Assembly (NCBI GenBank): GCA_946480785.1
Contig: CAMLLD010000022.1
Span: 1-64,000, forward strand
Direction of reading: 5' to 3'
Length of the DNA: 64,000 bases
Origin: an uncultured Blastocatellia bacterium
Lineage (GTDB): Bacteria > Acidobacteriota > Blastocatellia > Pyrinomonadales > Pyrinomonadaceae
A model generated the notes under the pieces. That model was not told where the DNA came from. It made no database searches and was given only the letters and a program-made list of their open reading frames with translations. A program made the position numbers and the translations under genes. Position 1 is the first letter of the stretch; every line of letters starts with the position of its first letter. Positions 1-64,000 of the stretch are shown here, piece by piece.

Positions 1-235
1 CTGTTCGTGAGTCTAGCACTCACGAATGGAGGCGCTGCTTCATAACATCAGGGTTCATACCCTGGGAATCCTAAAACAACACGCGTGCAAACGCTGAAAG
101 CGTTGGCGAACCCCGTTCCAGATCTTAGCCAACGCTTTCAGCGTTTGCCGCATTTCTTTTGGGCCTTGACCCAGGGTGTCGCTACGCTCCGCCCTGGGCT
201 GGCATTAGCTAACGCCTTCGGCGTTGCAATCTGTG
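1..235. repeat. Cluster of extragenic palindromes
   Basis: This gene-free stretch is a series of inverted repeats. Positions 4-12 pair with 18-26. A perfect 21-bp inverted repeat pairs 87-107 with 128-148, and each of its arms contains the smaller palindrome AACGCTGAAAGCGTT. CCCAGGG at 170-176 pairs with CCCTGGG at 192-198. A related small palindrome, AACGCCTTCGGCGTT, lies at 211-225. The recurrence of an AACGC-(Y/R)-GCGTT unit suggests a REP-like dispersed family. I see no coding potential. Whether the family occurs genome-wide cannot be judged from this window. Confidence 0.7.
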
Positions 236-256
236 CAAAGCAGGTTCGGGGTTCAG

Positions 257-284
257 GTTTTTAAGTTTCGGTTTTTAAGTTTCG
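257..284. repeat. Tandem duplication of a 14-bp unit
   Basis: The 14-mer gtttttaagtttcg occurs twice in direct succession (257-270 and 271-284), immediately upstream of the proposed promoter at 288-316. It may be a simple slippage duplication or a regulatory repeat. Confidence 0.8.
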
Positions 285-287
285 ATC

Positions 288-316
288 TTGTCCTCGCGGC
301 GCGCTTCGGTTAGATT
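288..316 (+). promoter_or_regulatory. Putative sigma-70 promoter of the TerY-P-like unit
   Basis: TTGTCC (288-293) and TAGATT (311-316) are separated by 17 bp and lie about 60 bp upstream of the first gene, which starts at 376. Nothing upstream on this strand could supply read-through. Housekeeping-type hexamers are assumed to apply in this phylum. Confidence 0.5.
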
Positions 317-375
317 CTCAAGCACTGCGACTCGCCTCGCATCTTTGACTCACCATCCGTTGAAGGAAGGTCCTC

Positions 376-1281
376 ATGCCCAATGCTTACTGCGTACAGT
401 GCGGAGCGGTTAATCAAATCGGAGACAACGATTGTGTCGGCTGTGGCTCGTACCTCGCCACTCAACCGACCTACGCCGCCGCTCAGCCAACCTATGCCAC
501 ATCCGCCTCAAGCCAATGGACGGTCGGTGATCCTCACGAATGGCAACCTTTCAGCGACCCGAACAGGCCGCTCCCGGACATCGAGCCCTTCACTGTCGGT
601 CACGTGCTGTCCTTAACCCTGCGATTCTTCACGATTCACCTGTGGCTGATCGTGAAGATGGTGTTCATCGTCGTAGCGCCTTTCGAGATCTTCAAAGCGA
701 TGAGCCTCCTCCACGCCCCACAGGACTGGCAAACAATCGCAATCACGACGGTCCTCAGCGGACTGTGTAACGTCCTGATCGCGCCCGCGCTCGTCTACGC
801 GCTCATGAAGGTTCTGGAAACCGGCGCCGCACCCGGCGTCAACGAGTCCTTTCGCTGGGGCTTGACGAAAATCGGGCGACTCGGTATCTGCGCCGCGATT
901 TCGGGAGCGATTCAGCTCGTGGGTTACGCGTTATGCCTCGTACCGGGTATCATCGTGGGCCTGACGCTGGTGTTGGTGTATCCAGTGGCGATTCTGGAGC
1001 GAGGATCGCTCGGCGAGGTTTTCAGCCGCAGTATCGAACTCACTCGAGGATATCGATGGGAAATTTTCGGAGCGTGCGTCGTTTTGTGGTTGTTGACCTT
1101 GACAGTGAGCATGCCCGCGAGTTTCCTGACCAAGAATCTCGACTCCATGCCGCTGGTTGTATTACTGGCTGTAGCAACAGACATCGCCAACCAATTGTTT
1201 ACAGTGTCGTCGCTGATGATGTACTTGACTCTTTTACGAACTCCCCGTCCCGGAAATTCAATGCTGAACCTGACGAATTAA
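376..1281 (+). CDS. Zinc-ribbon integral membrane protein
   Basis: This 301-residue protein opens with a zinc ribbon (CVQC followed by CVGC, residues about 6-24) and a low-complexity Ala/Thr/Pro linker. About five hydrophobic segments follow between residues 75 and 290, resembling the glycerophosphodiester-phosphodiesterase-type membrane domain seen in many uncharacterised bacterial proteins. The start is supported by a GGAAGG Shine-Dalgarno just upstream. It is the first gene of a tight unit: the VWA gene begins 6 bp after its stop. Its role is unknown. As the only multi-spanning protein besides the two-pass kinase, it could anchor a signalling complex at the membrane. Confidence 0.85.
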   Translation: MPNAYCVQCGAVNQIGDNDCVGCGSYLATQPTYAAAQPTYATSASSQWTVGDPHEWQPFSDPNRPLPDIEPFTVGHVLSLTLRFFTIHLWLIVKMVFIVVAPFEIFKAMSLLHAPQDWQTIAITTVLSGLCNVLIAPALVYALMKVLETGAAPGVNESFRWGLTKIGRLGICAAISGAIQLVGYALCLVPGIIVGLTLVLVYPVAILERGSLGEVFSRSIELTRGYRWEIFGACVVLWLLTLTVSMPASFLTKNLDSMPLVVLLAVATDIANQLFTVSSLMMYLTLLRTPRPGNSMLNLTN

Positions 1282-1287
1282 CGCTCA

Positions 1288-2160
1288 ATGTATTCCGCCC
1301 AGATCACTCGCGCTAATCCGACGTGTATTGTCCTGCTGATCGATCAGTCAGCGTCGATGTCCGATCCTTTCAGCGGCGACTCGGCCCGCAAGAAATCCGA
1401 GGTCGTCGCCGAGGTCGTCAATCACACGCTGCACGATCTCGTCATTCGCTGCACGAAGACCGAAGAGGTCCGCAACTACTATCACATCGCGGTGCTCGGT
1501 TACGGACGCCAGGTGTGGACCGGGTTCGGTGGTCCATTGATGTCACGCGAAGTCGTGCCCATCTCCGACGTTGCCGATCATCCGTTGCAGATCAAGAACA
1601 GCTACAAACGCGTCTCCGACGGCGCGGCCGGCTGGGTCGAGATCCCGGTGCGTTATCCGGTCTGGATTCATCCGACCGCCGACGGCAAGACGCCGATGTG
1701 CGAGGCGCTCACGCGCGTGAAGCAGCTTCTCGAACGCTGGCTCACCGCGCACCCGAAAGGTTTTCCCCCAACGGTTCTGCACCTGACCGACGGTGAATCG
1801 AGCGACGGCGAGCCCAACGAAATCGGACGCGAGATTATGTCGCTCGGCACCGACGACGGCAACGTGCTGCTCTTCAATTGCCACATCTCCTCGCGGCGCG
1901 CAGCGAAAGTCGAATACCCCGCCGACGAACGCTTGTTGCCCGACGGATTCGCGCGCACGTTGTTCGAGATCTCGAGCCCGTTGCCGAGCAGCTTCATGGC
2001 CGCGGCCGCGCAGCTCGGCGTTCAAACCGTCGGCGGCTCGCGCGGATTTGTTTTCAACGGCGACCCGTCTTCGATCGTACAGTTCTATGAAATCGGCACC
2101 AGCCTCACCGGCATGACGCCGTACCGCTGGATGGGTGACGAGATAACGGAGCCTGAATGA
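1288..2160 (+). CDS. VWA domain protein, TerY-like
   Basis: This is a von Willebrand factor A domain protein of 290 residues. The MIDAS signature D19-x-S21-x-S23 follows a hydrophobic first strand. The later MIDAS threonine (in GKTPM) and aspartate (in LTDGES) are also recognisable, so metal binding looks intact. There is no signal peptide or membrane segment, so it is probably cytoplasmic. It overlaps the following PP2C gene by 4 bp (ATGA), which implies translational coupling. A VWA protein next to a PP2C phosphatase and a kinase matches the TerY-P triad described around tellurite-resistance (ter) genes. No terB, terC, terD or terZ gene is in this window. Confidence 0.88.
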   Translation: MYSAQITRANPTCIVLLIDQSASMSDPFSGDSARKKSEVVAEVVNHTLHDLVIRCTKTEEVRNYYHIAVLGYGRQVWTGFGGPLMSREVVPISDVADHPLQIKNSYKRVSDGAAGWVEIPVRYPVWIHPTADGKTPMCEALTRVKQLLERWLTAHPKGFPPTVLHLTDGESSDGEPNEIGREIMSLGTDDGNVLLFNCHISSRRAAKVEYPADERLLPDGFARTLFEISSPLPSSFMAAAAQLGVQTVGGSRGFVFNGDPSSIVQFYEIGTSLTGMTPYRWMGDEITEPE

Positions 2161-2921
2161 GTTCGGCCAGACAAAGCGCGATTTGGGAACTGCGCACGCA
2201 GCAGGTGCTGTTGCCCAAGTGTGGCTTTGAAGTGTCAGAGTGTGAAGACTCGATCGGCAGCGACGAGCAGAACTGCCGTTTCGCAGTGGCCGACGGCGCG
2301 ACCGAAGCTTTTGATGCGCGCAACTGGGCACAACGGCTCGCGACCAACTGGGTGCGCAGTAACACAGATCTCACGCCCGAAGCATTCAACGAGTGGGTCG
2401 CAAGCGAAGGCCTCGAACTTCACTCTTGCTGGAAACAACTGAAGCTCTCGTGGTACGCGGAAGAGAAAGCGCGAACGGGATCGTTCGCTGCGTTCGTCGG
2501 CGTCGAACTGGATCTGCGAAGCGAGACGCCCGCGTGGAAAGCGATCGCGCTCGGCGACGCTTGCCTGCTGCACTGCCGGAACGGTGCGCTCATCAAGAGT
2601 CTGCCAGTAACAAACTCCGCCAGCTTCAACAGTGCGCCGATCCTCGTCGCTTCCGATCCGTCAATTTACAAAAGCAACGAGCAGTCGCTCGTGATCGAAT
2701 CGGGTAGTTGCGAAGATAACGACGTGCTTTTTCTAGTCTCAGACGCAGCCGCCACGTGGTATCTCGAACGTTTCGAACAAAATAACTTTGCCGACGTGTT
2801 TCTGAATCACGACAGCGAAGCGGCCGGCGAATTCTTTGAGAATGAGCGCCGCGCTGGCAGAATAAGAAACGATGACATCGCCGTGATGCGTCTCGAAATT
2901 CAGCAACGGAGTAACAGTTAG
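2157..2921 (+). CDS. PP2C-family serine/threonine phosphatase
   Basis: This 254-residue protein has a divergent PP2C fold. VADGAT with D46 takes the place of the usual DGMGG metal-binding motif. A later SDAAA replaces the common SDGL or SDGV, and a C-terminal NDDIAVM corresponds to the DN(V/I)(S/T)V aspartate. The metal-binding aspartates therefore seem retained although the surrounding motifs have drifted. It overlaps the VWA gene by 4 bp and the kinase start by 1 bp. The presumed role is to reverse phosphorylation by the adjacent kinase, possibly on the VWA protein. That role comes from family context, not from anything visible in the sequence. Confidence 0.85.
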   Translation: MSSARQSAIWELRTQQVLLPKCGFEVSECEDSIGSDEQNCRFAVADGATEAFDARNWAQRLATNWVRSNTDLTPEAFNEWVASEGLELHSCWKQLKLSWYAEEKARTGSFAAFVGVELDLRSETPAWKAIALGDACLLHCRNGALIKSLPVTNSASFNSAPILVASDPSIYKSNEQSLVIESGSCEDNDVLFLVSDAAATWYLERFEQNNFADVFLNHDSEAAGEFFENERRAGRIRNDDIAVMRLEIQQRSNS

Positions 2922-4576
2922 TGCTCGCCTCGCCGACCGAACAACTCCCGCGATACTGGCCCTCGGCCAGGCACTTCACTGAAGTCATTCAGTGCCCTTC
3001 GGTCTGCTTCTCGCATCCTGTTTTGCGCAAAACGCTGCCGGCCGTCGATCGGCTCGGCATGCCGATCGTCACCTCGGGCCAGTTCGCTTACGTCTACAAA
3101 CTGAAGTCGATGAATGGCGACGGTGACTACGCGGTGCGCTGTTTTCGCGGCTATCTCGGCGACCGCGACCAGCGTTACCGCGCGATTCAGGACCACGTGC
3201 TCGCGTCGCCCGTGCCGTATCTCTCGCCGTTCAGTTACGCGTCGGAAGGCATACTCGTCGGCGGGACGCGCTTTCCGATCCTCTTCATGCAGTGGATCGA
3301 TGGGCCAACGCTCGATCTTTACGTCAGCGAGATGCTCAACCGCCGCGACGTGTTGCTGCATCTCGCGGATGAATGGTTGCGCGTGGTGGTTGCGTTTCAG
3401 GAGTCAGGACTTGCGCACGGCGATCTACAACACGGAAACGTGATCGTCGAACACGGCCAACTGCGGCTGATCGATCACGACGGCATCTTCGTGCCCGCGA
3501 TGAAAGATTGGCCGGCCTGCGAAGTGGGCCATCAGCATTATCAACATCCGCAACGCACGGCGGAGCAGTTTGATGCGAGTCTCGATAACTTTTCGTCGCT
3601 GGTAATCTACCTTTCGTTGTTGGCGCTCGCCGAGCGACCGAGTCTCTGGCAGGAGTATCACGACGAGAACCTGCTGTTCACGAAAGCAGACTTCCTCGAT
3701 CCGTCGTCATCGACGCTCTTTGCGAAGGTCAGAGAAATCGGAACGGAGCAATCACGTTTGGCGGAGGTACTGGGGAAAGCCGCTGTTGGACCACCACATG
3801 CGGTTCCACGTCTCGCGGAGCTCGTGCAAGCGCCGTCGCGTTTGCCGTCGTGGATGACGGGGCCTGTCGATCTCGAAGGCACGACGAAGACACGCGAAGT
3901 AATTAGAACAGCTGCGCTCGCCGATAATCGTAGCGCTCGCTGGATGCCGTGGCAGGAGAAAGAGAAACAACGGGCTACGCCGACCGTGCCGTCTTCAGAC
4001 TCGGTGCAAACGATCTTCGGCCCCGGCATCCCGCCTCGTGCCGTTGTTCCTCGCAATCCCGACGCGATTGGCCGTAACTCGCTCCACTTTGCGAAGGAAT
4101 TTTTCCGCGGTCATTTTTTCTGGTGGTACTGGGGCGTTTACGTCTTGTTTCAGTTTGGCGGGTTGGGAGCAGGGTTGAGTCTGCTGGCGGCGGTGCTGTG
4201 CGTAACGATCGCGTGTTTGACGTACGGTCTGTTTCGCGCGCTCGAGGAGTCGCGCGCGGGGTATCGATTGAAGGCGGCTCAATCTGGGGCCGGAGCGTTG
4301 CCGCCGATTGCTCCGCGTCCCGTCTCAGTGAAAACAGCCACGCCGCTCACGCCAATGCAGCACCAGTCGTTGCAGCAGTCACAACCGCTAACCCCTTCCG
4401 CGGCGGCAATGTCGCCCGAGCCGTTAATCGGCAACCGTGTGCTGGGCATCTATCACCGGCGCGACTGCGATTGGGTGCATCAGATCTCCGCGCCGAATGT
4501 CGTCGGCTTCAAGTCGCAGACCGAAGCCTCATCGCACGGCTACAAGCCTTGTCGCATCTGCTCGCCGGCGAGTTGA
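2921..4576 (+). CDS. Membrane-attached protein kinase with Ada-like zinc domain
   Basis: This 551-residue protein starts at GTG, whose first base is the last base of the PP2C stop. The N-terminal half is kinase-like: a glycine-loop region near 51-60, a catalytic loop HGDLQHGN with D168 and N173, and I184-D185-H-D187-G in place of DFG. The VAIK lysine is replaced by arginine (AVRCF, R73), so catalysis may be unusual. Two hydrophobic segments lie at about 396-441. The last about 44 residues (YHRRDC...WV...GYKPC-x2-C) resemble the Ada N-terminal metal-binding module. The kinase-membrane-Ada-like arrangement is uncommon. The 3' end overlaps the convergent CHAD gene by 37 bp. Confidence 0.85.
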   Translation: MLASPTEQLPRYWPSARHFTEVIQCPSVCFSHPVLRKTLPAVDRLGMPIVTSGQFAYVYKLKSMNGDGDYAVRCFRGYLGDRDQRYRAIQDHVLASPVPYLSPFSYASEGILVGGTRFPILFMQWIDGPTLDLYVSEMLNRRDVLLHLADEWLRVVVAFQESGLAHGDLQHGNVIVEHGQLRLIDHDGIFVPAMKDWPACEVGHQHYQHPQRTAEQFDASLDNFSSLVIYLSLLALAERPSLWQEYHDENLLFTKADFLDPSSSTLFAKVREIGTEQSRLAEVLGKAAVGPPHAVPRLAELVQAPSRLPSWMTGPVDLEGTTKTREVIRTAALADNRSARWMPWQEKEKQRATPTVPSSDSVQTIFGPGIPPRAVVPRNPDAIGRNSLHFAKEFFRGHFFWWYWGVYVLFQFGGLGAGLSLLAAVLCVTIACLTYGLFRALEESRAGYRLKAAQSGAGALPPIAPRPVSVKTATPLTPMQHQSLQQSQPLTPSAAAMSPEPLIGNRVLGIYHRRDCDWVHQISAPNVVGFKSQTEASSHGYKPCRICSPAS

Positions 4577-5574
4577 TTCGCATTACCGTCCGCCTCGATC
4601 ACAGGCATCTCCGGGATTTCGACTTCTTCCTTCGGCGCCACCGCCGCGCGCAACTTGCCGCTTGAATCCTGAGCTTCCCATTCGCACCAACGAGCGAGTG
4701 CGCGGCGCAGATACTTCGTGCGCAGCTTCGTGAAGTAACTCAACAACGACACCAGACCTTTGATCCGTTCGTGTTCGTTTTGCTTGCGCGCGCGCACGAT
4801 CTGTTTGCCGACGCTCGCAAGCCAAACGTCGCAATCGTGAATGTCGCCGAGCGCGGTCTGAATGCGCGCGGCGCGCTGCGCGTGGATGGCGATCGAGCGC
4901 GGCCAGCAGGATTGAAAGAGCTCGATTGCGTAACGCAGCCGCTTCACCGCGATTCGCATATCGTGCAGCGCGTCACTGTCCAGCGGCTTGAACAACGCAT
5001 TGCTCAACTTCTCAAACTCTTTCAGTCGCGCGAGGATGATCTCGCGTGCCATGTCTGCGAACGTCGGTTGCGGTTCGGCTGTTCGTTTGCTCTTTCGTTC
5101 GGGCGAGGTCGCTTCCTCAACGCGCGCGACGAACTCCGTTTGCAGTGCCTGCATTTCCTCCACAGTGATGATCGCTTCCAACTGATTGCGCGTCTCGTCA
5201 CGGGCGGTTTTGCGTGTCTCGATCAATTCTTTGAGCGCGGCGGATGATTCGCGCGGTACTTGCCGCTGTATCTGTTCCAGCCCGAGGATCGCGACGTCGA
5301 GATCGCGCACTTCGCCGAGTGCGGCGGCGAGTTGTCGCAGTTGTTTCAACACTCGCGCGAGACGTCGCTTGCGCACGTAAGGCATGAAGTCGCGCAACGC
5401 GCTACGCAAGCGCCGCGAAGCGACGCGCATCGAGTGGACGCCTTCCGGATCGGACCAGTCCAGCGCCGCGTTGCGCCAGCTCATCAACTCCTCAAACCTC
5501 GTTACGAGGACCAATTTTATGCCTGCGGTCGCAGGCGCGTTGCACTTGATTCGGATTCGTTTCGCTTTGGCCAT
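4540..5574 (-). CDS. CHAD domain protein
   Basis: This 344-residue helical protein belongs to the CHAD family. It carries the characteristic histidine- and arginine-rich repeats (HSMRVASRRLRSALR near the N-terminus and LHDMRIAVKRLRYAIE about midway). The basic HxxRVxxRRLR helices of CHAD proteins are known to bind polyphosphate. It lies 7 bp downstream of the Ppx/GppA gene and is probably translated from the same message. That pairing fits polyphosphate metabolism. No CYTH domain is fused, unlike many CHAD proteins. Its end overlaps the end of the convergent kinase gene. Confidence 0.93.
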   Translation of the reverse strand: MAKAKRIRIKCNAPATAGIKLVLVTRFEELMSWRNAALDWSDPEGVHSMRVASRRLRSALRDFMPYVRKRRLARVLKQLRQLAAALGEVRDLDVAILGLEQIQRQVPRESSAALKELIETRKTARDETRNQLEAIITVEEMQALQTEFVARVEEATSPERKSKRTAEPQPTFADMAREIILARLKEFEKLSNALFKPLDSDALHDMRIAVKRLRYAIELFQSCWPRSIAIHAQRAARIQTALGDIHDCDVWLASVGKQIVRARKQNEHERIKGLVSLLSYFTKLRTKYLRRALARWCEWEAQDSSGKLRAAVAPKEEVEIPEMPVIEADGNANQLAGEQMRQGL

Positions 5575-5581
5575 AGGTTTA

Positions 5582-7150
5582 TTAAGCTCGCTGGGCTTGC
5601 TCGCGGCGAACGCTGAAACTCAGTGTTCGTTTGAACGCCTGTTCGAACAGTTCGCGCTTTCGTTCCGCTTCGAGCAATTCGTTTTCGCAGTCTGCCTCAC
5701 TGCATAACTCTACATGAAAATTCTTAGCGTCGTGACATTTTAGATCGGAGACGCGGCTGTCGTGACTGCGATCCAAAGCATCCGCAAGCCTGACAATGCC
5801 GCCGAGTTTGCAAACGATTTGCCGGTCAGCCACGTTGAGCGCCTCGTACTCGGGATGGCGCTTCTTCGGCAACGAACCGCGATGATACCGCGCGATGTTC
5901 GCGATCACGGCGCGTTCGGCCTCGGAAAAACCGGTGAGTTCGGAATTCGTGACTAGGTAAAGCGTGTGTTTCTGGTGCGAGTCGTGGGCGATGTGATAAC
6001 CGATGTCGTGCAGCAGCGCGCCCGCGAGCATCAGCGTCCGGTGATGCGGCGAGAGTTTTTCCGCCGGGGCGAGACTGTCGAAGATTTTTTCCGCGAGGTT
6101 CGCGACGTGGCGCGCGTGCGTCTCTTCGTAGCCGAAGCGGCGTCCGACCGCGTGCACGCCGCGCAGTTTTTGATCGGCAAACTTCGGACCAGGCGGACGC
6201 GACTCGTCTTCCCACTCGCGCAGACTGTCGATGATCACGCCTTCGCGCAACGCCCAATCGCACGTCCGGATCACGTTGATGCTCAACGCGCGCATCGCGC
6301 CTTCGAGAATCTGTCCGCCCGCGATGATGATCTCCGCTCGTTGCGCGGTGAGTTCGGCGAGCGCGCGGCGGCCCGCGTGGTCCAACGTCGCGAGTTTGGT
6401 GTTCAGCGCGGCGAGTTGACTAAGAGGGATATCGGTTTCCGTCGGCTGTACCGGCTGGTGCTTGCGTTCGTCGTTGGTCTGGGCGAGTTTGCGGAGCGTC
6501 GCGCCGAGCGAGAGTATCGTGCCTGAAGTGCCGGAAGCTTGTTGCCACCTCGCGTCGCGCAGCTCACGGCGCGGACGCTCGAACGCACCGTGGATTTCCG
6601 CCTTGAGATTCTTGAGTTGCTTGGCGCTCGGCGGATCGGAGATCAGATAGCGTTCTGTTAGTCCGACAGCGCCGAGCTTCAGTGAGAACAGCGACAGCGA
6701 CGTGCCGTTGCGAAAGAGCGAGACTTCGGTTGAACCGCCGCCGATGTCGATGTTGATGTTGGTCGCTGCTTTCAACGAGCAACCGTGCGCGGCAGCGAGA
6801 CCGATAAGGCGCGCTTCTTCAATTCCCGAGAGGATCTCGACGCGCAGTCCGGTCTGTCGTTCGACCTCTTTCACGAACTGCGCCGCGTTGTGCGCTTCAC
6901 GTACTGAAGCCGTGGCCACGGTGACGATCGCTTCGGCACGATTCGTTTCGGCAATCGCCTTGTAACGTTGCAGGCAGCCGATCGCGCGATCGATCGCGGA
7001 ACGCGAGAGACGGCCCTTGCGCAAGGTCTCATGGCCCAGGCGGATCACGTCCTTTTCGCGTCTGAGGACCGCGAACGAATCGCTGTCAACCGCATCCGCG
7101 ACCGCGAGTTTGATAGAATTCGAGCCGATGTCTATTGCCGCAAGTTTCAA
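5582..7150 (-). CDS. ppx: Ppx/GppA-type exopolyphosphatase with HD domain
   Basis: This 522-residue protein begins with the ASKHA-fold phosphate loop AAIDIGSNSIKLAVAD and has the second glycine-rich loop DIGGGSTEVSLF. These are typical of exopolyphosphatase/pppGpp phosphohydrolases, which release phosphate from polyphosphate or convert pppGpp to ppGpp. The C-terminal third is HD-type (ALLHDIGYHIAHDSHQ, then LADALDRSHD), as in full-length E. coli Ppx/GppA. It is the first gene of a two-gene unit with the CHAD gene and is divergent from sixA, 52 bp away. Sequence alone does not decide between polyphosphate and pppGpp as substrate. Confidence 0.93.
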   Translation of the reverse strand: MKLAAIDIGSNSIKLAVADAVDSDSFAVLRREKDVIRLGHETLRKGRLSRSAIDRAIGCLQRYKAIAETNRAEAIVTVATASVREAHNAAQFVKEVERQTGLRVEILSGIEEARLIGLAAAHGCSLKAATNINIDIGGGSTEVSLFRNGTSLSLFSLKLGAVGLTERYLISDPPSAKQLKNLKAEIHGAFERPRRELRDARWQQASGTSGTILSLGATLRKLAQTNDERKHQPVQPTETDIPLSQLAALNTKLATLDHAGRRALAELTAQRAEIIIAGGQILEGAMRALSINVIRTCDWALREGVIIDSLREWEDESRPPGPKFADQKLRGVHAVGRRFGYEETHARHVANLAEKIFDSLAPAEKLSPHHRTLMLAGALLHDIGYHIAHDSHQKHTLYLVTNSELTGFSEAERAVIANIARYHRGSLPKKRHPEYEALNVADRQIVCKLGGIVRLADALDRSHDSRVSDLKCHDAKNFHVELCSEADCENELLEAERKRELFEQAFKRTLSFSVRREQAQRA

Positions 7151-7202
7151 TTGCCGGCCACTCTACGCAGGTTGTGTTACAGCAACGTAAACCATAGCTG
7201 AA

Positions 7203-7691
7203 GTGAAAACTTTATTTCTTTTACGTCACGCTAAATCAAGCTGGAAGGACCAGAGTTTACCTGATTTCGAGCGGCCGCTGAATCGCCGCGGCAAACAGGC
7301 TGCGGAACGAATGGGCCGCTATCTGAAGCGCGAGCAGATCGTGCCGGAGATCGTGCTGAGCTCGCCTGCCGTGCGCGCACGCGAGACCATCGAACGCGTG
7401 GCGAAGTTCGCGAAGTGGACGCCTGAGGTTCTTTTCGACCAGCGCATCTACGAAGCCGGCGGCCTGCGTCTGCTCGAGGTGGTTTCGCAGATCGAGAACG
7501 AACGCAAGACCGCTTTGCTCGTGGGCCACAATCCCGGTATTGAAGAGCTCTTGATGTTATTGACGGGAGAATCGAAGCGCGTGCCTACCGGGACCTTCAT
7601 GCAGATCGACTTAAAGACCTCCAAATGGGCCAACGCCGCCGACAAACGAGCGAAGCTCGCCTGGCTCGTAAAACCCCGCAAGCTTGCGTAA
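7203..7691 (+). CDS. sixA: SixA-type phosphohistidine phosphatase
   Basis: This 162-residue histidine phosphatase starts at GTG, giving VKTLFLLRHAKSSW at the N-terminus, with the catalytic RH in LLRHAKSSW and the second histidine in LLVGHNPGIEEL. A short single-domain histidine phosphatase with the RHAK(S/A)SW signature is typical of SixA, which removes phosphate from phosphohistidine on HPt proteins or the PTS protein NPr. It is divergent from ppx and close to CHAD. SixA, CHAD and Ppx genes cluster in other genomes, which suggests a shared phosphate theme. The substrate is not determined. Confidence 0.9.
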   Translation: MKTLFLLRHAKSSWKDQSLPDFERPLNRRGKQAAERMGRYLKREQIVPEIVLSSPAVRARETIERVAKFAKWTPEVLFDQRIYEAGGLRLLEVVSQIENERKTALLVGHNPGIEELLMLLTGESKRVPTGTFMQIDLKTSKWANAADKRAKLAWLVKPRKLA

Positions 7692-7699
7692 TCACTTTA

Positions 7700-8038
7700 T
7701 CAGGTCACAATCGAGAGCCTCTGCACCACGACGCAGTCGCCAGGCTGGATCGTTTCCAGTGCCTTTAGTACTTTCGGCACGAGTAGCTTCAGTTGGGGAT
7801 AGCGACACGGCTTTGCCACGAGGATTATGACAGCAAGGTTGAACTGAGAGAGGTTCTGCTGAAACCGAAGGCGTTGATCGACGCTAATAAGCACGTCGAA
7901 GCCCATCTCAACGGCCGCGCGTAATAATTGACCGTTTTTCAAACCACTCAGACCAGCTTCGGTAACAGTTTGAATGTGATGACTTGGAAAGTCGTTTGTT
8001 AGTCTTTTAGGCGTACATTCGTCAAACAACAGTTGCAT
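7700..8038 (-). CDS. DUF5615 PIN-like toxin
   Basis: This 112-residue protein opens with the DUF5615 signature: a hydrophobic strand, FDE (D6-E7), then the second acidic strand in DVLISVDQRLRFQQNL. The fold is PIN-related, so it is a presumed RNase toxin. It overlaps the DUF433 gene by 17 bp, the standard order for this toxin-antitoxin type, with antitoxin first. The pair looks AT-richer than its neighbours, consistent with recent acquisition, although I did not measure this. Confidence 0.88.
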   Translation of the reverse strand: MQLLFDECTPKRLTNDFPSHHIQTVTEAGLSGLKNGQLLRAAVEMGFDVLISVDQRLRFQQNLSQFNLAVIILVAKPCRYPQLKLLVPKVLKALETIQPGDCVVVQRLSIVT

Positions 8039-8246
8039 AATCTGTGAGGAGTCGCTCTTTCATGAGTTCTAAAACGCCAAGCACCTGTTCGCGAGTCACG
8101 GTCGGAAAATCAGTGAGGAACTCGTCCAAGGTATCGCCGGCTTCAAGGTAATCAAACAGATGCGTGACCGGAACGCGCGTCCCTGTAAAGCAGGGCGCAC
8201 CGCTCATCTTTTCGGGATCCAATTCTATTAATTGAGCACGGTTCAT
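8022..8246 (-). CDS. DUF433 antitoxin
   Basis: This 74-residue DUF433 protein has the family core SGAPCFTGTRVPVTHLFDYLEAGDTLDEFLTDFP split over a short linker, ending in a helical segment. DUF433 is a winged-helix, VapB-like antitoxin family that usually precedes DUF5615 or PIN toxins, as here. I chose ATG 8246, with GGGA upstream, rather than the in-frame ATG at 8267, because the family normally begins just before the LIELDPEK segment. Autoregulation by the complex is expected from the family. No operator was identified. Confidence 0.85.
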   Translation of the reverse strand: MNRAQLIELDPEKMSGAPCFTGTRVPVTHLFDYLEAGDTLDEFLTDFPTVTREQVLGVLELMKERLLTDYATVV

Positions 8247-8306
8247 AATGTCTGTCCCAAATGTCATCTGTAAGTAGCGTCATCATAACAAATGTAACGG
8301 CAAGTG

Positions 8307-9653
8307 TCAGCTATGTTGAATGAGTTGGGTGGTGCGGAGGGCGGTGGCGAGGGCGCCGTGGACGGTGCCGTGGTGGCCTTTTTTGTTGGTGGCTTCACCG
8401 GCGAAGTAGATGGTGTTTTCGATGGGTTCGGAGAGAGCGGCCTGAGCTTTTAAGCCGCCGACGGGGATGTAGCTGTAGGCGCCGAGGGAGAATGGGTCGG
8501 TGGCCCAGTCGTGCGTGTAGAAGTCGAGCAAGTGAGCTTCGATGGATCGTACCGGCTCGGCGAAGATGTGTGAGAGCGCCGCAAGAGATTTCTCACGCAG
8601 TTCGTCGGCACTGGCAGTCAATAACTGCTCCGCACGCGTGCCGCCCGCCCAGCCAACTAATAACGGCGCGCGAACCGGAAGCTGCGTCCACCACGTCGGC
8701 GGCATTTCATCGGGCGCATGAATAAAGGCGAGATCTTTTAAGCCGACGGATCGTGGTGCGACTGAAGGATCAAGCCACGATTCAGCGTCATTCGAGGGGA
8801 GACGTATCTCTTCCCAAAAGCGATCGCGAAAGCGCAGCATCACTTTCACGACCTGACCCACTGCGAGTTTGTTTACTGCTTCCTCTTTCGCAACCAGTCG
8901 CGGCGTGAACGTAACGGCGTTGCGCTGAAGCACGCCCAGTGGCAACGTCACGATCAGTCGGCGCGCTTTGAACTGCTCGCCGGTGTCGGAAGTGACAGTA
9001 ACAGCGCCTGCCCTCCACATGATTTCACGTACCACGGTCTGTAAACGAAAACTCGCGCCGTGCGCGACCGCGTCCGAGTGAAGCCACTCCACGAGCGGAC
9101 GATAACCACCAGCCGGGCGAAACTGTTTCTCGTCGTCGATCTCGGCCGCCGCTTCATTCGTCTTAGACAAGCCGAGCACACTGATCCGATTAGCGTGCGC
9201 CGCGTGAAATCCTTCAACGAACAGCGTGGCGATCGCGCGCACGTCATCGACCTTGTGCTTGCGGCTGTACTCGTCGAGAAACTCTGCGAATGATTCGTCG
9301 TGACCCTTATACCTCGCAATCTCATCGTCAACAGCTTCGATCGCCGAAAAGAATTCGCGTGACTTCGAAATGAGGGCGTTGCGGAAGTACCAGTGAGTGT
9401 TCGGGAGTTCGATCAGCTCGACGCCCGCGCGTTCGGCGAGTTGCAGCGTCTCCGGTGGTTTGCCGTGAACAAATTCGGCGCCGAGTTCGACCGGCGCCGA
9501 TAATTGCGAATCAAGATGTGTGTGGATGCGGCCACCGATGCGGTCGCGCGCCTCCAAAACTATAACGTTGAAATTTGCAGCACTCAGTTCGCGCGCGGCC
9601 GCGAGTCCCGCTGCGCCCGCGCCAATGATCAAAATATCAGTCTCATCCGTCAT
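8307..9653 (-). CDS. Flavin monoamine oxidase family protein
   Basis: This 448-residue FAD-dependent amine oxidase has the N-terminal dinucleotide-binding motif IIGAGAAGLAAARELS, the downstream ARDRIGGRIHTH segment that contacts FAD, and the C-terminal YFAGEATN motif of the MAO/polyamine oxidase superfamily. Length matches the family. Such enzymes oxidise amines to imines with production of hydrogen peroxide. The substrate cannot be inferred. No signal peptide is visible. The start overlaps the stop of the 64-residue gene by 4 bp (ATGA), so translation of the two is probably coupled. Confidence 0.9.
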   Translation of the reverse strand: MTDETDILIIGAGAAGLAAARELSAANFNVIVLEARDRIGGRIHTHLDSQLSAPVELGAEFVHGKPPETLQLAERAGVELIELPNTHWYFRNALISKSREFFSAIEAVDDEIARYKGHDESFAEFLDEYSRKHKVDDVRAIATLFVEGFHAAHANRISVLGLSKTNEAAAEIDDEKQFRPAGGYRPLVEWLHSDAVAHGASFRLQTVVREIMWRAGAVTVTSDTGEQFKARRLIVTLPLGVLQRNAVTFTPRLVAKEEAVNKLAVGQVVKVMLRFRDRFWEEIRLPSNDAESWLDPSVAPRSVGLKDLAFIHAPDEMPPTWWTQLPVRAPLLVGWAGGTRAEQLLTASADELREKSLAALSHIFAEPVRSIEAHLLDFYTHDWATDPFSLGAYSYIPVGGLKAQAALSEPIENTIYFAGEATNKKGHHGTVHGALATALRTTQLIQHS

Positions 9654-9844
9654 CGTTTGCGATCGCCGCGATCGCCCTGGCCCGGCTTCGACTCAGTCTT
9701 CGCGTGTTTGCGCACGTCCTGGGCCAATGACCTGCCGACGTCGTCTGACTCTTCAAAACGGCCCTTGTCATCGCGCCGAACGTAACGCTTGTCGTTGCCG
9801 GTGTCGATCAATTCGCGTTTGCTGTCATGCTTCTTGTCTGCCAT
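9650..9844 (-). CDS. Small highly charged protein, unknown function
   Basis: This 64-residue protein is very rich in Lys, Arg, Asp and Glu. It has a central LIDTGNDKRYVRRDDKGRF segment followed by EESDDVGRSLAQD. Short proteins of this type recur in bacterial genomes as conserved hypotheticals, but I know of no assigned function. A strong GGAG-type ribosome site precedes ATG 9844. The gene is coupled by ATGA to the amine oxidase gene. The composition suggests a disordered or nucleic-acid-binding protein. It is separated from the upstream oxidoreductase gene by a long hairpin at 9894-9971. Confidence 0.75.
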   Translation of the reverse strand: MADKKHDSKRELIDTGNDKRYVRRDDKGRFEESDDVGRSLAQDVRKHAKTESKPGQGDRGDRKR

Positions 9845-9893
9845 TGTGCACTCCTCCGTTCAGTATTTCACCGGCGAAACAGCAAACGAAGGG

Positions 9894-9971
9894 CCGCCAC
9901 AAAGAAGCACAAAAAAGCACAAAAGATCTCTGGCAGGATCTCTTGTGCTTTTTTGTGCTTCTTTGTGGCGG
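9894..9971. repeat. Long inverted repeat with CACAAA-type arms
   Basis: Arms of 35 nt (9894-9928 and 9937-9971) are complementary except for one mismatch and enclose an 8-nt loop. Within each arm the motif AGCACAAA recurs in direct repetition. The element sits just 3' of the oxidoreductase gene on the minus strand and could act as a terminator or mRNA end stabiliser. The repeat-within-palindrome structure also resembles a dispersed intergenic element, and a related degenerate copy is present near 13928-14009. Confidence 0.85.
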
Positions 9972-9976
9972 TTGTA

Positions 9977-11407
9977 TTAAAGCCCGACACGACTGAATGA
10001 TTTACGCAACGCGACGCGCGCGGCGTGATAGCCGCACATACCGTGAACGCCGCCGCCCGGTGGAGTTGAAGAGGAACAGATGTACACGTTTTTAAGTGGC
10101 GTCCTGTAGGTACGAATTGTGGGCCGAGTGAAGAGCTGTCTGATGGTTGCCGCGCCGCCGTTGATGTCACCGCCAACGAGGTTCGCATTGAGAGTCTCCA
10201 TTTGCGCGGGAGACAACGCACTGCGCGCGATGATGCGCGAACGAAACCCCGGCGCGAACCGTTCGATCTGCTTTTCAATGCGCTCGGTCATGTCGATCTT
10301 CGAACCGTTCGGCACGTGACAATAGGCCCAGAGCGTGTGCTTACCTTCAGGCGCGCGTGATGAATCAAACAAGCTCGGCTGGGCAGCGAGGACAAACGGG
10401 CGATCAGTACACTTCCCTTCCCACACCGCCGACTCCGACATTTCAATCTCCGCGAATGACCCACCGAGATGAACCGTCGCTGCTTCAAAACACGCAGGCG
10501 CACGCCACGGCACTGGACCATCAAGCGCCCAATCCATTTTGAAGACGCCGGGACCATACTTGTACCGCCCGAGTTTGCGTTTAAAACCACGCCGAAGACG
10601 TTCATCGAGAATGGGCAGCAGTTGCCGCGGAGTTAGATCGAAGAGGACGCAAGCAGATCGCGGCAGACGGTTGAGCGATTTGACGCGCGCGCCAGTGACG
10701 ATCTCCCCGCCCAGACTGCGCAAGTACGCCGCCATCGCGTTCGAAATGTTTTGCGCACCACCGCGAGGAATGGGCCAGCCGTTGGTGTGGCCCAGAGTCA
10801 GGAGCACCAGACCAAACGCAGTGGTGCCGAAGTCATTGAGCGACAAACACGAATGCGCCGCAGCGCCGGCGAAGAAGGCGCGCGTGCGGTCCTCGTGAAA
10901 TCGGCTGCGCACAAAACCCGCCGCCAGCCGAATCCCGTTTAGCCCAAAACGCGCCAATGCGAAAGGATGGCGCGGGAAGCGGAGTGGTCCAAGAAGCTCA
11001 GGCGCTAACTTGTCCCAATTCTTAACGAGCGGGCGCATGAGCTTTTCATACGAGCTCGCGTCTGTGCCCAGTTGTGCAGCGGTTTCCGTTACGGAAGGAA
11101 GCAAGAGGATCGCAGTGCCGTCGTCGAAAGGATGTGCGACCGCCCCGGGCGTATAGATGAACTCGAGACCATACTCAGCCAGCGAAAGATTTTTGAAGAA
11201 GGGGGAACCTACTGCGAGTGGATGCACCGCCGAACACGTATCGTGAACAAAACCCGGCAGCGTCAGCGCTGCGGAACGCGCGCCGCCACCAATCGTCTCA
11301 TTCGCTTCATAAACACAAACGCGCTTGCCTCGCTGCGCTAACTCGATTGCCGCCGCAAGCCCGTTCGGACCAGCGCCAACAACGATCGCATCGTAGTCTT
11401 TGCTCAT
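9977..11407 (-). CDS. Phytoene desaturase-like NAD(P)/FAD oxidoreductase
   Basis: This 476-residue protein starts with the dinucleotide-binding motif VVGAGPNGLAAAIELAQRG, followed by YEANETIGGGARS. It ends with an FAD-contact segment (VYICSSSTPPGGGVHGMCGYHAA). This is the COG1233/PYROXD2-like branch related to phytoene dehydrogenases and carotenoid isomerases. No other carotenoid gene is nearby, so a carotenoid role is not supported by context. The start overlaps the dedA stop by 4 bp (ATGA), placing it in the surE-pcm-dedA unit. A long hairpin follows its stop. Confidence 0.87.
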   Translation of the reverse strand: MSKDYDAIVVGAGPNGLAAAIELAQRGKRVCVYEANETIGGGARSAALTLPGFVHDTCSAVHPLAVGSPFFKNLSLAEYGLEFIYTPGAVAHPFDDGTAILLLPSVTETAAQLGTDASSYEKLMRPLVKNWDKLAPELLGPLRFPRHPFALARFGLNGIRLAAGFVRSRFHEDRTRAFFAGAAAHSCLSLNDFGTTAFGLVLLTLGHTNGWPIPRGGAQNISNAMAAYLRSLGGEIVTGARVKSLNRLPRSACVLFDLTPRQLLPILDERLRRGFKRKLGRYKYGPGVFKMDWALDGPVPWRAPACFEAATVHLGGSFAEIEMSESAVWEGKCTDRPFVLAAQPSLFDSSRAPEGKHTLWAYCHVPNGSKIDMTERIEKQIERFAPGFRSRIIARSALSPAQMETLNANLVGGDINGGAATIRQLFTRPTIRTYRTPLKNVYICSSSTPPGGGVHGMCGYHAARVALRKSFSRVGL

Positions 11408-12054
11408 TCAGTCTCGACGCTGGGCGACGGCACGCGCGAGTGTTTGATGTGCCGCCAGATCCACCACGCAACCGCTAACACAAGAACGATGCCGATCACG
11501 AAGTCGAACCGGTGAAACCACGTCTTCAACGTGTCGTCTTTGTCCCACTGCTCGCCGAGCTTCTGCCCGACATACGCGAGCCCAATACACCACGGCAGCG
11601 ATCCGGCAAACGTGTAGATCACAAAACGCGTGAGGTTCATCCGCGCCACGCCCGCCGGAAACGCGATGAACGTACGGATCGCCGGCAACAGACGACTAAC
11701 GAAAACGATCGCTTCGCCGTATTTCGAAAACCAACGATCCGCCAGATCGAGATCGTGTCGCGATAGCAGAATATAGCGCCCGTACTTCTCGATCACCGGC
11801 CGCCCGCCGTACATGCCGACCCAGTACGCGACGAGCGAACCGAGCACACAGCCAACCGCGCCCGCTATGCCAACCCACCACAGATTCATCTCGCCGCGCG
11901 AAACGAGATAGCCGGAGAACGGCATGATGATTTCCGAAGGCAACGGAATGCACGCCGACTCGATCGCCATCAACAAAATAACTCCCGCGTAGCCGAGCGT
12001 GGAGATCGTAGCGACGATAAACGTCGACAGGATGCCGATGATCTTTGCAATCAT
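11404..12054 (-). CDS. DedA-family membrane protein
   Basis: This 216-residue protein has the DedA/SNARE-associated family features: a re-entrant ESACIPLPSEIIMPFSG segment, the FVSRLLPAIRTFIAFPAG loop with its conserved arginine and glycine, and about five membrane spans. Some DedA proteins are undecaprenyl-phosphate or phospholipid translocases needed for envelope homeostasis. It ends in a short basic tail. The upstream pcm gene ends 12 bp away, and the start of the following oxidoreductase gene overlaps its stop, so it is inside an operon. Confidence 0.92.
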   Translation of the reverse strand: MIAKIIGILSTFIVATISTLGYAGVILLMAIESACIPLPSEIIMPFSGYLVSRGEMNLWWVGIAGAVGCVLGSLVAYWVGMYGGRPVIEKYGRYILLSRHDLDLADRWFSKYGEAIVFVSRLLPAIRTFIAFPAGVARMNLTRFVIYTFAGSLPWCIGLAYVGQKLGEQWDKDDTLKTWFHRFDFVIGIVLVLAVAWWIWRHIKHSRVPSPSVETE

Positions 12055-12066
12055 AGAATGTGCGGA

Positions 12067-12750
12067 CTAGTGCTCGCCCCAGCCGTGCCGCCCGATGAGC
12101 GGAACGAAGGCGCAGCCACCGTGATCCTCTTCGCGGTAACCAGTTTCAGTTTTCAGTACGCGGATCAGTCGTTGTGCTTCACGCGACTCGCCGACGGGAA
12201 CAACCAAGCGCCCGCCCATTTTCAACTGCGCCGCCAATGGCTCCGGTACGGTTGGACCACCAGCCGCGACGAGAATCGCGTCGTAAGGCGCGTTTGCGGC
12301 CCAGCCGAGCGTGCCATCGAAACACTTGACGGTCGCGTTGTAGATCTCGAGTTGACGAATTCTGCTCTGCGCTTCGCGCGCGAGATCGCCGATGCGCTCG
12401 ATCGCGTAAACCTGCGCCGCGCACATCGCGAGTACCGCGGTTTGATAACCAGAACCGGCGCCGATCTCGAGTACGCGGCTGTAGCCGTCGAGCTCGAGCA
12501 GCTCGGTCATGCGCGCGACGATGAAAGGTTGAGAGATGGTTTGATTGGCGCTGATCGGCAACGCGTGATCGCCGTAAGCACGGCTCTGCAACGCTTCAGG
12601 CACGAAGAAGTGGCGCGGCACAAGGCGCATCGCTTCGAGCACGCGCGGATCGCGGATGCCGTAGTGCTCGCGCAGGCGTGCGACCATGCGCTCCCGCGGA
12701 ATGGAGTACTCCAGCCATAACGGGGAAAGTTTTTTGTTTGCCGGCTGCAC
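12067..12750 (-). CDS. pcm: Protein-L-isoaspartate O-methyltransferase
   Basis: This 227-residue class I methyltransferase has the Pcm-specific segment TISQPFIVARMTELLEL, followed by the SAM-binding motif VLEIGAGSGYQTAVLA. It methylates L-isoaspartyl residues of damaged proteins to initiate their repair. It lies 20 bp downstream of surE. The surE-pcm pair is widely conserved and associated with stationary-phase survival. ATG 12750 is used. Confidence 0.94.
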   Translation of the reverse strand: MQPANKKLSPLWLEYSIPRERMVARLREHYGIRDPRVLEAMRLVPRHFFVPEALQSRAYGDHALPISANQTISQPFIVARMTELLELDGYSRVLEIGAGSGYQTAVLAMCAAQVYAIERIGDLAREAQSRIRQLEIYNATVKCFDGTLGWAANAPYDAILVAAGGPTVPEPLAAQLKMGGRLVVPVGESREAQRLIRVLKTETGYREEDHGGCAFVPLIGRHGWGEH

Positions 12751-12770
12751 CGGGAGACTATTCTACTGAT

Positions 12771-13541
12771 TTAACTCTTGTGGAGTAACTCGGAATCCTT
12801 CAGGTAGTTCCAGGTCTCGATTGCCGTGAAGGCGTTGTGATCGGTCATGTCGCTGCGCAGCGGCGTCACGGAAACGTAGCCTTCCTTCACCGCGTGGTAG
12901 TCAGTGCCTTCGACCGAGTTCACGTTGAAATACTCTTCACCGATCCAGAAGTAAGGTTTGCCGCGTGGATCGATGTGTTCGGTGATCACGGGCCGCGCGT
13001 TCTTGATGCCCTGCCGCGTGACTTTCACACCTTTGACGTGGCCGGGTGGCAGATTGATGTTGAGCAACGTGCCTTCAGGCAATCCTTCTTCAAGGACTTT
13101 GCGCGTCGCGACGACGGCGAACGCAGCGGCTTCTTTGAAATCGAAATTGTCGCGCGCGACGAGGCTCAGCGCGAGACCGGGAACACCGAGGATCGTCGCT
13201 TCGAGTGCCCCCGCGACGGTGCCTGAATAGGTCGCGTCGTCACCGAGGTTGCCGCCGTGATTGATCCCCGAGACGCAGATGTCGGGGCGTTGTTCTTCGG
13301 ACAGGATCTTGTTGAGCGCGAGCGTGACGCAGTCGGTTGGGGTGCCGTCGATGGCCCAGTGGCGATCGTCGAGTTGGCGGATACGCAAGGGACGCGCGAG
13401 CGTCAGGCTGTGCGATGCGCCGCTCATCTCGGAGGTGGGCGCAACGACAAAGACGTCGCCCAGTTCTTTCATGGCTTCTTCGAGTTTGATGAGCCCGTCG
13501 GAATGGATACCGTCGTCGTTTGTCAGCAAGATCCGCGTCAT
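12771..13541 (-). CDS. surE: 5'/3'-nucleotidase SurE
   Basis: This 256-residue SurE protein has the N-terminal metal-binding motif LTNDDG (N8, D9, D10), the SGINHGGNLGDD core with conserved asparagine and histidine, and the YSGTVAGALEA segment. SurE dephosphorylates nucleoside 5'- and 3'-monophosphates and short polyphosphates. Length is normal for the family. It leads the surE-pcm-dedA-oxidoreductase series, transcribed away from rpsU. Confidence 0.95.
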   Translation of the reverse strand: MTRILLTNDDGIHSDGLIKLEEAMKELGDVFVVAPTSEMSGASHSLTLARPLRIRQLDDRHWAIDGTPTDCVTLALNKILSEEQRPDICVSGINHGGNLGDDATYSGTVAGALEATILGVPGLALSLVARDNFDFKEAAAFAVVATRKVLEEGLPEGTLLNINLPPGHVKGVKVTRQGIKNARPVITEHIDPRGKPYFWIGEEYFNVNSVEGTDYHAVKEGYVSVTPLRSDMTDHNAFTAIETWNYLKDSELLHKS

Positions 13542-13676
13542 ACTCGTCTAGCCGGGCGCGTTCGTTTGCACACTCCAGTTTCGGCTCGCTCACCTAGGAG
13601 CGTCCGGTTTTTGAATCCTGGTTAAGACGACTGGTGAGATGAAAGTACGGCCGTGGCGTGTGCGGGGAGTTTGATC

Positions 13677-13880
13677 CTAATCGCGCGGGATGCGCATTCG
13701 GCCTTTTTTCTTGTTGCGCTTGCGAGCCAGGGCTGATTTCAGTTTGGCCTTTTGACCGGGCGGGATGAAGAACGCGTGCTTTTTGGCGTCCTTGATGATC
13801 TCTTCGGTCATGACCTTGCGCTTAAAGCGTCGCAATGCGCTTTCAATCGATTCACCCTGATTAACAGTAACTATTGCCAT
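13677..13880 (-). CDS. rpsU: 30S ribosomal protein S21
   Basis: This is a 67-residue S21 protein beginning MAIVTVNQGESIESALRRFKR, with the family's basic C-terminal tail. S21 sits near the anti-Shine-Dalgarno region of 16S rRNA and assists initiation. A GGGAAAG ribosome site precedes the ATG. The gene stands alone between the radical SAM gene and surE, with a repeat-rich gap upstream and 135 bp of unassigned sequence downstream. Confidence 0.95.
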   Translation of the reverse strand: MAIVTVNQGESIESALRRFKRKVMTEEIIKDAKKHAFFIPPGQKAKLKSALARKRNKKKGRMRIPRD

Positions 13881-13927
13881 TCGTTCTTTCGCTTTCCCTT
13901 TCTTAGCTCCTTTTGCAGGTCAGGTAT

Positions 13928-14004
13928 TTAACCACAAAACACACAAAAGGCACAAAAGGCTCAGATGATCCTTTGCCCTCTGTGCCTGGTGTGGCTAATT
14001 GAGG

Positions 14005-14009
<5 letters not shown>
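13928..14009. repeat. Degenerate CACAAA-type palindrome
   Basis: An imperfect inverted repeat begins with TTTAACCACA (13928-13937) and closes with TGTGG and GGTTAAA near 13991-14009. The nonamer CACAAAAGG occurs twice in direct succession on the left side. The composition is like the 9894-9971 element. It overlaps the stop codon of the radical SAM gene, so the last base pairs of that gene are contributed by the repeat. Confidence 0.6.
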
Positions 14010-16128
<2,119 letters not shown>

Positions 16129-16270
16129 TGAATGGCAATGACCGTGCCGCCAGCCGATTTGGAGTTAAGTCTAATTATTTTTCAGTTTAGCTTTTGGAGG
16201 GGAGAAGCGAGGTCGTATCCTCGTGCAACAAAGCGATAGGCGTGTATCAATTTGGCCGCCGAAGAGGCGA

Positions 16271-17203
16271 TCATTTGCTCGTGTCCGGGGCGGGTCGCCG
16301 GGTGCGTGCGGTGGTTCGTTTGTACTGCTTGCTTATCTTCTTCACGTAGTTGCGGGTCTCGGCGTAAGGCGGGACCTTGTGGCCAAATTTAATGACCGCT
16401 CCCTCGCCGGCGTTGTAGCTCGCGAGGACCAGATCGACGCGGTTGTTGAACTTGTTCAGCAGCTCGCGCAGGTAGCGCGTTCCGCCCGCGATGTTTTGCG
16501 CCGGATCGTGCGGCCGCCGCACGCCGTAGCGTGAGCCTGTTCCCGGCATCAACTGCATCAGGCCGCGCGCGCCTTTCGGCGACACGGCGTGCGTGTTGAA
16601 GTGCGACTCCTGCTCCATCACCAGAAAGATCAAATAAGGATCAACGTTGTACTTGTTTCCGTTCTGGCGAATGAGGCTGTCGAGACCCGGCCGGCCCGTG
16701 CTCCAACCACGATCTTTCTTGCTTGAACTGGCGACGGCAGTCGCGGTGTCTTCGAGTTCGACGCGATCGATGCGCACGGCGTCGATGAAGATCGACATAC
16801 CGCCGCGCTTGTACCAGACGCCGTCTGGTGATTGGCTGGCGCTCTCGGCTTCGACGCGCGCGCCGCCTTTTAAATAGATCCACGTTGGACCATCGAAATT
16901 GCCCTTGTTCGTCGGCGGCGGTTGCGCGATGACGTCGGACGCATCGAAGTGGTCGTCGTCGTTTGTCGATTTCTCTTCGGCTGGAGCTTGCTGCGGTTCG
17001 ATCCGTTCGATCTTCTTGACTCTGTCTTTCGGAAGCACGTTGCTAACACCACCACGGCGATACCAAACGCCCTGCGGCGATTCCCACGCGTCATCGACGG
17101 ACATGTAAGAACCGTCGGCGAGTTTCAAACGCACTTGCGTCTGCGCGAAGGCAGAGCTCGCACAGATCACAACAACCAGGATTCCATAAGACAGTCGCGT
17201 CAT
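16271..17203 (-). CDS. Secreted lytic transglycosylase (SLT domain)
   Basis: This 310-residue protein begins with a signal peptide (MTRLSYGILVVVICASSAFA, cleavage near 20). Two tandem copies of a roughly 40-residue repeat are centred on WYRRGG (47-52) and WYKRGG (130-135). They precede a C-terminal SLT domain with catalytic E199 (MEQES), GLMQLMP (214-220) and a later SYNAGEGAV motif. It cleaves peptidoglycan glycan strands. I chose ATG 17203 because the longer reading from 17248 would overlap the AAA+ gene and bury the signal peptide. It lies 10 bp after the AAA+ gene at the distal end of the tad locus, which suggests wall remodelling for pilus assembly. Confidence 0.9.
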   Translation of the reverse strand: MTRLSYGILVVVICASSAFAQTQVRLKLADGSYMSVDDAWESPQGVWYRRGGVSNVLPKDRVKKIERIEPQQAPAEEKSTNDDDHFDASDVIAQPPPTNKGNFDGPTWIYLKGGARVEAESASQSPDGVWYKRGGMSIFIDAVRIDRVELEDTATAVASSSKKDRGWSTGRPGLDSLIRQNGNKYNVDPYLIFLVMEQESHFNTHAVSPKGARGLMQLMPGTGSRYGVRRPHDPAQNIAGGTRYLRELLNKFNNRVDLVLASYNAGEGAVIKFGHKVPPYAETRNYVKKISKQYKRTTARTRRPAPDTSK

Positions 17204-17213
17204 GATTTCGCTT

Positions 17214-18581
17214 CTACAGCTCCAGCGGATCGGCCGGCGCACGCTCAATCTTCGTCTCCGCTATCTGCACGGGCGCTGCCGGTGTTTGCCCCGTCGCGAA
17301 CGAATGTGCCGTGCCGAAGTAGTTCCGCCACGCGATGTCGATGATCTGCGGCGTCAACTTGAGCTGGTGTTTTTCAAACAAACAAATGTCAGTGGCGCGA
17401 TCGAGCAGGTCGCGCGGCTCGCAACCTTTCATCTGCCGCCGCTCGAAACGATACTTCGTCAGGATGTGGTCCAACACCGGCTGCTCGACGGTGATGTTAC
17501 GTCGTTTCGCCTGCTGCCGGAAAATCGCGGAGTAAGCTTCCGCGGTCGGCGGCTCGACGCGCGCGCGATAACCCATGCGGCGCAGGAACGCCTGGTCCGC
17601 GAGATCCTTCTCGTCGAGGTTTGTCGAAAACACGACGAGCTGTTCGAACGGAACTTCGATCTTTTTGCCGGTGTGCAGCGCCAGGTAATCGACGCGCCTT
17701 TCGAGCGGCACGATCCAGCGATTCAAAAGATCCTGCGGCGCCACCCGCTGCCGGCCAAAGTCGTCGATGACGAGCGTGCCGCCATTTGATTTCATTTGAA
17801 ACGGCGCTTCATAAAACTTCGCCGCTTCGCTCCACGTCAAGTCCGCGTTCTCCAACGTCAATTCACCACCGACGACGACGAGCGGACGTTGAATCAAAAC
17901 CCAGCGACGATCGAACTCCGCCGGAGTTTCGTCCGCCGGCATCGGTTCGTGACAATGCGAGTCGAAGACGCGAATGATTTGACCGTCGATCTCAACGGCG
18001 TACGGAATCCAAATTCCGCCGGCCAGCGCACCGTTGATTCGTTCGGCCACTGCGGTCTTTCCGGTTCCCGGAAGACCGGTTAAAAATAGCGAGCGACGCG
18101 AGTTAATTACGCAGCCGAGCGTTTGCAGCAACGACTCGGGCAATACCAGATCGTGAAAGGCCTGGCGCACCGTCTCCATCGACGCCGTGTTCGACGGAAT
18201 CGATTGCAGCTTCATCATGTGCGTGTAGTCGCGCAGCGAGACGGGCGCTGGACCAACGTACCCACAGACCGACAACAACCGCGAAAGACGATCCCATCCG
18301 TGGTCCAACATCGCATAACGCGTCGAACCAACCGCCGACTGCAGCTTCACTTCGATCAGCTTTTCGCGATAGAGCTTTTGCAGCAGATCTTCGGTAAGCG
18401 AGCGCGGCAGGTTGATTTGCTCGGCAACGTTGTTGGTCGTCGGCTCGGGCAGCATGGCGACGTGTTTCAGCACCAGGTCGCAAAGAAAGCCTTCGGAGAC
18501 GCCGGTGTCGCGCAGCTCTTCCGGCAGCGGCGGGCCCATGCTCTCGATTTCCGCGCGGGTCAGGATCGTCGTGTGGGACAT
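17214..18581 (-). CDS. AAA+ ATPase with N-terminal winged helix, tad-associated
   Basis: This 455-residue protein has a helical, winged-helix-like N-terminus (about 30-95) and a AAA+ core with Walker A GLPGTGKT (169-176) and Walker B LVIDD (270-274). Arginine-rich segments follow in the lid region. It most resembles MoxR-type chaperone ATPases but has no VWA partner here. It lies 29 bp downstream of the TPR gene and 10 bp upstream of the transglycosylase gene, on the same strand as the tad genes. It is not a standard Tad component, since TadA supplies the secretion ATPase, so its role in pilus biogenesis or regulation is open. Confidence 0.85.
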   Translation of the reverse strand: MSHTTILTRAEIESMGPPLPEELRDTGVSEGFLCDLVLKHVAMLPEPTTNNVAEQINLPRSLTEDLLQKLYREKLIEVKLQSAVGSTRYAMLDHGWDRLSRLLSVCGYVGPAPVSLRDYTHMMKLQSIPSNTASMETVRQAFHDLVLPESLLQTLGCVINSRRSLFLTGLPGTGKTAVAERINGALAGGIWIPYAVEIDGQIIRVFDSHCHEPMPADETPAEFDRRWVLIQRPLVVVGGELTLENADLTWSEAAKFYEAPFQMKSNGGTLVIDDFGRQRVAPQDLLNRWIVPLERRVDYLALHTGKKIEVPFEQLVVFSTNLDEKDLADQAFLRRMGYRARVEPPTAEAYSAIFRQQAKRRNITVEQPVLDHILTKYRFERRQMKGCEPRDLLDRATDICLFEKHQLKLTPQIIDIAWRNYFGTAHSFATGQTPAAPVQIAETKIERAPADPLEL

Positions 18582-18610
18582 GTGGGGTCCTCTCTAATTA
18601 ATGGGATCTA

Positions 18611-19573
18611 TCAGCGGCCAACAGACACGGTGCCGTTCGAGGCAAGCGCGAGCGCCATGCGCGCGTTCTCCGCATCCGTGGAGCGGCCGACGCGCTGATA
18701 AAGATCCGTCAGGCGTCGCAACGCAATCGTGTTGTTCGCATCGATCTCACGCGCCGCTTCGTAGTAACGGATCGCGTCTTCCTCGCGAGCGAAGCGCTCC
18801 ATCATCTTGGCCATGTTGAGATTTCCATTTAACTGGCCAGTCGCGCGTGTGAACGCCTTGTAAGCTTCGTCGACTTTGCCGAGACGGCAATACGCGAGAC
18901 CGAGATTGTTGAGAATGCGTTCGTCAGTCGGCGCGAGTTTCGCGGCGCGTTTGAGACGATCCACCGCCGCGCGGTAGTTACCATTTTGATAAAGCGAGAA
19001 GCCGAGGTTGTTCAACGTCTCAGCGTCTTCTTCGAGCTTGACGGCGCGCTCAAACGAATCCTTCGCGCGATCTGCAAACCCCTTCTTGTCATACGCAACG
19101 CCGAGGAGGTTGTGCGCTTCGGTCAACTTCGGATCGAGCGACACGGCGAGGGAAAGCGCCGAGATCGCGTCGTTGTAATTCCCTGCCAACAAGAACTCGC
19201 GACCGGCTTCCAGATGCTCGCGCGCGGAACTCGCCGGCGTCATCTTCTTTTCACTCTGATTACGCGCGTCGTCGACGCGGGTCACACCGGCTGATTCAAA
19301 CTTTTCCACATCCTTTTCCGTTAGGCGGTGCAATTTGTTTTCATCGTCGCCGCGACCGAAAAGGTGACCGATAGCTTTGAACGGCGCCGCAATGACTTTG
19401 ACGATCTTGTTGCCGCCCTTCTTCGGTTGCACTCCGACTTCCGAGCCAGAGTCTTCGAGCACGTTCGCATCCGGATCGCCCTCACGTTGGATCGTCGAAG
19501 CGCTCCACATCGCGGTCGCCGCGACGGTCACTACCAAAGCAATTAGAATCGCAATGATTCTGCGTTTGTTCAT
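18611..19573 (-). CDS. tadD: TPR protein, TadD-like
   Basis: This 320-residue protein has a single N-terminal membrane or signal segment (RRIIAILIALVVTVAATAMW) and then a charged linker. At least five TPR units follow between about residues 110 and 310 (for example EAHNLLGVAYDKKGFADRAKDSFERAVKL). TadD lipoprotein/TPR proteins occupy this place after tadC and may serve as pilotins or assembly factors. No lipobox cysteine is visible, so it is a TadD analogue rather than a clear orthologue. ATG 19573 with AGGAG upstream is chosen over 19609, which would overlap tadC. Confidence 0.8.
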   Translation of the reverse strand: MNKRRIIAILIALVVTVAATAMWSASTIQREGDPDANVLEDSGSEVGVQPKKGGNKIVKVIAAPFKAIGHLFGRGDDENKLHRLTEKDVEKFESAGVTRVDDARNQSEKKMTPASSAREHLEAGREFLLAGNYNDAISALSLAVSLDPKLTEAHNLLGVAYDKKGFADRAKDSFERAVKLEEDAETLNNLGFSLYQNGNYRAAVDRLKRAAKLAPTDERILNNLGLAYCRLGKVDEAYKAFTRATGQLNGNLNMAKMMERFAREEDAIRYYEAAREIDANNTIALRRLTDLYQRVGRSTDAENARMALALASNGTVSVGR

Positions 19574-19586
19574 TGGTCCAACTCCT

Positions 19587-20525
19587 CTACATCTTGCCCA
19601 CAGTGTCAATGAGGTTAAGGGCCGCAGGTCCGAGAATCGCGATAAAGAGCGTCGGGAACAGAAACAATGCGAGCGGCATCAGCAGTTTGACGGCCGCCTT
19701 CTGCGCTTCCTGTTCGGCGCGCTGGCGACGTTTCGTACGAAGCGAATCGGAGAACACGCGCAAGCCCTTCGCGATCGACGTACCAAACTTGTCGGTCTGG
19801 ATCAGCATCGCGACCAAACTGCGCAGATCGTCAACACCCGTTCGCTCCGCAAGATTTCGCAGTGCTTCGTCACGATCGCGGCCGACGCGAATTTCCAGAT
19901 TCGCGAGCTCGAACTCCGTCGCAATCGCGTGATGCACGTCTTTCAACTCACTGGAGACTTTCATCATCGCCGCGTTCAAACCCAAACCGGCTTCGACTGA
20001 CACGACCATCAAGTCGAGCGCGTCCGCCAAACCCCAACGCAGATCTCGCTGGCGATTGTTCGTAATCCGGCGCAGGCAGAAACGCGGCAGAAAGAAGCCG
20101 ACGACGAATCCGAGAATGATGTAGATGATCGCTTTGTTCAGCGGCCAGGCCATCGCGGCGCACACGACTGCGACCAGCAACGGGAAACCGCCCATCGAAG
20201 TCAACTGGATCGCGCGATAAATGATCGGCGCTTCGGCCGAACGAAAACCCGCGTGCATCAACTGCTTTTGCAGCCGCTTCGCTTCGGTCGCGGAGGGCGG
20301 CACGAGTTTGTTGAGTGGCGAGGCAAGCCGTTGCGCGATCTCCGCGGCGGGATTGTCGTCCGGCATTACCGCCGACTGCATCGTCTCGGCTTTCGCGCCA
20401 TCTTTAGCATTGAGGCGGCGCAGTCTTTCAGTCGCAGCGCTCTGCGGTTTATAGAGCAGCCAGTAAACACCCAGCATTCCGAGTGAGATACAAACGAAAG
20501 TTGAAATACCAATGATTAAGATCAT
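19587..20525 (-). CDS. tadC: Tad pilus inner-membrane protein TadC
   Basis: This 312-residue type II secretion F-domain protein has an N-terminal membrane span, a long cytoplasmic region, and the T2SSF core (DLRWGLADALDLMVVSVEAGLGLNAAM). Terminal spans end in LFPTLFIAILGPAALNLID. TadC and TadB form the inner-membrane platform that TadA drives during Flp pilus polymerisation. It follows tadB by 18 bp and precedes the TPR gene by 13 bp. Confidence 0.92.
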   Translation of the reverse strand: MILIIGISTFVCISLGMLGVYWLLYKPQSAATERLRRLNAKDGAKAETMQSAVMPDDNPAAEIAQRLASPLNKLVPPSATEAKRLQKQLMHAGFRSAEAPIIYRAIQLTSMGGFPLLVAVVCAAMAWPLNKAIIYIILGFVVGFFLPRFCLRRITNNRQRDLRWGLADALDLMVVSVEAGLGLNAAMMKVSSELKDVHHAIATEFELANLEIRVGRDRDEALRNLAERTGVDDLRSLVAMLIQTDKFGTSIAKGLRVFSDSLRTKRRQRAEQEAQKAAVKLLMPLALFLFPTLFIAILGPAALNLIDTVGKM

Positions 20526-20543
20526 CGCTCGGCCTTTTCCTTG

Positions 20544-21509
20544 CTAGATTTTGATCTTCAAAATCTTTCGCACGATCAACATACCGGTGACCTGCATGAA
20601 CAGCGCGATCGCGATCAGGTAATGACCGCGCGGGTCTTTCCACAAGACGCTCATGTACTCGGGATTCATCACCGTCACTGCGAGCGCAACGAAGATCGGC
20701 AAGCCGCACAATAACCACGCCGACATGCGCGAACTCGTCGTCAACGTCTTCAAGTCGCCGAGAATGCGGAACCGTTCGCGAATCGTGTAGGAGACTTTCT
20801 CCAGAATCTCGGCGAGGTTGCCGCCGGTCTCGCGTTGAATGAGGATCGCCGTCACGCACATCTTCAGATCGAGGATCGGCATGCGTTGCGTCAGGTTCTC
20901 GAGCGCGAGCTTTAGCGAGAGGCCGAGGTTCTGCTCTTCGTAAGCTTTGCGAAACTCGGTCGCGAGCGGCTCCGGCATCTCGAGCGAAACCATATGCAGC
21001 GCTTCCGAGAACGCGTGTCCGGCGCTTAACGCGCGGCTGACCAAATCGAGTGCGTCCGGAAGCTGTTCGAGAAACGCGTCGAACCGTTTCTTACGCCGCC
21101 AGTAAACGTGGACCAACGGCAACGCGGCGCAACCCAGACCCGCTAGGATCATGAGCGGAATGAAAACCGTGAGCACCGACGCCGCGAGCGCGCCGAGCAT
21201 GCCGGCCATGAACGAAAACATGAGCAGGCGTGACGGCGTGATATGCAGATCCGCCTGGTCCAACATGCGCTTCAACTGCAACGCCGCCTGAAGATTGATC
21301 AGCGTGCGGTTGACCCAGGGAATTTCGCTCATCAACTCGTTGCGAGCGAGCACTACCTCGATGTCTTCGGTTTGCGCGGAGTGGAGCAAAGCTTCCGACA
21401 GGCGCTTCTGCAGACGCGCGCGTTTCTGTTCTGTTCCGTGCGTGGCAAACAGATAAGCGCCCAGCACAAGGAACAACGCAAAAACGAATACGAGAAACGA
21501 GATCAGCAT
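20544..21509 (-). CDS. tadB: Tad pilus inner-membrane protein TadB
   Basis: This 321-residue T2SSF-domain protein has an N-terminal membrane anchor, a mid-region pair of spans, the cytoplasmic core FLEQLPDALDLVSRALSAGHAFSEAL and two C-terminal spans. It is the paralogue and partner of TadC. It begins 6 bp after the tadA stop, consistent with coordinated translation of the motor and platform subunits. Confidence 0.92.
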   Translation of the reverse strand: MLISFLVFVFALFLVLGAYLFATHGTEQKRARLQKRLSEALLHSAQTEDIEVVLARNELMSEIPWVNRTLINLQAALQLKRMLDQADLHITPSRLLMFSFMAGMLGALAASVLTVFIPLMILAGLGCAALPLVHVYWRRKKRFDAFLEQLPDALDLVSRALSAGHAFSEALHMVSLEMPEPLATEFRKAYEEQNLGLSLKLALENLTQRMPILDLKMCVTAILIQRETGGNLAEILEKVSYTIRERFRILGDLKTLTTSSRMSAWLLCGLPIFVALAVTVMNPEYMSVLWKDPRGHYLIAIALFMQVTGMLIVRKILKIKI

Positions 21510-21515
21510 GGCGAG

Positions 21516-22844
<1,329 letters not shown>

Positions 22845-22877
22845 GATGTGTTTTTTCCGGTGCGGAGGGCTGCGTTG

Positions 22878-24113
22878 CTAGACCTTTTCCATTGATGTTT
22901 CAAGCTTGAACTTCGCCTGCGCTTGCGCGGGCTGTTTCTTCAAAAACGAATTCCAGAAAGCACGACGCGGTTTCGCTTCGTTGAGCGGCACGACGCCGAG
23001 CGAGATTTCCTGCGCGATACGGCGAATCTCGAGCGCGATCTTCGAACCCGGCTCTGACTGGACCAGCGGCGTGCCGAGATTGATCGAGCTCACCGCGGTC
23101 TGATAATCGCTGGGCACAAAGCCGACCACCGGCTCGCCAAGAAACTTCTCCACCTGGCGCAGATCGAGATCGATCTGTTTGCTCCAGCGGTTCACCACGA
23201 TGCGTACTTTCTTGCGCGGATAACCGAGCCGATCGAAGATTTCGAGCGCGCGTTGTGTGCTGCGAATGGCGGGAATGTCGAGCGTCAGAATCAGGACGAT
23301 CTCGTCTGACTGATCGAGCGCGGCGAGCGTGATCGAATCGAAGGTGTGCTGCGGATCGAGCACAACGTAATCATAGTGTTCGCGCAGTTTTTGCAAGACT
23401 TCAAACACGTGCTGCGGTTCGATCTCATCAGCCGAGTCGGCTTCGCGCGGCGCGGCGAGTAACGAGAGATGTTTGGAGTGCGGCGTGACGAGCGTATTGA
23501 TCAACGACTCGTCGAGACGATTCCGCTTCTCGACCATGTCGGCGATCGAATACTTCGGCTCGACCCCGAGAAACAGCGGCAAATCGCCGGCTTGTAGATT
23601 TAAATCGACGAGAACGGTTTTCGCGTTGGTGGCGGCGCCGAAGTTGGTGGCGATGAATGAAGTGCCGCAGCCGCCCTTGCTAGAGAACACTGCGATCATG
23701 CGGCCCTGTTTGCGTTGCGTTTCGACGAGTTGCTTATTGCAAAACTCGCCCACGCGATCGAGCACCGTGCGCAGTTCGTCGGCGCTGATCGGAATCCGCA
23801 GAAACTCACGCGCGCCCGCACGCATGCTACCGATGATCATGTCCGGCGACGCGTTCTGCGCGGCTGAAATAATGGTGGTCTGCGGACACTCGGCGTTCAA
23901 ACGCTCGATGAACCTGACCGCCTGTTCCGCGTTTGGACCAAGCGCGATGATCGCGGCGTTTGGTTTCAAACGAACGATCTCTTCATAGAGCTGATCGGTG
24001 TCGTTGCCCCCGGCCAGCAGCTTGACGCGTTCTTCGGCCGAAAGAGCGCGGCGAATCTCTTTGAAGTTGTCGAGCCCGGTGCTTAGGACTACTACTGAGA
24101 TTAGTTCGGTCAT
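22878..24113 (-). CDS. tadZ: Pilus localisation protein TadZ/CpaE
   Basis: This 411-residue protein combines an N-terminal receiver-like domain lacking a canonical phospho-acceptor with a C-terminal ParA/MinD-type domain. The deviant Walker A, SSKGGCGTSFIATNFGAA, has threonine where MinD has the second lysine-containing GKT. This is usual for TadZ, which marks the pole and recruits the pilus machine. ATG 24113 is preceded by GAGGA. The in-frame GTG at 24149 would overlap tadE. The tadA gene follows after 33 bp. Confidence 0.92.
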   Translation of the reverse strand: MTELISVVVLSTGLDNFKEIRRALSAEERVKLLAGGNDTDQLYEEIVRLKPNAAIIALGPNAEQAVRFIERLNAECPQTTIISAAQNASPDMIIGSMRAGAREFLRIPISADELRTVLDRVGEFCNKQLVETQRKQGRMIAVFSSKGGCGTSFIATNFGAATNAKTVLVDLNLQAGDLPLFLGVEPKYSIADMVEKRNRLDESLINTLVTPHSKHLSLLAAPREADSADEIEPQHVFEVLQKLREHYDYVVLDPQHTFDSITLAALDQSDEIVLILTLDIPAIRSTQRALEIFDRLGYPRKKVRIVVNRWSKQIDLDLRQVEKFLGEPVVGFVPSDYQTAVSSINLGTPLVQSEPGSKIALEIRRIAQEISLGVVPLNEAKPRRAFWNSFLKKQPAQAQAKFKLETSMEKV

Positions 24114-24120
24114 TTTTTCC

Positions 24121-24567
24121 TCAGACGTTGCCGGGAATGAAGCCGGCACTCTCGGCCGTTAACGTGGTGGTGTAACTCGGCATCGTGATCGTCGTGCCGA
24201 TGATGGGGATGACAAACTGGAACTGGTAGTTGGTGATGCTTACCGATACCGTGCCGTCGTTCAGTCCGAAGTTGTTGTAAGTGACGTTGACGTTTGCGGT
24301 CGTCAGGTTATTGATCATCGGCTGGCCGCCGCCCGCGGGATCGCCGTAGACCACGACGTTCTTCACCTGATCGGCGTCGTTTACAGAATGCATCGTGGCG
24401 TAACGCGCGCCGCGACGTGCCGCATCGGTCAGCGCGTTGTGTACCCACAAAGCGCGGCCGAACTCCATCACGCCAAACATCGCGGTGAGAAACACCGTGA
24501 CACCGATCGAAAACTCAACCAGCGTCGATCCTCGTTCGTTCTTGCGACAGCTCTTAATGCGCAGCAT
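24121..24567 (-). CDS. tadE: TadE-family minor pseudopilin
   Basis: This 148-residue protein has a short basic leader, then GSTLVEFSIGVTVFLTAMFGVMEFGRALW, a prepilin-like hydrophobic helix with the conserved glutamate (VEF), followed by a beta-rich exported domain. TadE and TadF are processed by the TadV peptidase and are needed for pilus formation. It sits between a second tadE-like gene (12 bp upstream) and tadZ (7 bp downstream). Confidence 0.9.
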   Translation of the reverse strand: MLRIKSCRKNERGSTLVEFSIGVTVFLTAMFGVMEFGRALWVHNALTDAARRGARYATMHSVNDADQVKNVVVYGDPAGGGQPMINNLTTANVNVTYNNFGLNDGTVSVSITNYQFQFVIPIIGTTITMPSYTTTLTAESAGFIPGNV

Positions 24568-24579
24568 GGTTGTGGCTCC

Positions 24580-25107
24580 TTACAGCGAAGGTTGCGTGAG
24601 CAGGTAATGCATCGTCACACTCGGTTTCACGTCGACGTTCAGCGACAGCGAACTGTTGTTGAGCATCTTGCCGAGATCGAAGACCGGCGTGTGTTTGTAG
24701 TTGACGATGCTGACCTTCACCAGGTCCGGCACTCCCGCGGTGCCGCCCTGATACTCGACGGTGACGTTCGCAGTGGTGAGTCCGGTCAGGATTGGTGAAC
24801 CGGTGCCGGCAGTGTTGCCGTAAACAACGAGGTTCTTGGCGTTCGCCTGCCAGTTGGTGGTGTTGCTGACGGCTGATTTCGCGGCCAGATACCGCGCGCC
24901 GACACGCGCGCCTTTGGCGACGGTCGAGTACTCGTAAAAGTAGCGACCAAACTCCGCGACACCAGCAAACAGAAACATCAGTATCGGTAACACGATTGCG
25001 AGCTCGACGAGCTGCACGCCGCGATCGTCGCGGCGAAAACGGTTCAACCAATGCAGCCGGCGCGAGCGTCGCACATTGCGAATTTTCTTTAGGCGATGGT
25101 GCATCAT
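24580..25107 (-). CDS. Second TadE/TadF-like minor pseudopilin
   Basis: This 175-residue protein has a longer, strongly basic leader before DRGVQLVELAIVLPILMFLFAGVAEFGRYFYE, the same TadE-type helix with a conserved glutamate, followed by an extracellular domain. The Arg-rich leader (KKIRNVRRSRRLHWLNRFRR) is unusually long for the family. It lies 10 bp downstream of the TadG-like gene. It probably fills the TadF position in this locus. Confidence 0.88.
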   Translation of the reverse strand: MMHHRLKKIRNVRRSRRLHWLNRFRRDDRGVQLVELAIVLPILMFLFAGVAEFGRYFYEYSTVAKGARVGARYLAAKSAVSNTTNWQANAKNLVVYGNTAGTGSPILTGLTTANVTVEYQGGTAGVPDLVKVSIVNYKHTPVFDLGKMLNNSSLSLNVDVKPSVTMHYLLTQPSL

Positions 25108-25117
25108 AGTTGCCGCC

Positions 25118-26239
25118 TTATTTGTAAAGAACCGGGACTGCCATCAAGCCATTCGTGGGCGCGCCGTTCGGATCGAAGCCACCCTGACCGATGACGATGT
25201 CGTCGATGTATTCGGCCACGAGGTCGCCGCCGTTACCGCTGCCGACCTTGTTCTGCAAGAAGAACGTGCCGAAGCGATCGAACGTGACAGTGTTGCGGCC
25301 CTGGTCGTATTGGTCCTGCTTCACGATCGGGATAATGACCACACGACGTCCGTCCACGCCCGTATGCGACGGCGCTTTCGTTGGACTGCCGGACTTGTAC
25401 TGATCGTAGTTGATGTTTTCCTGGATGTTCTTGTCGGGCGGCATGTCGTTGGGATTCACTTGCGACGTTTGATAGTCGTCGAAACGCGTGTTCAATCCCT
25501 GGCGAACCGCGCCCGCGGTCACACCGGTTTTCGTATCGACTTGATAGACCTCGCCGGGCGCCGCGCACTTATCCACACCAGCCGCGAGTCCGACGCGCGC
25601 ATCCTGTCCACCCGAACCAGCGACTGCGAGAATCTGGTAGTTGCCCGGCGAGACCATCCCACCGGCGCCCGCGCGGAACGTATACGTGTTGCCCGGAGTG
25701 ATCGGCGTGCCGTAGTCGATCACGGAGACCGGCAGGAAGTTGCAGAACAAATTCAATGGCACGGAGAGACCTGCGGTCGCGGTCGCCGACAAATTCTTGC
25801 TCTTGCCGAGCACAGATCCTGCGAAGGAGACTCCCACGGGAGAATCCTGGGTAGTGACCTGCACGAAGCGAATTTTCGCGGCCTGTCCCTGCGCCGCCGC
25901 TTCGCTCATGTATGGACCATCGAGATTGACGGCAAACAAGACGTTCGCGCGGGGGAAAGTCACGTTCGTCTTGTTGAAGTCGTAATTGTTCATCGTCGCC
26001 ACGGCTCGATCCGCCGCCTTCGTAATTCCCAAAGCCGACGTGTTGAGCGCAGACACGGCAGCCAATGCTGCCGCGTCTGCTGCGTTCTGCAATTCAGTTT
26101 TCGTCAGGTAGAACCTGCTGATATCAACTCCCAAACCAACAGCCAGCAGAATCGACAACATCCCGATAGCCGATGTCGCCAGCACTGAACCTCGCTCCCG
26201 CTTGTTCTTTCCCGCTTGCTTAATCGTCTGCTGCTTCAT
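25118..26239 (-). CDS. tadG: TadG-like pilus assembly protein
   Basis: This 373-residue protein has an N-terminal basic stretch and the Flp-assembly TadG helix (GSVLATSAIGMLSILLAVGLGVDISRFYL, then LQNAADAAALAAVSAL). A long exported domain without the full VWA region of larger TadG proteins follows. ATG 26239 with a GGGGG ribosome site is used. The in-frame upstream start at 26323 would run into the secretin end. It lies between cpaC and the tadE-like genes. Confidence 0.87.
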   Translation of the reverse strand: MKQQTIKQAGKNKRERGSVLATSAIGMLSILLAVGLGVDISRFYLTKTELQNAADAAALAAVSALNTSALGITKAADRAVATMNNYDFNKTNVTFPRANVLFAVNLDGPYMSEAAAQGQAAKIRFVQVTTQDSPVGVSFAGSVLGKSKNLSATATAGLSVPLNLFCNFLPVSVIDYGTPITPGNTYTFRAGAGGMVSPGNYQILAVAGSGGQDARVGLAAGVDKCAAPGEVYQVDTKTGVTAGAVRQGLNTRFDDYQTSQVNPNDMPPDKNIQENINYDQYKSGSPTKAPSHTGVDGRRVVIIPIVKQDQYDQGRNTVTFDRFGTFFLQNKVGSGNGGDLVAEYIDDIVIGQGGFDPNGAPTNGLMAVPVLYK

Positions 26240-26288
26240 GTTTTCCCCCTCTGTTTGCGAATCGCGATTTGGTTTCGAGAGGAGTTGT

Positions 26289-27881
26289 TTACCAGGGGCG
26301 AAGTGATTCCAGATTGAAGTCAAACTTGATGGCCCGGGCGACCGGAAGCGCGGGATTGCTGTTGCGCACGCTGCTCACCGAACCGCTGGTGCTGGTCTGT
26401 GTGTTGGTCTCAACAGCTTTCGTCTTCGGCTCTTCAACCTTCGCCGGAGCGGTCTGCGCCGGAGTTGAAGTCGTGTTGTTCTGACCCGAAACCTTGTAAC
26501 CGGTCTGACCCGAGATGCCTTCGCCCTTCGGTTCGACGCCGAGCGGCGAGTTGCCCTTGAGACCATCGATGCCACGCAGCACCGGCAGGTCGTCGGTGTT
26601 GACCGGCTTGACCATGTGCGCGGTGACGATGAACATCAGCTCGGTCTCTTTCTTTTCGAACGACTTCGATTTGAAGAGCGCGCCGATGACGGGAATGTCA
26701 CTCACGATCGGGATGCGCGACAGCGACTTCGTTTCGTTGTTGTCGAGCAGGCCGGCGAGTGCGAACGATTGACCGTCGCGCAGTTCAACGCCCGTCTTCG
26801 CGCGGCGAGTTCTCAACGCGGGAACTACGAAACCGTTGAAGCGAACACCGTTCGTGAAATCGATCGTGGAAACTTCCGGCTCGAGCTCGAGACGAATGTG
26901 ATCTTCGTCGACGATCGTCGGTTTGAAGTTGAGGCGGACGCCATATTCTTTCCAAACGATGGTGATGCCGTTGTTGCCGTTACCGGTCTGAAGCACAGGC
27001 ACCGGAAATTCGCCGCCGGCGAGGAAGCTCGCCTGCTGACCGTTCATCGCGATCAGGTTTGGTTCCGCCAACTCGCGGAAGGCGCCTTCCGTGCGCAGCG
27101 CGCGCAGGAACGCGCCGGTGTTGATCTGACGATTGAAGATGAATAGGTTGAGGGCCGGTTGAACAAGCGTGTTGAGAACGGCGCCCGCGGGACTGGTATC
27201 TACCTTGTCGAGAATGCTTGGGCCACCACCGCTGTTGATGTAGCCACCAGTTCCGCCCTGCGGCAGCGCGGTGTACGCCGTGCCGTAGTCGCGCAGCTTG
27301 TTGCGGTTGACTTCCGCCACGCGAACCTCGAGCTGGACCTGAGTCGCATTCGAAACCGGCGACGTCAGCATGTTCACCGTTTTAAAGCCCGCTGCTTCGA
27401 CCACGCTCTGCACTTGCGCTGCCGTATTCGCATCCTTGACGCTGCCCGACATCACGACCGAACCATTGGCCTGGCTCAAGCGAATGTCGTCTTTCGGAAA
27501 CAGCGTGCGGATCTGCGAATCGATCAGTGAAAGATTGGCGCGAACGTAAACGTCAAACACGAGAAACTGACCGCCGGTCTGTTCCCACGCGATGAAGTTG
27601 ACCTGCCCGAACGCCTTGCCATTGACGAGCACCTGGTCCGGCGTGACGAGCACTGCTTCGGCGATGTCGGGATTCGAAACCGAGAACCGTCCTACCGGCC
27701 GATCGAAATTGATGACGCGCGATTGGCCCACGAGAACGTTGACGGCGATCGCGTCTTTGTTCTGCGCGAACGACGCTTTGTAGGAGGTCTCCTGAGCGTG
27801 CGAGATGGAGTTAGCAAAGATGGTTATCAACGCCGCCAGCAATAGACTTACCCGGCGCGAAATTGGGGAACGGCTCTGCAT
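26289..27881 (-). CDS. cpaC: Tad secretin RcpA/CpaC
   Basis: This 530-residue outer-membrane secretin has a signal peptide (cleavage after NSISHA), an N-terminal pilus/secretin domain (VLVGQSRVINFDRPVGRFSVSNPDIAEAVL), a BON-like domain, and the C-terminal secretin pore ending near KSFEKKETELMFIVTAHMVKP. A Pro/Thr-rich tail extends beyond the pore domain. It forms the channel through which the Flp pilus exits. It lies 72 bp downstream of cpaB. Confidence 0.94.
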   Translation of the reverse strand: MQSRSPISRRVSLLLAALITIFANSISHAQETSYKASFAQNKDAIAVNVLVGQSRVINFDRPVGRFSVSNPDIAEAVLVTPDQVLVNGKAFGQVNFIAWEQTGGQFLVFDVYVRANLSLIDSQIRTLFPKDDIRLSQANGSVVMSGSVKDANTAAQVQSVVEAAGFKTVNMLTSPVSNATQVQLEVRVAEVNRNKLRDYGTAYTALPQGGTGGYINSGGGPSILDKVDTSPAGAVLNTLVQPALNLFIFNRQINTGAFLRALRTEGAFRELAEPNLIAMNGQQASFLAGGEFPVPVLQTGNGNNGITIVWKEYGVRLNFKPTIVDEDHIRLELEPEVSTIDFTNGVRFNGFVVPALRTRRAKTGVELRDGQSFALAGLLDNNETKSLSRIPIVSDIPVIGALFKSKSFEKKETELMFIVTAHMVKPVNTDDLPVLRGIDGLKGNSPLGVEPKGEGISGQTGYKVSGQNNTTSTPAQTAPAKVEEPKTKAVETNTQTSTSGSVSSVRNSNPALPVARAIKFDFNLESLRPW

Positions 27882-27953
27882 GATTCTGTGCTCCTTTGTT
27901 TCTAGCGATCGTCAAAGCGATCAACTTCAAGTAATGGATTGGTGATGAGTGAT

Positions 27954-28856
27954 CTATGGAAAGTCGACGCTGCGCTTCTTCGCGCCTTCGATCATTTCCA
28001 CTGACGCACGCGGTGTAGGTTGAGGAGCTGGGGCCGCTGCTGGTTTCGCCACTGCCGGCGCCGATCGATGCACAACCGGCTTGCTTTCCTGTTTCGGTTG
28101 TTCGCTCTTCAGCGCACCGGGTTCCGGAGCTGTTTTCGCGGCTTCACCCGTCAACAGAGTGCGCTTGTTGACGCCCTGCGTCTGCTCGTCGCCCTGGTCG
28201 ATCTGATTGCGCATGACCAGTTGCAACTTGCCTTCGTTCGCCGCCAGCGCAAGCTTCTCAGCCTGTTCCGGGGTGACCTGGAGAGTGACAGCCTTGACGC
28301 TGTTCGCTTCACGCTCGTCTTTCGGCTTATCGATGTTCTGACCGTTTGCCAACACCTTAATGTTCTGCAAAACGATCTTCGAGACCGGGTCCTGCATGCC
28401 GGAGCCTTCGCGCGGATCGATGACGACCACCACGTCGACGAGCGTGCCGGGCTGAATGAAACCGGAGATGCCGGCCGCGTCGTCAACCTTGACGGTCATT
28501 GCGCGATACCCCTCGGGAATCACAGCCGAGAGACCGGCTGCAGTTCCTTCCGGCGCTAATCTCGCTTCGGTCACCGGCTCGCGCGCGGCGATGTTCATCA
28601 CTGCAACGCGTCCCGCCAACTTTTCCGGCGCCTCGAAAGCGCCGTCGGGAGTTGATTCCGTGGGAAACTGGACCACCATCAATTGCTCCGCAATGATTTT
28701 GCTGCCGAGCGGGATCGAGACCTTCGCCACGACCACCTTTTTCAGGTTCTTCGCGTAGGCTTGCGCGCTCGACAAATACTTGCTGACTGAAACGGCAGCG
28801 AGCACTCCGAATATGAGTGCTCCTACCAGAACTATGAAAAATCGTTTGTTTCGCAT
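27954..28856 (-). CDS. cpaB: Flp pilus assembly protein CpaB/RcpC
   Basis: This protein is 300 residues from ATG 28856 (303 from ATG 28865). An N-terminal membrane helix is followed by an SAF domain (VAKVSIPLGSKIIAEQLMVVQFP). The RcpC/CpaB periplasmic domain (YRAMTVKVDDAAGISGFIQPGTLVDVVVVIDP) comes next, then a Pro/Ala-rich tail that is unusually long. CpaB is thought to gate or tether the secretin via peptidoglycan binding. Both starts are close, and the second fits better with basic residues directly before the helix. Confidence 0.92.
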   Translation of the reverse strand: MRNKRFFIVLVGALIFGVLAAVSVSKYLSSAQAYAKNLKKVVVAKVSIPLGSKIIAEQLMVVQFPTESTPDGAFEAPEKLAGRVAVMNIAAREPVTEARLAPEGTAAGLSAVIPEGYRAMTVKVDDAAGISGFIQPGTLVDVVVVIDPREGSGMQDPVSKIVLQNIKVLANGQNIDKPKDEREANSVKAVTLQVTPEQAEKLALAANEGKLQLVMRNQIDQGDEQTQGVNKRTLLTGEAAKTAPEPGALKSEQPKQESKPVVHRSAPAVAKPAAAPAPQPTPRASVEMIEGAKKRSVDFP

Positions 28857-28908
28857 GGGGATCAACTCTCCGTTCTGCCAGGTTTAGGCCTGGTCGTTGG
28901 CCGCTTTT

Positions 28909-29436
28909 CTAAGGGTGAAAGATCGCGATTGCGATGATGGCGCCGATGGTGATCGCCGCGCCGTAGGGAATGGTTAGACGACGATCAGCAGGAACGCTGA
29001 ACTTGGGCATCTGCCACCCGGGCAGTAAGCCGACGAGAATCTGAAGCACGCGATGCATAGTGGTAGCGAAGACTCCCGATCGGACCACCGACACGAGAGC
29101 CAGCACACCGCCCGTCAGCACCACGGTGATAAAAGTCGGAAGCACAAGATGAGCACCGATCACAGATCCGATCGCGGCGAAGAGTTTGACGTCGCCCGCG
29201 CCCATTGCTCCGAAAACGTGCAGCATGAACATTAAGACAAAAGCGAAAGCACAGCCGCCGAGGCTGTTTAGACCACCACTGAGTCCGCCTAGTATCGTGT
29301 TAAGTAAGAGTCCGGTTATGAGTGTCGCCAGCACGAATGGATTGGGAATGCGGCGATAGCGCACGTCGTGATAGATGACGAGTGCGGCCAGTGGTACGAG
29401 AAAAAATTCGAAAGCTGTGGCGGTTGGGCTAAGCAT
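28909..29436 (-). CDS. cpaA: Prepilin peptidase TadV/CpaA
   Basis: This 175-residue A24 aspartic prepilin peptidase has the first catalytic aspartate in ALVIYHDVRYRRIPNP and the second in GAMGAGDVKLFAAIG (GxGD motif). Six membrane segments are visible. It cleaves the leader of Flp, TadE and TadF after the conserved glycine. It lacks the N-methylation domain of PilD, as expected for TadV. It follows the flp1 stop after 108 bp. Confidence 0.95.
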   Translation of the reverse strand: MLSPTATAFEFFLVPLAALVIYHDVRYRRIPNPFVLATLITGLLLNTILGGLSGGLNSLGGCAFAFVLMFMLHVFGAMGAGDVKLFAAIGSVIGAHLVLPTFITVVLTGGVLALVSVVRSGVFATTMHRVLQILVGLLPGWQMPKFSVPADRRLTIPYGAAITIGAIIAIAIFHP

Positions 29437-29544
29437 CTGACGTTGAGCCTGGGGTCTGGGAATTCAGCAAAAGGTGGCGGCGCACCTGTGGAGTTGAGCT
29501 TCACTAGGCGCGCCACCCGGCAATGGCAGTTCACTATCTGGAGT

Positions 29545-29700
29545 TCACTTGATGTAACCCGCCAGAGTATCGATCCTCGCGCCGATGTTGGCGCCCAACG
29601 TTTGGAACGCGAGGACGCATGCCAGCGCTACGAGAGCGGCAGCAACCGCGTACTCAGACAGCTCAAGCCCGGATTCGTCTTTCCAAAATGTTCTGAACAT
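29545..29700 (-). CDS. flp: Flp-family major pilin 1
   Basis: This 51-residue Flp pilin begins MFRTFWKDESG. The prepilin cleavage site follows that glycine (SG|LELSEY), then AVAAALVALACVLAFQTLGANIGARIDTL. The glutamate-tyrosine pair at mature positions 5-6 is the Flp hallmark. It differs from the other two copies by a cysteine in the helix and a C-terminal GYIK. ATG 29700 is preceded by a GGAGG ribosome site. It lies in a cluster of three flp genes that precede cpaA. Confidence 0.93.
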   Translation of the reverse strand: MFRTFWKDESGLELSEYAVAAALVALACVLAFQTLGANIGARIDTLAGYIK

Positions 29701-29720
29701 GATCGGTTCCTCCCTGCGAA

Positions 29721-29748
29721 GGAACTGAAGGCTTGAGCCTTCCGTTCC
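29721..29748 (-). other. RNA hairpin between flp2 and flp1
   Basis: GGAAC and GAAGGCT pair with AGCCTTC and GTTCC (29721-29748), giving a near-perfect 12-13 bp stem with a 2-nt loop. A second inverted repeat, CGGCAGC (29751-29757) with GCTGCCG (29772-29778), adjoins it. There is no U-run, so it looks more like an mRNA stabiliser or a processing site than a terminator. Confidence 0.7.
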
Positions 29749-29798
29749 AACGGCAGCAATCATCAGCCGCTGCTGCCGAGTTGGTCTCGAAATGGAGA

Positions 29799-29954
29799 CT
29801 ATTGAATCTTGCCCGCGAGATCGTTGATTTTCGTTGAGATATTGGTTCCCAACGCCTGAAACGCCAGGACGGCCGCCAAGGCGACTAGCGCTGCGGCGAC
29901 GGCGTATTCGGATAATTCCAGACCGGTTTCATCTTGGATGAATCTCTTAAACAT
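29799..29954 (-). CDS. flp: Flp-family major pilin 2
   Basis: This 51-residue pilin reads MFKRFIQDETG|LELSEY followed by AVAAALVALAAVLAFQALG, with NISTKINDLAGKIQ at the C-terminus. The start (ATG 29954) and stop (TAG ending at 29799) were read directly from the sequence. It is short enough to be missed by length-filtered gene calling. It is nearly identical to flp3 in the helix and differs in the basic leader and last residues. It is flanked on both sides by spacers containing GC-rich hairpins. Confidence 0.93.
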   Translation of the reverse strand: MFKRFIQDETGLELSEYAVAAALVALAAVLAFQALGTNISTKINDLAGKIQ

Positions 29955-29992
29955 GGATTAGTCCCTTCTTTATGTTTGCCTTCGTGCCCCCG

Positions 29993-30018
29993 CCCGGCAG
30001 CAACGATGCGCTGCCGGG
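29993..30018 (-). other. RNA hairpin between flp3 and flp2
   Basis: A perfect 9-bp GC-rich stem, CCCGGCAGC (29993-30001) with GCTGCCGGG (30010-30018), has an 8-nt loop. It lies 17 bp after the flp3 stop. No T-run follows. Its core CGGCAGC/GCTGCCG matches the second inverted repeat in the flp2-flp1 spacer, so the two spacers share a hairpin core. Confidence 0.75.
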
Positions 30019-30035
30019 TCAATTAGTTTTTTGAA

Positions 30036-30191
30036 CTACTTGATCTTGCCGGCGAGGTCGTTGATCTTCGTGGAGATGTTTCCACCCAACGTTTGGAACG
30101 CCAGCACTGCGGCTAACGCGACCAACGCTGCGGCCACTGCGTACTCTGAAAGTTCAAGACCGGTTTCATCACGGAAGAATTTCTTAATCAT
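30036..30191 (-). CDS. flp: Flp-family major pilin 3
   Basis: This 51-residue pilin reads MIKKFFRDETG|LELSEY, then AVAAALVALAAVLAFQTLG and NISTKINDLAGKIK. ATG 30191 is preceded by AAGGAG. It is the promoter-proximal flp copy and lies 21 bp after the small membrane protein gene. It was read directly because it is below common length cutoffs. Three closely similar pilins in tandem suggest dosage amplification or subtly different filaments. Confidence 0.93.
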   Translation of the reverse strand: MIKKFFRDETGLELSEYAVAAALVALAAVLAFQTLGGNISTKINDLAGKIK

Positions 30192-30212
30192 TGTGTGCTC
30201 CTTTGGATTCGA

Positions 30213-30488
30213 TTAGGCGTTGTTGCTTGGTGAGCCGGCAAACGTGACGCGCTGAGGACCAACTGACCTGACCTTAGCTGGAGAAAGTTGAACCGCTCTG
30301 GCCGTGCGGCGGCCAAAGCCGTTGATTCCACTTAGAACAGCACTGGACAAAGTAAGCAGCAGCAGTAGGAGCTCGTTGTTCCGGATTCCCGCGGTCTGGA
30401 TGCTGACGAGAATCGCCAGGGCCAGGAACGGAGAAAGGATGATGAGCATTACTGCGGATGCTACGTTTGTGGTGGTGTTGGTCTTCAT
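30213..30488 (-). CDS. Small two-span membrane protein heading the tad operon
   Basis: This 91-residue protein has two hydrophobic segments (VMLIILSPFLALAILVSIQ and LLLLLLTLSSAVLSGI) and a basic C-terminal tail. I recognise no family. It is the first gene after the sigma-54 promoter (30552-30566) and is followed 21 bp later by flp3, so it is probably co-transcribed with the pilin genes. It could be an accessory assembly protein or a short orphan membrane protein. The evidence for a pilus role is position only. Confidence 0.7.
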   Translation of the reverse strand: MKTNTTTNVASAVMLIILSPFLALAILVSIQTAGIRNNELLLLLLTLSSAVLSGINGFGRRTARAVQLSPAKVRSVGPQRVTFAGSPSNNA

Positions 30489-30551
30489 TAGCGTATGTCT
30501 GCTTCGACTTGGTGATGCGCCGCATTGTTGTTCGCGACGAGCATGACGTTT

Positions 30552-30566
30552 ACAACCGGTGTGCCA
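30552..30566 (-). promoter_or_regulatory. Sigma-54 promoter of the tad operon
   Basis: On the minus strand the 15-mer TGGCACACCGGTTGT matches the sigma-54 consensus TGGCACG-N4-TTGC except at two positions (A for G, T for C). The invariant GG is kept, and the -12 element is GT in place of GC. Transcription would start about 12 bp downstream (near 30541) and enter the 91-residue gene at 30488. The adjacent upstream gene encodes a sigma-54 activator. Confidence 0.75.
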
Positions 30567-30628
30567 GTAGGTCAGGTGTGAGAAGAGTGCGAATTTGCGG
30601 GTTTAGAGTGGTGAGTTTGTAGCCTCTG

Positions 30629-30727
30629 GTTGACAACGCTGGTTGGACCAAGTGAGGTGTCGAGGCGCGTTGAGAGGTTAAGTTTGAGTTTTGTTGGTGA
30701 TCGTGAGTTGTCGCCGAAAGTTGACAA
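30629..30727. promoter_or_regulatory. Candidate activator sites upstream of the tad promoter
   Basis: The octamer GTTGACAA occurs twice (30629-30636 and 30720-30727), 63 and 154 bp upstream of the -24 element. The first is within the palindrome GTTGACAAC, and the second forms the dyad TTGTC-N10-GACAA (30708-30727). Spacing fits upstream activating sequences for a bacterial enhancer-binding protein. This is a suggestion only. Confidence 0.4.
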
Positions 30728-30776
30728 GAACCGGGCCTAATGTGTCCTCCGCGGCTAAAGCACGGATGACACGGAT

Positions 30777-32261
30777 TTACGCGCGGTATTGCATGCCGGG
30801 TTCGGTGTCTTCCTGGAGAAAGTCACCGATATCAATCGCGAGGCGTTTGAGTTTTTTGTAGAGAGTTTGCCTGGAACCGAGACCGAGAGCCTCACTCGCA
30901 CGCGCGACGTTGCAATCGTGCCGCTTGAGCGTCTCGGTAATCACACGCCGCTCATAATTATCGAGCAGCTCATCAAGCCGCTCAGCCTGCGCAGCAGCAC
31001 CCGGCGGACAGATACGCGCACTGATGTTTTCAGGACGAATGTAACCATCGTCTTCAGCATAAAGAACGAGCCGTTCGATCTCAGCCGCGAGCTCGCGCAC
31101 ATTCCCCGGCCACGAGTACGCCTCCAAAATTCGGATCGCTTCAGCAGTGATTCCGGAAATGTGACGCTCGTTCTTGCGCGCGTAGTGACTGACGAAATGT
31201 GAGATGAGAGTCGAGATGTCTTCCGGCCGGTCGCGCAACGCCGGCACTTTCAGTGTCAACGTAGCGATGCGGTAGTAGAGATCTTCGCGAAACAGTTTTT
31301 CCTTGACGAGTGTTTCGAGATCTTTGTGCGTCGCGGCAATGACGCGCACGTTAACTTTTCGCGGCGCGCGCTCGCCCAGCGTGTGAATCTCACCTTCCTG
31401 CAAAAAGCGCAACAGTTTCGGTTGCAGCGAAAGCGGCAAGTCTCCGATCTCATCGAGAAACAACGTGCCGTTCTCAGCAGAGCGTATCAAACCCGCCTGG
31501 TCCGACATCGCACCCGTAAACGTACCGCGCCGATGGCCAAACAACATGCTCTCGATCAATTCCGCGGGCACAGCCGAACAGTTGAAAGGAATGAACTCGC
31601 TTTCCGAACGACGACTGAGACGATGAATCGCGCGCGCGATCAGTTCCTTACCCGTGCCTGATTCCCCCGTGACGAGAATCGTGGAATTCGAGTCTTTTAT
31701 ACGCTCGACATTGTGCGCCACGTCCGACATCGCGCGACTGCTGAAAACCATTCCCGGCAGTGAGCTCGCAGACGGCATCGCCGTCACAGTCTTCGAGCCG
31801 ACCGGAATCGTCGCCGAAGACTGATGCGCGTGGGCCAGGTGGGCCACGTCGCTCAAGGCGTTGAGATCCTTCGCTTGTTGGATTGAGAGCGGACGAACAC
31901 AGCGGCCGTAGAGCGCCGCGCCTTCGCGAATGCTGGTCGGCAACGAGAGCAACAAACAGATTGCCTGATCGCCTTCCTGCGCGGGCTGCGGACGCCCTTT
32001 GCTGGCGAACAATTCGGCGATCGTGCCTTCGGCGAGCGCGATCTCGCTTTCCTCGAGTCCTTCGGCCCAACGCAAAGTCGGCTTGCCGGCGTCCGAGGTC
32101 GCCCAGATCGATAGCCCGTAAGTGGGGGCGGTCGCCTCCACCATCAGGCTCATCTTGATCATCACCTCGTAAAGCTGGTCTGGGCCGCCGTTCGCCGCGT
32201 CACAAACAGCTCGGATCATCGAGCTGATTGGCAGTTGGGCAGAATCCGGGGAGTCTGGCAT
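30777..32261 (-). CDS. Sigma-54-dependent transcriptional activator
   Basis: This 494-residue protein has an N-terminal GAF-like sensor (about 1-150), a AAA+ domain with Walker A GESGTGKE (199-206), the sigma-54 contact loop GTFTGA (246-251), a Walker B region LFLDEIGD, and a C-terminal Fis-type helix-turn-helix (NVARASEALGLGSRQTLYKKL). The contact loop has threonine in place of the usual alanine of GAFTGA. It has no receiver domain, so the signal is probably sensed by the GAF region. It is encoded directly upstream of the tad operon and its sigma-54 promoter, making that operon the likely target. Confidence 0.93.
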   Translation of the reverse strand: MPDSPDSAQLPISSMIRAVCDAANGGPDQLYEVMIKMSLMVEATAPTYGLSIWATSDAGKPTLRWAEGLEESEIALAEGTIAELFASKGRPQPAQEGDQAICLLLSLPTSIREGAALYGRCVRPLSIQQAKDLNALSDVAHLAHAHQSSATIPVGSKTVTAMPSASSLPGMVFSSRAMSDVAHNVERIKDSNSTILVTGESGTGKELIARAIHRLSRRSESEFIPFNCSAVPAELIESMLFGHRRGTFTGAMSDQAGLIRSAENGTLFLDEIGDLPLSLQPKLLRFLQEGEIHTLGERAPRKVNVRVIAATHKDLETLVKEKLFREDLYYRIATLTLKVPALRDRPEDISTLISHFVSHYARKNERHISGITAEAIRILEAYSWPGNVRELAAEIERLVLYAEDDGYIRPENISARICPPGAAAQAERLDELLDNYERRVITETLKRHDCNVARASEALGLGSRQTLYKKLKRLAIDIGDFLQEDTEPGMQYRA

Positions 32262-32672
32262 CTACAACTTCCTTGATTGAAACCGATTGGCGTGAGCGCA
32301 AAGCCGTCGGGCAAGAACCGCACGCTTGGAGTCTAGTTAGCCGAGGCCGACGCTGTCAACAATATTTAACAAAAGAGGGAAGATCCGAAAAACCGCCGGA
32401 TTTCCGTTCGCCACCCGTTCGCCCAAATGAGTAGTTAAGCGCCCTTAGTTCAAGTAAATGTTGAACTTACGCGGTTAAAGCGTTGTACAGAAAAATCTTT
32501 ACACGTTTTAAGCGCCGGTGCTACATTCCGCCCATATCGCCGCTAACTCATTGAGCGGCAATAAATTGACAAGCCGCAAAGCACATTTAGTTGGGGCTCA
32601 GGAACCCGGGAAACCAGCTATCTTGTAGAGTTCGTCTCGGTTGGCAGTTAAGCAGTCTCTTAAATTTTTGGT
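32262..32672. other. Divergent intergenic region with possible folded leader
   Basis: This is a 411-bp gap between the sigma-54 activator (-) and the phosphohexomutase (+). It contains a plus-strand promoter candidate at 32498-32527. The transcribed part then contains the hairpin CCGCT-N9-AGCGG near 32541-32560 and a GC-rich segment around 32595-32625 (GGGGCTC, GGAACCCGGGAAACC) that could fold. It does not match any riboswitch I can recall with confidence. No open frame here looks like a gene. Confidence 0.45.
32498..32527 (+). promoter_or_regulatory. Putative promoter of the phosphohexomutase gene
   Basis: TTTACA (32498-32503) and TACATT (32522-32527) are separated by 18 bp. The implied start, near 32534, leaves a leader of about 140 nt before ATG 32673. 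Confidence 0.5.
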
Positions 32673-34058
32673 ATGACAATTCACTTCGGAACATCAGGCT
32701 GGAGAGCCGTCATCGCCGACGAATTTACTTTCGCGGCGGTCGGCCGGGTAACTGAAGCCATCTGCGCTCAGTTTGCCGACCAGACTGATCGCCCGGTGAT
32801 TATCGCTCACGACACGCGCTTTCTCGGCGAAAAGTTTGCCGCCGAATGCGCGCAAATCGTTGTGAGTCATGGGTTTGAAACGCTCGTTTGCAACGGACCG
32901 ACGCCCACGCCGACGGTGGCGCACGCGATCCGTTCGCACGGCGCAATCTGCGGGATCAACTTTACGGCGTCGCACAATCCGCCCGAGTACAGCGGGATGA
33001 AGCTCTCGACCGAGGACGGCGCTCCGGCGCTCCCGGCAGTGACTACCAAAGTCGAAGAACTGTTGGGAAATCCACCGGAAAACCCGCCGAAAAGCGCACC
33101 GAAAGAGGCGCAGAGCTTCGATCCGCGTAACGGCTATCTGGCCGACCTGGAACAGAAGATCCGGTTCGACCTGATCGGCGCCCACGGCGGTCATTACGCA
33201 TACGACCCGCTCTGGGGAACGGGCCGTGGCTATCTCGATGAGCTGTTGCGCCGGCACGGCATTGAAGTCACCACGATTCATAACTGGCGCGACGTGCTGT
33301 TTGGCGGTCGGGCGCCGGAACCCGAAGCTAGTCATTTAAATGAATTGAGAGATCTGGTGCTGGCGAAGAAATGCGTACTCGGCCTGGCGACTGACGGCGA
33401 TGGCGATCGTTTCGGCGTCATCGACGCGAACGGACAGTTCATCACGCCAAACCAACTGATCGCGATTCTGTTTGACTACCTGGCCGAGTCGCGCAATTGG
33501 CAGGGAGGAGTGGCCCGCTCTGTCGCCACATCTCACTTGGTTGATCGCGTTGCGAAGTCTCGCGGGTTACCCGTCTACGAAACACCCGTGGGTTTCAAAT
33601 ACATCGGAGAACTGATCAATGAGGACAAGATTATCCTCGGCGGCGAAGAGTCGGCCGGCATATCGATCAAAGGTCACTATCCGGAGAAAGATGGCCTCCT
33701 GGCGTGTCTCCTTGCAGCGGAAGCAGTCGCGGCGCGCCACGCGTCCCTGACCGATCAACTGGAACAGCTCTTCGCGCAGGTCGGACGTCTCGAGTCGGGG
33801 CGCACGGGGCTGCAACTCACGCCGGAACTGATGCCGGTGCTGAAGGAAAAACTGAAGGAAGAGCCCACCACGATCGGTGGGCGCAAGGTGAAATCACTCA
33901 ACCGTATTGACGGTTTGAAAATCATTTTTGAGGACGATTCGTGGCTGTTGGTGCGTCCTTCGGGAACCGAACCCCTAGTGCGTATTTACGCGGAGTCAGA
34001 ATCGAAAGAGGACATGGAGGTGCTACTTGAGCAAGGTCGCAAATACTTACTGGGTTGA
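32673..34058 (+). CDS. Phosphoglucomutase/phosphomannomutase family protein
   Basis: This 461-residue alpha-D-phosphohexomutase has the catalytic phosphoserine loop TASHNP with S100, the metal-binding loop TDGDGDR, the sugar-binding loop GGEESAG, and the phosphate-binding loop RPSGTEPLVRIYAES. All four active-site loops are intact. It interconverts hexose 1- and 6-phosphates. Glucose, mannose or glucosamine specificity cannot be told from these motifs. The FtsL-like gene overlaps its 3' end by 32 bp. Confidence 0.93.
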   Translation: MTIHFGTSGWRAVIADEFTFAAVGRVTEAICAQFADQTDRPVIIAHDTRFLGEKFAAECAQIVVSHGFETLVCNGPTPTPTVAHAIRSHGAICGINFTASHNPPEYSGMKLSTEDGAPALPAVTTKVEELLGNPPENPPKSAPKEAQSFDPRNGYLADLEQKIRFDLIGAHGGHYAYDPLWGTGRGYLDELLRRHGIEVTTIHNWRDVLFGGRAPEPEASHLNELRDLVLAKKCVLGLATDGDGDRFGVIDANGQFITPNQLIAILFDYLAESRNWQGGVARSVATSHLVDRVAKSRGLPVYETPVGFKYIGELINEDKIILGGEESAGISIKGHYPEKDGLLACLLAAEAVAARHASLTDQLEQLFAQVGRLESGRTGLQLTPELMPVLKEKLKEEPTTIGGRKVKSLNRIDGLKIIFEDDSWLLVRPSGTEPLVRIYAESESKEDMEVLLEQGRKYLLG

Positions 34059-34446
34059 CGAACGCATCAGAGCGCAACGCGTGTTGCCCCGCCACACCAA
34101 CGCTTCTCTCGCTTCAGTGCAACAGATCTCCACGGAGATCATCGGCAGCCGCGCTGAGGTACGACGCCGCGGAGGAATAATTCCTTCGTGGGTGGTTTTC
34201 GGAATGATTCTGCTGGCTACCTCGGCCGTCTGTGTGACGGTGAACATGCGCACGCGCGCGAAGTTTCAATTAGCACAACAGCAGTTTTCCGTTATGCAAA
34301 GCGACGTGGAAACACTGCGCACGATCAATCAGTCGTTGAAAGCCGACGTCGAACAACTTCGTAACGATCCGCGGGCCATCGAATCGGCCGCGCGCGCGAA
34401 CCTCAACATGGTTCGCAGCAACGAGTATGTAGTTCCTGTTGACTGA
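34027..34446 (+). CDS. FtsL/DivIC-like septum protein
   Basis: This 139-residue bitopic protein has a cytoplasmic N-terminus, one membrane span (about 52-72) and a periplasmic coiled coil (75-115). It ends with the DivIC/FtsL-type segment in which ERLRNDPRAIE-like residues precede ARANLNMVR. TTG 34027 is chosen because GGAGG lies at 34016-34020, 6 bp upstream, inside the end of the mutase gene. The overlap implies translational coupling. The family acts with FtsB/FtsL at the divisome, but sequence conservation is low. Confidence 0.75.
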   Translation: MSKVANTYWVDERIRAQRVLPRHTNASLASVQQISTEIIGSRAEVRRRGGIIPSWVVFGMILLATSAVCVTVNMRTRAKFQLAQQQFSVMQSDVETLRTINQSLKADVEQLRNDPRAIESAARANLNMVRSNEYVVPVD

Positions 34447-34546
34447 CATGTGTCGACAACTTAGGAGATTGATTTCTATGCCTGCCAAAACCTGCCCGTA
34501 GATTTTCCAGCTCGACATCCACGCAACCGGGTTCCCTTCCGAGTTG

Positions 34547-34576
34547 GCGCGGCTGTGACTGCCATCGCAGCCGCGC
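34547..34576 (+). terminator. GC-rich hairpin after the FtsL-like gene
   Basis: A perfect 9-bp stem, GCGCGGCTG (34547-34555) with CAGCCGCGC (34568-34576), has a 12-nt loop. No T-run follows on the plus strand (the sequence continues with C/T then A residues), so it may be a rho-dependent or stabilising structure rather than a classical terminator. The remaining gap from 34447 to 34701 holds only a seven-codon ATG reading frame (34478-34501) behind an AGGAG site. Confidence 0.5.
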
Positions 34577-34632
34577 TCCCCTCTTAAAAAAGACAAGCTA
34601 ACAGGCTTCCTGAAAGTGCTAAGCTCTGGCCT

Positions 34633-34661
34633 TTGCGCCTTTACGGGAAAATCACTAATAT
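34633..34661 (+). promoter_or_regulatory. Promoter of the mutase operon with a dyad at the start site
   Basis: TTGCGC (34633-34638) and TAATAT (34656-34661) are exactly 17 bp apart. They are followed at once by the perfect dyad TCGCAGT-GCA-ACTGCGA (34661-34677), which would sit over the start site as an operator or form a 5' hairpin in the RNA. The first gene begins at 34702. No cobalamin riboswitch motif was seen. Confidence 0.6.
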
Positions 34662-34701
34662 CGCAGTGCAACTGCGAATTCGAGAAAAGCGAGAGGGTTG
34701 A

Positions 34702-36384
34702 ATGCCGGAAACAAAGGAAAGCTCCTCACCGGTTGAGGTGGAAAAAGAACGTTGGGAAGAGGAGACTCTCGAGCCCGCGCTGAGCAAGCACCCGGAACGA
34801 AAGAAGAGTTTTCAAACTGTCTCGCTCGCGGAAGTCGATCGGCTTTACACGCCCGCCGACGTCGAAGAACTCGACTTCAATCGCGACATCTCGTTTCCCG
34901 GCGAGTTCCCTTACACCCGCGGTATTCATCCGACGGGCTATCGCGGCAAGCTTTGGACCATGCGGCAGTTCGCGGGCTTCAGTACGCCTGAAGAAACAAA
35001 CGCGCGTTTCAAATACCTGCTCGAACAAGGACAAACCGGACTCTCAGTCGCTTACGATCTGCCGACGTTGATGGGTTATGACGCTGACTCGCCGCTGTCT
35101 GAAGGCGAAGTCGGGAAATGCGGCGTGGCTGTCTCATCACTCGCGGACATGGAAGTCTTGTTTGACGGCATTCCGCTCGAGAAAGTCACCGTCTCGCAAA
35201 CGATCAATGCGCCCGCGTCGGTGTTGCTGGCAATGTATCTCGTCGTCGCCGAAAAGCAGGGCGCGAGTTGGGAAAAGATCTCGGGCACACTTCAGAACGA
35301 CATTCTCAAGGAGTACATCGCCCAGAAAGAATGGATCTATCCGATCAAGCCGGCGATGAAGCTGGTGGTCGACACGTTTGAGTTCTGCACGGAGCGCGTG
35401 CCGCGTTACAACCCGATCTCCGTGAGCGGTTATCACATTCGTGAAGCGGGTGCGACCGCCGCACAGGAGCTCGCGTTCACTTTGCGCGATGGTATCGAGT
35501 ATGTCGCGTGGGGAGTTGAAGCCGGCTTGGACGTCGATCGCTTCGTGCCGCGCATGTCATTCTTCTTCAACGCGCACAACGACTTCTTCGAAGAGATCGC
35601 GAAGTATCGCGCCGCGCGCCGCATCTGGGCGCGCGAGATGAAACGCCGCTTCGGCAGCGATCATCCACGCACGCTGCAACTACGTTTTCACACGCAAACT
35701 GCCGGCGTCTCACTCACGGTCCAACAACCACTCAACAACATCGTTCGCGTCGCGATCCAGGCGCTGGCCGGCGTGCTCGGTGGCACACAGAGTCTGCACA
35801 CTGACGCTTACGACGAAGCACTCGCGCTGCCTACAGATCGCGCCGCGCTCATTGCCCTGCGCACACAGCAGATCATCGCCGAAGAAACCGGCGTCGTGAA
35901 CACGGTCGATCCGCTCGGTGGTTCATACTACCTGGAAGCGCTGACCGAAAAGATGGAGCAGGAAGCGCTCGACTACTTCCGCAAGATCGATGCGATGGGC
36001 GGTATGGTGGCGGCGATTGAAAAAGGTTTTCCGCAACGTGAGATCCAGGACTCGGCTTATCAATATCAGAAAGCCGTCGAACGAAACGATCAGATCATCG
36101 TGGGTGTTAACAAGTACGCGATGACTGACGAACCGGCGGAAGTGCCGATCCTCGTCATCGACGAATCGGTTCGCACGCACCAGGTCGAGCGTCTCGAGCA
36201 AACGCGTGCGCAACGCGATAACGGCGCAGTCGCGAACACACTCGAAAAACTCAAGCTCGCCGCGAAGCGAAACGAAAACACGATGCCCGCAACGATCGAC
36301 GCCGTTCGCGCTTACGCGACGCTCGGTGAAATCTGTTCCGCATTACGCGACGTCTACGGCGTCTACGAAGAGCCTGCCTTCTAA
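34702..36384 (+). CDS. mutB: Methylmalonyl-CoA mutase, large (catalytic) subunit
   Basis: This 560-residue acyl-CoA mutase catalytic subunit lacks the B12-binding domain. The substrate-binding barrel shows HPTGY80[14 protein letters not shown], where a tyrosine at this place is typical of methylmalonyl-CoA rather than isobutyryl-CoA mutases. [14 protein letters not shown] and [20 protein letters not shown] follow. It interconverts methylmalonyl- and succinyl-CoA in propionate metabolism. It ends 3 bp before the separate B12-binding subunit, a split form common in archaea and some bacteria. The substrate assignment is from the Tyr80 context and remains to be tested. Confidence 0.9.
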
Positions 36385-36387
36385 AAT

Positions 36388-36792
36388 ATGTCCACTCGAA
36401 AGATTCGTGTGCTGGTAGCAAAGCCCGGTCTCGACGGGCACGATCGCGGCGCGAAAGTGATCGCGCGCGCGTTGCGCGACGCGGGCATGGAAGTGATCTA
36501 CACCGGCTTGCGTCAAACGCCGGAAATGATCGCGGCCGCCGCGCTTCAGGAAGACGTCGATGCAGTAGGCGTTTCGATCCTGAGCGGCGCTCACAACACG
36601 CTTTGCCCGCGCATCGTCCAACTGCTGCGCGAAAAAGGAATGGACAACACGCTCGTCCTCGTCGGCGGCATCGTTCCACAGGAAGACGTGCCGAAGCTGA
36701 AGGAACAGGGCGTGGCCGAGATCTTTCTGCCCGGCACCTCGACCGAAGACATCGTCAAGTTTCTCCGCGACAACGTTAAACCCCGCGACTAA
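36388..36792 (+). CDS. mutA: Methylmalonyl-CoA mutase, cobalamin-binding subunit
   Basis: This 134-residue B12-binding protein begins [21 protein letters not shown]. The DGHDRG motif supplies the histidine (H18) that coordinates cobalt in base-off cobalamin. The later SILSGAHN and GGIVPQED segments are also family features. It completes the split mutase with the preceding gene 3 bp upstream. In other organisms this domain is fused to the C-terminus of the large subunit. Confidence 0.93.
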
Positions 36793-36805
36793 CCCAAATT
36801 TCTAA

Positions 36806-36871
36806 AGGCGAATCGCGTTTTTCGGATGAGACGCATTAGTCCGGTCTCCGAAAAAACGCAGAAATACGCCT
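36806..36871. other. Extended imperfect hairpin after the mutase operon
   Basis: The outer pair AGGCG (36806-36810) with CGCCT (36867-36871) encloses an inner stem pairing 36815-36826 with 36847-36859 (one extra A). A competing inner pair is GAGAC (36828-36832) with GTCTC (36844-36848). It lies 14 bp after the mutase small-subunit stop and may end or stabilise that mRNA. On the plus strand it is followed by an A-run, not a T-run. Confidence 0.55.
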
Positions 36872-36986
36872 AAAAAAGCTGTCTTTCGTGCCGGCAGCCA
36901 AAAGGCATGTAGGTTGCCACCCGCGAACTCAAGACCCGTTGGTAGATTTTGTGTCTGCCAAGACTTTTCCCGGCAGCTCACCTTAT

Positions 36987-37006
36987 TTTCAGGAGATTTC
37001 AGGAGA
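36987..37006 (+). promoter_or_regulatory. Duplicated Shine-Dalgarno unit of the TonB receptor
   Basis: The 10-mer TTTCAGGAGA occurs twice in tandem (36987-36996, 36997-37006), giving two AGGAG sequences upstream of ATG 37015. Only the second has usual spacing (9 nt). The duplication supports ATG 37015 over the longer reading from 36949. It may add a standby ribosome site. Confidence 0.7.
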
Positions 37007-37014
37007 CTATACTC

Positions 37015-40000
37015 ATGAAGACTAGCTATTCAGATCGATGGCTCTTCTCGGTAATCCTGGCGATCACGATCCTTGCATTGTCAGGAATCACAGCTCCCCT
37101 CTATGCGCAAACCTCTAACACCGGCACGGTCACTGGCGTCGTCAAAGATGAAAAAGGAGGCCTCGTTCCCGGCGCTTCCGTGAAGCTCGTGAACACAGGA
37201 ACCAACGCCGAACGCACGACAGTCACCAGTTCCGACGGCATTTATGAAGTTACTCAGCTCGTTCCCGGCAACTACCGGCTCGAAATCGAGGCCAAGGGTT
37301 TTTCGAAGTACATTCAGGAACCCGTGGTAGTGAACGTGCTGCAACGTTCCACAGTCAACGTCGACTTGAAAGTCGGCGGCATCGGTGAGACCGTCACGGT
37401 CACCGGTGAGAGTGGTCCACTTGTGGAAACAACGAAGACCGACGTCAGCGGCGTGATTGACCAGCGTCGCCTGGAAAATCTTCCAGTGAATGGACGCTCG
37501 TTCGCATCGCTCGCGATCCTGATTCCGGGCGCCACGCTTGAACCTTCGTTCGATCCAACCAAAGCGCGCGTCGGCACGTTCTCGGTTGGCGGTTCGACAG
37601 GCCGCAACCTCAACATCACGATCGACGGCGGCGACAACAAAGACAACGCAGTCGGCGGCATTCTGCAGAATTTCTCGATGGAAGGAATTCAGGAGTTCGC
37701 GCTCTCAACGCAACGCTTCTCCGCGGCGAACGGTCGCTCGGGCGGCGCGCTGCTTTCAGTTGTTTCGAAGAGCGGCACGAACGAGTTTCACGGCTCCGTT
37801 TTCGGTTTCTTCCGCGATGACAAATTGAACGCGAATGCGCCGAAGCTGCTCACCAAAGTGAATCCCGACCTGTTTCCCGATCCGGCAGACGCGGTGAAGC
37901 CGCCTTTCAGCCGGCAACAGTTCGGCGGATCCTTCGGTGGTCCAATCAAGCAGGACAAGGCTTTCTTCTTCGGCACCGTCGAGCGCACGCGCGAACGCGG
38001 CAACTCGATTGTACCGGGCGTGGATCGGGAAAAGATCGGCTTCCTCGAACCGTTCGGCTACAAAGCCGTGCAGTTTCTGCCGCAGCCTTTCAACGATTGG
38101 CAGTACACAGTTAAAGGCGACTTCAATCTCTCGCCGAAACACACGCTGGTGGTGCGTTTCGCGGGCCAGAACAACAACGCCCTTAACGACCAGGCGGGAT
38201 TCCTCGTCGTGCGCACGGACCTTTCGGGCGGCAACGAGAGCCTGAACACGCTGTACAACTTCCTGACCTCGTTGACTTCGACGCTGAGCAGTACCACGGT
38301 CAACCAGTTCACCTACCAGTATCAAACGTTCGACAATCGTATCAATGCGACCACTGACTTGAACCTGCTTGTCTTTCCGGACACGCTGGCAGTCGGTCGC
38401 AACGGCAACGTCCCGCAGCAAACACTGCAAAGGAAACATCAGTTCCGCGACGACCTGACCTGGACGCGCGGCAATCACGGTTTGAAGTTCGGCGGTGACG
38501 TAACTTTCGTTCCTAAGCTCGGCGGTTTGTTCGCTTTCAACTCCGCGCCGGAATACGACTTCAACTTCAACGCGGACGAGATCGCGCTGAACCCGGGCCA
38601 GTTTCCGCAGGGCTTCAAAACGACGCAAGTGCTGCCTGGTTCAGTGACCTGCCCCGCGATCGTCGGCACGGCCACTTGCACGGCCGCGCAACTCGCGGGC
38701 GTCGGTGTCGTGGCCGATGTGATCCTTTCGGGCGGCGATCCGAGTTTCAACCTGCGTGAAGGCGCGAAGCAGTTTGCGGCTTATGCACAGGACGACTGGA
38801 AGATCACGCCGCGGTTCACGCTCAACCTCGGTGTTCGTTACGACGTGGACCTCGGTTTTGTGGACGAAGCGCATGCTGCGGAAAATCGTGCGTTCCTCGC
38901 CCTCAAGATCATCGGCAGCCAGTTCGCCAAACACCCGGTACAGGACGATAAGAACAATCTCAGCCCGCGCGTCGGTTTCGCCTGGGACCTGAAGGGTGAC
39001 GGCCGTTCCGTGTTACGCGGCGGTTACGGCATCTACTACGATCAGTCGTTCCTGAACGTACCGCTGTTCGCGGTGCAACAGGCGAACCCGGAAATTTACG
39101 CCACCTTCATCAACGATGATCCGAACCTCAGTATCGACTCACCGCCGCCCGCGGTGCCGCGTCCGCTGAACAATCCGTTGTCGGGTACGCGCGGCCGCAT
39201 GCTCGATCCTGACTTCGAGTCGCCGTATTCGCAGCAGTGGAACCTCGGCTATGCGCAGGAGATCGGAAAGAACTCGGCGCTGGAGTTTGACTATGTTCAC
39301 ATCCTCGGACTCCACGAGTTCTCCAGCCTCGACATCAACCCGCGCATTGGACCACTCATCAACGCGCAACGCAGCGACCCGAATCCAGGTCGTATTCTGA
39401 CCTCGGCGTTTGCGGCGCACGCGGCTGAATTAACCGCAGCGTTTGGTACGCCGACACCGTTCGGTCGCATCACTGTCGCGCAGTCGGATAGCCGCTCGCG
39501 CTACGATGCGTTCACGGTCGCCTACAAGAAACGCTACTCGAACAAGTTTCAACTGAATGCGCATTACACCCTCGCGAAGTCGCAGGCATGGTTCGGCGCG
39601 ACCGCAGACTTCGGTTTGCAGCCGCAGAACATGTTCGCGAAGTTCGATCCAATCAATTTTGGACCAACTCTCGAAGACGAGCGTCACCGGTTTGTGGTCT
39701 CCGGCATTTTCGATTTGCCGTGGGGCTTCCAGGTAGCGCCAATCTTCCAGGCGGCATCAGCGCGTCCTTACAGCATTCTTCCGGCTTGCGGCTGTGACAT
39801 CAACCGCGACGGCGTGATCAACGATCGCGAGTCGGTGAATCCGGGTATCGACGATCAGCACAAGCTGCCGCTGAATGACCACCGGGGAGACAACTTCTCG
39901 CAACTCAACGTTCGCGTTTCGAAGTTCTTCAACTGGGGCGAGCACAAAAAACTCGGCCTCTTCTTCGAAGCCTTCAACGTTTTCAACACCGGAAACTATG

Positions 40001-40131
40001 GCAACCAGTTTCAGAACACGACTGGCGAACCGGATTTCGGTAAACCGATTAACTTCTTTGGCGCGACCGGCTTCTCCGAGCCTTTGGGAATTCCGTTCCA
40101 GGCTCAGTTAGGCGTTCGCTTCAGCTTCTAA
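37015..40131 (+). CDS. TonB-dependent outer-membrane receptor, Oar-like
   Basis: This 1038-residue receptor begins with a signal peptide (residues 1-31, ending APLYAQ). A carboxypeptidase-regulatory-like Ig domain follows (about 35-115: GTVTGVVKDEKGGLVPGASVKLVNTG), then a TonB plug (ENLPVNGRSFASLAILIPG). A large beta barrel ends in GVRFSF, with the C-terminal Phe typical of outer-membrane proteins. Oar-type receptors of this kind are greatly expanded in Acidobacteriota and thought to import oligosaccharides or peptides, but the ligand is unknown. No TonB-box gene or substrate enzyme lies next to it. ATG 37015 is set by the duplicated AGGAG sites. Confidence 0.92.
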   Translation: MKTSYSDRWLFSVILAITILALSGITAPLYAQTSNTGTVTGVVKDEKGGLVPGASVKLVNTGTNAERTTVTSSDGIYEVTQLVPGNYRLEIEAKGFSKYIQEPVVVNVLQRSTVNVDLKVGGIGETVTVTGESGPLVETTKTDVSGVIDQRRLENLPVNGRSFASLAILIPGATLEPSFDPTKARVGTFSVGGSTGRNLNITIDGGDNKDNAVGGILQNFSMEGIQEFALSTQRFSAANGRSGGALLSVVSKSGTNEFHGSVFGFFRDDKLNANAPKLLTKVNPDLFPDPADAVKPPFSRQQFGGSFGGPIKQDKAFFFGTVERTRERGNSIVPGVDREKIGFLEPFGYKAVQFLPQPFNDWQYTVKGDFNLSPKHTLVVRFAGQNNNALNDQAGFLVVRTDLSGGNESLNTLYNFLTSLTSTLSSTTVNQFTYQYQTFDNRINATTDLNLLVFPDTLAVGRNGNVPQQTLQRKHQFRDDLTWTRGNHGLKFGGDVTFVPKLGGLFAFNSAPEYDFNFNADEIALNPGQFPQGFKTTQVLPGSVTCPAIVGTATCTAAQLAGVGVVADVILSGGDPSFNLREGAKQFAAYAQDDWKITPRFTLNLGVRYDVDLGFVDEAHAAENRAFLALKIIGSQFAKHPVQDDKNNLSPRVGFAWDLKGDGRSVLRGGYGIYYDQSFLNVPLFAVQQANPEIYATFINDDPNLSIDSPPPAVPRPLNNPLSGTRGRMLDPDFESPYSQQWNLGYAQEIGKNSALEFDYVHILGLHEFSSLDINPRIGPLINAQRSDPNPGRILTSAFAAHAAELTAAFGTPTPFGRITVAQSDSRSRYDAFTVAYKKRYSNKFQLNAHYTLAKSQAWFGATADFGLQPQNMFAKFDPINFGPTLEDERHRFVVSGIFDLPWGFQVAPIFQAASARPYSILPACGCDINRDGVINDRESVNPGIDDQHKLPLNDHRGDNFSQLNVRVSKFFNWGEHKKLGLFFEAFNVFNTGNYGNQFQNTTGEPDFGKPINFFGATGFSEPLGIPFQAQLGVRFSF

Positions 40132-40147
40132 CCTGCCACCTACCTTG

Positions 40148-40191
40148 GAGGCACTTCGCGGACGATGTATAGTCAGTCCGCGAAGTGCCTC
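40148..40191 (+). terminator. Strong 16-bp hairpin between receptor and TPR genes
   Basis: A perfect 16-bp inverted repeat pairs 40148-40163 with 40176-40191 (GAGGCACTTCGCGGAC arm), with a 12-nt loop and a short TTTAGGTTT tract after it. It begins 17 bp after the receptor stop and ends 12 bp before ATG 40204 of the TPR gene. It could terminate or attenuate transcription, so the TPR gene would be expressed at a lower level. Confidence 0.8.
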
Positions 40192-40203
40192 TTTAGGTTT
40201 CCC

Positions 40204-41223
40204 ATGAAAACTGTTTTTCTTCCAGTCGTCCTGGCATTACTCTTCACGTGCTCCTCGACTGTTTTGGCCCAGCAGGGCGGCAACGTTTTGCAAGGCCGAG
40301 TGATCACGCCTTCGGGAACGCAGCCGACCAATCCCGTTCGCGTCAAACTCACTTTCAACGGCCGCGCGATCAATGAAACTTTTACGGATCTCAGTGGGCG
40401 CTTCTCTTTCCCGGGAATTGCCGGCGGCAGGTATCAACTAACCGCTGACGGTGACGGCGTGAACTTCGAGACAACCACTGTGTACGCGGATGTCACAGCG
40501 TTTGGCGGACCACAAACTTTCACGCAGGACATTCAACTGCGGCCGGTTGCTCACAAATCGACGGCGCAAGCGGGCGTTGTCAACGCGTTCACGCAAAACG
40601 TGCCCGAAGCCGCGCAGCAAGCGCTCGCTTCCGGTGTCAAACTTGCCGATGAAGGAAAGATCCCGGAAGCAGTCGAGAAGATGCAAAGCGCGCTCAGGAT
40701 CTTTCCCGATTATTTCGAGGCCCACCTGCAACTCGGCAACACGTTTCTCAAAGTGGACCAATTCAACGAGGCGATAGCCGAGCTCGACCTGGCGCGCCAG
40801 ATCAATCCGAATGACGAACGCGCTTATCAATCGTTCGGCTTGCTGCTGATGAAGCAGAAGAATTTCGCGGTGGCCGTGGCGGTGTTTGCCGAGGCTGCGA
40901 GACTGAATCCGGCGAATCCTGCGAACCACGTCATGCGCGCGACGGCTCTGGTCCACCAGGCGGCGGCATCCGCGGACGACAGGAGTTATTTATTGACCAG
41001 GGCGGAAGCGGCGATGGCGCAAGCGGCGAGTGCGAGCGACAACAAAGCGAAACCTGACAGTATGACGCTCGCGTTGTTCTACGAGTTGAAGGATCAACCG
41101 GAACGCGCCGCGGCGGAGTTGGAATCGTACGTGCAGAAGAACCCGCAGCTAAAAAACTCGGCGGCGCTGCAAGGCGAGATCAAGCGCTTGCGTGAGAAGG
41201 CGCAGTCGAAGAAGAATCCTTAA
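40204..41223 (+). CDS. Secreted TPR protein with carboxypeptidase-regulatory domain
   Basis: This 339-residue protein has a signal peptide (MKTVFLPVVLALLFTCSSTVLAQ), an Ig-like carboxypeptidase-regulatory domain (about 28-120: LQGRVITPSGTQPTNPVRVKLTF), then TPR units (about 130-300). The same Ig-like domain occurs in the preceding TonB receptor, so both proteins may share a binding partner. The ribosome site before ATG 40204 is weak (AGG), right after the hairpin. It ends 4 bp into the convergent enoyl-CoA hydratase gene. Confidence 0.82.
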   Translation: MKTVFLPVVLALLFTCSSTVLAQQGGNVLQGRVITPSGTQPTNPVRVKLTFNGRAINETFTDLSGRFSFPGIAGGRYQLTADGDGVNFETTTVYADVTAFGGPQTFTQDIQLRPVAHKSTAQAGVVNAFTQNVPEAAQQALASGVKLADEGKIPEAVEKMQSALRIFPDYFEAHLQLGNTFLKVDQFNEAIAELDLARQINPNDERAYQSFGLLLMKQKNFAVAVAVFAEAARLNPANPANHVMRATALVHQAAASADDRSYLLTRAEAAMAQAASASDNKAKPDSMTLALFYELKDQPERAAAELESYVQKNPQLKNSAALQGEIKRLREKAQSKKNP

Positions 41224-41993
41224 CTTTGATTCTTGCTCAAGAAGCGAGCGACTCGTTCCTGACAGTCTTTGGTGAGTCTCGCGATGACGTTCACGTCAGC
41301 GCCGGTTTGGAGCGCCGCGGAAAACGAGAGACCGTCCATCTGGTAGAGCAAAGTCTTCGTTAGCGACACTGCTGAACGGCTTAGCTTATCGAAACTACCG
41401 ACGTACGATCTCACCTCATCATCGAAGCTTTCATCCGCGAAGATCTCATTCACGAGCCCAAACGCGTGCGCCTCCTGCGCGGTCATTTCAGCCCCGCGCG
41501 TAATGAGAGCAAACGCGCGTTTCTCGGAAACGTTGCGCCGCAGGATCGCCATCACCATCGCCGGCACGAATCCGATCTTCACTTCCGGATAACCGAAACG
41601 CGCCGACTCAGCCGCCACAACGAGATCACACGCGCTCGCGAGACCAGCGCCGCCCGCCAGAGCGCGGCCCGTCACCGCCGCGACCACCGGAACAGGAATT
41701 TGGCGGATTAGCAGAAACAGCTCCATTAGCGAGTGCGCGTCTTCGACGTTTTCATCCACCGACGCTTGCGCGATCTTTTGCAGCGCGGCCAGGTCCGCGC
41801 CCGAACAAAAATCTCTCCCGGCCCCGGCGATCACGATCACGCGCACACGTTCGTCGTCAGCAGCGCGCCGCAGACTTTCCTTCAGGCCCGCGATCACGGC
41901 CTCATTCAACGCATTTCTTTTCTCGGGACGATTGAGAGTGATGCGCGCGACCGCGCCTTCAACCGCGTAAAGGACTGGTTGCTCGTCAGCCAT
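41220..41993 (-). CDS. Enoyl-CoA hydratase/isomerase family protein
   Basis: This 257-residue crotonase-fold protein has RITLNRPEKRNALNEAVI at the N-terminus, GRDFCSGADLAAL (the CoA oxyanion loop), and ALAGGAGLASACDLVV followed by FGYPEVKIGFVP. The glutamate of the YPE segment (Glu164 of rat crotonase) is present. The position of Glu144 is glycine, so it may be an isomerase or a hydratase with a single catalytic acid. It lies next to AtuA-type genes, suggesting a role in branched-chain or terpenoid acyl-CoA degradation, such as a methylglutaconyl-CoA hydratase. Its start overlaps the AtuA-C stop by 1 bp. Confidence 0.88.
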   Translation of the reverse strand: MADEQPVLYAVEGAVARITLNRPEKRNALNEAVIAGLKESLRRAADDERVRVIVIAGAGRDFCSGADLAALQKIAQASVDENVEDAHSLMELFLLIRQIPVPVVAAVTGRALAGGAGLASACDLVVAAESARFGYPEVKIGFVPAMVMAILRRNVSEKRAFALITRGAEMTAQEAHAFGLVNEIFADESFDDEVRSYVGSFDKLSRSAVSLTKTLLYQMDGLSFSAALQTGADVNVIARLTKDCQERVARFLSKNQS

Positions 41994-42333
41994 TAATTCA
42001 ACTCGAGCTTCCGCGCTTCGTCGTCGGAGATTTCAATCTCCATGCGCAGCAGCGCCGTCGAAAACGTTTTGCCCTGCGCATCAGTCATCAACGACAACGT
42101 GCCGCCACCGCCGAGACTCTCGTGCAGCAGGAAATTCAACGCGCCGAGATTCGGCAACTCGAATCGTTCCACGTCGCCTTTGCAAATCCCGCGAAAATGC
42201 TGCTTCACGCGCTCTGCTGTCACTTCGCGCACGAGAATCGGATAAGCCTCGTCACGCAACGCAATCAAGCCGACGTTCGCCGTGTCGCCCTTGTCGCCCG
42301 ATCGTGCATGGGCCAGTTTTGCTAATTGCACTT

Positions 42334-42337
<4 letters not shown>
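41993..42337 (-). CDS. AtuA C-terminal domain protein
   Basis: This 114-residue protein begins [20 protein letters not shown], the signature of the ferredoxin-fold domain found at the C-terminus of AtuA (acyclic terpene utilization) proteins, and ends in an acidic tail. It overlaps the preceding AtuA gene by 4 bp (ATGA). In Pseudomonas the two parts are one protein, so this is a split version whose subunits probably still associate. No enzymatic activity has been established for this domain as far as I know. Confidence 0.87.
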
Positions 42338-43701
<1,364 letters not shown>

Positions 43702-43703
43702 CC

Positions 43704-43738
43704 GTGTTATCTGTGCCCGATGTAGACACAGATAACAC
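43704..43738. repeat. ACACAGAT-type palindrome
   Basis: A perfect 12-bp inverted repeat, GTGTTATCTGTG (43704-43715) with CACAGATAACAC (43727-43738), has an 11-nt loop. It lies 2 bp upstream of the atuA start on the minus strand. The remnant CACGGATGACACGGAT near 30761-30776 is similar in composition, so both may belong to one dispersed family. Confidence 0.7.
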
Positions 43739-43757
43739 AGATCGCACGGAGAACCAA

Positions 43758-44768
43758 TTAGCCGCGCGGCCGCGGACTCGGACTCGGCGTCGGGCTGGGA
43801 GTCGTGGTCGGACTCGGCGAAGGATTGGGCACCGGCGTCGGGCTGCCGCTCGGACTCGGATTCGGACTCGGCGCGGGTTCCGGACTCGGAGTTTGCGTCG
43901 GCTCCGGACTCGGAGTTTGCGACGGCATCGGAGTTTCCGGCGTCGGTTGAGTGGGCTGAGCCGGAGTCTCAGTTGGATTAGTCGTCGGCGGCGTCGTCGG
44001 GGTTGTCGTACGTCTATTGCCACGACGATTGCGCGCGGGTTTAGCCGGCGTGGTCACGTCGGTGGGCGTTGCTCCAGCTTCAGCCGGACTCGCCACAGTT
44101 GTTCCCGCAGCGGACGGTGTTTGTCTCATGCGACGCGCGACGTTGCGCGACGATGAGAAGGAGCACGGCATCGTTGCACCCGGAACCGAGGTCAGCGTCA
44201 GACGATTGCCCGAGTGATGCGCACGCAACGAAACGATCTGCGGCGGTGTAGTGGCCGCTGCGCCTGGCGTTGTAGTTGCCGTAGTCGGTACGTCACCTGT
44301 TTGCAATGCGACGGCTGTGTAACCATGTGTAGTGGAAGCGACGATGCGACCTGTCTTTCCGTCGGCGGTAGTGAACTGATTGCCGTTGATGGTTAGCGTT
44401 GTATCGCCTGTTAGACCAAGCGCGTCGCAGTTGAACGTGCCCGCGTAAGTGCCTGACAGATCTGTTTGCGTCGACGCCATCGAGCTTGCGTTTTGCATCG
44501 GCATCGTTGCCGGCATCGTCGTGTCAGCGGGTGTTGTAGCAGGCGTGGTTTGATCTCCGGTTGTTGTTTCGTTCGCCGGAGTGTTCATCTTCATCTGACC
44601 GCGTTTCCGTTTCGGAGTTCGGGTCTTGGTTGTTGGTGTTGGTTGCGTTTGCGGAGTGGCTGGCTGGGTCTGCGGATCTTGCGCACCCCGCACCAGCACA
44701 TCACCCATAACTAGCGAAAGAGCCAGCGTTGTGAGAAGCAACACTGAGCCTGAAACTCTCTTGCTCAT
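43758..44768 (-). CDS. Secreted proline-rich repeat protein
   Basis: This 336-residue protein is unrecognised. A signal peptide ([23 protein letters not shown]) is followed by a Gln/Thr/Pro region, a central beta-rich domain (about 110-210) resembling small uncharacterised exported domains ([24 protein letters not shown]), and a C-terminal low-complexity tail. The tail repeats PSP, PTP and PxPSP units for about 60 residues and ends in PRPRG. ATG 44768 with GGAGG is chosen. The longer upstream reading overlaps the carboxylase gene. It interrupts the carboxylase-atuA series, and its link to that pathway is unclear. Confidence 0.75.
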
Positions 44769-44917
44769 GGAACTCTCCTCCCGTGTTCGTGTTCGTCGCG
44801 GCGCACGATTCCGATTACGCCGGCTGAGCTGATTGTTCAGGGGGCTTCTATTTACAAAGGAGGGAACACGGATCTTGTACCACTCACGGGAAGAGATCAC
44901 AACCCCGAGTTTGCGGG

Positions 44918-46552
44918 TTAAACGAGGTTGGCAGGTAACACGAACTGACCGATGTGCGGACCGGTGTAATTCAGGCTCGTGCGCAACGAGAGTTCGAGCG
45001 CGTCGCGCGTGTGCTCCGGCGCGATCACCGCATCGACAAAGCCGCGCGCCGCGGCGTATTTCGCATCGAGCTCCTGGTCGTAGGTCTGGCGAACTTTGTC
45101 CATTTCCGCGAGCAGCTCGGCGTCGGGAGTTTGACCGTTCTTTTTTAACTTCTCGAGTTGGCTGCCAAACACCGCCTGCACGGCCGAGTCGCCTTCCATC
45201 ACGCCCATTCGGCCGGTGGGCCAACTGTAGATGAAGTCGGGATCGAAACCCTGCCCGGCCATCGCGTAGTAACCGGCGCCCGAAGCGTGGTTCACGGTTA
45301 ACACGAGCTTGGGCACGAGCGCGGTAGCCATCGCTTCGACAAACTTCGCCCCCGCGCGAATGATTCCCGAGTGTTCCGCGTCTGGTCCAACCATGAAGCC
45401 GGACACATCCTGCACAAACAAGAGGGGCGTGCGATGACGATTGCACGTCTCGATGAAGTAAGCGACTTTCTCCGCCGACTCGGTGTAAACGATCCCGCCG
45501 AAGCGTGGCGGCTTGCCGGAAACGCGCACCATGCCGCGATGATTTGCGATCACGCCGACCTGAATGCCGCGCACGCGCGCGTGGCCGGTGATCATCTCCT
45601 TCGCGTAGTCCGCTTGAAACTCATCGAGACGACCTTCATCAAGCAGACACTCGAGCAACTTGCGCACGTCGTACGGCTGGCGATGATCTTCGGGAATGAT
45701 CTCGTAGAGTTCTTCCGCCGCACGCAGCGGGTCGGCGTTTGGATTTTTGACCTCACACGGATCAGGTTTCGGCAGTTCGGCAACGAACTCGCGAATCTTC
45801 TCGACGCACGCATCGTCATCAGGAACGCGATAATGGGCCACGCCGCTTAGCTCGTTGTGCGTGCGCGCGCCGCCGAGCGTTTCGTTGTCGATCGTCTGGC
45901 CGGTCGCGCCTTTTACGAGGTTTGCGCCGCCGAGACCCATGAACGACGTGTTCTCGACCATGATGATGATGTCCGACAACGCCGGCAGATACGCGCCGCC
46001 GGCGATGCATGGTCCCATCACCGCCGAGATCTGCGGCACTTTCAGATAGTGGCGCATAATCGAGTTGTAATAGAAGATGCGCGACGCGCCGTACTGTCCC
46101 GGAAACACGCCGCCCTGATACGGAAGATTCACGCCGGCCGAGTCGACCAGATAAATGATCGGCACGCGCGAGCGCATCGCGATCTCCTGCGCGCGCAATA
46201 TCTTCTTGATCGTTTCGGGCCACCACGAGCCCGCCTTTACCGTCGCGTCGTTCGCGACGACTACGACTTCCCTGCCCTCGACTCGCCCGACAACCGTAAC
46301 CACACCCGCCGCCGGCGCGCCACCGTCATACTGATCGTGAGCGACCAGCAACCCGATCTCCTGCACGTAGGCGTCTTTGTCGAGCAGTTTCTCAATGCGT
46401 TCGCGCGCGGTGAGCTTGCCTTGTTGATGCTGGCGATCGATCTTGTCCGCGCCGCCGCCGAGACGCAGACGCGCTTCGAGTTGCTGCAGCTCATTCGTGA
46501 GCTCGCGCAAACGAGAAGGTGATTGTTGAGTAGCCGTGTCCAGTTTTTTCAT
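44918..46552 (-). CDS. Acyl-CoA carboxylase carboxyltransferase (beta) subunit
   Basis: This 544-residue crotonase-superfamily carboxyltransferase begins with the family's TARERIEKLLDKDAY segment. It carries LVDSAGVNLPYQGGVFPGQYG, the GPCIAGGAYLPALSD oxyanion loop, the SFMGLGGANLVKGATG region and the C-terminal HASGAGYYAMAGQGFDPDF domain. It belongs to the methylcrotonyl-, propionyl- or geranyl-CoA carboxylase beta group. The nearby AtuA and enoyl-CoA hydratase genes favour a leucine or terpene role. The biotin-carrying alpha subunit is not in the window. It lies 27 bp downstream of the metallopeptidase gene. Confidence 0.9.
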   Translation of the reverse strand: MKKLDTATQQSPSRLRELTNELQQLEARLRLGGGADKIDRQHQQGKLTARERIEKLLDKDAYVQEIGLLVAHDQYDGGAPAAGVVTVVGRVEGREVVVVANDATVKAGSWWPETIKKILRAQEIAMRSRVPIIYLVDSAGVNLPYQGGVFPGQYGASRIFYYNSIMRHYLKVPQISAVMGPCIAGGAYLPALSDIIIMVENTSFMGLGGANLVKGATGQTIDNETLGGARTHNELSGVAHYRVPDDDACVEKIREFVAELPKPDPCEVKNPNADPLRAAEELYEIIPEDHRQPYDVRKLLECLLDEGRLDEFQADYAKEMITGHARVRGIQVGVIANHRGMVRVSGKPPRFGGIVYTESAEKVAYFIETCNRHRTPLLFVQDVSGFMVGPDAEHSGIIRAGAKFVEAMATALVPKLVLTVNHASGAGYYAMAGQGFDPDFIYSWPTGRMGVMEGDSAVQAVFGSQLEKLKKNGQTPDAELLAEMDKVRQTYDQELDAKYAAARGFVDAVIAPEHTRDALELSLRTSLNYTGPHIGQFVLPANLV

Positions 46553-46579
46553 CTTGTCGGTATTAATCGTCTGTTCCTA

Positions 46580-47887
46580 TCAGCCCTGGTGCCAGATTCG
46601 ATTCAGCAGCGCAGTCGTGTTCGCCTTCTCGGGTATTCCCTCAAGAATCAGCACGCGCGCGCCACGCAACTCTACCACGCCGTGGCTCGTTGCCGTTTTC
46701 CACTCGTGACGTTCGCCGCGTTCGGTATTTGAAGTAACGTCGGTCGCCTGTGCATCAGGATAACGGTTCCAGGTGCGCTTGAGATAAGCATCGAAGAACT
46801 CGCGCGCGTCAACGGGCGTGTCCCACGCCGTGATTTGCGCCACGAAAAGCTCCGCCGGAGTCGCGCCTTCATAAAGCGCAAACTCATCCCCGCCCCAACC
46901 GGCCGCCGCTTTCTTCGACTCCGCCGCATCGTTCAAATACTCGTCTAGTAACAGGTAACAACCCCACTCGCCGTTCACGTCACTGTCGATGCGTTTCCAC
47001 GTTGGACCAAGTTGCAGCTTCAACTCCGGCAGCGTCAGTTTCAACGGCGCTTCGTACGCGAAGTACTTCTCCGGATGCATGATCTGCTCGGTCGACTGCG
47101 GCAATTTCGTAAACGCTTTCGAGACAAGGTCCCAACCACCGTTCCGGTAAACGGCGGTGGCCCAGTTCGAACCCGCTTCGTACGGAAACAGCAGCGACTC
47201 GCGCAGCGCGCGCGGCGCGGCCTTGAACTGCTCCGTCGCATTTTCCTGCGAACCGAGGCTCTTGATGAAAGCGAGTGCGACGAGCGGATGCTTCGCCATG
47301 TAGAGCGTCATCGCGAGCGTAGCATCACCTTCGATCAACGCGTGCGCGGCGAGCTCGGCGTCGGAGTCGCCTTTGGGCCACTTGTCGAACCGCTTGAGAT
47401 TGAAGTGCTGGTCCTGCAAGGCGTGGGTCAGTTCGTGGGCCATCACCGGCTTCTGCCCTTCGAGCTCGATCCAGTCAGCGAGGTAAAACTGCTGCGCCTT
47501 TGGATCGTAGTAACCCGCGACCTGTTCGGTCAGCAACTTGATCAGGAACGGCCGGTACTCGAAATTGTTCGGCGCGAGACCGAAAACCCGGAGCAGCGCC
47601 TCGGTAGCGTGCATCTCGGCGGGCGTGGTCTCCTCGTTGAGGTTCCGCACGATCATGCGCTCGATTTCGGCGCGCGACTGGGCGCCGCTCTTCACCGGCC
47701 GCATGATCGAAAGCTCGCGCAATTCGCTGGTTTCTTTAAGAACGGCGTCGGTCGTAGAGACGATTGCGGCGTTTTGGGCCGCGCCGGTCGCAGCGCCCGC
47801 CTGGGCGTGGGTCCGGACCGTCAGGGCGCCGGCATAGAGACAAATCAGGATGAGCAGGGCCACGGGAAGGTTAATTTTCTTTGACAT
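46580..47887 (-). CDS. Exported HExxH metallopeptidase-like protein
   Basis: This 435-residue protein begins with a signal peptide (about 1-29, VRTHAQ). It has a zinc-dependent peptidase core: HELTH (151-155, preceded by PVMA and followed by ALQDQHF) and a possible third ligand in ALIEGDAT (E186). The rest of the protein is not recognised, so substrate and exact clan are uncertain. It is transcribed with the carboxylase gene 27 bp downstream, although a functional link is not obvious. The start is divergent from the thioesterase gene, with 99 bp between. Confidence 0.8.
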   Translation of the reverse strand: MSKKINLPVALLILICLYAGALTVRTHAQAGAATGAAQNAAIVSTTDAVLKETSELRELSIMRPVKSGAQSRAEIERMIVRNLNEETTPAEMHATEALLRVFGLAPNNFEYRPFLIKLLTEQVAGYYDPKAQQFYLADWIELEGQKPVMAHELTHALQDQHFNLKRFDKWPKGDSDAELAAHALIEGDATLAMTLYMAKHPLVALAFIKSLGSQENATEQFKAAPRALRESLLFPYEAGSNWATAVYRNGGWDLVSKAFTKLPQSTEQIMHPEKYFAYEAPLKLTLPELKLQLGPTWKRIDSDVNGEWGCYLLLDEYLNDAAESKKAAAGWGGDEFALYEGATPAELFVAQITAWDTPVDAREFFDAYLKRTWNRYPDAQATDVTSNTERGERHEWKTATSHGVVELRGARVLILEGIPEKANTTALLNRIWHQG

Positions 47888-47986
47888 ATTGATGGTTCAC
47901 TCTTATAGTCCGCTAAACGTTCACAGCTCGATTCGAGGGAGACCCATTCCTTCGCGCACTCTGAAAGGGTTGAAGGTTTTGTTCAG

Positions 47987-48481
47987 ATGACAAGCCCTGC
48001 TCCTGATGATGTATTCGGCGTTTGGCATGAGACGATGTTACGCGTCCGCTATGCCGAAACGGACAAGATGGGCATCGTTTATTATGCCAACTATCTCGTC
48101 TGGTTCGAAATAGGCCGCACGGATTATTGTCGGGCGCGGGGTTTTTCTTACCGCGACATGGAAGAGAACGACGACGCTTTCCTCGTCGTGGCGGAGTCTT
48201 ATTGCCGCTACAAAGCTCCCGCGTATTACGACGATGAACTGATTGTTCGGACGCACATCACGGAATTGCGTAAGCGTTCACTTCGTTTTGGCTACGAGAT
48301 CGTGCGCGCGGTGAGCGGGCAGGTCGTCGCCGAGGGCGAGACCGGGCACGTCATCACCGACGGCAACGGCCGCGTGCGCTCGTTTCCCGAAGGATACGCG
48401 CAGAGATTATTGGCGCCGCCGATCGTGAAGACTCACTCCGGTGCGGTCGGCGCAGTGCCGAAAGAGACCGCGCCTGAATAG
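47987..48481 (+). CDS. Hotdog-fold acyl-CoA thioesterase
   Basis: This 164-residue thioesterase of the YbgC/4-hydroxybenzoyl-CoA thioesterase group has the characteristic RYAETDKMGIVYYANYLVWFEIGRT segment, with the catalytic aspartate (in ETDKMG) and conserved tyrosines. It hydrolyses short- or medium-chain acyl-CoA. Length and order of motifs fit the family. No tol-pal genes, the usual ybgC context, are nearby. ATG 47987 has no obvious strong ribosome site. Confidence 0.92.
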   Translation: MTSPAPDDVFGVWHETMLRVRYAETDKMGIVYYANYLVWFEIGRTDYCRARGFSYRDMEENDDAFLVVAESYCRYKAPAYYDDELIVRTHITELRKRSLRFGYEIVRAVSGQVVAEGETGHVITDGNGRVRSFPEGYAQRLLAPPIVKTHSGAVGAVPKETAPE

Positions 48482-48637
48482 TTGTCCTAACGATCGGATA
48501 ACTCCTGTAGTATCTATTCCCTGTCACAACTCACTACCGCACGGTGTTTCCCAAGTAGCACGTCTCCCTGCGATCTTTTGTAACTTTTTTCTGATTGGCT
48601 CGTTTTAACTTCAGAGCCATCGCCTGATCTCTCTAAG

Positions 48638-48733
48638 TAAAAAGCCCCGCTGCTACTTGCGATAGCAACGAGGCTCTTTGATGACAATACAAAGTTCGTC
48701 GCCTTGCGGCGCACGAAGATGCATCGTCGGCAC
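48638..48733 (-). ncRNA. Candidate small RNA, about 96 nt
   Basis: A minus-strand unit in the 303-bp gap between the thioesterase and TPR genes. A promoter (48740-48768) is followed by a hairpin with TTCGT/ACGAA and CGCC/GGCG arms around a TTGC-type loop (about 48684-48706), and then by an intrinsic terminator (48639-48675). Promoter, stem-loop and U-run all point the same way, and no protein gene on this strand would use the terminator. The 66-codon reading frame on this strand spans the terminator. It does not match SRP RNA, tmRNA or 6S RNA. Confidence 0.6.
48639..48675 (-). terminator. Intrinsic terminator, minus strand
   Basis: Arms 48643-48655 and 48663-48675 pair fully when transcribed on the minus strand, where two G-U wobbles replace what would be C-A mismatches on the plus strand. 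A run of five U follows. The wobble pattern establishes the minus strand as the functional one. Loop of 7 nt. Confidence 0.8.
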
Positions 48734-48739
48734 GCGGCA

Positions 48740-48768
48740 TCTTAGCGCACACGGTAACGAGCTTCAAC
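48740..48768 (-). promoter_or_regulatory. Promoter of the candidate small RNA
   Basis: On the minus strand TTGAAG (48763-48768) and TAAGAT (48740-48745) are 17 bp apart. The implied start is near 48733, about 95 nt before the intrinsic terminator. It is divergent from the TPR gene, which starts at 48785. Confidence 0.6.
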
Positions 48769-48784
48769 CTGGGGAGGGTTTATC

Positions 48785-49756
48785 ATGCGTCACCGTGTGT
48801 TTTCGTCTGCTTTACTCACCCTCATACTCTGCGTCTTCATTTCTACTCAAGCGCAAACGCCCGAAGCGGCGGTCAATGCTTTCAACGAAGGGTTGAAGAA
48901 AACCGAGCGCGGCGATCTGGACGGCGCGATCGAAGCCTTCACTCGCGCGATTGCGCTCAGTTCGCGACTCGACAATCGCAAACAGTCGTCGCGCCCGCCC
49001 GCGAGCTCTTTCAACGGCTCGAGCGTCTCCACTCCGGCAGAAGTCGTGCCCGACAACGTTACGGTCATCGATCCGTTCACCGCCGATGCTTACAACAATC
49101 GCGGCTTCGCGCGTTTTAAGAAGAGCGATTTCGTCGGCGCGATTGAAGACTTCAATGCCGCACTGCGTGTGCGACCCGGCCTCGTCATCGCTTATCTGAA
49201 CCGTGCGGCAGCGCTGGAAGCGAAGGGTGATTCGGAGCGCGCGCTGAAGGATCTCGACAAGGCCGTTGCGCTCAAGAAAGATTTTTACCAGGCTTACATC
49301 AATCGCGGCAGTTTGTTTCACGATCTGGGCCACGAGCAGGAAGCACTTTCGGATCTGAACCGCGCGATTGAGTTGAAGAACGACGTCGCCGAAGCGTACT
49401 ACCAACGCGGCTACGTTCAGCTCGCGCTGAGCAAGTGGGACGAATCAATCAAGGACTTCGATCGCGCGCTCGAGCTCGAGCCGACGATGGCCTGGGCTTA
49501 TCAGGGCCGTGGCACGGTGGCGATGAAGAAAGGCCAGATGGAACGGGCGATCAAAGATTTCACGCACGCGATCGAACACAGCCCGGATCTCGTTTATGCC
49601 TATTTCAATCGCGGTTTGGCGCAGTTGTATCTCGGAAATGAAGCGGCCGCGCAGAGCGACTTCGACACGTGCTTGAAGTTGAAGCCCGAGATTAAAGCCG
49701 AACTTGACGACAAGATTGGTTTAGCGCGACACCTGCGCAATACGAGGAAGGAATAG
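48785..49756 (+). CDS. Secreted TPR-repeat protein
   Basis: This 323-residue protein has a signal peptide (MRHRVFSSALLTLILCVFISTQAQ) and about six TPR units along its length (for example AYNNRGFARFKKSDFVGAIEDFNAALR and AYYQRGYVQLALSKWDESIKDFDRALEL). TPR arrays mediate protein-protein contacts. No catalytic domain is present. GGGAGGG lies upstream of ATG 48785. The function is not predictable. Confidence 0.88.
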   Translation: MRHRVFSSALLTLILCVFISTQAQTPEAAVNAFNEGLKKTERGDLDGAIEAFTRAIALSSRLDNRKQSSRPPASSFNGSSVSTPAEVVPDNVTVIDPFTADAYNNRGFARFKKSDFVGAIEDFNAALRVRPGLVIAYLNRAAALEAKGDSERALKDLDKAVALKKDFYQAYINRGSLFHDLGHEQEALSDLNRAIELKNDVAEAYYQRGYVQLALSKWDESIKDFDRALELEPTMAWAYQGRGTVAMKKGQMERAIKDFTHAIEHSPDLVYAYFNRGLAQLYLGNEAAAQSDFDTCLKLKPEIKAELDDKIGLARHLRNTRKE

Positions 49757-49757
49757 C

Positions 49758-50540
49758 TTACTGATCGTGGGCCAGGTTCACGCGTTCAATCGATCTGGCG
49801 TGGCCGGTTTCTTCATCGACATCAATCACAGCCCCACAAATACGCACCGCGCCGCTCGCATGATCGGCGCGGCGCGCTGTCACTGAAGTAAAGCGCGCGA
49901 TCACGTCGGCTTTGTTCATCCCGATCACGCCCGCGTAACTGCCCGTCATTCCGAGATCCGTCAGGTACGCAGTGCCCTGCGGCAAGATCCTCTCATCAGC
50001 AGTCTGCACGTGCGTATGTGTCCCAACCACCGCCGACACGCGCCCGTCCAAATGCCAGCCCATCGCCACTTTCTCCGACGTCGCTTCGGCGTGCATGTCA
50101 ACCAGTCGCACGGAAGTATCTTTCGGCAACGATTGCAAAATCTCGTTGACGATGCGAAACGGATCGTCAGACGGCGGCATGAAGACGCGGCCCATCACGT
50201 TGATTACTGCGACGCGAATTCCCTTCACTTCTCCCGTCCAGAAACCGCTGCCGGGCGTGTTGGGCGGATAGTTCGCCGGACGAACGAGGCGCGGCTGTTT
50301 GCGGATGTAGTCGATTGCTTCTTTCTTGTCGAAGATGTGATTGCCGGAAGTCATCACGTCGATGCCGGTCGCGAAGAGTTGTTCGCAAAGCGCGGGGGTG
50401 ACGGAGAAACCGCCCGCGAGGTTTTCGGCGTTCATGATCGCGAGATCGATCTGATTTTGTTCGCGCAAATCCTGAATACGCTCGAGCACTGCCACGCGCC
50501 CGGGCTTCGCCACCACATCACCGATCATGAGGATCTTCAT
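49758..50540 (-). CDS. ymdB: YmdB-family metallophosphoesterase
   Basis: This 260-residue protein belongs to the TIGR00282/YmdB family of calcineurin-like phosphoesterases. It begins [20 protein letters not shown], with the metal-binding aspartate of GDVV, then NAENLAGG (asparagine ligand), [11 protein letters not shown] and [16 protein letters not shown] (histidine ligands). YmdB hydrolyses 2',3'-cyclic nucleotides in Bacillus. The position after zapA and the 6S RNA gene is a conserved neighbourhood in several phyla. It begins about 80 bp downstream of the 6S RNA 3' end. Confidence 0.92.
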
Positions 50541-50578
50541 AAGCTTAAATTGGAGGGCCTACAAAAAAGGGGCTACAC

Positions 50579-50613
50579 AAAAAAGACCGCAAATCTCAGT
50601 CGAGATAGGCGGT
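50579..50613 (-). terminator. Intrinsic terminator downstream of 6S RNA
   Basis: Stem ACCGC/GCGGT and ATCTC/GAGAT with an interior 2-nt mismatch and a 4-nt loop (50586-50613), followed on the minus strand by UCUUUUUU. T-runs flank both sides (GGTTTTTA on plus), so it may work in either direction. It lies about 8 bp beyond the proposed 6S RNA 3' end. Confidence 0.75.
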
Positions 50614-50620
50614 TTTTATT

Positions 50621-50824
50621 GGCGGGAGGGAGATCCGCATCTGTCGTTCCGAAGCCGTAATTGAACCTGCAATGACAGGTGGGTGACCTCTTAATGACGT
50701 AGCCTCTGGCAGTTCTTAACGATGAAGAAATGCACTGGCTAGACGACCTCGGTCTCCCGAATCAACGGCGTTGGCTCAATCATCGTAAATCGGTGACGAA
50801 CACCGCAGAACGTTACCCTCCGCC
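50621..50824 (-). ncRNA. ssrS: 6S RNA
   Basis: This 204-nt candidate fills the zapA-ymdB gap on the minus strand. Its 5' end GGCGGAGGG pairs with the 3' end CCCUCCCGCC to form the closing stem. Near the 3' side CACCUGUCAUUGCAGGUUCAA closely resembles the conserved 3' hairpin of 6S RNA. The zapA-ssrS order is the standard location in many bacteria. A promoter and a terminator flank it. 6S RNA binds RNA polymerase and represses housekeeping promoters in stationary phase. Confidence 0.75.
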
Positions 50825-50831
50825 GTGCGGG

Positions 50832-50861
50832 ATATTAACACAACGACGCGAATTTTGTCCT
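50832..50861 (-). promoter_or_regulatory. Promoter of 6S RNA
   Basis: On the minus strand AGGACA (50856-50861) and TAATAT (50832-50837) are separated by 18 bp. The start expected 7 nt downstream coincides with the proposed RNA 5' end (50824-50825). It lies between the zapA stop and the RNA. Confidence 0.55.
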
Positions 50862-50889
50862 TTGTACTATTGTTGAAATTCAGGCTGAT

Positions 50890-51279
50890 TTAGCCTAGTG
50901 AAAGCTTGCCCGCGCCGCCCTGCTCGTTTTCGAGGCTCGTTCTGACTTTCAACAGGCGATCGAGCATTTCGGCACACTCGGCGCTGCGCGCGGCGAGTTG
51001 CGCGTCGGCCTGTTCGTGCATGTTCTTGAGGCGGTGAAGTTCGTCGGCGATGTGCAGCGCCGCGAGGATCGCGACTTTCAGCGAGTCGACGGTGAGCGTG
51101 CCCGAAGAGATCTCTCGCATCCGGCTGTCGACAAACTCCGCGAGTTGAATGATGTATTCGGTGTCGCCGTCGGAGCGGATGTTGTAGGTCTGGTTGTAAA
51201 TCTCGACACGAATTGTCGGACTGCTGGTCGTGCCTTCCATACTGCTTTTATTGATCATGCGGCCGATACCGGAACTCAT
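50890..51279 (-). CDS. zapA: Cell division protein ZapA
   Basis: This 129-residue ZapA has the family's N-terminal VEIYNQTYNIRSDGDTEYIIQLAEFVD globular part and a C-terminal coiled coil with the KVAILAALHIADELH segment. ZapA stabilises FtsZ protofilaments at mid-cell. ATG 51279 overlaps the stop of the coiled-coil gene upstream by 4 bp (ATGA). The 6S RNA gene follows. Confidence 0.9.
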   Translation of the reverse strand: MSSGIGRMINKSSMEGTTSSPTIRVEIYNQTYNIRSDGDTEYIIQLAEFVDSRMREISSGTLTVDSLKVAILAALHIADELHRLKNMHEQADAQLAARSAECAEMLDRLLKVRTSLENEQGGAGKLSLG

Positions 51280-51554
51280 CTGAGTTCCTCTGCCATCTCC
51301 GGATCGAGAGCAGCGACGGCGTCGAGCATCGCTTCCACTTTCATGCGAATCGTTTCGCGTTCGGCGAGCAGCTTCTCGACCTGACTTTCGAGTCGCTCCT
51401 TTTCGTTCAGCACGTTGCCCATGTCGCGATGAATGAGCGCAAGTTCTTTTTCGAGGTTCTCTTTTTCCTGACGCAGCGTCTTGGTGAGTTCGATGGTCCG
51501 GTAGATCTTATCTTCGAGATGTGAGAACTTTTCCAACCCTGAAAGACCAACCAT
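51276..51554 (-). CDS. ZapB-like coiled-coil protein
   Basis: This 92-residue protein is almost wholly coiled coil from about residue 10 (LEDKIYRTIELTKTLRQEKENLEKELALI...). ATG 51554 is supported by AGGAG 7 bp upstream, and the longer reading from 51626 lacks one. It is coupled to zapA by ATGA and lies between pheT and zapA. In other bacteria a coiled-coil protein here is a ZapB-type Z-ring partner. Assignment rests on composition and place, not on close similarity. Confidence 0.72.
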   Translation of the reverse strand: MVGLSGLEKFSHLEDKIYRTIELTKTLRQEKENLEKELALIHRDMGNVLNEKERLESQVEKLLAERETIRMKVEAMLDAVAALDPEMAEELR

Positions 51555-51674
51555 CTTTATCTCCTGCGTTTTTGAACTAAGTTGAAGTGCGAACGCGATT
51601 ATCCGTCTTCGCGCTTGTGAGCGCAAGACTCATTTCGCGCTCGCGGCAGATTTATTTTCCTGCAGTGAATCTTT

Positions 51675-53702
51675 CTATCGTTGCTGTGCGGAAAAAGTGT
51701 CGAGCAACGACGACGTCAGTTGCGCGTGACGCTCTTCGACTTCTTCATCGCGCAACGTGCGCTCGTCCGAGCGATACTCCAGACGCAACGTCACCGATCG
51801 TTTCGACGACGGGATGTTTCCCCCTTCGAAAGTGCCCACCAGCTTCGCGCTGCGAAAGTCGGGGATGCGCTGTTGATCGACGGCGCGCAGCACGTCGTCG
51901 AGCGCGATGTTGCGGTTGAGGAGGAGAGAGATGTCACGTACGACTGACGGGTAGCGCGGGAGCGACGCGTACTGCACAACTCTTGCCGGTCCATTAAGTA
52001 ATGACTCCAAATCGAGTTCCATTACATAAACCGGATTGCGAAATTTGTAATTCGCGGCGACGCTCTCTGCCAAACGCCCGATACTGCCAATCTCCGTTCC
52101 GTCGCTGAGTTTGATCAGGGCGGATTGCCCCGCGCGCAAATTCGGCGCAGAGCTTTGAGTGAAAGTCAGCGGCGTCAAACTCATCCAGTCGACTGCGGTT
52201 TCGAGCGCGCCTTTCACGTCGTAGAAATCGATCTCGCGTTCGGCTTGTGCTTTGTTTGCTTCGAGCGCGCCGCCGGTCGCGACGAGCGCGCACGAGAGAC
52301 GTTCCTGCGGTAACTCGTTTGCCGTCATCGCGCCGAAAACACGGCCGATCTCAAACAGACGCACGTCGCGCAGGCCGTGATTGAGATTGTGACGTAGTGC
52401 GTTCAGGAGACCCGGCAACAGCGTCGCACGCATGAAGGCGGCGTCTTCGATAATCGGGTTCTTTAGCTCGGGCTGGTCGTCTGTTTGCTTTGGCGCGAAG
52501 CTGAAGTTGATTGCTTCGTAATAGCCGAAGGCGTTCATCGCGCGACGCAAGAGACGTTGCTTCATCTCGCTCGGTTGGTATTCACCGGACGCGCTCGAGG
52601 GCGGAAGTTCCGAGCCGATCTTGTCGAAGCCTGTGTGACGCGCGACTTCTTCGACGAGATCTTCTTCCTGTTCGACGTCGATGCGCCACGACGGAACTTT
52701 GAACTCCAACTTGTCGACCGAGTCGTTGACGAGTTCGAAGCCGAGGCCTTTGAGAATCCGAAGTATTTCGGCGCGCTCGACAGAAACGGAAGTCAGTTCA
52801 GCGATTCGCTCTGGTCGAAGAGTCACCGTGCGGGGAACAAAAGGAGTTGGGTAGATGTCGATCCGATCTTCAGAGGCGAGGCCGCCTGCCAGCTCGCAGA
52901 TCAGTTGCACGCAACGATCCTGGGCGAAGGGCACGCCGCCGCAATCAGCGCCGCGCTCGAAGCGACGCGATGCTTCGGTGTCCATGCCGAGTTGACGCGC
53001 GGTGCGCCGCACTGAATCGGGATCGAAGTAAGCGCTTTCAATCAAAACGTCCGTCGTCGTGGAAGAGATTTCCGACTCTTCACCGCCCATGATGCCCGCC
53101 ATGGCAACGGGCCGTTCGGCGTCGGCGATGACGAGCATGTCATTAGTTAGCGTGCGTTCGACGCCATCGAGCGTTTTAAGTTTCTCGCCCGCGCTCGCGC
53201 GACGCACGACGATGCGCCGCCCGCCCAGCTTGTGAAAGTCGAAGGCGTGCAGCGGCTGGCCCAACTCGTGCAGCACGTAGTTCGTGATGTCGGCAACGTT
53301 GTTGATGGAACGTTGTCCGATCGTTTCGAGGCGCTTCACGAGCCACTCCGGCGACGGACCAATTTTCACGCCGCGCACGAGCCGCGCGGCGTAACGCGGA
53401 CAGAGATCGGGATCTTTGATTTCAACGGACGTGAGATCACCAGCGCGGCCCTCAGTCGGAAAAGATTTGATCTCGGGCAGACGCAGTTGCTTGCGTTCGA
53501 TGACGCTCACTTCGCGCGCGATCCCGACGTGCGAGAGACAGTCCGGCCGGTTCGACGGGACTTCAACATCGATCACCGCGTCGTCATCGTGCTGCTCCAC
53601 CGCGTCGATCGCGAGCCCGACGTTCGTCAGCCGATCGCGCAGCTCCTCCGGGCTGAGCTGCGTGTCGACGTAATCCTTAAGCCAGTCGTAACTGATGAGC
53701 AT
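51675..53702 (-). CDS. pheT: Phenylalanine-tRNA ligase beta subunit, short form
   Basis: This 675-residue beta subunit starts [25 protein letters not shown] and runs directly into the B3/B4 region ([20 protein letters not shown]). The OB-fold tRNA-binding domain usual after the first 40 residues is absent, which explains the length (about 800 in E. coli). The C-terminal FDX-ACB domain ([17 protein letters not shown]) is present. With PheS it forms the tetramer that charges tRNA-Phe. The start overlaps the pheS stop by 1 bp (TAATG). Confidence 0.95.
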
Positions 53703-54808
53703 TACTCAAACTGCTCCAAAAACCGAACGTCGTTCTCGAACAACAACCGAATATCATCAAGCTCGTACATCAACGCGCACATCCGATCGATGCCGAGTCC
53801 GAACGCGAACCCCGAATACACTTCCGGATCGACGCCCACCATGCGCAACACGTTCGGATGGACCATTCCCGAACCGCCGAGCTCGATCCAGCCGGAGTTT
53901 TTGCAGATGCGGCAGCCCGCGCCCTTGCATTTGAAACAACTGAAATCAAACTCCGCGCTCGGCTCCGTGAACGGAAAGTACGACGGACGAAAACGCGTGA
54001 CAGTATCCGGCCCGAACATCCGCCGCAGAAACTCCGTCACCGTGCCTTTCAAATGGGCCATCGTGATGCCGCGGTCCACGCACAGTCCTTCGACCTGGTA
54101 GAACATCGGGTTGTGCGTCGGGTCGGGCGTGTCGCGCCGGAAGACGCGGCCGGGCGCGATCATGCGAATCGGCACGCCGCGACGCTGCATCGCGTGAATC
54201 TGCACGGTCGACGTTTGCGAACGCAGCGCAAAGCCGTCGGTGGTGTAGAACGTGTCCGCCTCGCCGCGCGCCGGATGGTTTTCGGGAATGTTCAGGGCAG
54301 TAAAGTTGTAGAAGTCAGTCTCGATCTCGCGGCCGTCTTCGATGACGTAGCCGAGCGCGACGAAAATGTCTTCGATACGCTCGCGCAAGATCGTGATCGG
54401 GTGGCGATGACCGTAAGGCGGACGCCGGCCGGGCAGAGTCACGTCGATACTCTCGCGCGCGGTGCGTGCTTGTTCGATGTGCGCCTTGAGATTTTGCTCG
54501 GCTTTCTCAATCGCAGCGACTATGGCTACTTCCGCTGCTTGAACCGCCTGTCCGAACGAAGCACGCGCATCGGGAGCAACGCGTCCGATCAGTTTTTTCG
54601 CTGCCACCAAAGCACTTTTTTTACCTAAGTGGCGAGTGCGCAGATCTGACAACGCCCGCTCTTCGGTAATCGCCTCCTCGAACGGTAAGGAGAAAATGAC
54701 ACTTGAGTCCGACGCAAAGCGAGCAAAGCGTTCGAACTCTTGCTCGAACGCTTTGCGGGCTGCCTCAACTGTCTGTAAAGGCGTTTCTGCAGTTTGACTA
54801 TCGGCCAT
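53702..54808 (-). CDS. pheS: Phenylalanine-tRNA ligase alpha subunit
   Basis: This 368-residue class II synthetase subunit has motif 2 ([20 protein letters not shown]) and motif 3 ([17 protein letters not shown]). A cysteine-rich C-x2-C-x4-C-x2-C segment ([15 protein letters not shown]) is inserted before [10 protein letters not shown] and is common in bacterial PheS. The N-terminal coiled-coil tRNA-binding arm is present. It leads the pheS-pheT pair, with a secreted-protein gene upstream. Confidence 0.95.
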
Positions 54809-54830
54809 CCTGTAAGTCCTGCAATCTTGT

Positions 54831-55502
54831 CTACTGCTTCCGTACCGCTACCCACTTACCCGACAACTGTCCAGCGTAATCAAACTCGCCCGCCAGTTTA
54901 CCGTCGACGACGGTGGCGCTCATCGAGATCGTGCCGTTCTGTCCTTCGAGTTGAAACACGAGCTTGCCGTCTTTCCACGAGCCGTCTTTGATGGTGCTTT
55001 CGCCGAGTTGCGAACTGCTGCCGCCCGTGACTTTCTCGCCGTCGACCTTCAGCGTCAACGCAAACGGAAACGGTTGACCGTTCGCGTCAGCCACGGCGTC
55101 CCACTCACCGCTGAGATTAACGGGCGCAGCGGCAGTCGCAGGAGTTGCAGCCGCAGCAACTCGTTTCAATTCGATCGGTGACTTTTCCGCTCCCGCGATC
55201 CAGTTGCCCGTAATCGTGGCGCCGTCAGTCTTGCCGTCTATTTTGGCGTCTTTGCCAAAGTTAAGTTGAAGAGTCCCCTCAGCATTAACTGCGGCTCCCG
55301 TGAGCTCGTAAGCCTTTTCGCCGTTCTTCAGCCGGCCCTCGATCTTGCCGTTGTTCTTTCGGATCTCGAGAGCAACAGGTTGGCCCTTCATCGTTCCCTC
55401 GTAGTTGCCGGCAATGTCGGTGGACTGAGCGGCAGGCGTCGCTTGGGCAAAACCAACGGTTGCTCCGAGCAACAACGTGAGTAGCAGTGTAATCAGTTTC
55501 AC
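54831..55502 (-). CDS. Secreted beta-rich protein, unknown
   Basis: This 223-residue protein has a signal peptide ([21 protein letters not shown]) and two similar beta-rich units of about 80 residues (around [25 protein letters not shown] and [28 protein letters not shown]). This suggests an internal duplication of a small beta-barrel or lipocalin-like domain. The function is unknown. It interrupts the conserved rplT-pheS order and is oriented with the operon, so it could be co-transcribed with translation genes although it is exported. Confidence 0.82.
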
Positions 55503-55532
55503 TGTCTGGTCCTTTCAAAAGCGCGTTGAAAA

Positions 55533-55913
55533 CTAAGCCGCTTTGTTGCGCTGCTCGTTTTCGAGCGCGCCTTTCGCTTGCGCGACGACTTCGGCAAACG
55601 ATTCCGGCTCATGCACCGCGAGATCCGCGAGCACTTTCCGATCGAGCTCGATGCTCGCCAGTTTCAAACCATGCATCAGTTGCGAGTAGTTCAAACCATT
55701 CAGACGCGCCGCCGCGCCGATGCGCACGATCCACAGACTACGGAAATCACGCTTCTTCAACTTCCGTCCGGTGTAAGCGAAATTCAACCCGCGCTCGACC
55801 GACTCTTTCGCCGAGCGATACAACTTCGACTTCGTGCCGCGATAGCCTTTCGCTAACTTAAGAATCTTCTTGCGCCGTTCGAGACGCTTGTTACCACGTT
55901 TTGCCCTGGGCAT
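55533..55913 (-). CDS. rplT: 50S ribosomal protein L20
   Basis: This 126-residue L20 protein is preceded by a GAAAGGGG site. The N-terminus [21 protein letters not shown] and the later [16 protein letters not shown] segment are characteristic. L20 is essential for early 50S assembly and in some bacteria represses its own operon through a leader RNA. The long palindrome at 55933-56016 lies just upstream, between rpmI and rplT. Confidence 0.96.
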
Positions 55914-55932
55914 GACTTATCCCCTTTCTTCT

Positions 55933-56016
55933 TTTGGAGTGCGGCGACCTGGCGCCGCTTTGGTCCCGCTCATGCGCAATCGAGGTGAAAGCGGCGTCAA
56001 GCCGCCGCACTCCAAA
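55933..56016. repeat. Long inverted repeat in the rpmI-rplT spacer
   Basis: Arms of 29 nt (55933-55961 and 55988-56016), identical at 26 positions in inverted orientation, begin TTTGGAGTGCGGCG and contain a nested CGCCGC palindrome. The 26-nt loop is unpaired. It looks like a dispersed GC-rich palindrome inserted in a ribosomal operon. It would form a hairpin in the mRNA just before rplT. Confidence 0.85.
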
Positions 56017-56044
56017 GAGGCGCACTGAGGACAACATAGTTCGG

Positions 56045-56248
56045 TTAATCGCGGCCGTACGGCAGCATATTCATCACGCGTTCGTGGTCCGCCGGCGCAA
56101 CCAACACGTCGATGTCCAGGTGGCGCTTCCGCTTATTCGTCTTCTTCGTCAATATGTGGCGGGCGTGCGAGTGGCCTCGTTTGACCTTTCCGCTCGCCGT
56201 CAGCCGAAAGCGCTTGGCGGCGCCTTTGTGTGTTTTTAGTTTTGGCAT
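56045..56248 (-). CDS. rpmI: 50S ribosomal protein L35
   Basis: This 67-residue L35 protein starts [20 protein letters not shown] and contains the [20 protein letters not shown] segment. It follows infC by 12 bp and is followed by the long spacer palindrome and rplT. The order infC-rpmI-rplT is universal in bacteria. Confidence 0.96.
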
Positions 56249-56260
56249 AGTTCCATTCCT

Positions 56261-56869
56261 TTATGCGTTGTTCTGCGGCGACGCGGGATGCGATTCCTTC
56301 CCGCCGCCGCTCTTGTGTCTCTTCGGTCCGAGGATGATGAACATCTGGTTCCCTTCCATCTTCGGCCTTGCCTCGACCTCACCGACGTCCGCCAGATCGT
56401 GTTCGAGCCGCTCACGAATGCGCGCGCCCAACTCACGGTGCGTCATCTCGCGTCCGCGAAACCAGATCGTGGCCTTTACTTTGTCGCCCTCCTGCAACCA
56501 CTCGCGCGCATGTTTCATGCGGTAGTCGTAATCGTGGTCGTCAGTGCCGGGGCGAAACTTAACTTCCTTAACGGTGATCGTGACCTGCTTCTTCTTGGCC
56601 TCGTTTGCCTTCTTCTTCGCTTCGTACTGGTATTTTCCGAAGTCGATGATCCGGCAAACGGGCGGATCGGCGTTGGGAGCAACTTCGACCAGGTCCAGCC
56701 CTTTTTCGCGGGCTGCACGAACGGCATCGCGCACGTCCATGACGCCCAACTGCTCTCCTTCCTCGCCAATCACGCGCACTTCAGGTACGCGAATTCTTTC
56801 ATTAATTCGGACCGGCGGCAGGCGCCGGTTATCAGGACGCTGTCCGCGACCACGAAAGCCTGTAGCTAT
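56261..56869 (-). CDS. infC: Translation initiation factor IF-3 with AUA start
   Basis: This 202-residue IF-3 begins at ATA 56869. No in-frame ATG, GTG or TTG occurs before GTG 56779, which would cut off the conserved N-terminal [18 protein letters not shown] region. CAGGAGG at 56877-56883 lies exactly 7 nt upstream of ATA, and the ATA shares two bases with the thrS stop (ATAG). E. coli infC uses AUU, a rare start that IF-3 itself discriminates against, giving autoregulation. The two IF-3 domains are intact ([11 protein letters not shown] linker, then [13 protein letters not shown]). Confidence 0.92.
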
Positions 56870-58872
56870 TGCTGCACCTCCTGGGTTTGATTGTTATTAG
56901 TCAACGCGCGCGTCTCAACAAACTTGCGCGCCATTTCCCTGAACTCTGCGAGCGACATTACACCGATGTCGCCTTGCGCTCGCTCACGCACCGCTACGTT
57001 TCCCTGCTCCATCTCGCGATCGCCGAGCACGAGCATGAACGGCACCTTTTGCAACTGCGCGTCACGAATCTTGGCTCCGATTTTTTCGCTTCGCAAATTA
57101 ACGTCAACTCTGAAGCCGGCGTCGCGTAGTTCGCGCGTCACGTCCTCGGCGTAGCCGTTGATTCGATCCGTGATCGGGAGCACCGCGACCTGCACCGGCG
57201 CGAGCCACATTGGAAACGCGCCTGCGTAGTGCTCTATTAGCACGCCGAAGAAACGTTCCATCGAACCAAACAATGCGCGGTGGATCATTACCGGGCGATG
57301 CGGTTTGTTGTCTTCGCCGATGTACTCGAGTTGAAAACGCTCGGGCAAGTTGAAATCGAACTGTACCGTCGTCAACTGCCACGTACGGCCGATCGCGTCT
57401 TCCACACGAATGTCGATCTTCGGGCCGTAAAAAACTGCTTCGCCTTCGATCCGTTGATAAGGAATCTGCTTCGCGTTCAGCGCCTCGACGAGGGCAGATT
57501 CAGCCCACGCCCACTGCTCGTCGGAACCGAGATAGTGAGCATCCGGATCGTCGCCGCGCACGGACAGTTCAACCTTGATGTCCTTGAAGCCGAAGACTTC
57601 ATACATGTTGAAGGCGAAGTCGATGCAAGCAAGAATCTCCGCGTGCACGTTTTCCGGCGTGCAGAAGATGTGCGCGTCGTCCTGCGTGAAGCCGCGCACG
57701 CGCGTCAGACCGTGCAACGTGCCGGAAAGCTCCGCGCGATAGACCGTGCCCAGCTCCGCGTAACGCAGCGGCAGGTCGCGATACGAACGCTGCGCCGACT
57801 TGTAAATGCCGATGTGAAACGGGCAGTTCATCGGCTTGATGCGAAACTCCTGCCCTTCAAACTCCATCGGCGAGAACATCGAATCGGCGTAGTTGCCTTC
57901 GTGACCACTCGTGAACCAGAGGTCGCGTTTCGCGATGTGTGGCGTGAACACGAGACCGTAACCACGTCGCAGGAGCTGCTCGCGCAGGTAGTCTTCCATC
58001 TCCTTGCGAATGGCGCCGCCCTTCGGGTGCCAGAAGATCAGTCCCTGGCCGTACTCTTCCTGAATCGAGAACAGATCGAGCTCGCGTCCCAATCGTCTGT
58101 GGTCGCGCTTCTCTGCTTCTTCACGTTGCTTCAACCACGCGTCGAGCTCTTCCTGCGTAAAGAAAGCCGTGCCGTAGATGCGCTGCATCTGCGGTTGCGA
58201 CGCGTCGCCTTTCCAGTAAGCGCCGGCAAGCGAAAGCAGTTTGAACGCGCGCAGCTTGTTCGTGCTCGGCACGTGTGGGCCGAGACAGAAGTCGATGAAC
58301 GGCGAGCCTTCGATGTAGTAGACACTCACCACGTCGCCGGCCTTCTCGTCGATCAGTTCACACTTCAACGGCTCGTCGCGCTCGTTGAAGATGCGCAACG
58401 CTTCCGGCTTGGCGATCTCGTCGCGACGATAGACCAGGTTCTTGCTCGCGATCTGCTTCATCCGTTTCTCGATGACGGGCAGATCCGCTTCCGTCAAAGG
58501 CCGCGGCGTGATCACGTCGTAGAAGAAACCGTAACGCGGATCGTCGAGCAGGGCTGGACCGATGCCGAGTTTGGCGCCCGGAAAGAGATCGAGTACGGCG
58601 GCGGCGAGCAGGTGCGCGGTCGAGTGACGCAGCACTTCGAGACCGTCGCGCGTCTCGGGCACGATCGGTTCGATTTGCACGGCTCCGTTATCGCTCGGGA
58701 GGGTATCGAGTGGGGCGGTGAGATCGACCTCACGGCCCTTCACTTTGGCGGCCAGTGCTTGTTTAGCCAGGTCGCGATCGAGCTTTTTGAGAGCTTCCGC
58801 CACCGTGGCCGAATCCGGCACGGAGACGGGTGCGCCGTCTTTGAGTTGTACGTTGATCTCGCTCATTTCCAA
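56866..58872 (-). CDS. thrS: Threonine-tRNA ligase
   Basis: This 668-residue ThrRS has an N-terminal TGS domain, the SAD editing domain ([17 protein letters not shown], later [20 protein letters not shown]), and the class II catalytic core. The zinc-site segment [14 protein letters not shown] and [12 protein letters not shown] motifs are followed by motif 3 and an anticodon-binding domain. It charges tRNA-Thr and edits Ser-tRNA-Thr. Its stop overlaps the infC start. A folded leader of about 230 nt precedes it. Confidence 0.96.
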
Positions 58873-58879
58873 ACCACCT

Positions 58880-59102
58880 TTCGTCCGGCGGGACGACTAC
58901 GAAGACCCGTGACCCGAGGCCGAAGGCGATTCCTTACGATTGACGATTCACTAATTTGCTTACTTCGTTGATCGGATTCGATAGGAGCGCCTTCGCCGCG
59001 CCACCCGCAAGGCGGGCAGCTATTAAAAGATAAAGAATCGAGTAGTTGTTCGATTCATGCGAAGGTCTTCAGGAGCGTCCTATCAAAAGTAAGAAACTAA
59101 CG
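58880..59102 (-). promoter_or_regulatory. Structured 5' leader of thrS
   Basis: The leader contains nested helices on the minus strand. P1 is GATAGGA (59078-59084) with TCCTATC (58980-58986), enclosing P2 CCTTCG (59060-59065) with CGAAGG (58990-58995). P2 in turn encloses two side hairpins: P3 GAATCG/CGATTC (59035-59056) and P4 CCCGC/GCGGG (59004-59016). This branched fold suggests leader-mediated control. The segment GGGTGG near P4 recalls a T-box core, but the rest of the T-box is absent. Confidence 0.5.
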
Positions 59103-59109
59103 AAGGCGG

Positions 59110-59139
59110 ATTCTAGCAAACGCCCTGTAAAAAGGGCAA
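59110..59139 (-). promoter_or_regulatory. Promoter of the thrS-infC operon
   Basis: TTGCCC (59134-59139) and TAGAAT (59110-59115) on the minus strand are 18 bp apart. Start near 59102, giving a leader of about 230 nt before thrS ATG 58872. It lies in the gap downstream of the carboxypeptidase gene stop. Confidence 0.6.
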
Positions 59140-59170
59140 GTTCATCGACAGATTATGGGGGATCGACGGA

Positions 59171-60985
59171 CTAATAATTGACGCGCACCGCCACCCAGTC
59201 AAGCGAGAAGTCGCGCGAGGTGCTGCTCGAAACATCGATGACGCGGACGCGGAAGTTCGCATTGCTCAGCGACGCCAGTGTCCACGAGAAGCCCCAGTTG
59301 TCGAGTGGTCCGCCGAGAATGTACGTGGCGTTGCTCGTCGTCAACGTCGCCGTCGACTTGGTCGCCGTCCACGATACGCCGCCGTCCCATGACAACTGCA
59401 CGCACATCTTTGGCGCGCCGCTGGTGCTATCGGCTTTGGCGTCCAGCCGCACTTCGACCCCTTTGATCGTCGCTGTGCCCGGAATGTCGAAGCCGAAGTT
59501 GTAGAAGCGGTGTTTGTCCTTTTGCGCGTGAGTGCATGAGGTGTTGGTGCCTGAGCCGCTGTTGTTATCGACGGCAAACAGACCTTCATTTGTTAACGCA
59601 AGGGCAGCATTGACTTCGAAACCGTTGTTGTCACCGGCAGAAGTTATTTCAGCCGAGTTAGCGGTCGGGCCCTTCATGCCTGTATTAGTGGGAGGCGCGC
59701 CGCTACAGTACTGGCCTTCCTTACCGATCACCCTGTAGGGACAGTCGGCATTGCTGAGCAAGTAGAGAATCGCGTCGCGATTGCGCACGGTCTGGGCCGC
59801 GATGATCTCGTCTCCCGGATAAAAACCTCCCTGACCCGAGGTGACCGGATACATCTCGAAGGTGAAATCCATGATGCCGTAAACGCCGTAGAGCCAATCG
59901 TCGATCGTCCCATCGGTGATGTATAAATCGCTGGCCTGTTCCGGCGTGTAACCATTGGTCACCGCCATCGCCTGGCCCATAGTCGCCATCACGTCGCGAT
60001 CATCCTGGACCATGTCGGCCGGTACATCGGCAGTGGTATATCCCAGCGGCCAGAGAACGAGTTCCCCATAAGTGTGGAAGTCTATCCCCACTTTGATTTG
60101 CTGTTTGCCGTTAATTACGCGGCTGTTGACAAAATCGCGTACTAAAGCGTCTTCGGGCGTCGAGAAAGGACTTGCGCCGCGGTAGGTTTCGCTGCTCGCT
60201 GTGCCGCTGCTGCCGCCGCAGCAGCCCCACTTGTAACCCCAGTTCCGGTTTAGATCGGTGCCGACAGCGGAAGTGCCCGAGTTAGGCTGGCGATTCTTGC
60301 GCCAGGATCGATACGTGCCGGTGGCGATGTCATACTCGCCGCCATCCGGGTTTAGATCGAACACCATCCAGATCTCACGCGAGTTGACGAGATCGGTGAT
60401 CTGCTGGTTGATGCCATACTCGTCGGTGAGCATGTGCAATGTGTAGAGCGCCATCTCGACGGTCAGGTGTTCGCGCGCGTGTTGATGATGGGTGAATAAG
60501 ACTTCAGGTTCGTCTTCATCCACATTGACGTTGTCGGAAATTTTACCGGCCCAGATCTGACGGCCTTCGTAGGAAGTGCCGATGCTGAACAACGAGAAGA
60601 TGTCCGGATGATTGCTTGCCACCTGTTGCAGATCGGCGACCATTTCCGCGTAGTCGTGATAGCCTTCGTCTCCCGCCGGAAAGGCCAACGTTGTCACGTC
60701 CGGTTGAGCGGGCGTTTCCAGGCGCAGGCCGAGAGCCTCGATCGCGATCTTTTCTTTTCGCGTCGCTTCCACCAGCACGTAGTCTTTGCCGACTTCGATA
60801 ATCAGCGCGCCCGTTGCGACGATGGCTGACCGCGTTTTTGCGTCGAAGACGTTGTGGATGACGTAAACGGGTGTTCGCTCGTCAGTCTTTTTTTGCGCGG
60901 GAGCGGCTGGCGTCAAGGTCAGTCCCAGCAACGATACCAGCAGAATTCCCATTACTACGCGGTGAAATGATCTTTGTCGGGTCAT
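59171..60985 (-). CDS. Secreted M14 zinc carboxypeptidase
   Basis: This 604-residue protein has a signal peptide (about 1-30) and an M14 peptidase domain with zinc ligands H169 and E172 (HHQHARE) and a later His in [14 protein letters not shown] (H304). Substrate-binding residues lie in DLNRNWG (N246, R247), and the catalytic glutamate is E377 in FTFEMYP. The last about 190 residues form a beta-sandwich C-terminal domain (LDWVAVRV) that may bind carbohydrate or the cell surface. It removes C-terminal amino acids from peptides outside the cell. Confidence 0.92.
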
Positions 60986-61023
60986 GTGAGTTTCCTTTGT
61001 GCGGGGTTGCGTGCGCGGAACCT

Positions 61024-61073
61024 GGATAGGCCGGAGCGGTCGGGGAAACGATGCTCCAGCTCCGGCCCTATCC
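61024..61073. repeat. GGATAGG-type inverted repeat
   Basis: GGATAGG-CCGGAGC (61024-61037) pairs with GCTCCGGCCCTATCC (61059-61073), with one extra G, around a 21-nt loop. It lies between the small secreted protein and carboxypeptidase genes. It may end the upstream message or be a dispersed palindrome. No T-run follows. Confidence 0.65.
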
Positions 61074-61081
61074 GTTAGCCA

Positions 61082-61549
61082 TTACGGTTTGACGTGCCAG
61101 CCCCCACGATCGGGTACGGCGATCGGAATACTGCTTGCGAGCGAGTCGCAGGCGGGTATCTGAGTGGGAGTGATGCCGATCGGACCAACAAGAAAGCTAA
61201 CGAGGACAAAATCGCCGTCTTTTCCGTTATCCTGGAAGCCAAAGTTCAAGAATTGACCTTCGGCGCCGGCGAAATCACCGGAAGCATGCGTGATCTCGCC
61301 CACCACGAAGGCGGCGTTATCCTGGACACATATATCAACCGGGTGAGCGACAATTTCAGTTTGCCCGGCGCCGAAGCGCAGGACGCCGCCATTTCCGCCT
61401 TGTTGAGCCGAGACGGTGAGGGTGACCGGAGGGCCGCCGTTGCCCGGACTAAAGACACCAGTACCAGTCACTGACTGCGCCATGGCGCTACTCGCGCCGA
61501 TACACATCACGGCGATAAAGAGAGTGAAAACCAAAAATCTGCTCTTCAT
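61082..61549 (-). CDS. Small secreted protein, unknown
   Basis: This 155-residue protein has a signal peptide (MKSRFLVFTLFIAVMCIGASSAMAQ) and a beta-rich mature part with Gly/Pro-rich stretches (GVFSPGNGGPPVTLTVSAQQGGNGGVL) and two cysteines. I recognise no family. It may be a structural or binding protein. It is 96 bp upstream of the carboxypeptidase gene on the same strand, with the inverted repeat between. Confidence 0.75.
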   Translation of the reverse strand: MKSRFLVFTLFIAVMCIGASSAMAQSVTGTGVFSPGNGGPPVTLTVSAQQGGNGGVLRFGAGQTEIVAHPVDICVQDNAAFVVGEITHASGDFAGAEGQFLNFGFQDNGKDGDFVLVSFLVGPIGITPTQIPACDSLASSIPIAVPDRGGWHVKP

Positions 61550-61756
61550 TAGGGGACTCCTTTGTTTTTCAGCGGGGTTAGTGAATCAAAGCCATGAGGA
61601 CTGTCACTTCAGGCGTGCCCGGTGAAACTCGGGCTCCTCAAGACTCAGTATTAATTTCGAGAACCTTGCGGGTTACGATCGTTGGGAGTTTTGACGTCTT
61701 CTGAGCTGAGTTTGAGAACGGAAGGATTATCCGGCAGCGTACCTTTCCAGTCATCG

Positions 61757-61790
61757 GTGCTGCTACGCAATTTGCTATGGGTAGTAGCAC
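61757..61790 (-). terminator. Hairpin after the response regulator gene
   Basis: On the minus strand GTGCTACTAC (61781-61790) pairs with GTAGCAGCAC (61757-61766), with one G-U wobble, around a 14-nt loop. It lies about 30 bp after the regulator stop. It could end the kinase-regulator message. No clear U-run follows. Confidence 0.5.
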
Positions 61791-61820
61791 GTATTTTAAA
61801 ACCCAGGAAGGCACGAAGGA

Positions 61821-62459
61821 CTAGAAATGTTTTTTGTGAGTCAGCGCGAAGGTTAGCAGCGCATTGCTGCCGGTCAGCCCGAGTTTCGCGCAGATGTTCG
61901 AGCGGTGACGCTCGACGGTGCGTACGCTGATCGAGATCAGCTCGGCGATTTCTTTGTTGCTCTTTGATTCGCCGACCAGCAGCAGGATGCGGCGCTCTGC
62001 CGCAGTCAGTTTGTTAATTGACCATGATTTCGCCCGCTTCTTTCTGCCGGCCAGATAATCTCCGAGCACTGAACAAAAGAAACTCTGTCCCGCAGCCACC
62101 GCCTTGATGCAGTCGACGATCTCGTTTACGGCGCAGTCCTTTATTATGAAGCCCTTCACGCCGGCAGCCAGCGCCGCTTCGAACAATTCTTCGTCTCGAT
62201 ACATAGTCAGAAAAACTACGCCCACCGGCGATCGCTGTTGTTGAAGCTCGCAGGCAATGGCCAACCCGTCGGGAGCGGGCATGTTTACATCGAGGACCGC
62301 TACGTCTGGCTGAAGCTCTCCGATTTGCGCGAGCGCGGATGGGCCATCACCGGTGTCGGCCACGACTTTCAGCAGCGGGTCGGCGTCGATCACTCCGCGC
62401 AAGCCAGAGCGAAAAATGGGATGGTCGTCGGCGATTAGAATGCGAATTTCTTCATGCAT
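61821..62459 (-). CDS. NarL/LuxR-family response regulator
   Basis: This 212-residue regulator begins MHEEIRILIADDHPIFRSGLRGVID. It has an N-terminal receiver with acidic pocket D11-D12 and phospho-acceptor D57 (VLDVNM), then a C-terminal LuxR-type helix-turn-helix (KLTAAERRILLLVGESKSNKEIAELISISVRTVERHRSNI). ATG 62459 is used because the longer reading from 62588 overlaps the kinase gene. It lies 31 bp downstream of a histidine kinase gene, forming a two-component pair. Targets are unknown. Confidence 0.93.
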   Translation of the reverse strand: MHEEIRILIADDHPIFRSGLRGVIDADPLLKVVADTGDGPSALAQIGELQPDVAVLDVNMPAPDGLAIACELQQQRSPVGVVFLTMYRDEELFEAALAAGVKGFIIKDCAVNEIVDCIKAVAAGQSFFCSVLGDYLAGRKKRAKSWSINKLTAAERRILLLVGESKSNKEIAELISISVRTVERHRSNICAKLGLTGSNALLTFALTHKKHF

Positions 62460-62490
62460 CGTAGAACACCAGAAATTTCCTAAATTGAAA

Positions 62491-64000
62491 TTAAAGCTTT
62501 GCGCCGATCGTGATGCGGATCGTAACGCCCTTTCCCGGCGCAGACTCGTGTGTGTATTTGCCGCCGAGCATGCGCACGCGTTCGGCAATGTCTATCAACC
62601 CGATACCCGTCTCCAGTGATGTTGCTTCCGGGTCAAATCCTTTCCCGTTATCCGCACAAACAATCTGCGCCCCGGTGGCGATTCGTTTGATCGTGAACCA
62701 GCAATTCGTCGCTGCGCTGTGCTTCAGCACGTTGTTAACGCACTCCTGGACCACGCGGTAGAGATTGATCTCAGAGTCTTTTGATAACAGCGCGTCGATA
62801 TCGTCTATCCGGGTTATGAAGTCTATGTCCGTCGAGTCACTGGCGTGGCGGACCATCTGTTCGATCGTACGTGTCAATCCGAGTCGTTCGAGGTGATAAG
62901 GCCGCAGGTTACGCGCGATCTCGTGCACTTCGTCGAGAGCTAGTGACGTCATCTTGGAAATCTCAGTCAGATGATCGCGAGCGCAGTGGTCTTCCGCGAG
63001 CGAGTTCAAGCCGATCTGGGCACGGTTTTTTACGAGTAGCAAGTTTTGGCCCAAGCTGTCGTGCAGCTCACCCGCCAGACGTTTGCGTTCGGCCTCCTGC
63101 GATTCGATGAGCCGTCGCGCGAAAGCCTCGCGCTCTGCCTGCCTGCGCCTGAACCGGACCACCTGGCCCATAACAGTAAGAGTCGCGACGGCCGCGACGG
63201 CGCCGGCGCACAACAGCAGGAACCACAAGCGTCGCCAGAAGGGAGCGCGTACTACTAGCTTGATGCTGGCGCCGGTGTTGTTCCATACGCCATCGCTGTT
63301 GGCGGCTATTACGCGGAACGTGTAGTTGCCGGGCGGCGGATACGGGAAGTAGGCCACCCGGCGTGTGCCGGCATCGATCCAATCAGTGTCCAGCCCTTCG
63401 AGCTTGTACTTGAATCGAATCTGGTCTGACTTGATGTAGCTGAGTCCCGTGTAACTGATCTCCAGTCCGCGCTGGCCTGGTTGAACCGTAATGCCGTGCT
63501 GAAAATCAACGGGATTGCGCTCGAGCGTCACTGATTCAATCAACACTGGCGGCGCTTCCGGGTTGAGATAGACGGCTTCCGGATCAACTACCGCTACGCC
63601 CTCCTGAGTCGGGAACCAGAGTTTCCCGTCGCGCGCAATAATTCCCGCGGGCAGCCGCCCGCCATTGCACTCGCTGTTGAGCATGCCATCTCGTTTTCCG
63701 TAAGCGACGCTGTTGATACGGGAGATTCTTCCGGCGGCGAAATCGTTCAACTCCTGCCGGCTCACGCGGTAGATACCTTTATTACAACTAATCCAGAAAG
63801 AGCCGTGACGGTCTTCGAGTATCTGAAAGACACCGTTATCGAACAGTCCCTGGTCCATCCTGTAGCTGAAGAAACGGCCGTCGCGAAAACGTCTGAGCCC
63901 GTCGTCATAGGTGCCGATCCAAAACGTTCCTTCCGCATCTTCATAAATGCACCGGATGTGATTGGTCGCCAACCCATCAGGCATTGCGTAGGAGATGAAT
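62491..64000 (-). CDS. Two-component sensor histidine kinase, N-terminus beyond window
   Basis: The frame stays open to the window edge, so the N-terminus lies beyond 64000. The visible 503 residues include the end of an extracellular beta-propeller (repeated FWIGTYDDGLRRFRDG-type units and LWFPTQEGVAV), a Y_Y_Y domain (YKLEGLDTDWIDAGTRRVAYFPYPPPGNYTF) and one membrane span (RLWFLLLCAGAVAAVATL). A HisKA_3 domain with AERKRLAGELHDSLGQ follows, then a HATPase_c domain (NVLKHSAAT, DNGKGFD). It probably senses an extracellular ligand through the propeller and phosphorylates the adjacent regulator. Confidence 0.93.
   Translation of the reverse strand, partial: FISYAMPDGLATNHIRCIYEDAEGTFWIGTYDDGLRRFRDGRFFSYRMDQGLFDNGVFQILEDRHGSFWISCNKGIYRVSRQELNDFAAGRISRINSVAYGKRDGMLNSECNGGRLPAGIIARDGKLWFPTQEGVAVVDPEAVYLNPEAPPVLIESVTLERNPVDFQHGITVQPGQRGLEISYTGLSYIKSDQIRFKYKLEGLDTDWIDAGTRRVAYFPYPPPGNYTFRVIAANSDGVWNNTGASIKLVVRAPFWRRLWFLLLCAGAVAAVATLTVMGQVVRFRRRQAEREAFARRLIESQEAERKRLAGELHDSLGQNLLLVKNRAQIGLNSLAEDHCARDHLTEISKMTSLALDEVHEIARNLRPYHLERLGLTRTIEQMVRHASDSTDIDFITRIDDIDALLSKDSEINLYRVVQECVNNVLKHSAATNCWFTIKRIATGAQIVCADNGKGFDPEATSLETGIGLIDIAERVRMLGGKYTHESAPGKGVTIRITIGAKL

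Follow-up and report, generated by a model that had tools for sequence, protein, structure and literature searches.

Comparative evidence for an AUA start codon of infC overlapping the thrS stop in an uncultured member of the Pyrinomonadaceae

At which codon does translation of infC begin in an uncultured Blastocatellia bacterium of the family Pyrinomonadaceae, and what might the choice of that codon mean for the synthesis of initiation factor IF3? The question is raised by a stretch of 64,000 nucleotides (the window) in which thrS, infC, rpmI and rplT follow one another in this order (Table 1). The infC product is identified as IF3 by matches to PF05198 and PF00707 and to the equivalog model TIGR00168 (242 bits). 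On the minus strand its frame is open from CAA 56893 to the TAA at 56263-56261, and in the window sequence no ATG, GTG or TTG is found in this frame between the upstream TAA (56896-56894) and GTG 56779, i.e., this GTG is the first canonical codon, as an earlier note on this DNA had stated. Between the same TAA and the conserved RINERI motif there are only two start-like codons, ATA 56869-56867 and one CTG, and it is the ATA that has a Shine-Dalgarno (SD) sequence in front of it. The minus strand reads ...CCCAGGAGGTGCAGCAATAGCTACAGGC... here, and the SD, AGGAGGTG, was confirmed at 56882-56875, with a distance of 7 nt from GGAGG to the ATA, just as the note had described. It makes an 8-bp match to the anti-SD, CACCUCCU, with a duplex energy of -12.9 kcal/mol at spacing 7. 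The 16S rRNA 3' end GGCTGGATCACCTCCTT was recovered in the genomes of 2 of 11 relatives, the other nine giving no match.

Table 1. Features of the thrS-infC-rpmI-rplT locus, in window coordinates.
Feature	Positions	Strand	Basis or remark
thrS, threonyl-tRNA synthetase	56866..58872	-	PF00587, PF03129, PF07973, PF02824
TAA closing the infC frame upstream	56894..56896	-	sequence reading
Last 8 thrS codons (NQTQEVQQ), reaching into the infC SD	56869..56892	-	thrS stops of neighbours lie earlier
SD of infC, AGGAGGTG	56875..56882	-	sequence; duplex energy; 16S end in relatives
ATA start codon of infC	56867..56869	-	sequence reading; ATA, ATC or ATT picked in 105 of 106 family genes
ATAG shared by infC start and thrS stop	56866..56869	-	among placeable family loci, common only to L001/L081 and L002/L083
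infC, translation initiation factor IF3	56261..56869	-	202 codons from ATA plus stop TAA 56263-56261
GTG, first canonical in-frame codon; internal Val, not the start	56777..56779	-	GTG/GTT/GTA/GTC = 56/23/18/10 in 107 rows
rpmI (L35), control gene	56045..56248	-	ATG start
rplT (L20), control gene	55533..55913	-	ATG start

We compared infC starts within the family and beyond it by a single rule. The candidates were all in-frame ATG, GTG, TTG, CTG, ATA, ATT and ATC codons from the upstream stop down to the conserved motif; of these we took the codon whose SD duplex was best, provided that the duplex reached -5 kcal/mol or better at a spacing of 3–10. As a positive control, the rule was applied to infC of E. 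coli K-12 and returned its annotated AUU start. The best 80 of 269 loci from an initial genome scan for IF3 were taken, the nearest among them (93 percent identity) belonging to a Pyrinomonadaceae MAG. A family-wide search covered 119 genomes, assigned to the Pyrinomonadaceae from record titles, 109 of them with an IF3 match, and 106 genes were analysed; outside this count stand G005 (carrying L033, with ATC), G064 (L035 by its coordinates, also ATC) and G071 (a C-terminal piece only). From a phylum sample of 396 genomes, 381 with a match, we analysed 63 Acidobacteriota loci outside the family, which came from the better-scoring rows and are a non-random draw. Four further samples of 31 genomes each were built around one Zixiibacteriota, one Chloroflexota, one Pseudomonadota and one Chlorobiota/Bacteroidota genome and bear the group names of these central loci; 31, 30, 31 and 31 genomes gave matches and 30 loci were kept per sample.

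The outcome bears out the start proposed for the window. The 106 family genes gave ATC in 57 cases, ATA in 42 and ATT in six, i.e., an ATH codon (ATA, ATC or ATT) in 105; the only gene left without a pick (L124) has its frame cut by a contig end. Among the other Acidobacteriota (n = 63) the picks were ATC 44, ATT 14, CTG 1 and TTG 1, with three genes without a pick, and two loci, L169 and L170, carry an in-frame ATG without SD that may be their start. Similar results were obtained in the Zixiibacteriota sample (ATA 19 and ATC 9 in 28 of 30 loci, the other two having no motif anchor), the Chloroflexota sample (n = 30; ATA 12, ATC 8, ATT 5, CTG 1, none 4) and the Pseudomonadota sample (n = 30; ATC 8, ATA 8, ATT 8, GTG 1, none 5). 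The Bacteroidota sample (n = 30) gave ATC 4, ATT 4, ATA 1, ATG 2, TTG 1 and no pick in 18 loci, so that 21 of 30 have no supported ATH start. Bacteroidota make little use of SD sequences and the start rule is therefore weakly informative for them. Judged by these picks, infC normally starts at a non-AUG codon in five of the six samples. Within the family, none of the 105 genes with an ATH start has an NTG rival with an SD of -4 kcal/mol or better, and 82 of them have no NTG whatsoever from the upstream stop to the conserved motif. A stop lies within three codons upstream of the start in 16 family genes, 15 of which have no NTG before the motif. Entry from an upstream start by read-through is ruled out in the window, where no NTG occurs from TAA 56896 to the ATA, and is unlikely in the family in view of these 16 genes.

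The neighboring genes rpmI and rplT were used as controls. In a comparable test, an NTG was available in all 102 rpmI and all 100 rplT family genes. However, the SD rule alone picked an ATH codon in 17 of 73 supported rpmI and 14 of 93 supported rplT family picks, and an SD-based pick is thus no proof by itself; the case for the ATH start of infC is carried, on the comparisons made, by the absence of NTG codons and by the onset of constraint. In the group of the window, where the ATA stands 20 codons before the motif (23 rows including the window), pN/pS was 0.86 over the eight codons before the ATA, 0.23 from the ATA to the RINERI motif and 0.14 past the motif, while the other two frames of the ATA-to-motif stretch had values of about 1.5. 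From before to after the start, the ratio fell from 1.69 to 0.32 in another ATA group (8 rows), from 1.02 to 0.31 in an ATC group (6 rows) and from 1.16 to 0.21 in an ATT group (5 rows), while the drop was weakest, from 0.90 to 0.60, among the 42 rows of the largest ATC group. Coding constraint sets in at the ATA codon. Taken with the ATH starts of the family, the SD and the absent NTG, this makes AUA 56869 the strongly supported start of infC on comparative grounds.

The third base of this codon has changed repeatedly. A quickly built IF3 tree of 163 Acidobacteriota rows, weakly supported and with long branches, requires at least 20 changes among ATA, ATC and ATT over the phylum set and at least nine counting family rows only (the CTG and TTG picks of L207 and L220 were not counted, and genes without a pick and short fragments stood outside the tree). 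None of the 106 family genes has a supported AUG, GUG or UUG start. If each change had been equally likely to lead to G, the chance of seeing no G in nine changes would be (2/3)^9, about 0.03 by hand calculation. Drift of the third base without AUG fits selection against a canonical start, with the reserve that the support of the tree is weak.

Which advantage could there be in such a start? We consider it highly probable, from the comparison and by analogy with characterized systems, that feedback of IF3 on the non-AUG start of its own gene is the best explanation of the AUA (the readings weighed here overlap, and the confidences given to them do not add up to one). The AUA would be translated by the ordinary initiator tRNA, anchored through the near-perfect extended SD match. 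With a mismatch between its third base and the initiator anticodon, AUA would be rejected by IF3, so that initiation at infC would decrease when IF3 is abundant and increase when it is scarce, a negative feedback like that of E. coli infC with its AUU, the parallel which the earlier note had drawn. The AUAG overlap with thrS may add some re-initiation, although the feedback would not need it. The comparison supports the position of the start, the conservation of AUA, AUC or AUU and the strong SD, while the use of the initiator tRNA, the rejection by the IF3 of this organism and the feedback itself are extended to it by analogy. A hand-written pattern for the initiator tRNA matched none of the genomes of 11 relatives and the initiator anticodon is therefore assumed. 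The features shared with the class of IF3-autoregulated infC genes are the identity of the product as IF3, an AUH start with no canonical alternative and a well-spaced SD. No match to a known RNA regulator near infC (the L20 leader or others) was found with Rfam between 53000 and 60500 at E values up to 1.

Well-described counterparts exist in other bacteria. The infC gene of E. coli also has thrS directly upstream (3 nt gap) and an AUH start preceded by GGAGG, but uses AUU rather than AUA, its start does not overlap the thrS stop and its SD, computed in the same way, is weaker (-7.0 kcal/mol, compared with -12.9 in the window). Autoregulation by IF3 has been reported for the ATT start of E. 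coli and the ATC start of Streptomyces (PMC5472188), and rejection of non-canonical starts by IF3 in E. coli (PMC2268962; PMC5472188). Like the window, Streptomyces has a non-canonical AUH start, often misannotated according to the same source (PMC5472188); it is AUC there, whereas the relatives of the window use AUC, AUA or AUU depending on the clade. The closest likeness in codon is Staphylococcus aureus, where the AUA start of infC, also with an extended SD, was mapped by retapamulin ribosome profiling (Ribo-Ret), an overlap with thrS not being described in the parts of that report available to us (PMC13009471). S. aureus belongs to another phylum, and its start was mapped experimentally while ours comes from comparison. 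By analogy with these cases, the infC AUA is most likely a known self-limiting device met again in a little-studied group.

The overlap with thrS is a different matter. The thrS gene (longest frame from TTG 58872, with an ATG at 58866) ends at the TAG 56868-56866, and its last base triplet shares the ATAG with the infC start, as the earlier note had observed; that part stands, but the overlap, which the note linked to a possible coupling, is not conserved. Five of the 106 family genes lacked either a thrS end or a pick, which left 101 loci, and ten with a distance under -40 were taken as failures in finding the thrS end and dropped. Among the 91 placeable family members kept, two have the -4 overlap besides the window, 61 have spacings of 40–200 nt, 26 of 0–39 nt and one above 200 nt; another (L157) has a distance of -11 and a doubtful start. 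In the neighbouring loci L003, L004, L006, L007, L008 and L012, thrS ends with RALTNN and a stop, or similarly, followed by 71–90 nt and GGAGGTGCAGCAATAGC; L006 ends precisely at RALTNN, where the thrS of the window reads on through the SD of infC. Most simply, the overlap would derive from the loss of a spacer of about 70–90 nt before a start that was already AUA, a direction that is taken from the neighbouring loci without a tree. The AUAG would then be a recent local change, a derived feature of the small clade of the window. Elsewhere, -4 overlaps were found in L266 and L274 (one of the samples from other phyla) and L331 (another of them), all with ATA and reading ATAA, as expected, since an AUC or AUU start leaves no room for a stop shared in this way.

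Could the clade of the window translate infC mainly by re-initiation after thrS at the AUAG, thereby tying the amounts of ThrRS and IF3? We regard this as possible but rather doubtful. It has the exact -4 overlap of the window, L001/L081 and L002/L083 in its favour, together with the fact that AUA is the only AUH codon able to share a stop in this way (the ATA of L266, L274 and L331 included), the gap of 3 nt between thrS and infC in E. coli, and the report that excess IF3 lowers re-initiation in E. coli about threefold, less so with an SD (PMC2268962). The 4-nt overlap of co-directed genes also resembles the ATGA and TGATG overlaps of termination-reinitiation (PMC6728339), although here the overlap involves an AUA start and is limited to a small clade. 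Against coupling, the overlap is kept in just two of 91 relatives while 61 have spacers of 40–200 nt, and the 8-bp SD of infC suggests independent initiation. Neither is there a consistent fold hiding the infC site: structure masking the start was discarded, the fold of the window being ordinary (z +0.05) and that of L001 at -0.93, with L002 alone low (-2.31). The locus has the stop/start overlap of a coupled thrS-infC pair and lacks its retention in relatives. With the very strong SD that infC itself possesses, coupling is no more than a possibility, outside any family-wide design. A more specific version, in which the AUAG is an IF3-gated re-initiation site where ribosomes leaving thrS pass to infC only when IF3 is scarce, appears unlikely to us. 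If true, loss of the hairpin spacer would have made a free-standing autoregulated start also read the translation of thrS, and the AUAA of L266, L274 and L331 would be convergent. In any case, the clade with members with and without spacer offers a natural pair on AUA as a re-initiation start.

The spacers have peculiarities of their own. Of the 61 thrS-infC spacers of 40–200 nt, 51 fold at z below -2 (median -5.2; 60 shuffles each). They are often long near-perfect hairpins made of tandem units of about 7 nt (L082-L130 and others, e.g., L122, L114 and L096), and a 7-nt period is seen in their 5' halves, with identities of 0.49 at lag 7 and 0.44 at lag 14, compared to 0.16–0.31 at other lags from 3 to 13. 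Unit types include GTTTCGA, CCAAAGT, GATGCTA and GGTCAGT; the sequence varies by species and the position is kept. Heptameric repeats are known in bacteria (PMC4692102), and intergenic repeats have been described in Nostoc (PMC2408588). The infC-rpmI and rpmI-rplT spacers fold similarly, in a less marked way, and in the window a hairpin with 29-nt arms (TTTGGAGTGCGGCG... / ...CCGCACTCCAAA) lies between rpmI and rplT (55933-56016). Two other long inverted repeats are found at 9894-9971 (35-nt arms, 97 percent complementary) and 87-148 (24-nt arms, 96 percent complementary). In the interval from rplT to pheS, which in E. coli holds nothing but the pheM leader peptide, the window contains a frame of 223 aa (54831-55502) with a GTG start and a signal-peptide-like N-terminus.

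A simpler reading of the AUA is that of a weak start which sets a low output of IF3 without any regulation by the factor. Reporters of three other S. aureus genes with AUA or AUU gave about 10 percent of their AUG versions in poor medium (PMC13009471), which speaks for such a reading. However, a weaker SD or a GUG or UUG start would be simpler means to the same end, and yet the SD of infC is the strongest of the three genes (median among supported family picks -11.2 kcal/mol, against -6.2 for rpmI and -7.0 for rplT) and the family has no supported GUG or UUG start. Considering also the reported rejection of non-canonical starts by E. coli IF3 (PMC2268962; PMC5472188), we find it improbable that weakness alone accounts for the AUA.

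To a start of IF3 at the internal GTG 56779, with the stretch upstream untranslated, we give almost no credence. In its favour, the GTG is the first in-frame NTG, and 39 of the 120 database relatives listed have an annotated start that lies downstream of the ATH position. Against it, the stretch that it would leave out is constrained before the motif (pN/pS 0.23), the Val codon is GTG in 56 of 107 rows, and the IF3_N match, which sets in at residue 30 of the open frame, would lose its first 10 residues; the varying Val codon and the truncated domain rule it out. The TIGR00168 match likewise starts at model position 5 in the long form and at 16 in the GTG form. The earlier note had named relatives starting at the equivalent of this GTG as evidence against the AUA; the relatives do not bear this out, since the other 51 rows have a different Val codon there. 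Its description of the N-terminal IF3 motif as lying entirely upstream of the GTG has to be corrected, as only ten residues precede it and the GTG encodes a Val of the motif.

Among the 120 nearest database proteins listed (P0002-P0121), there are 79 (76 by script and three by eye) whose N-terminus lies upstream of the inferred start, a share favoured by the query, which bore eight residues upstream of that start and so favours long relatives. Apart from the 39 that begin downstream, two (e.g., P0085) have as their first residue an M exactly at the AUH position, which may be an AUG or a translated AUH. This is a practical annotation fault, public IF3 N-termini in this group mostly missing the inferred start.

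We found no literature joining infC, Acidobacteri* and start codon, nor, among the titles listed, a survey of infC starts in Pyrinomonadaceae, in searches that left subscription papers largely outside. The comparative evidence would extend the textbook device of IF3 feedback to the Pyrinomonadaceae, a family in which the third base of the infC start appears to drift among A, C and U, with no supported canonical start in 106 genes.
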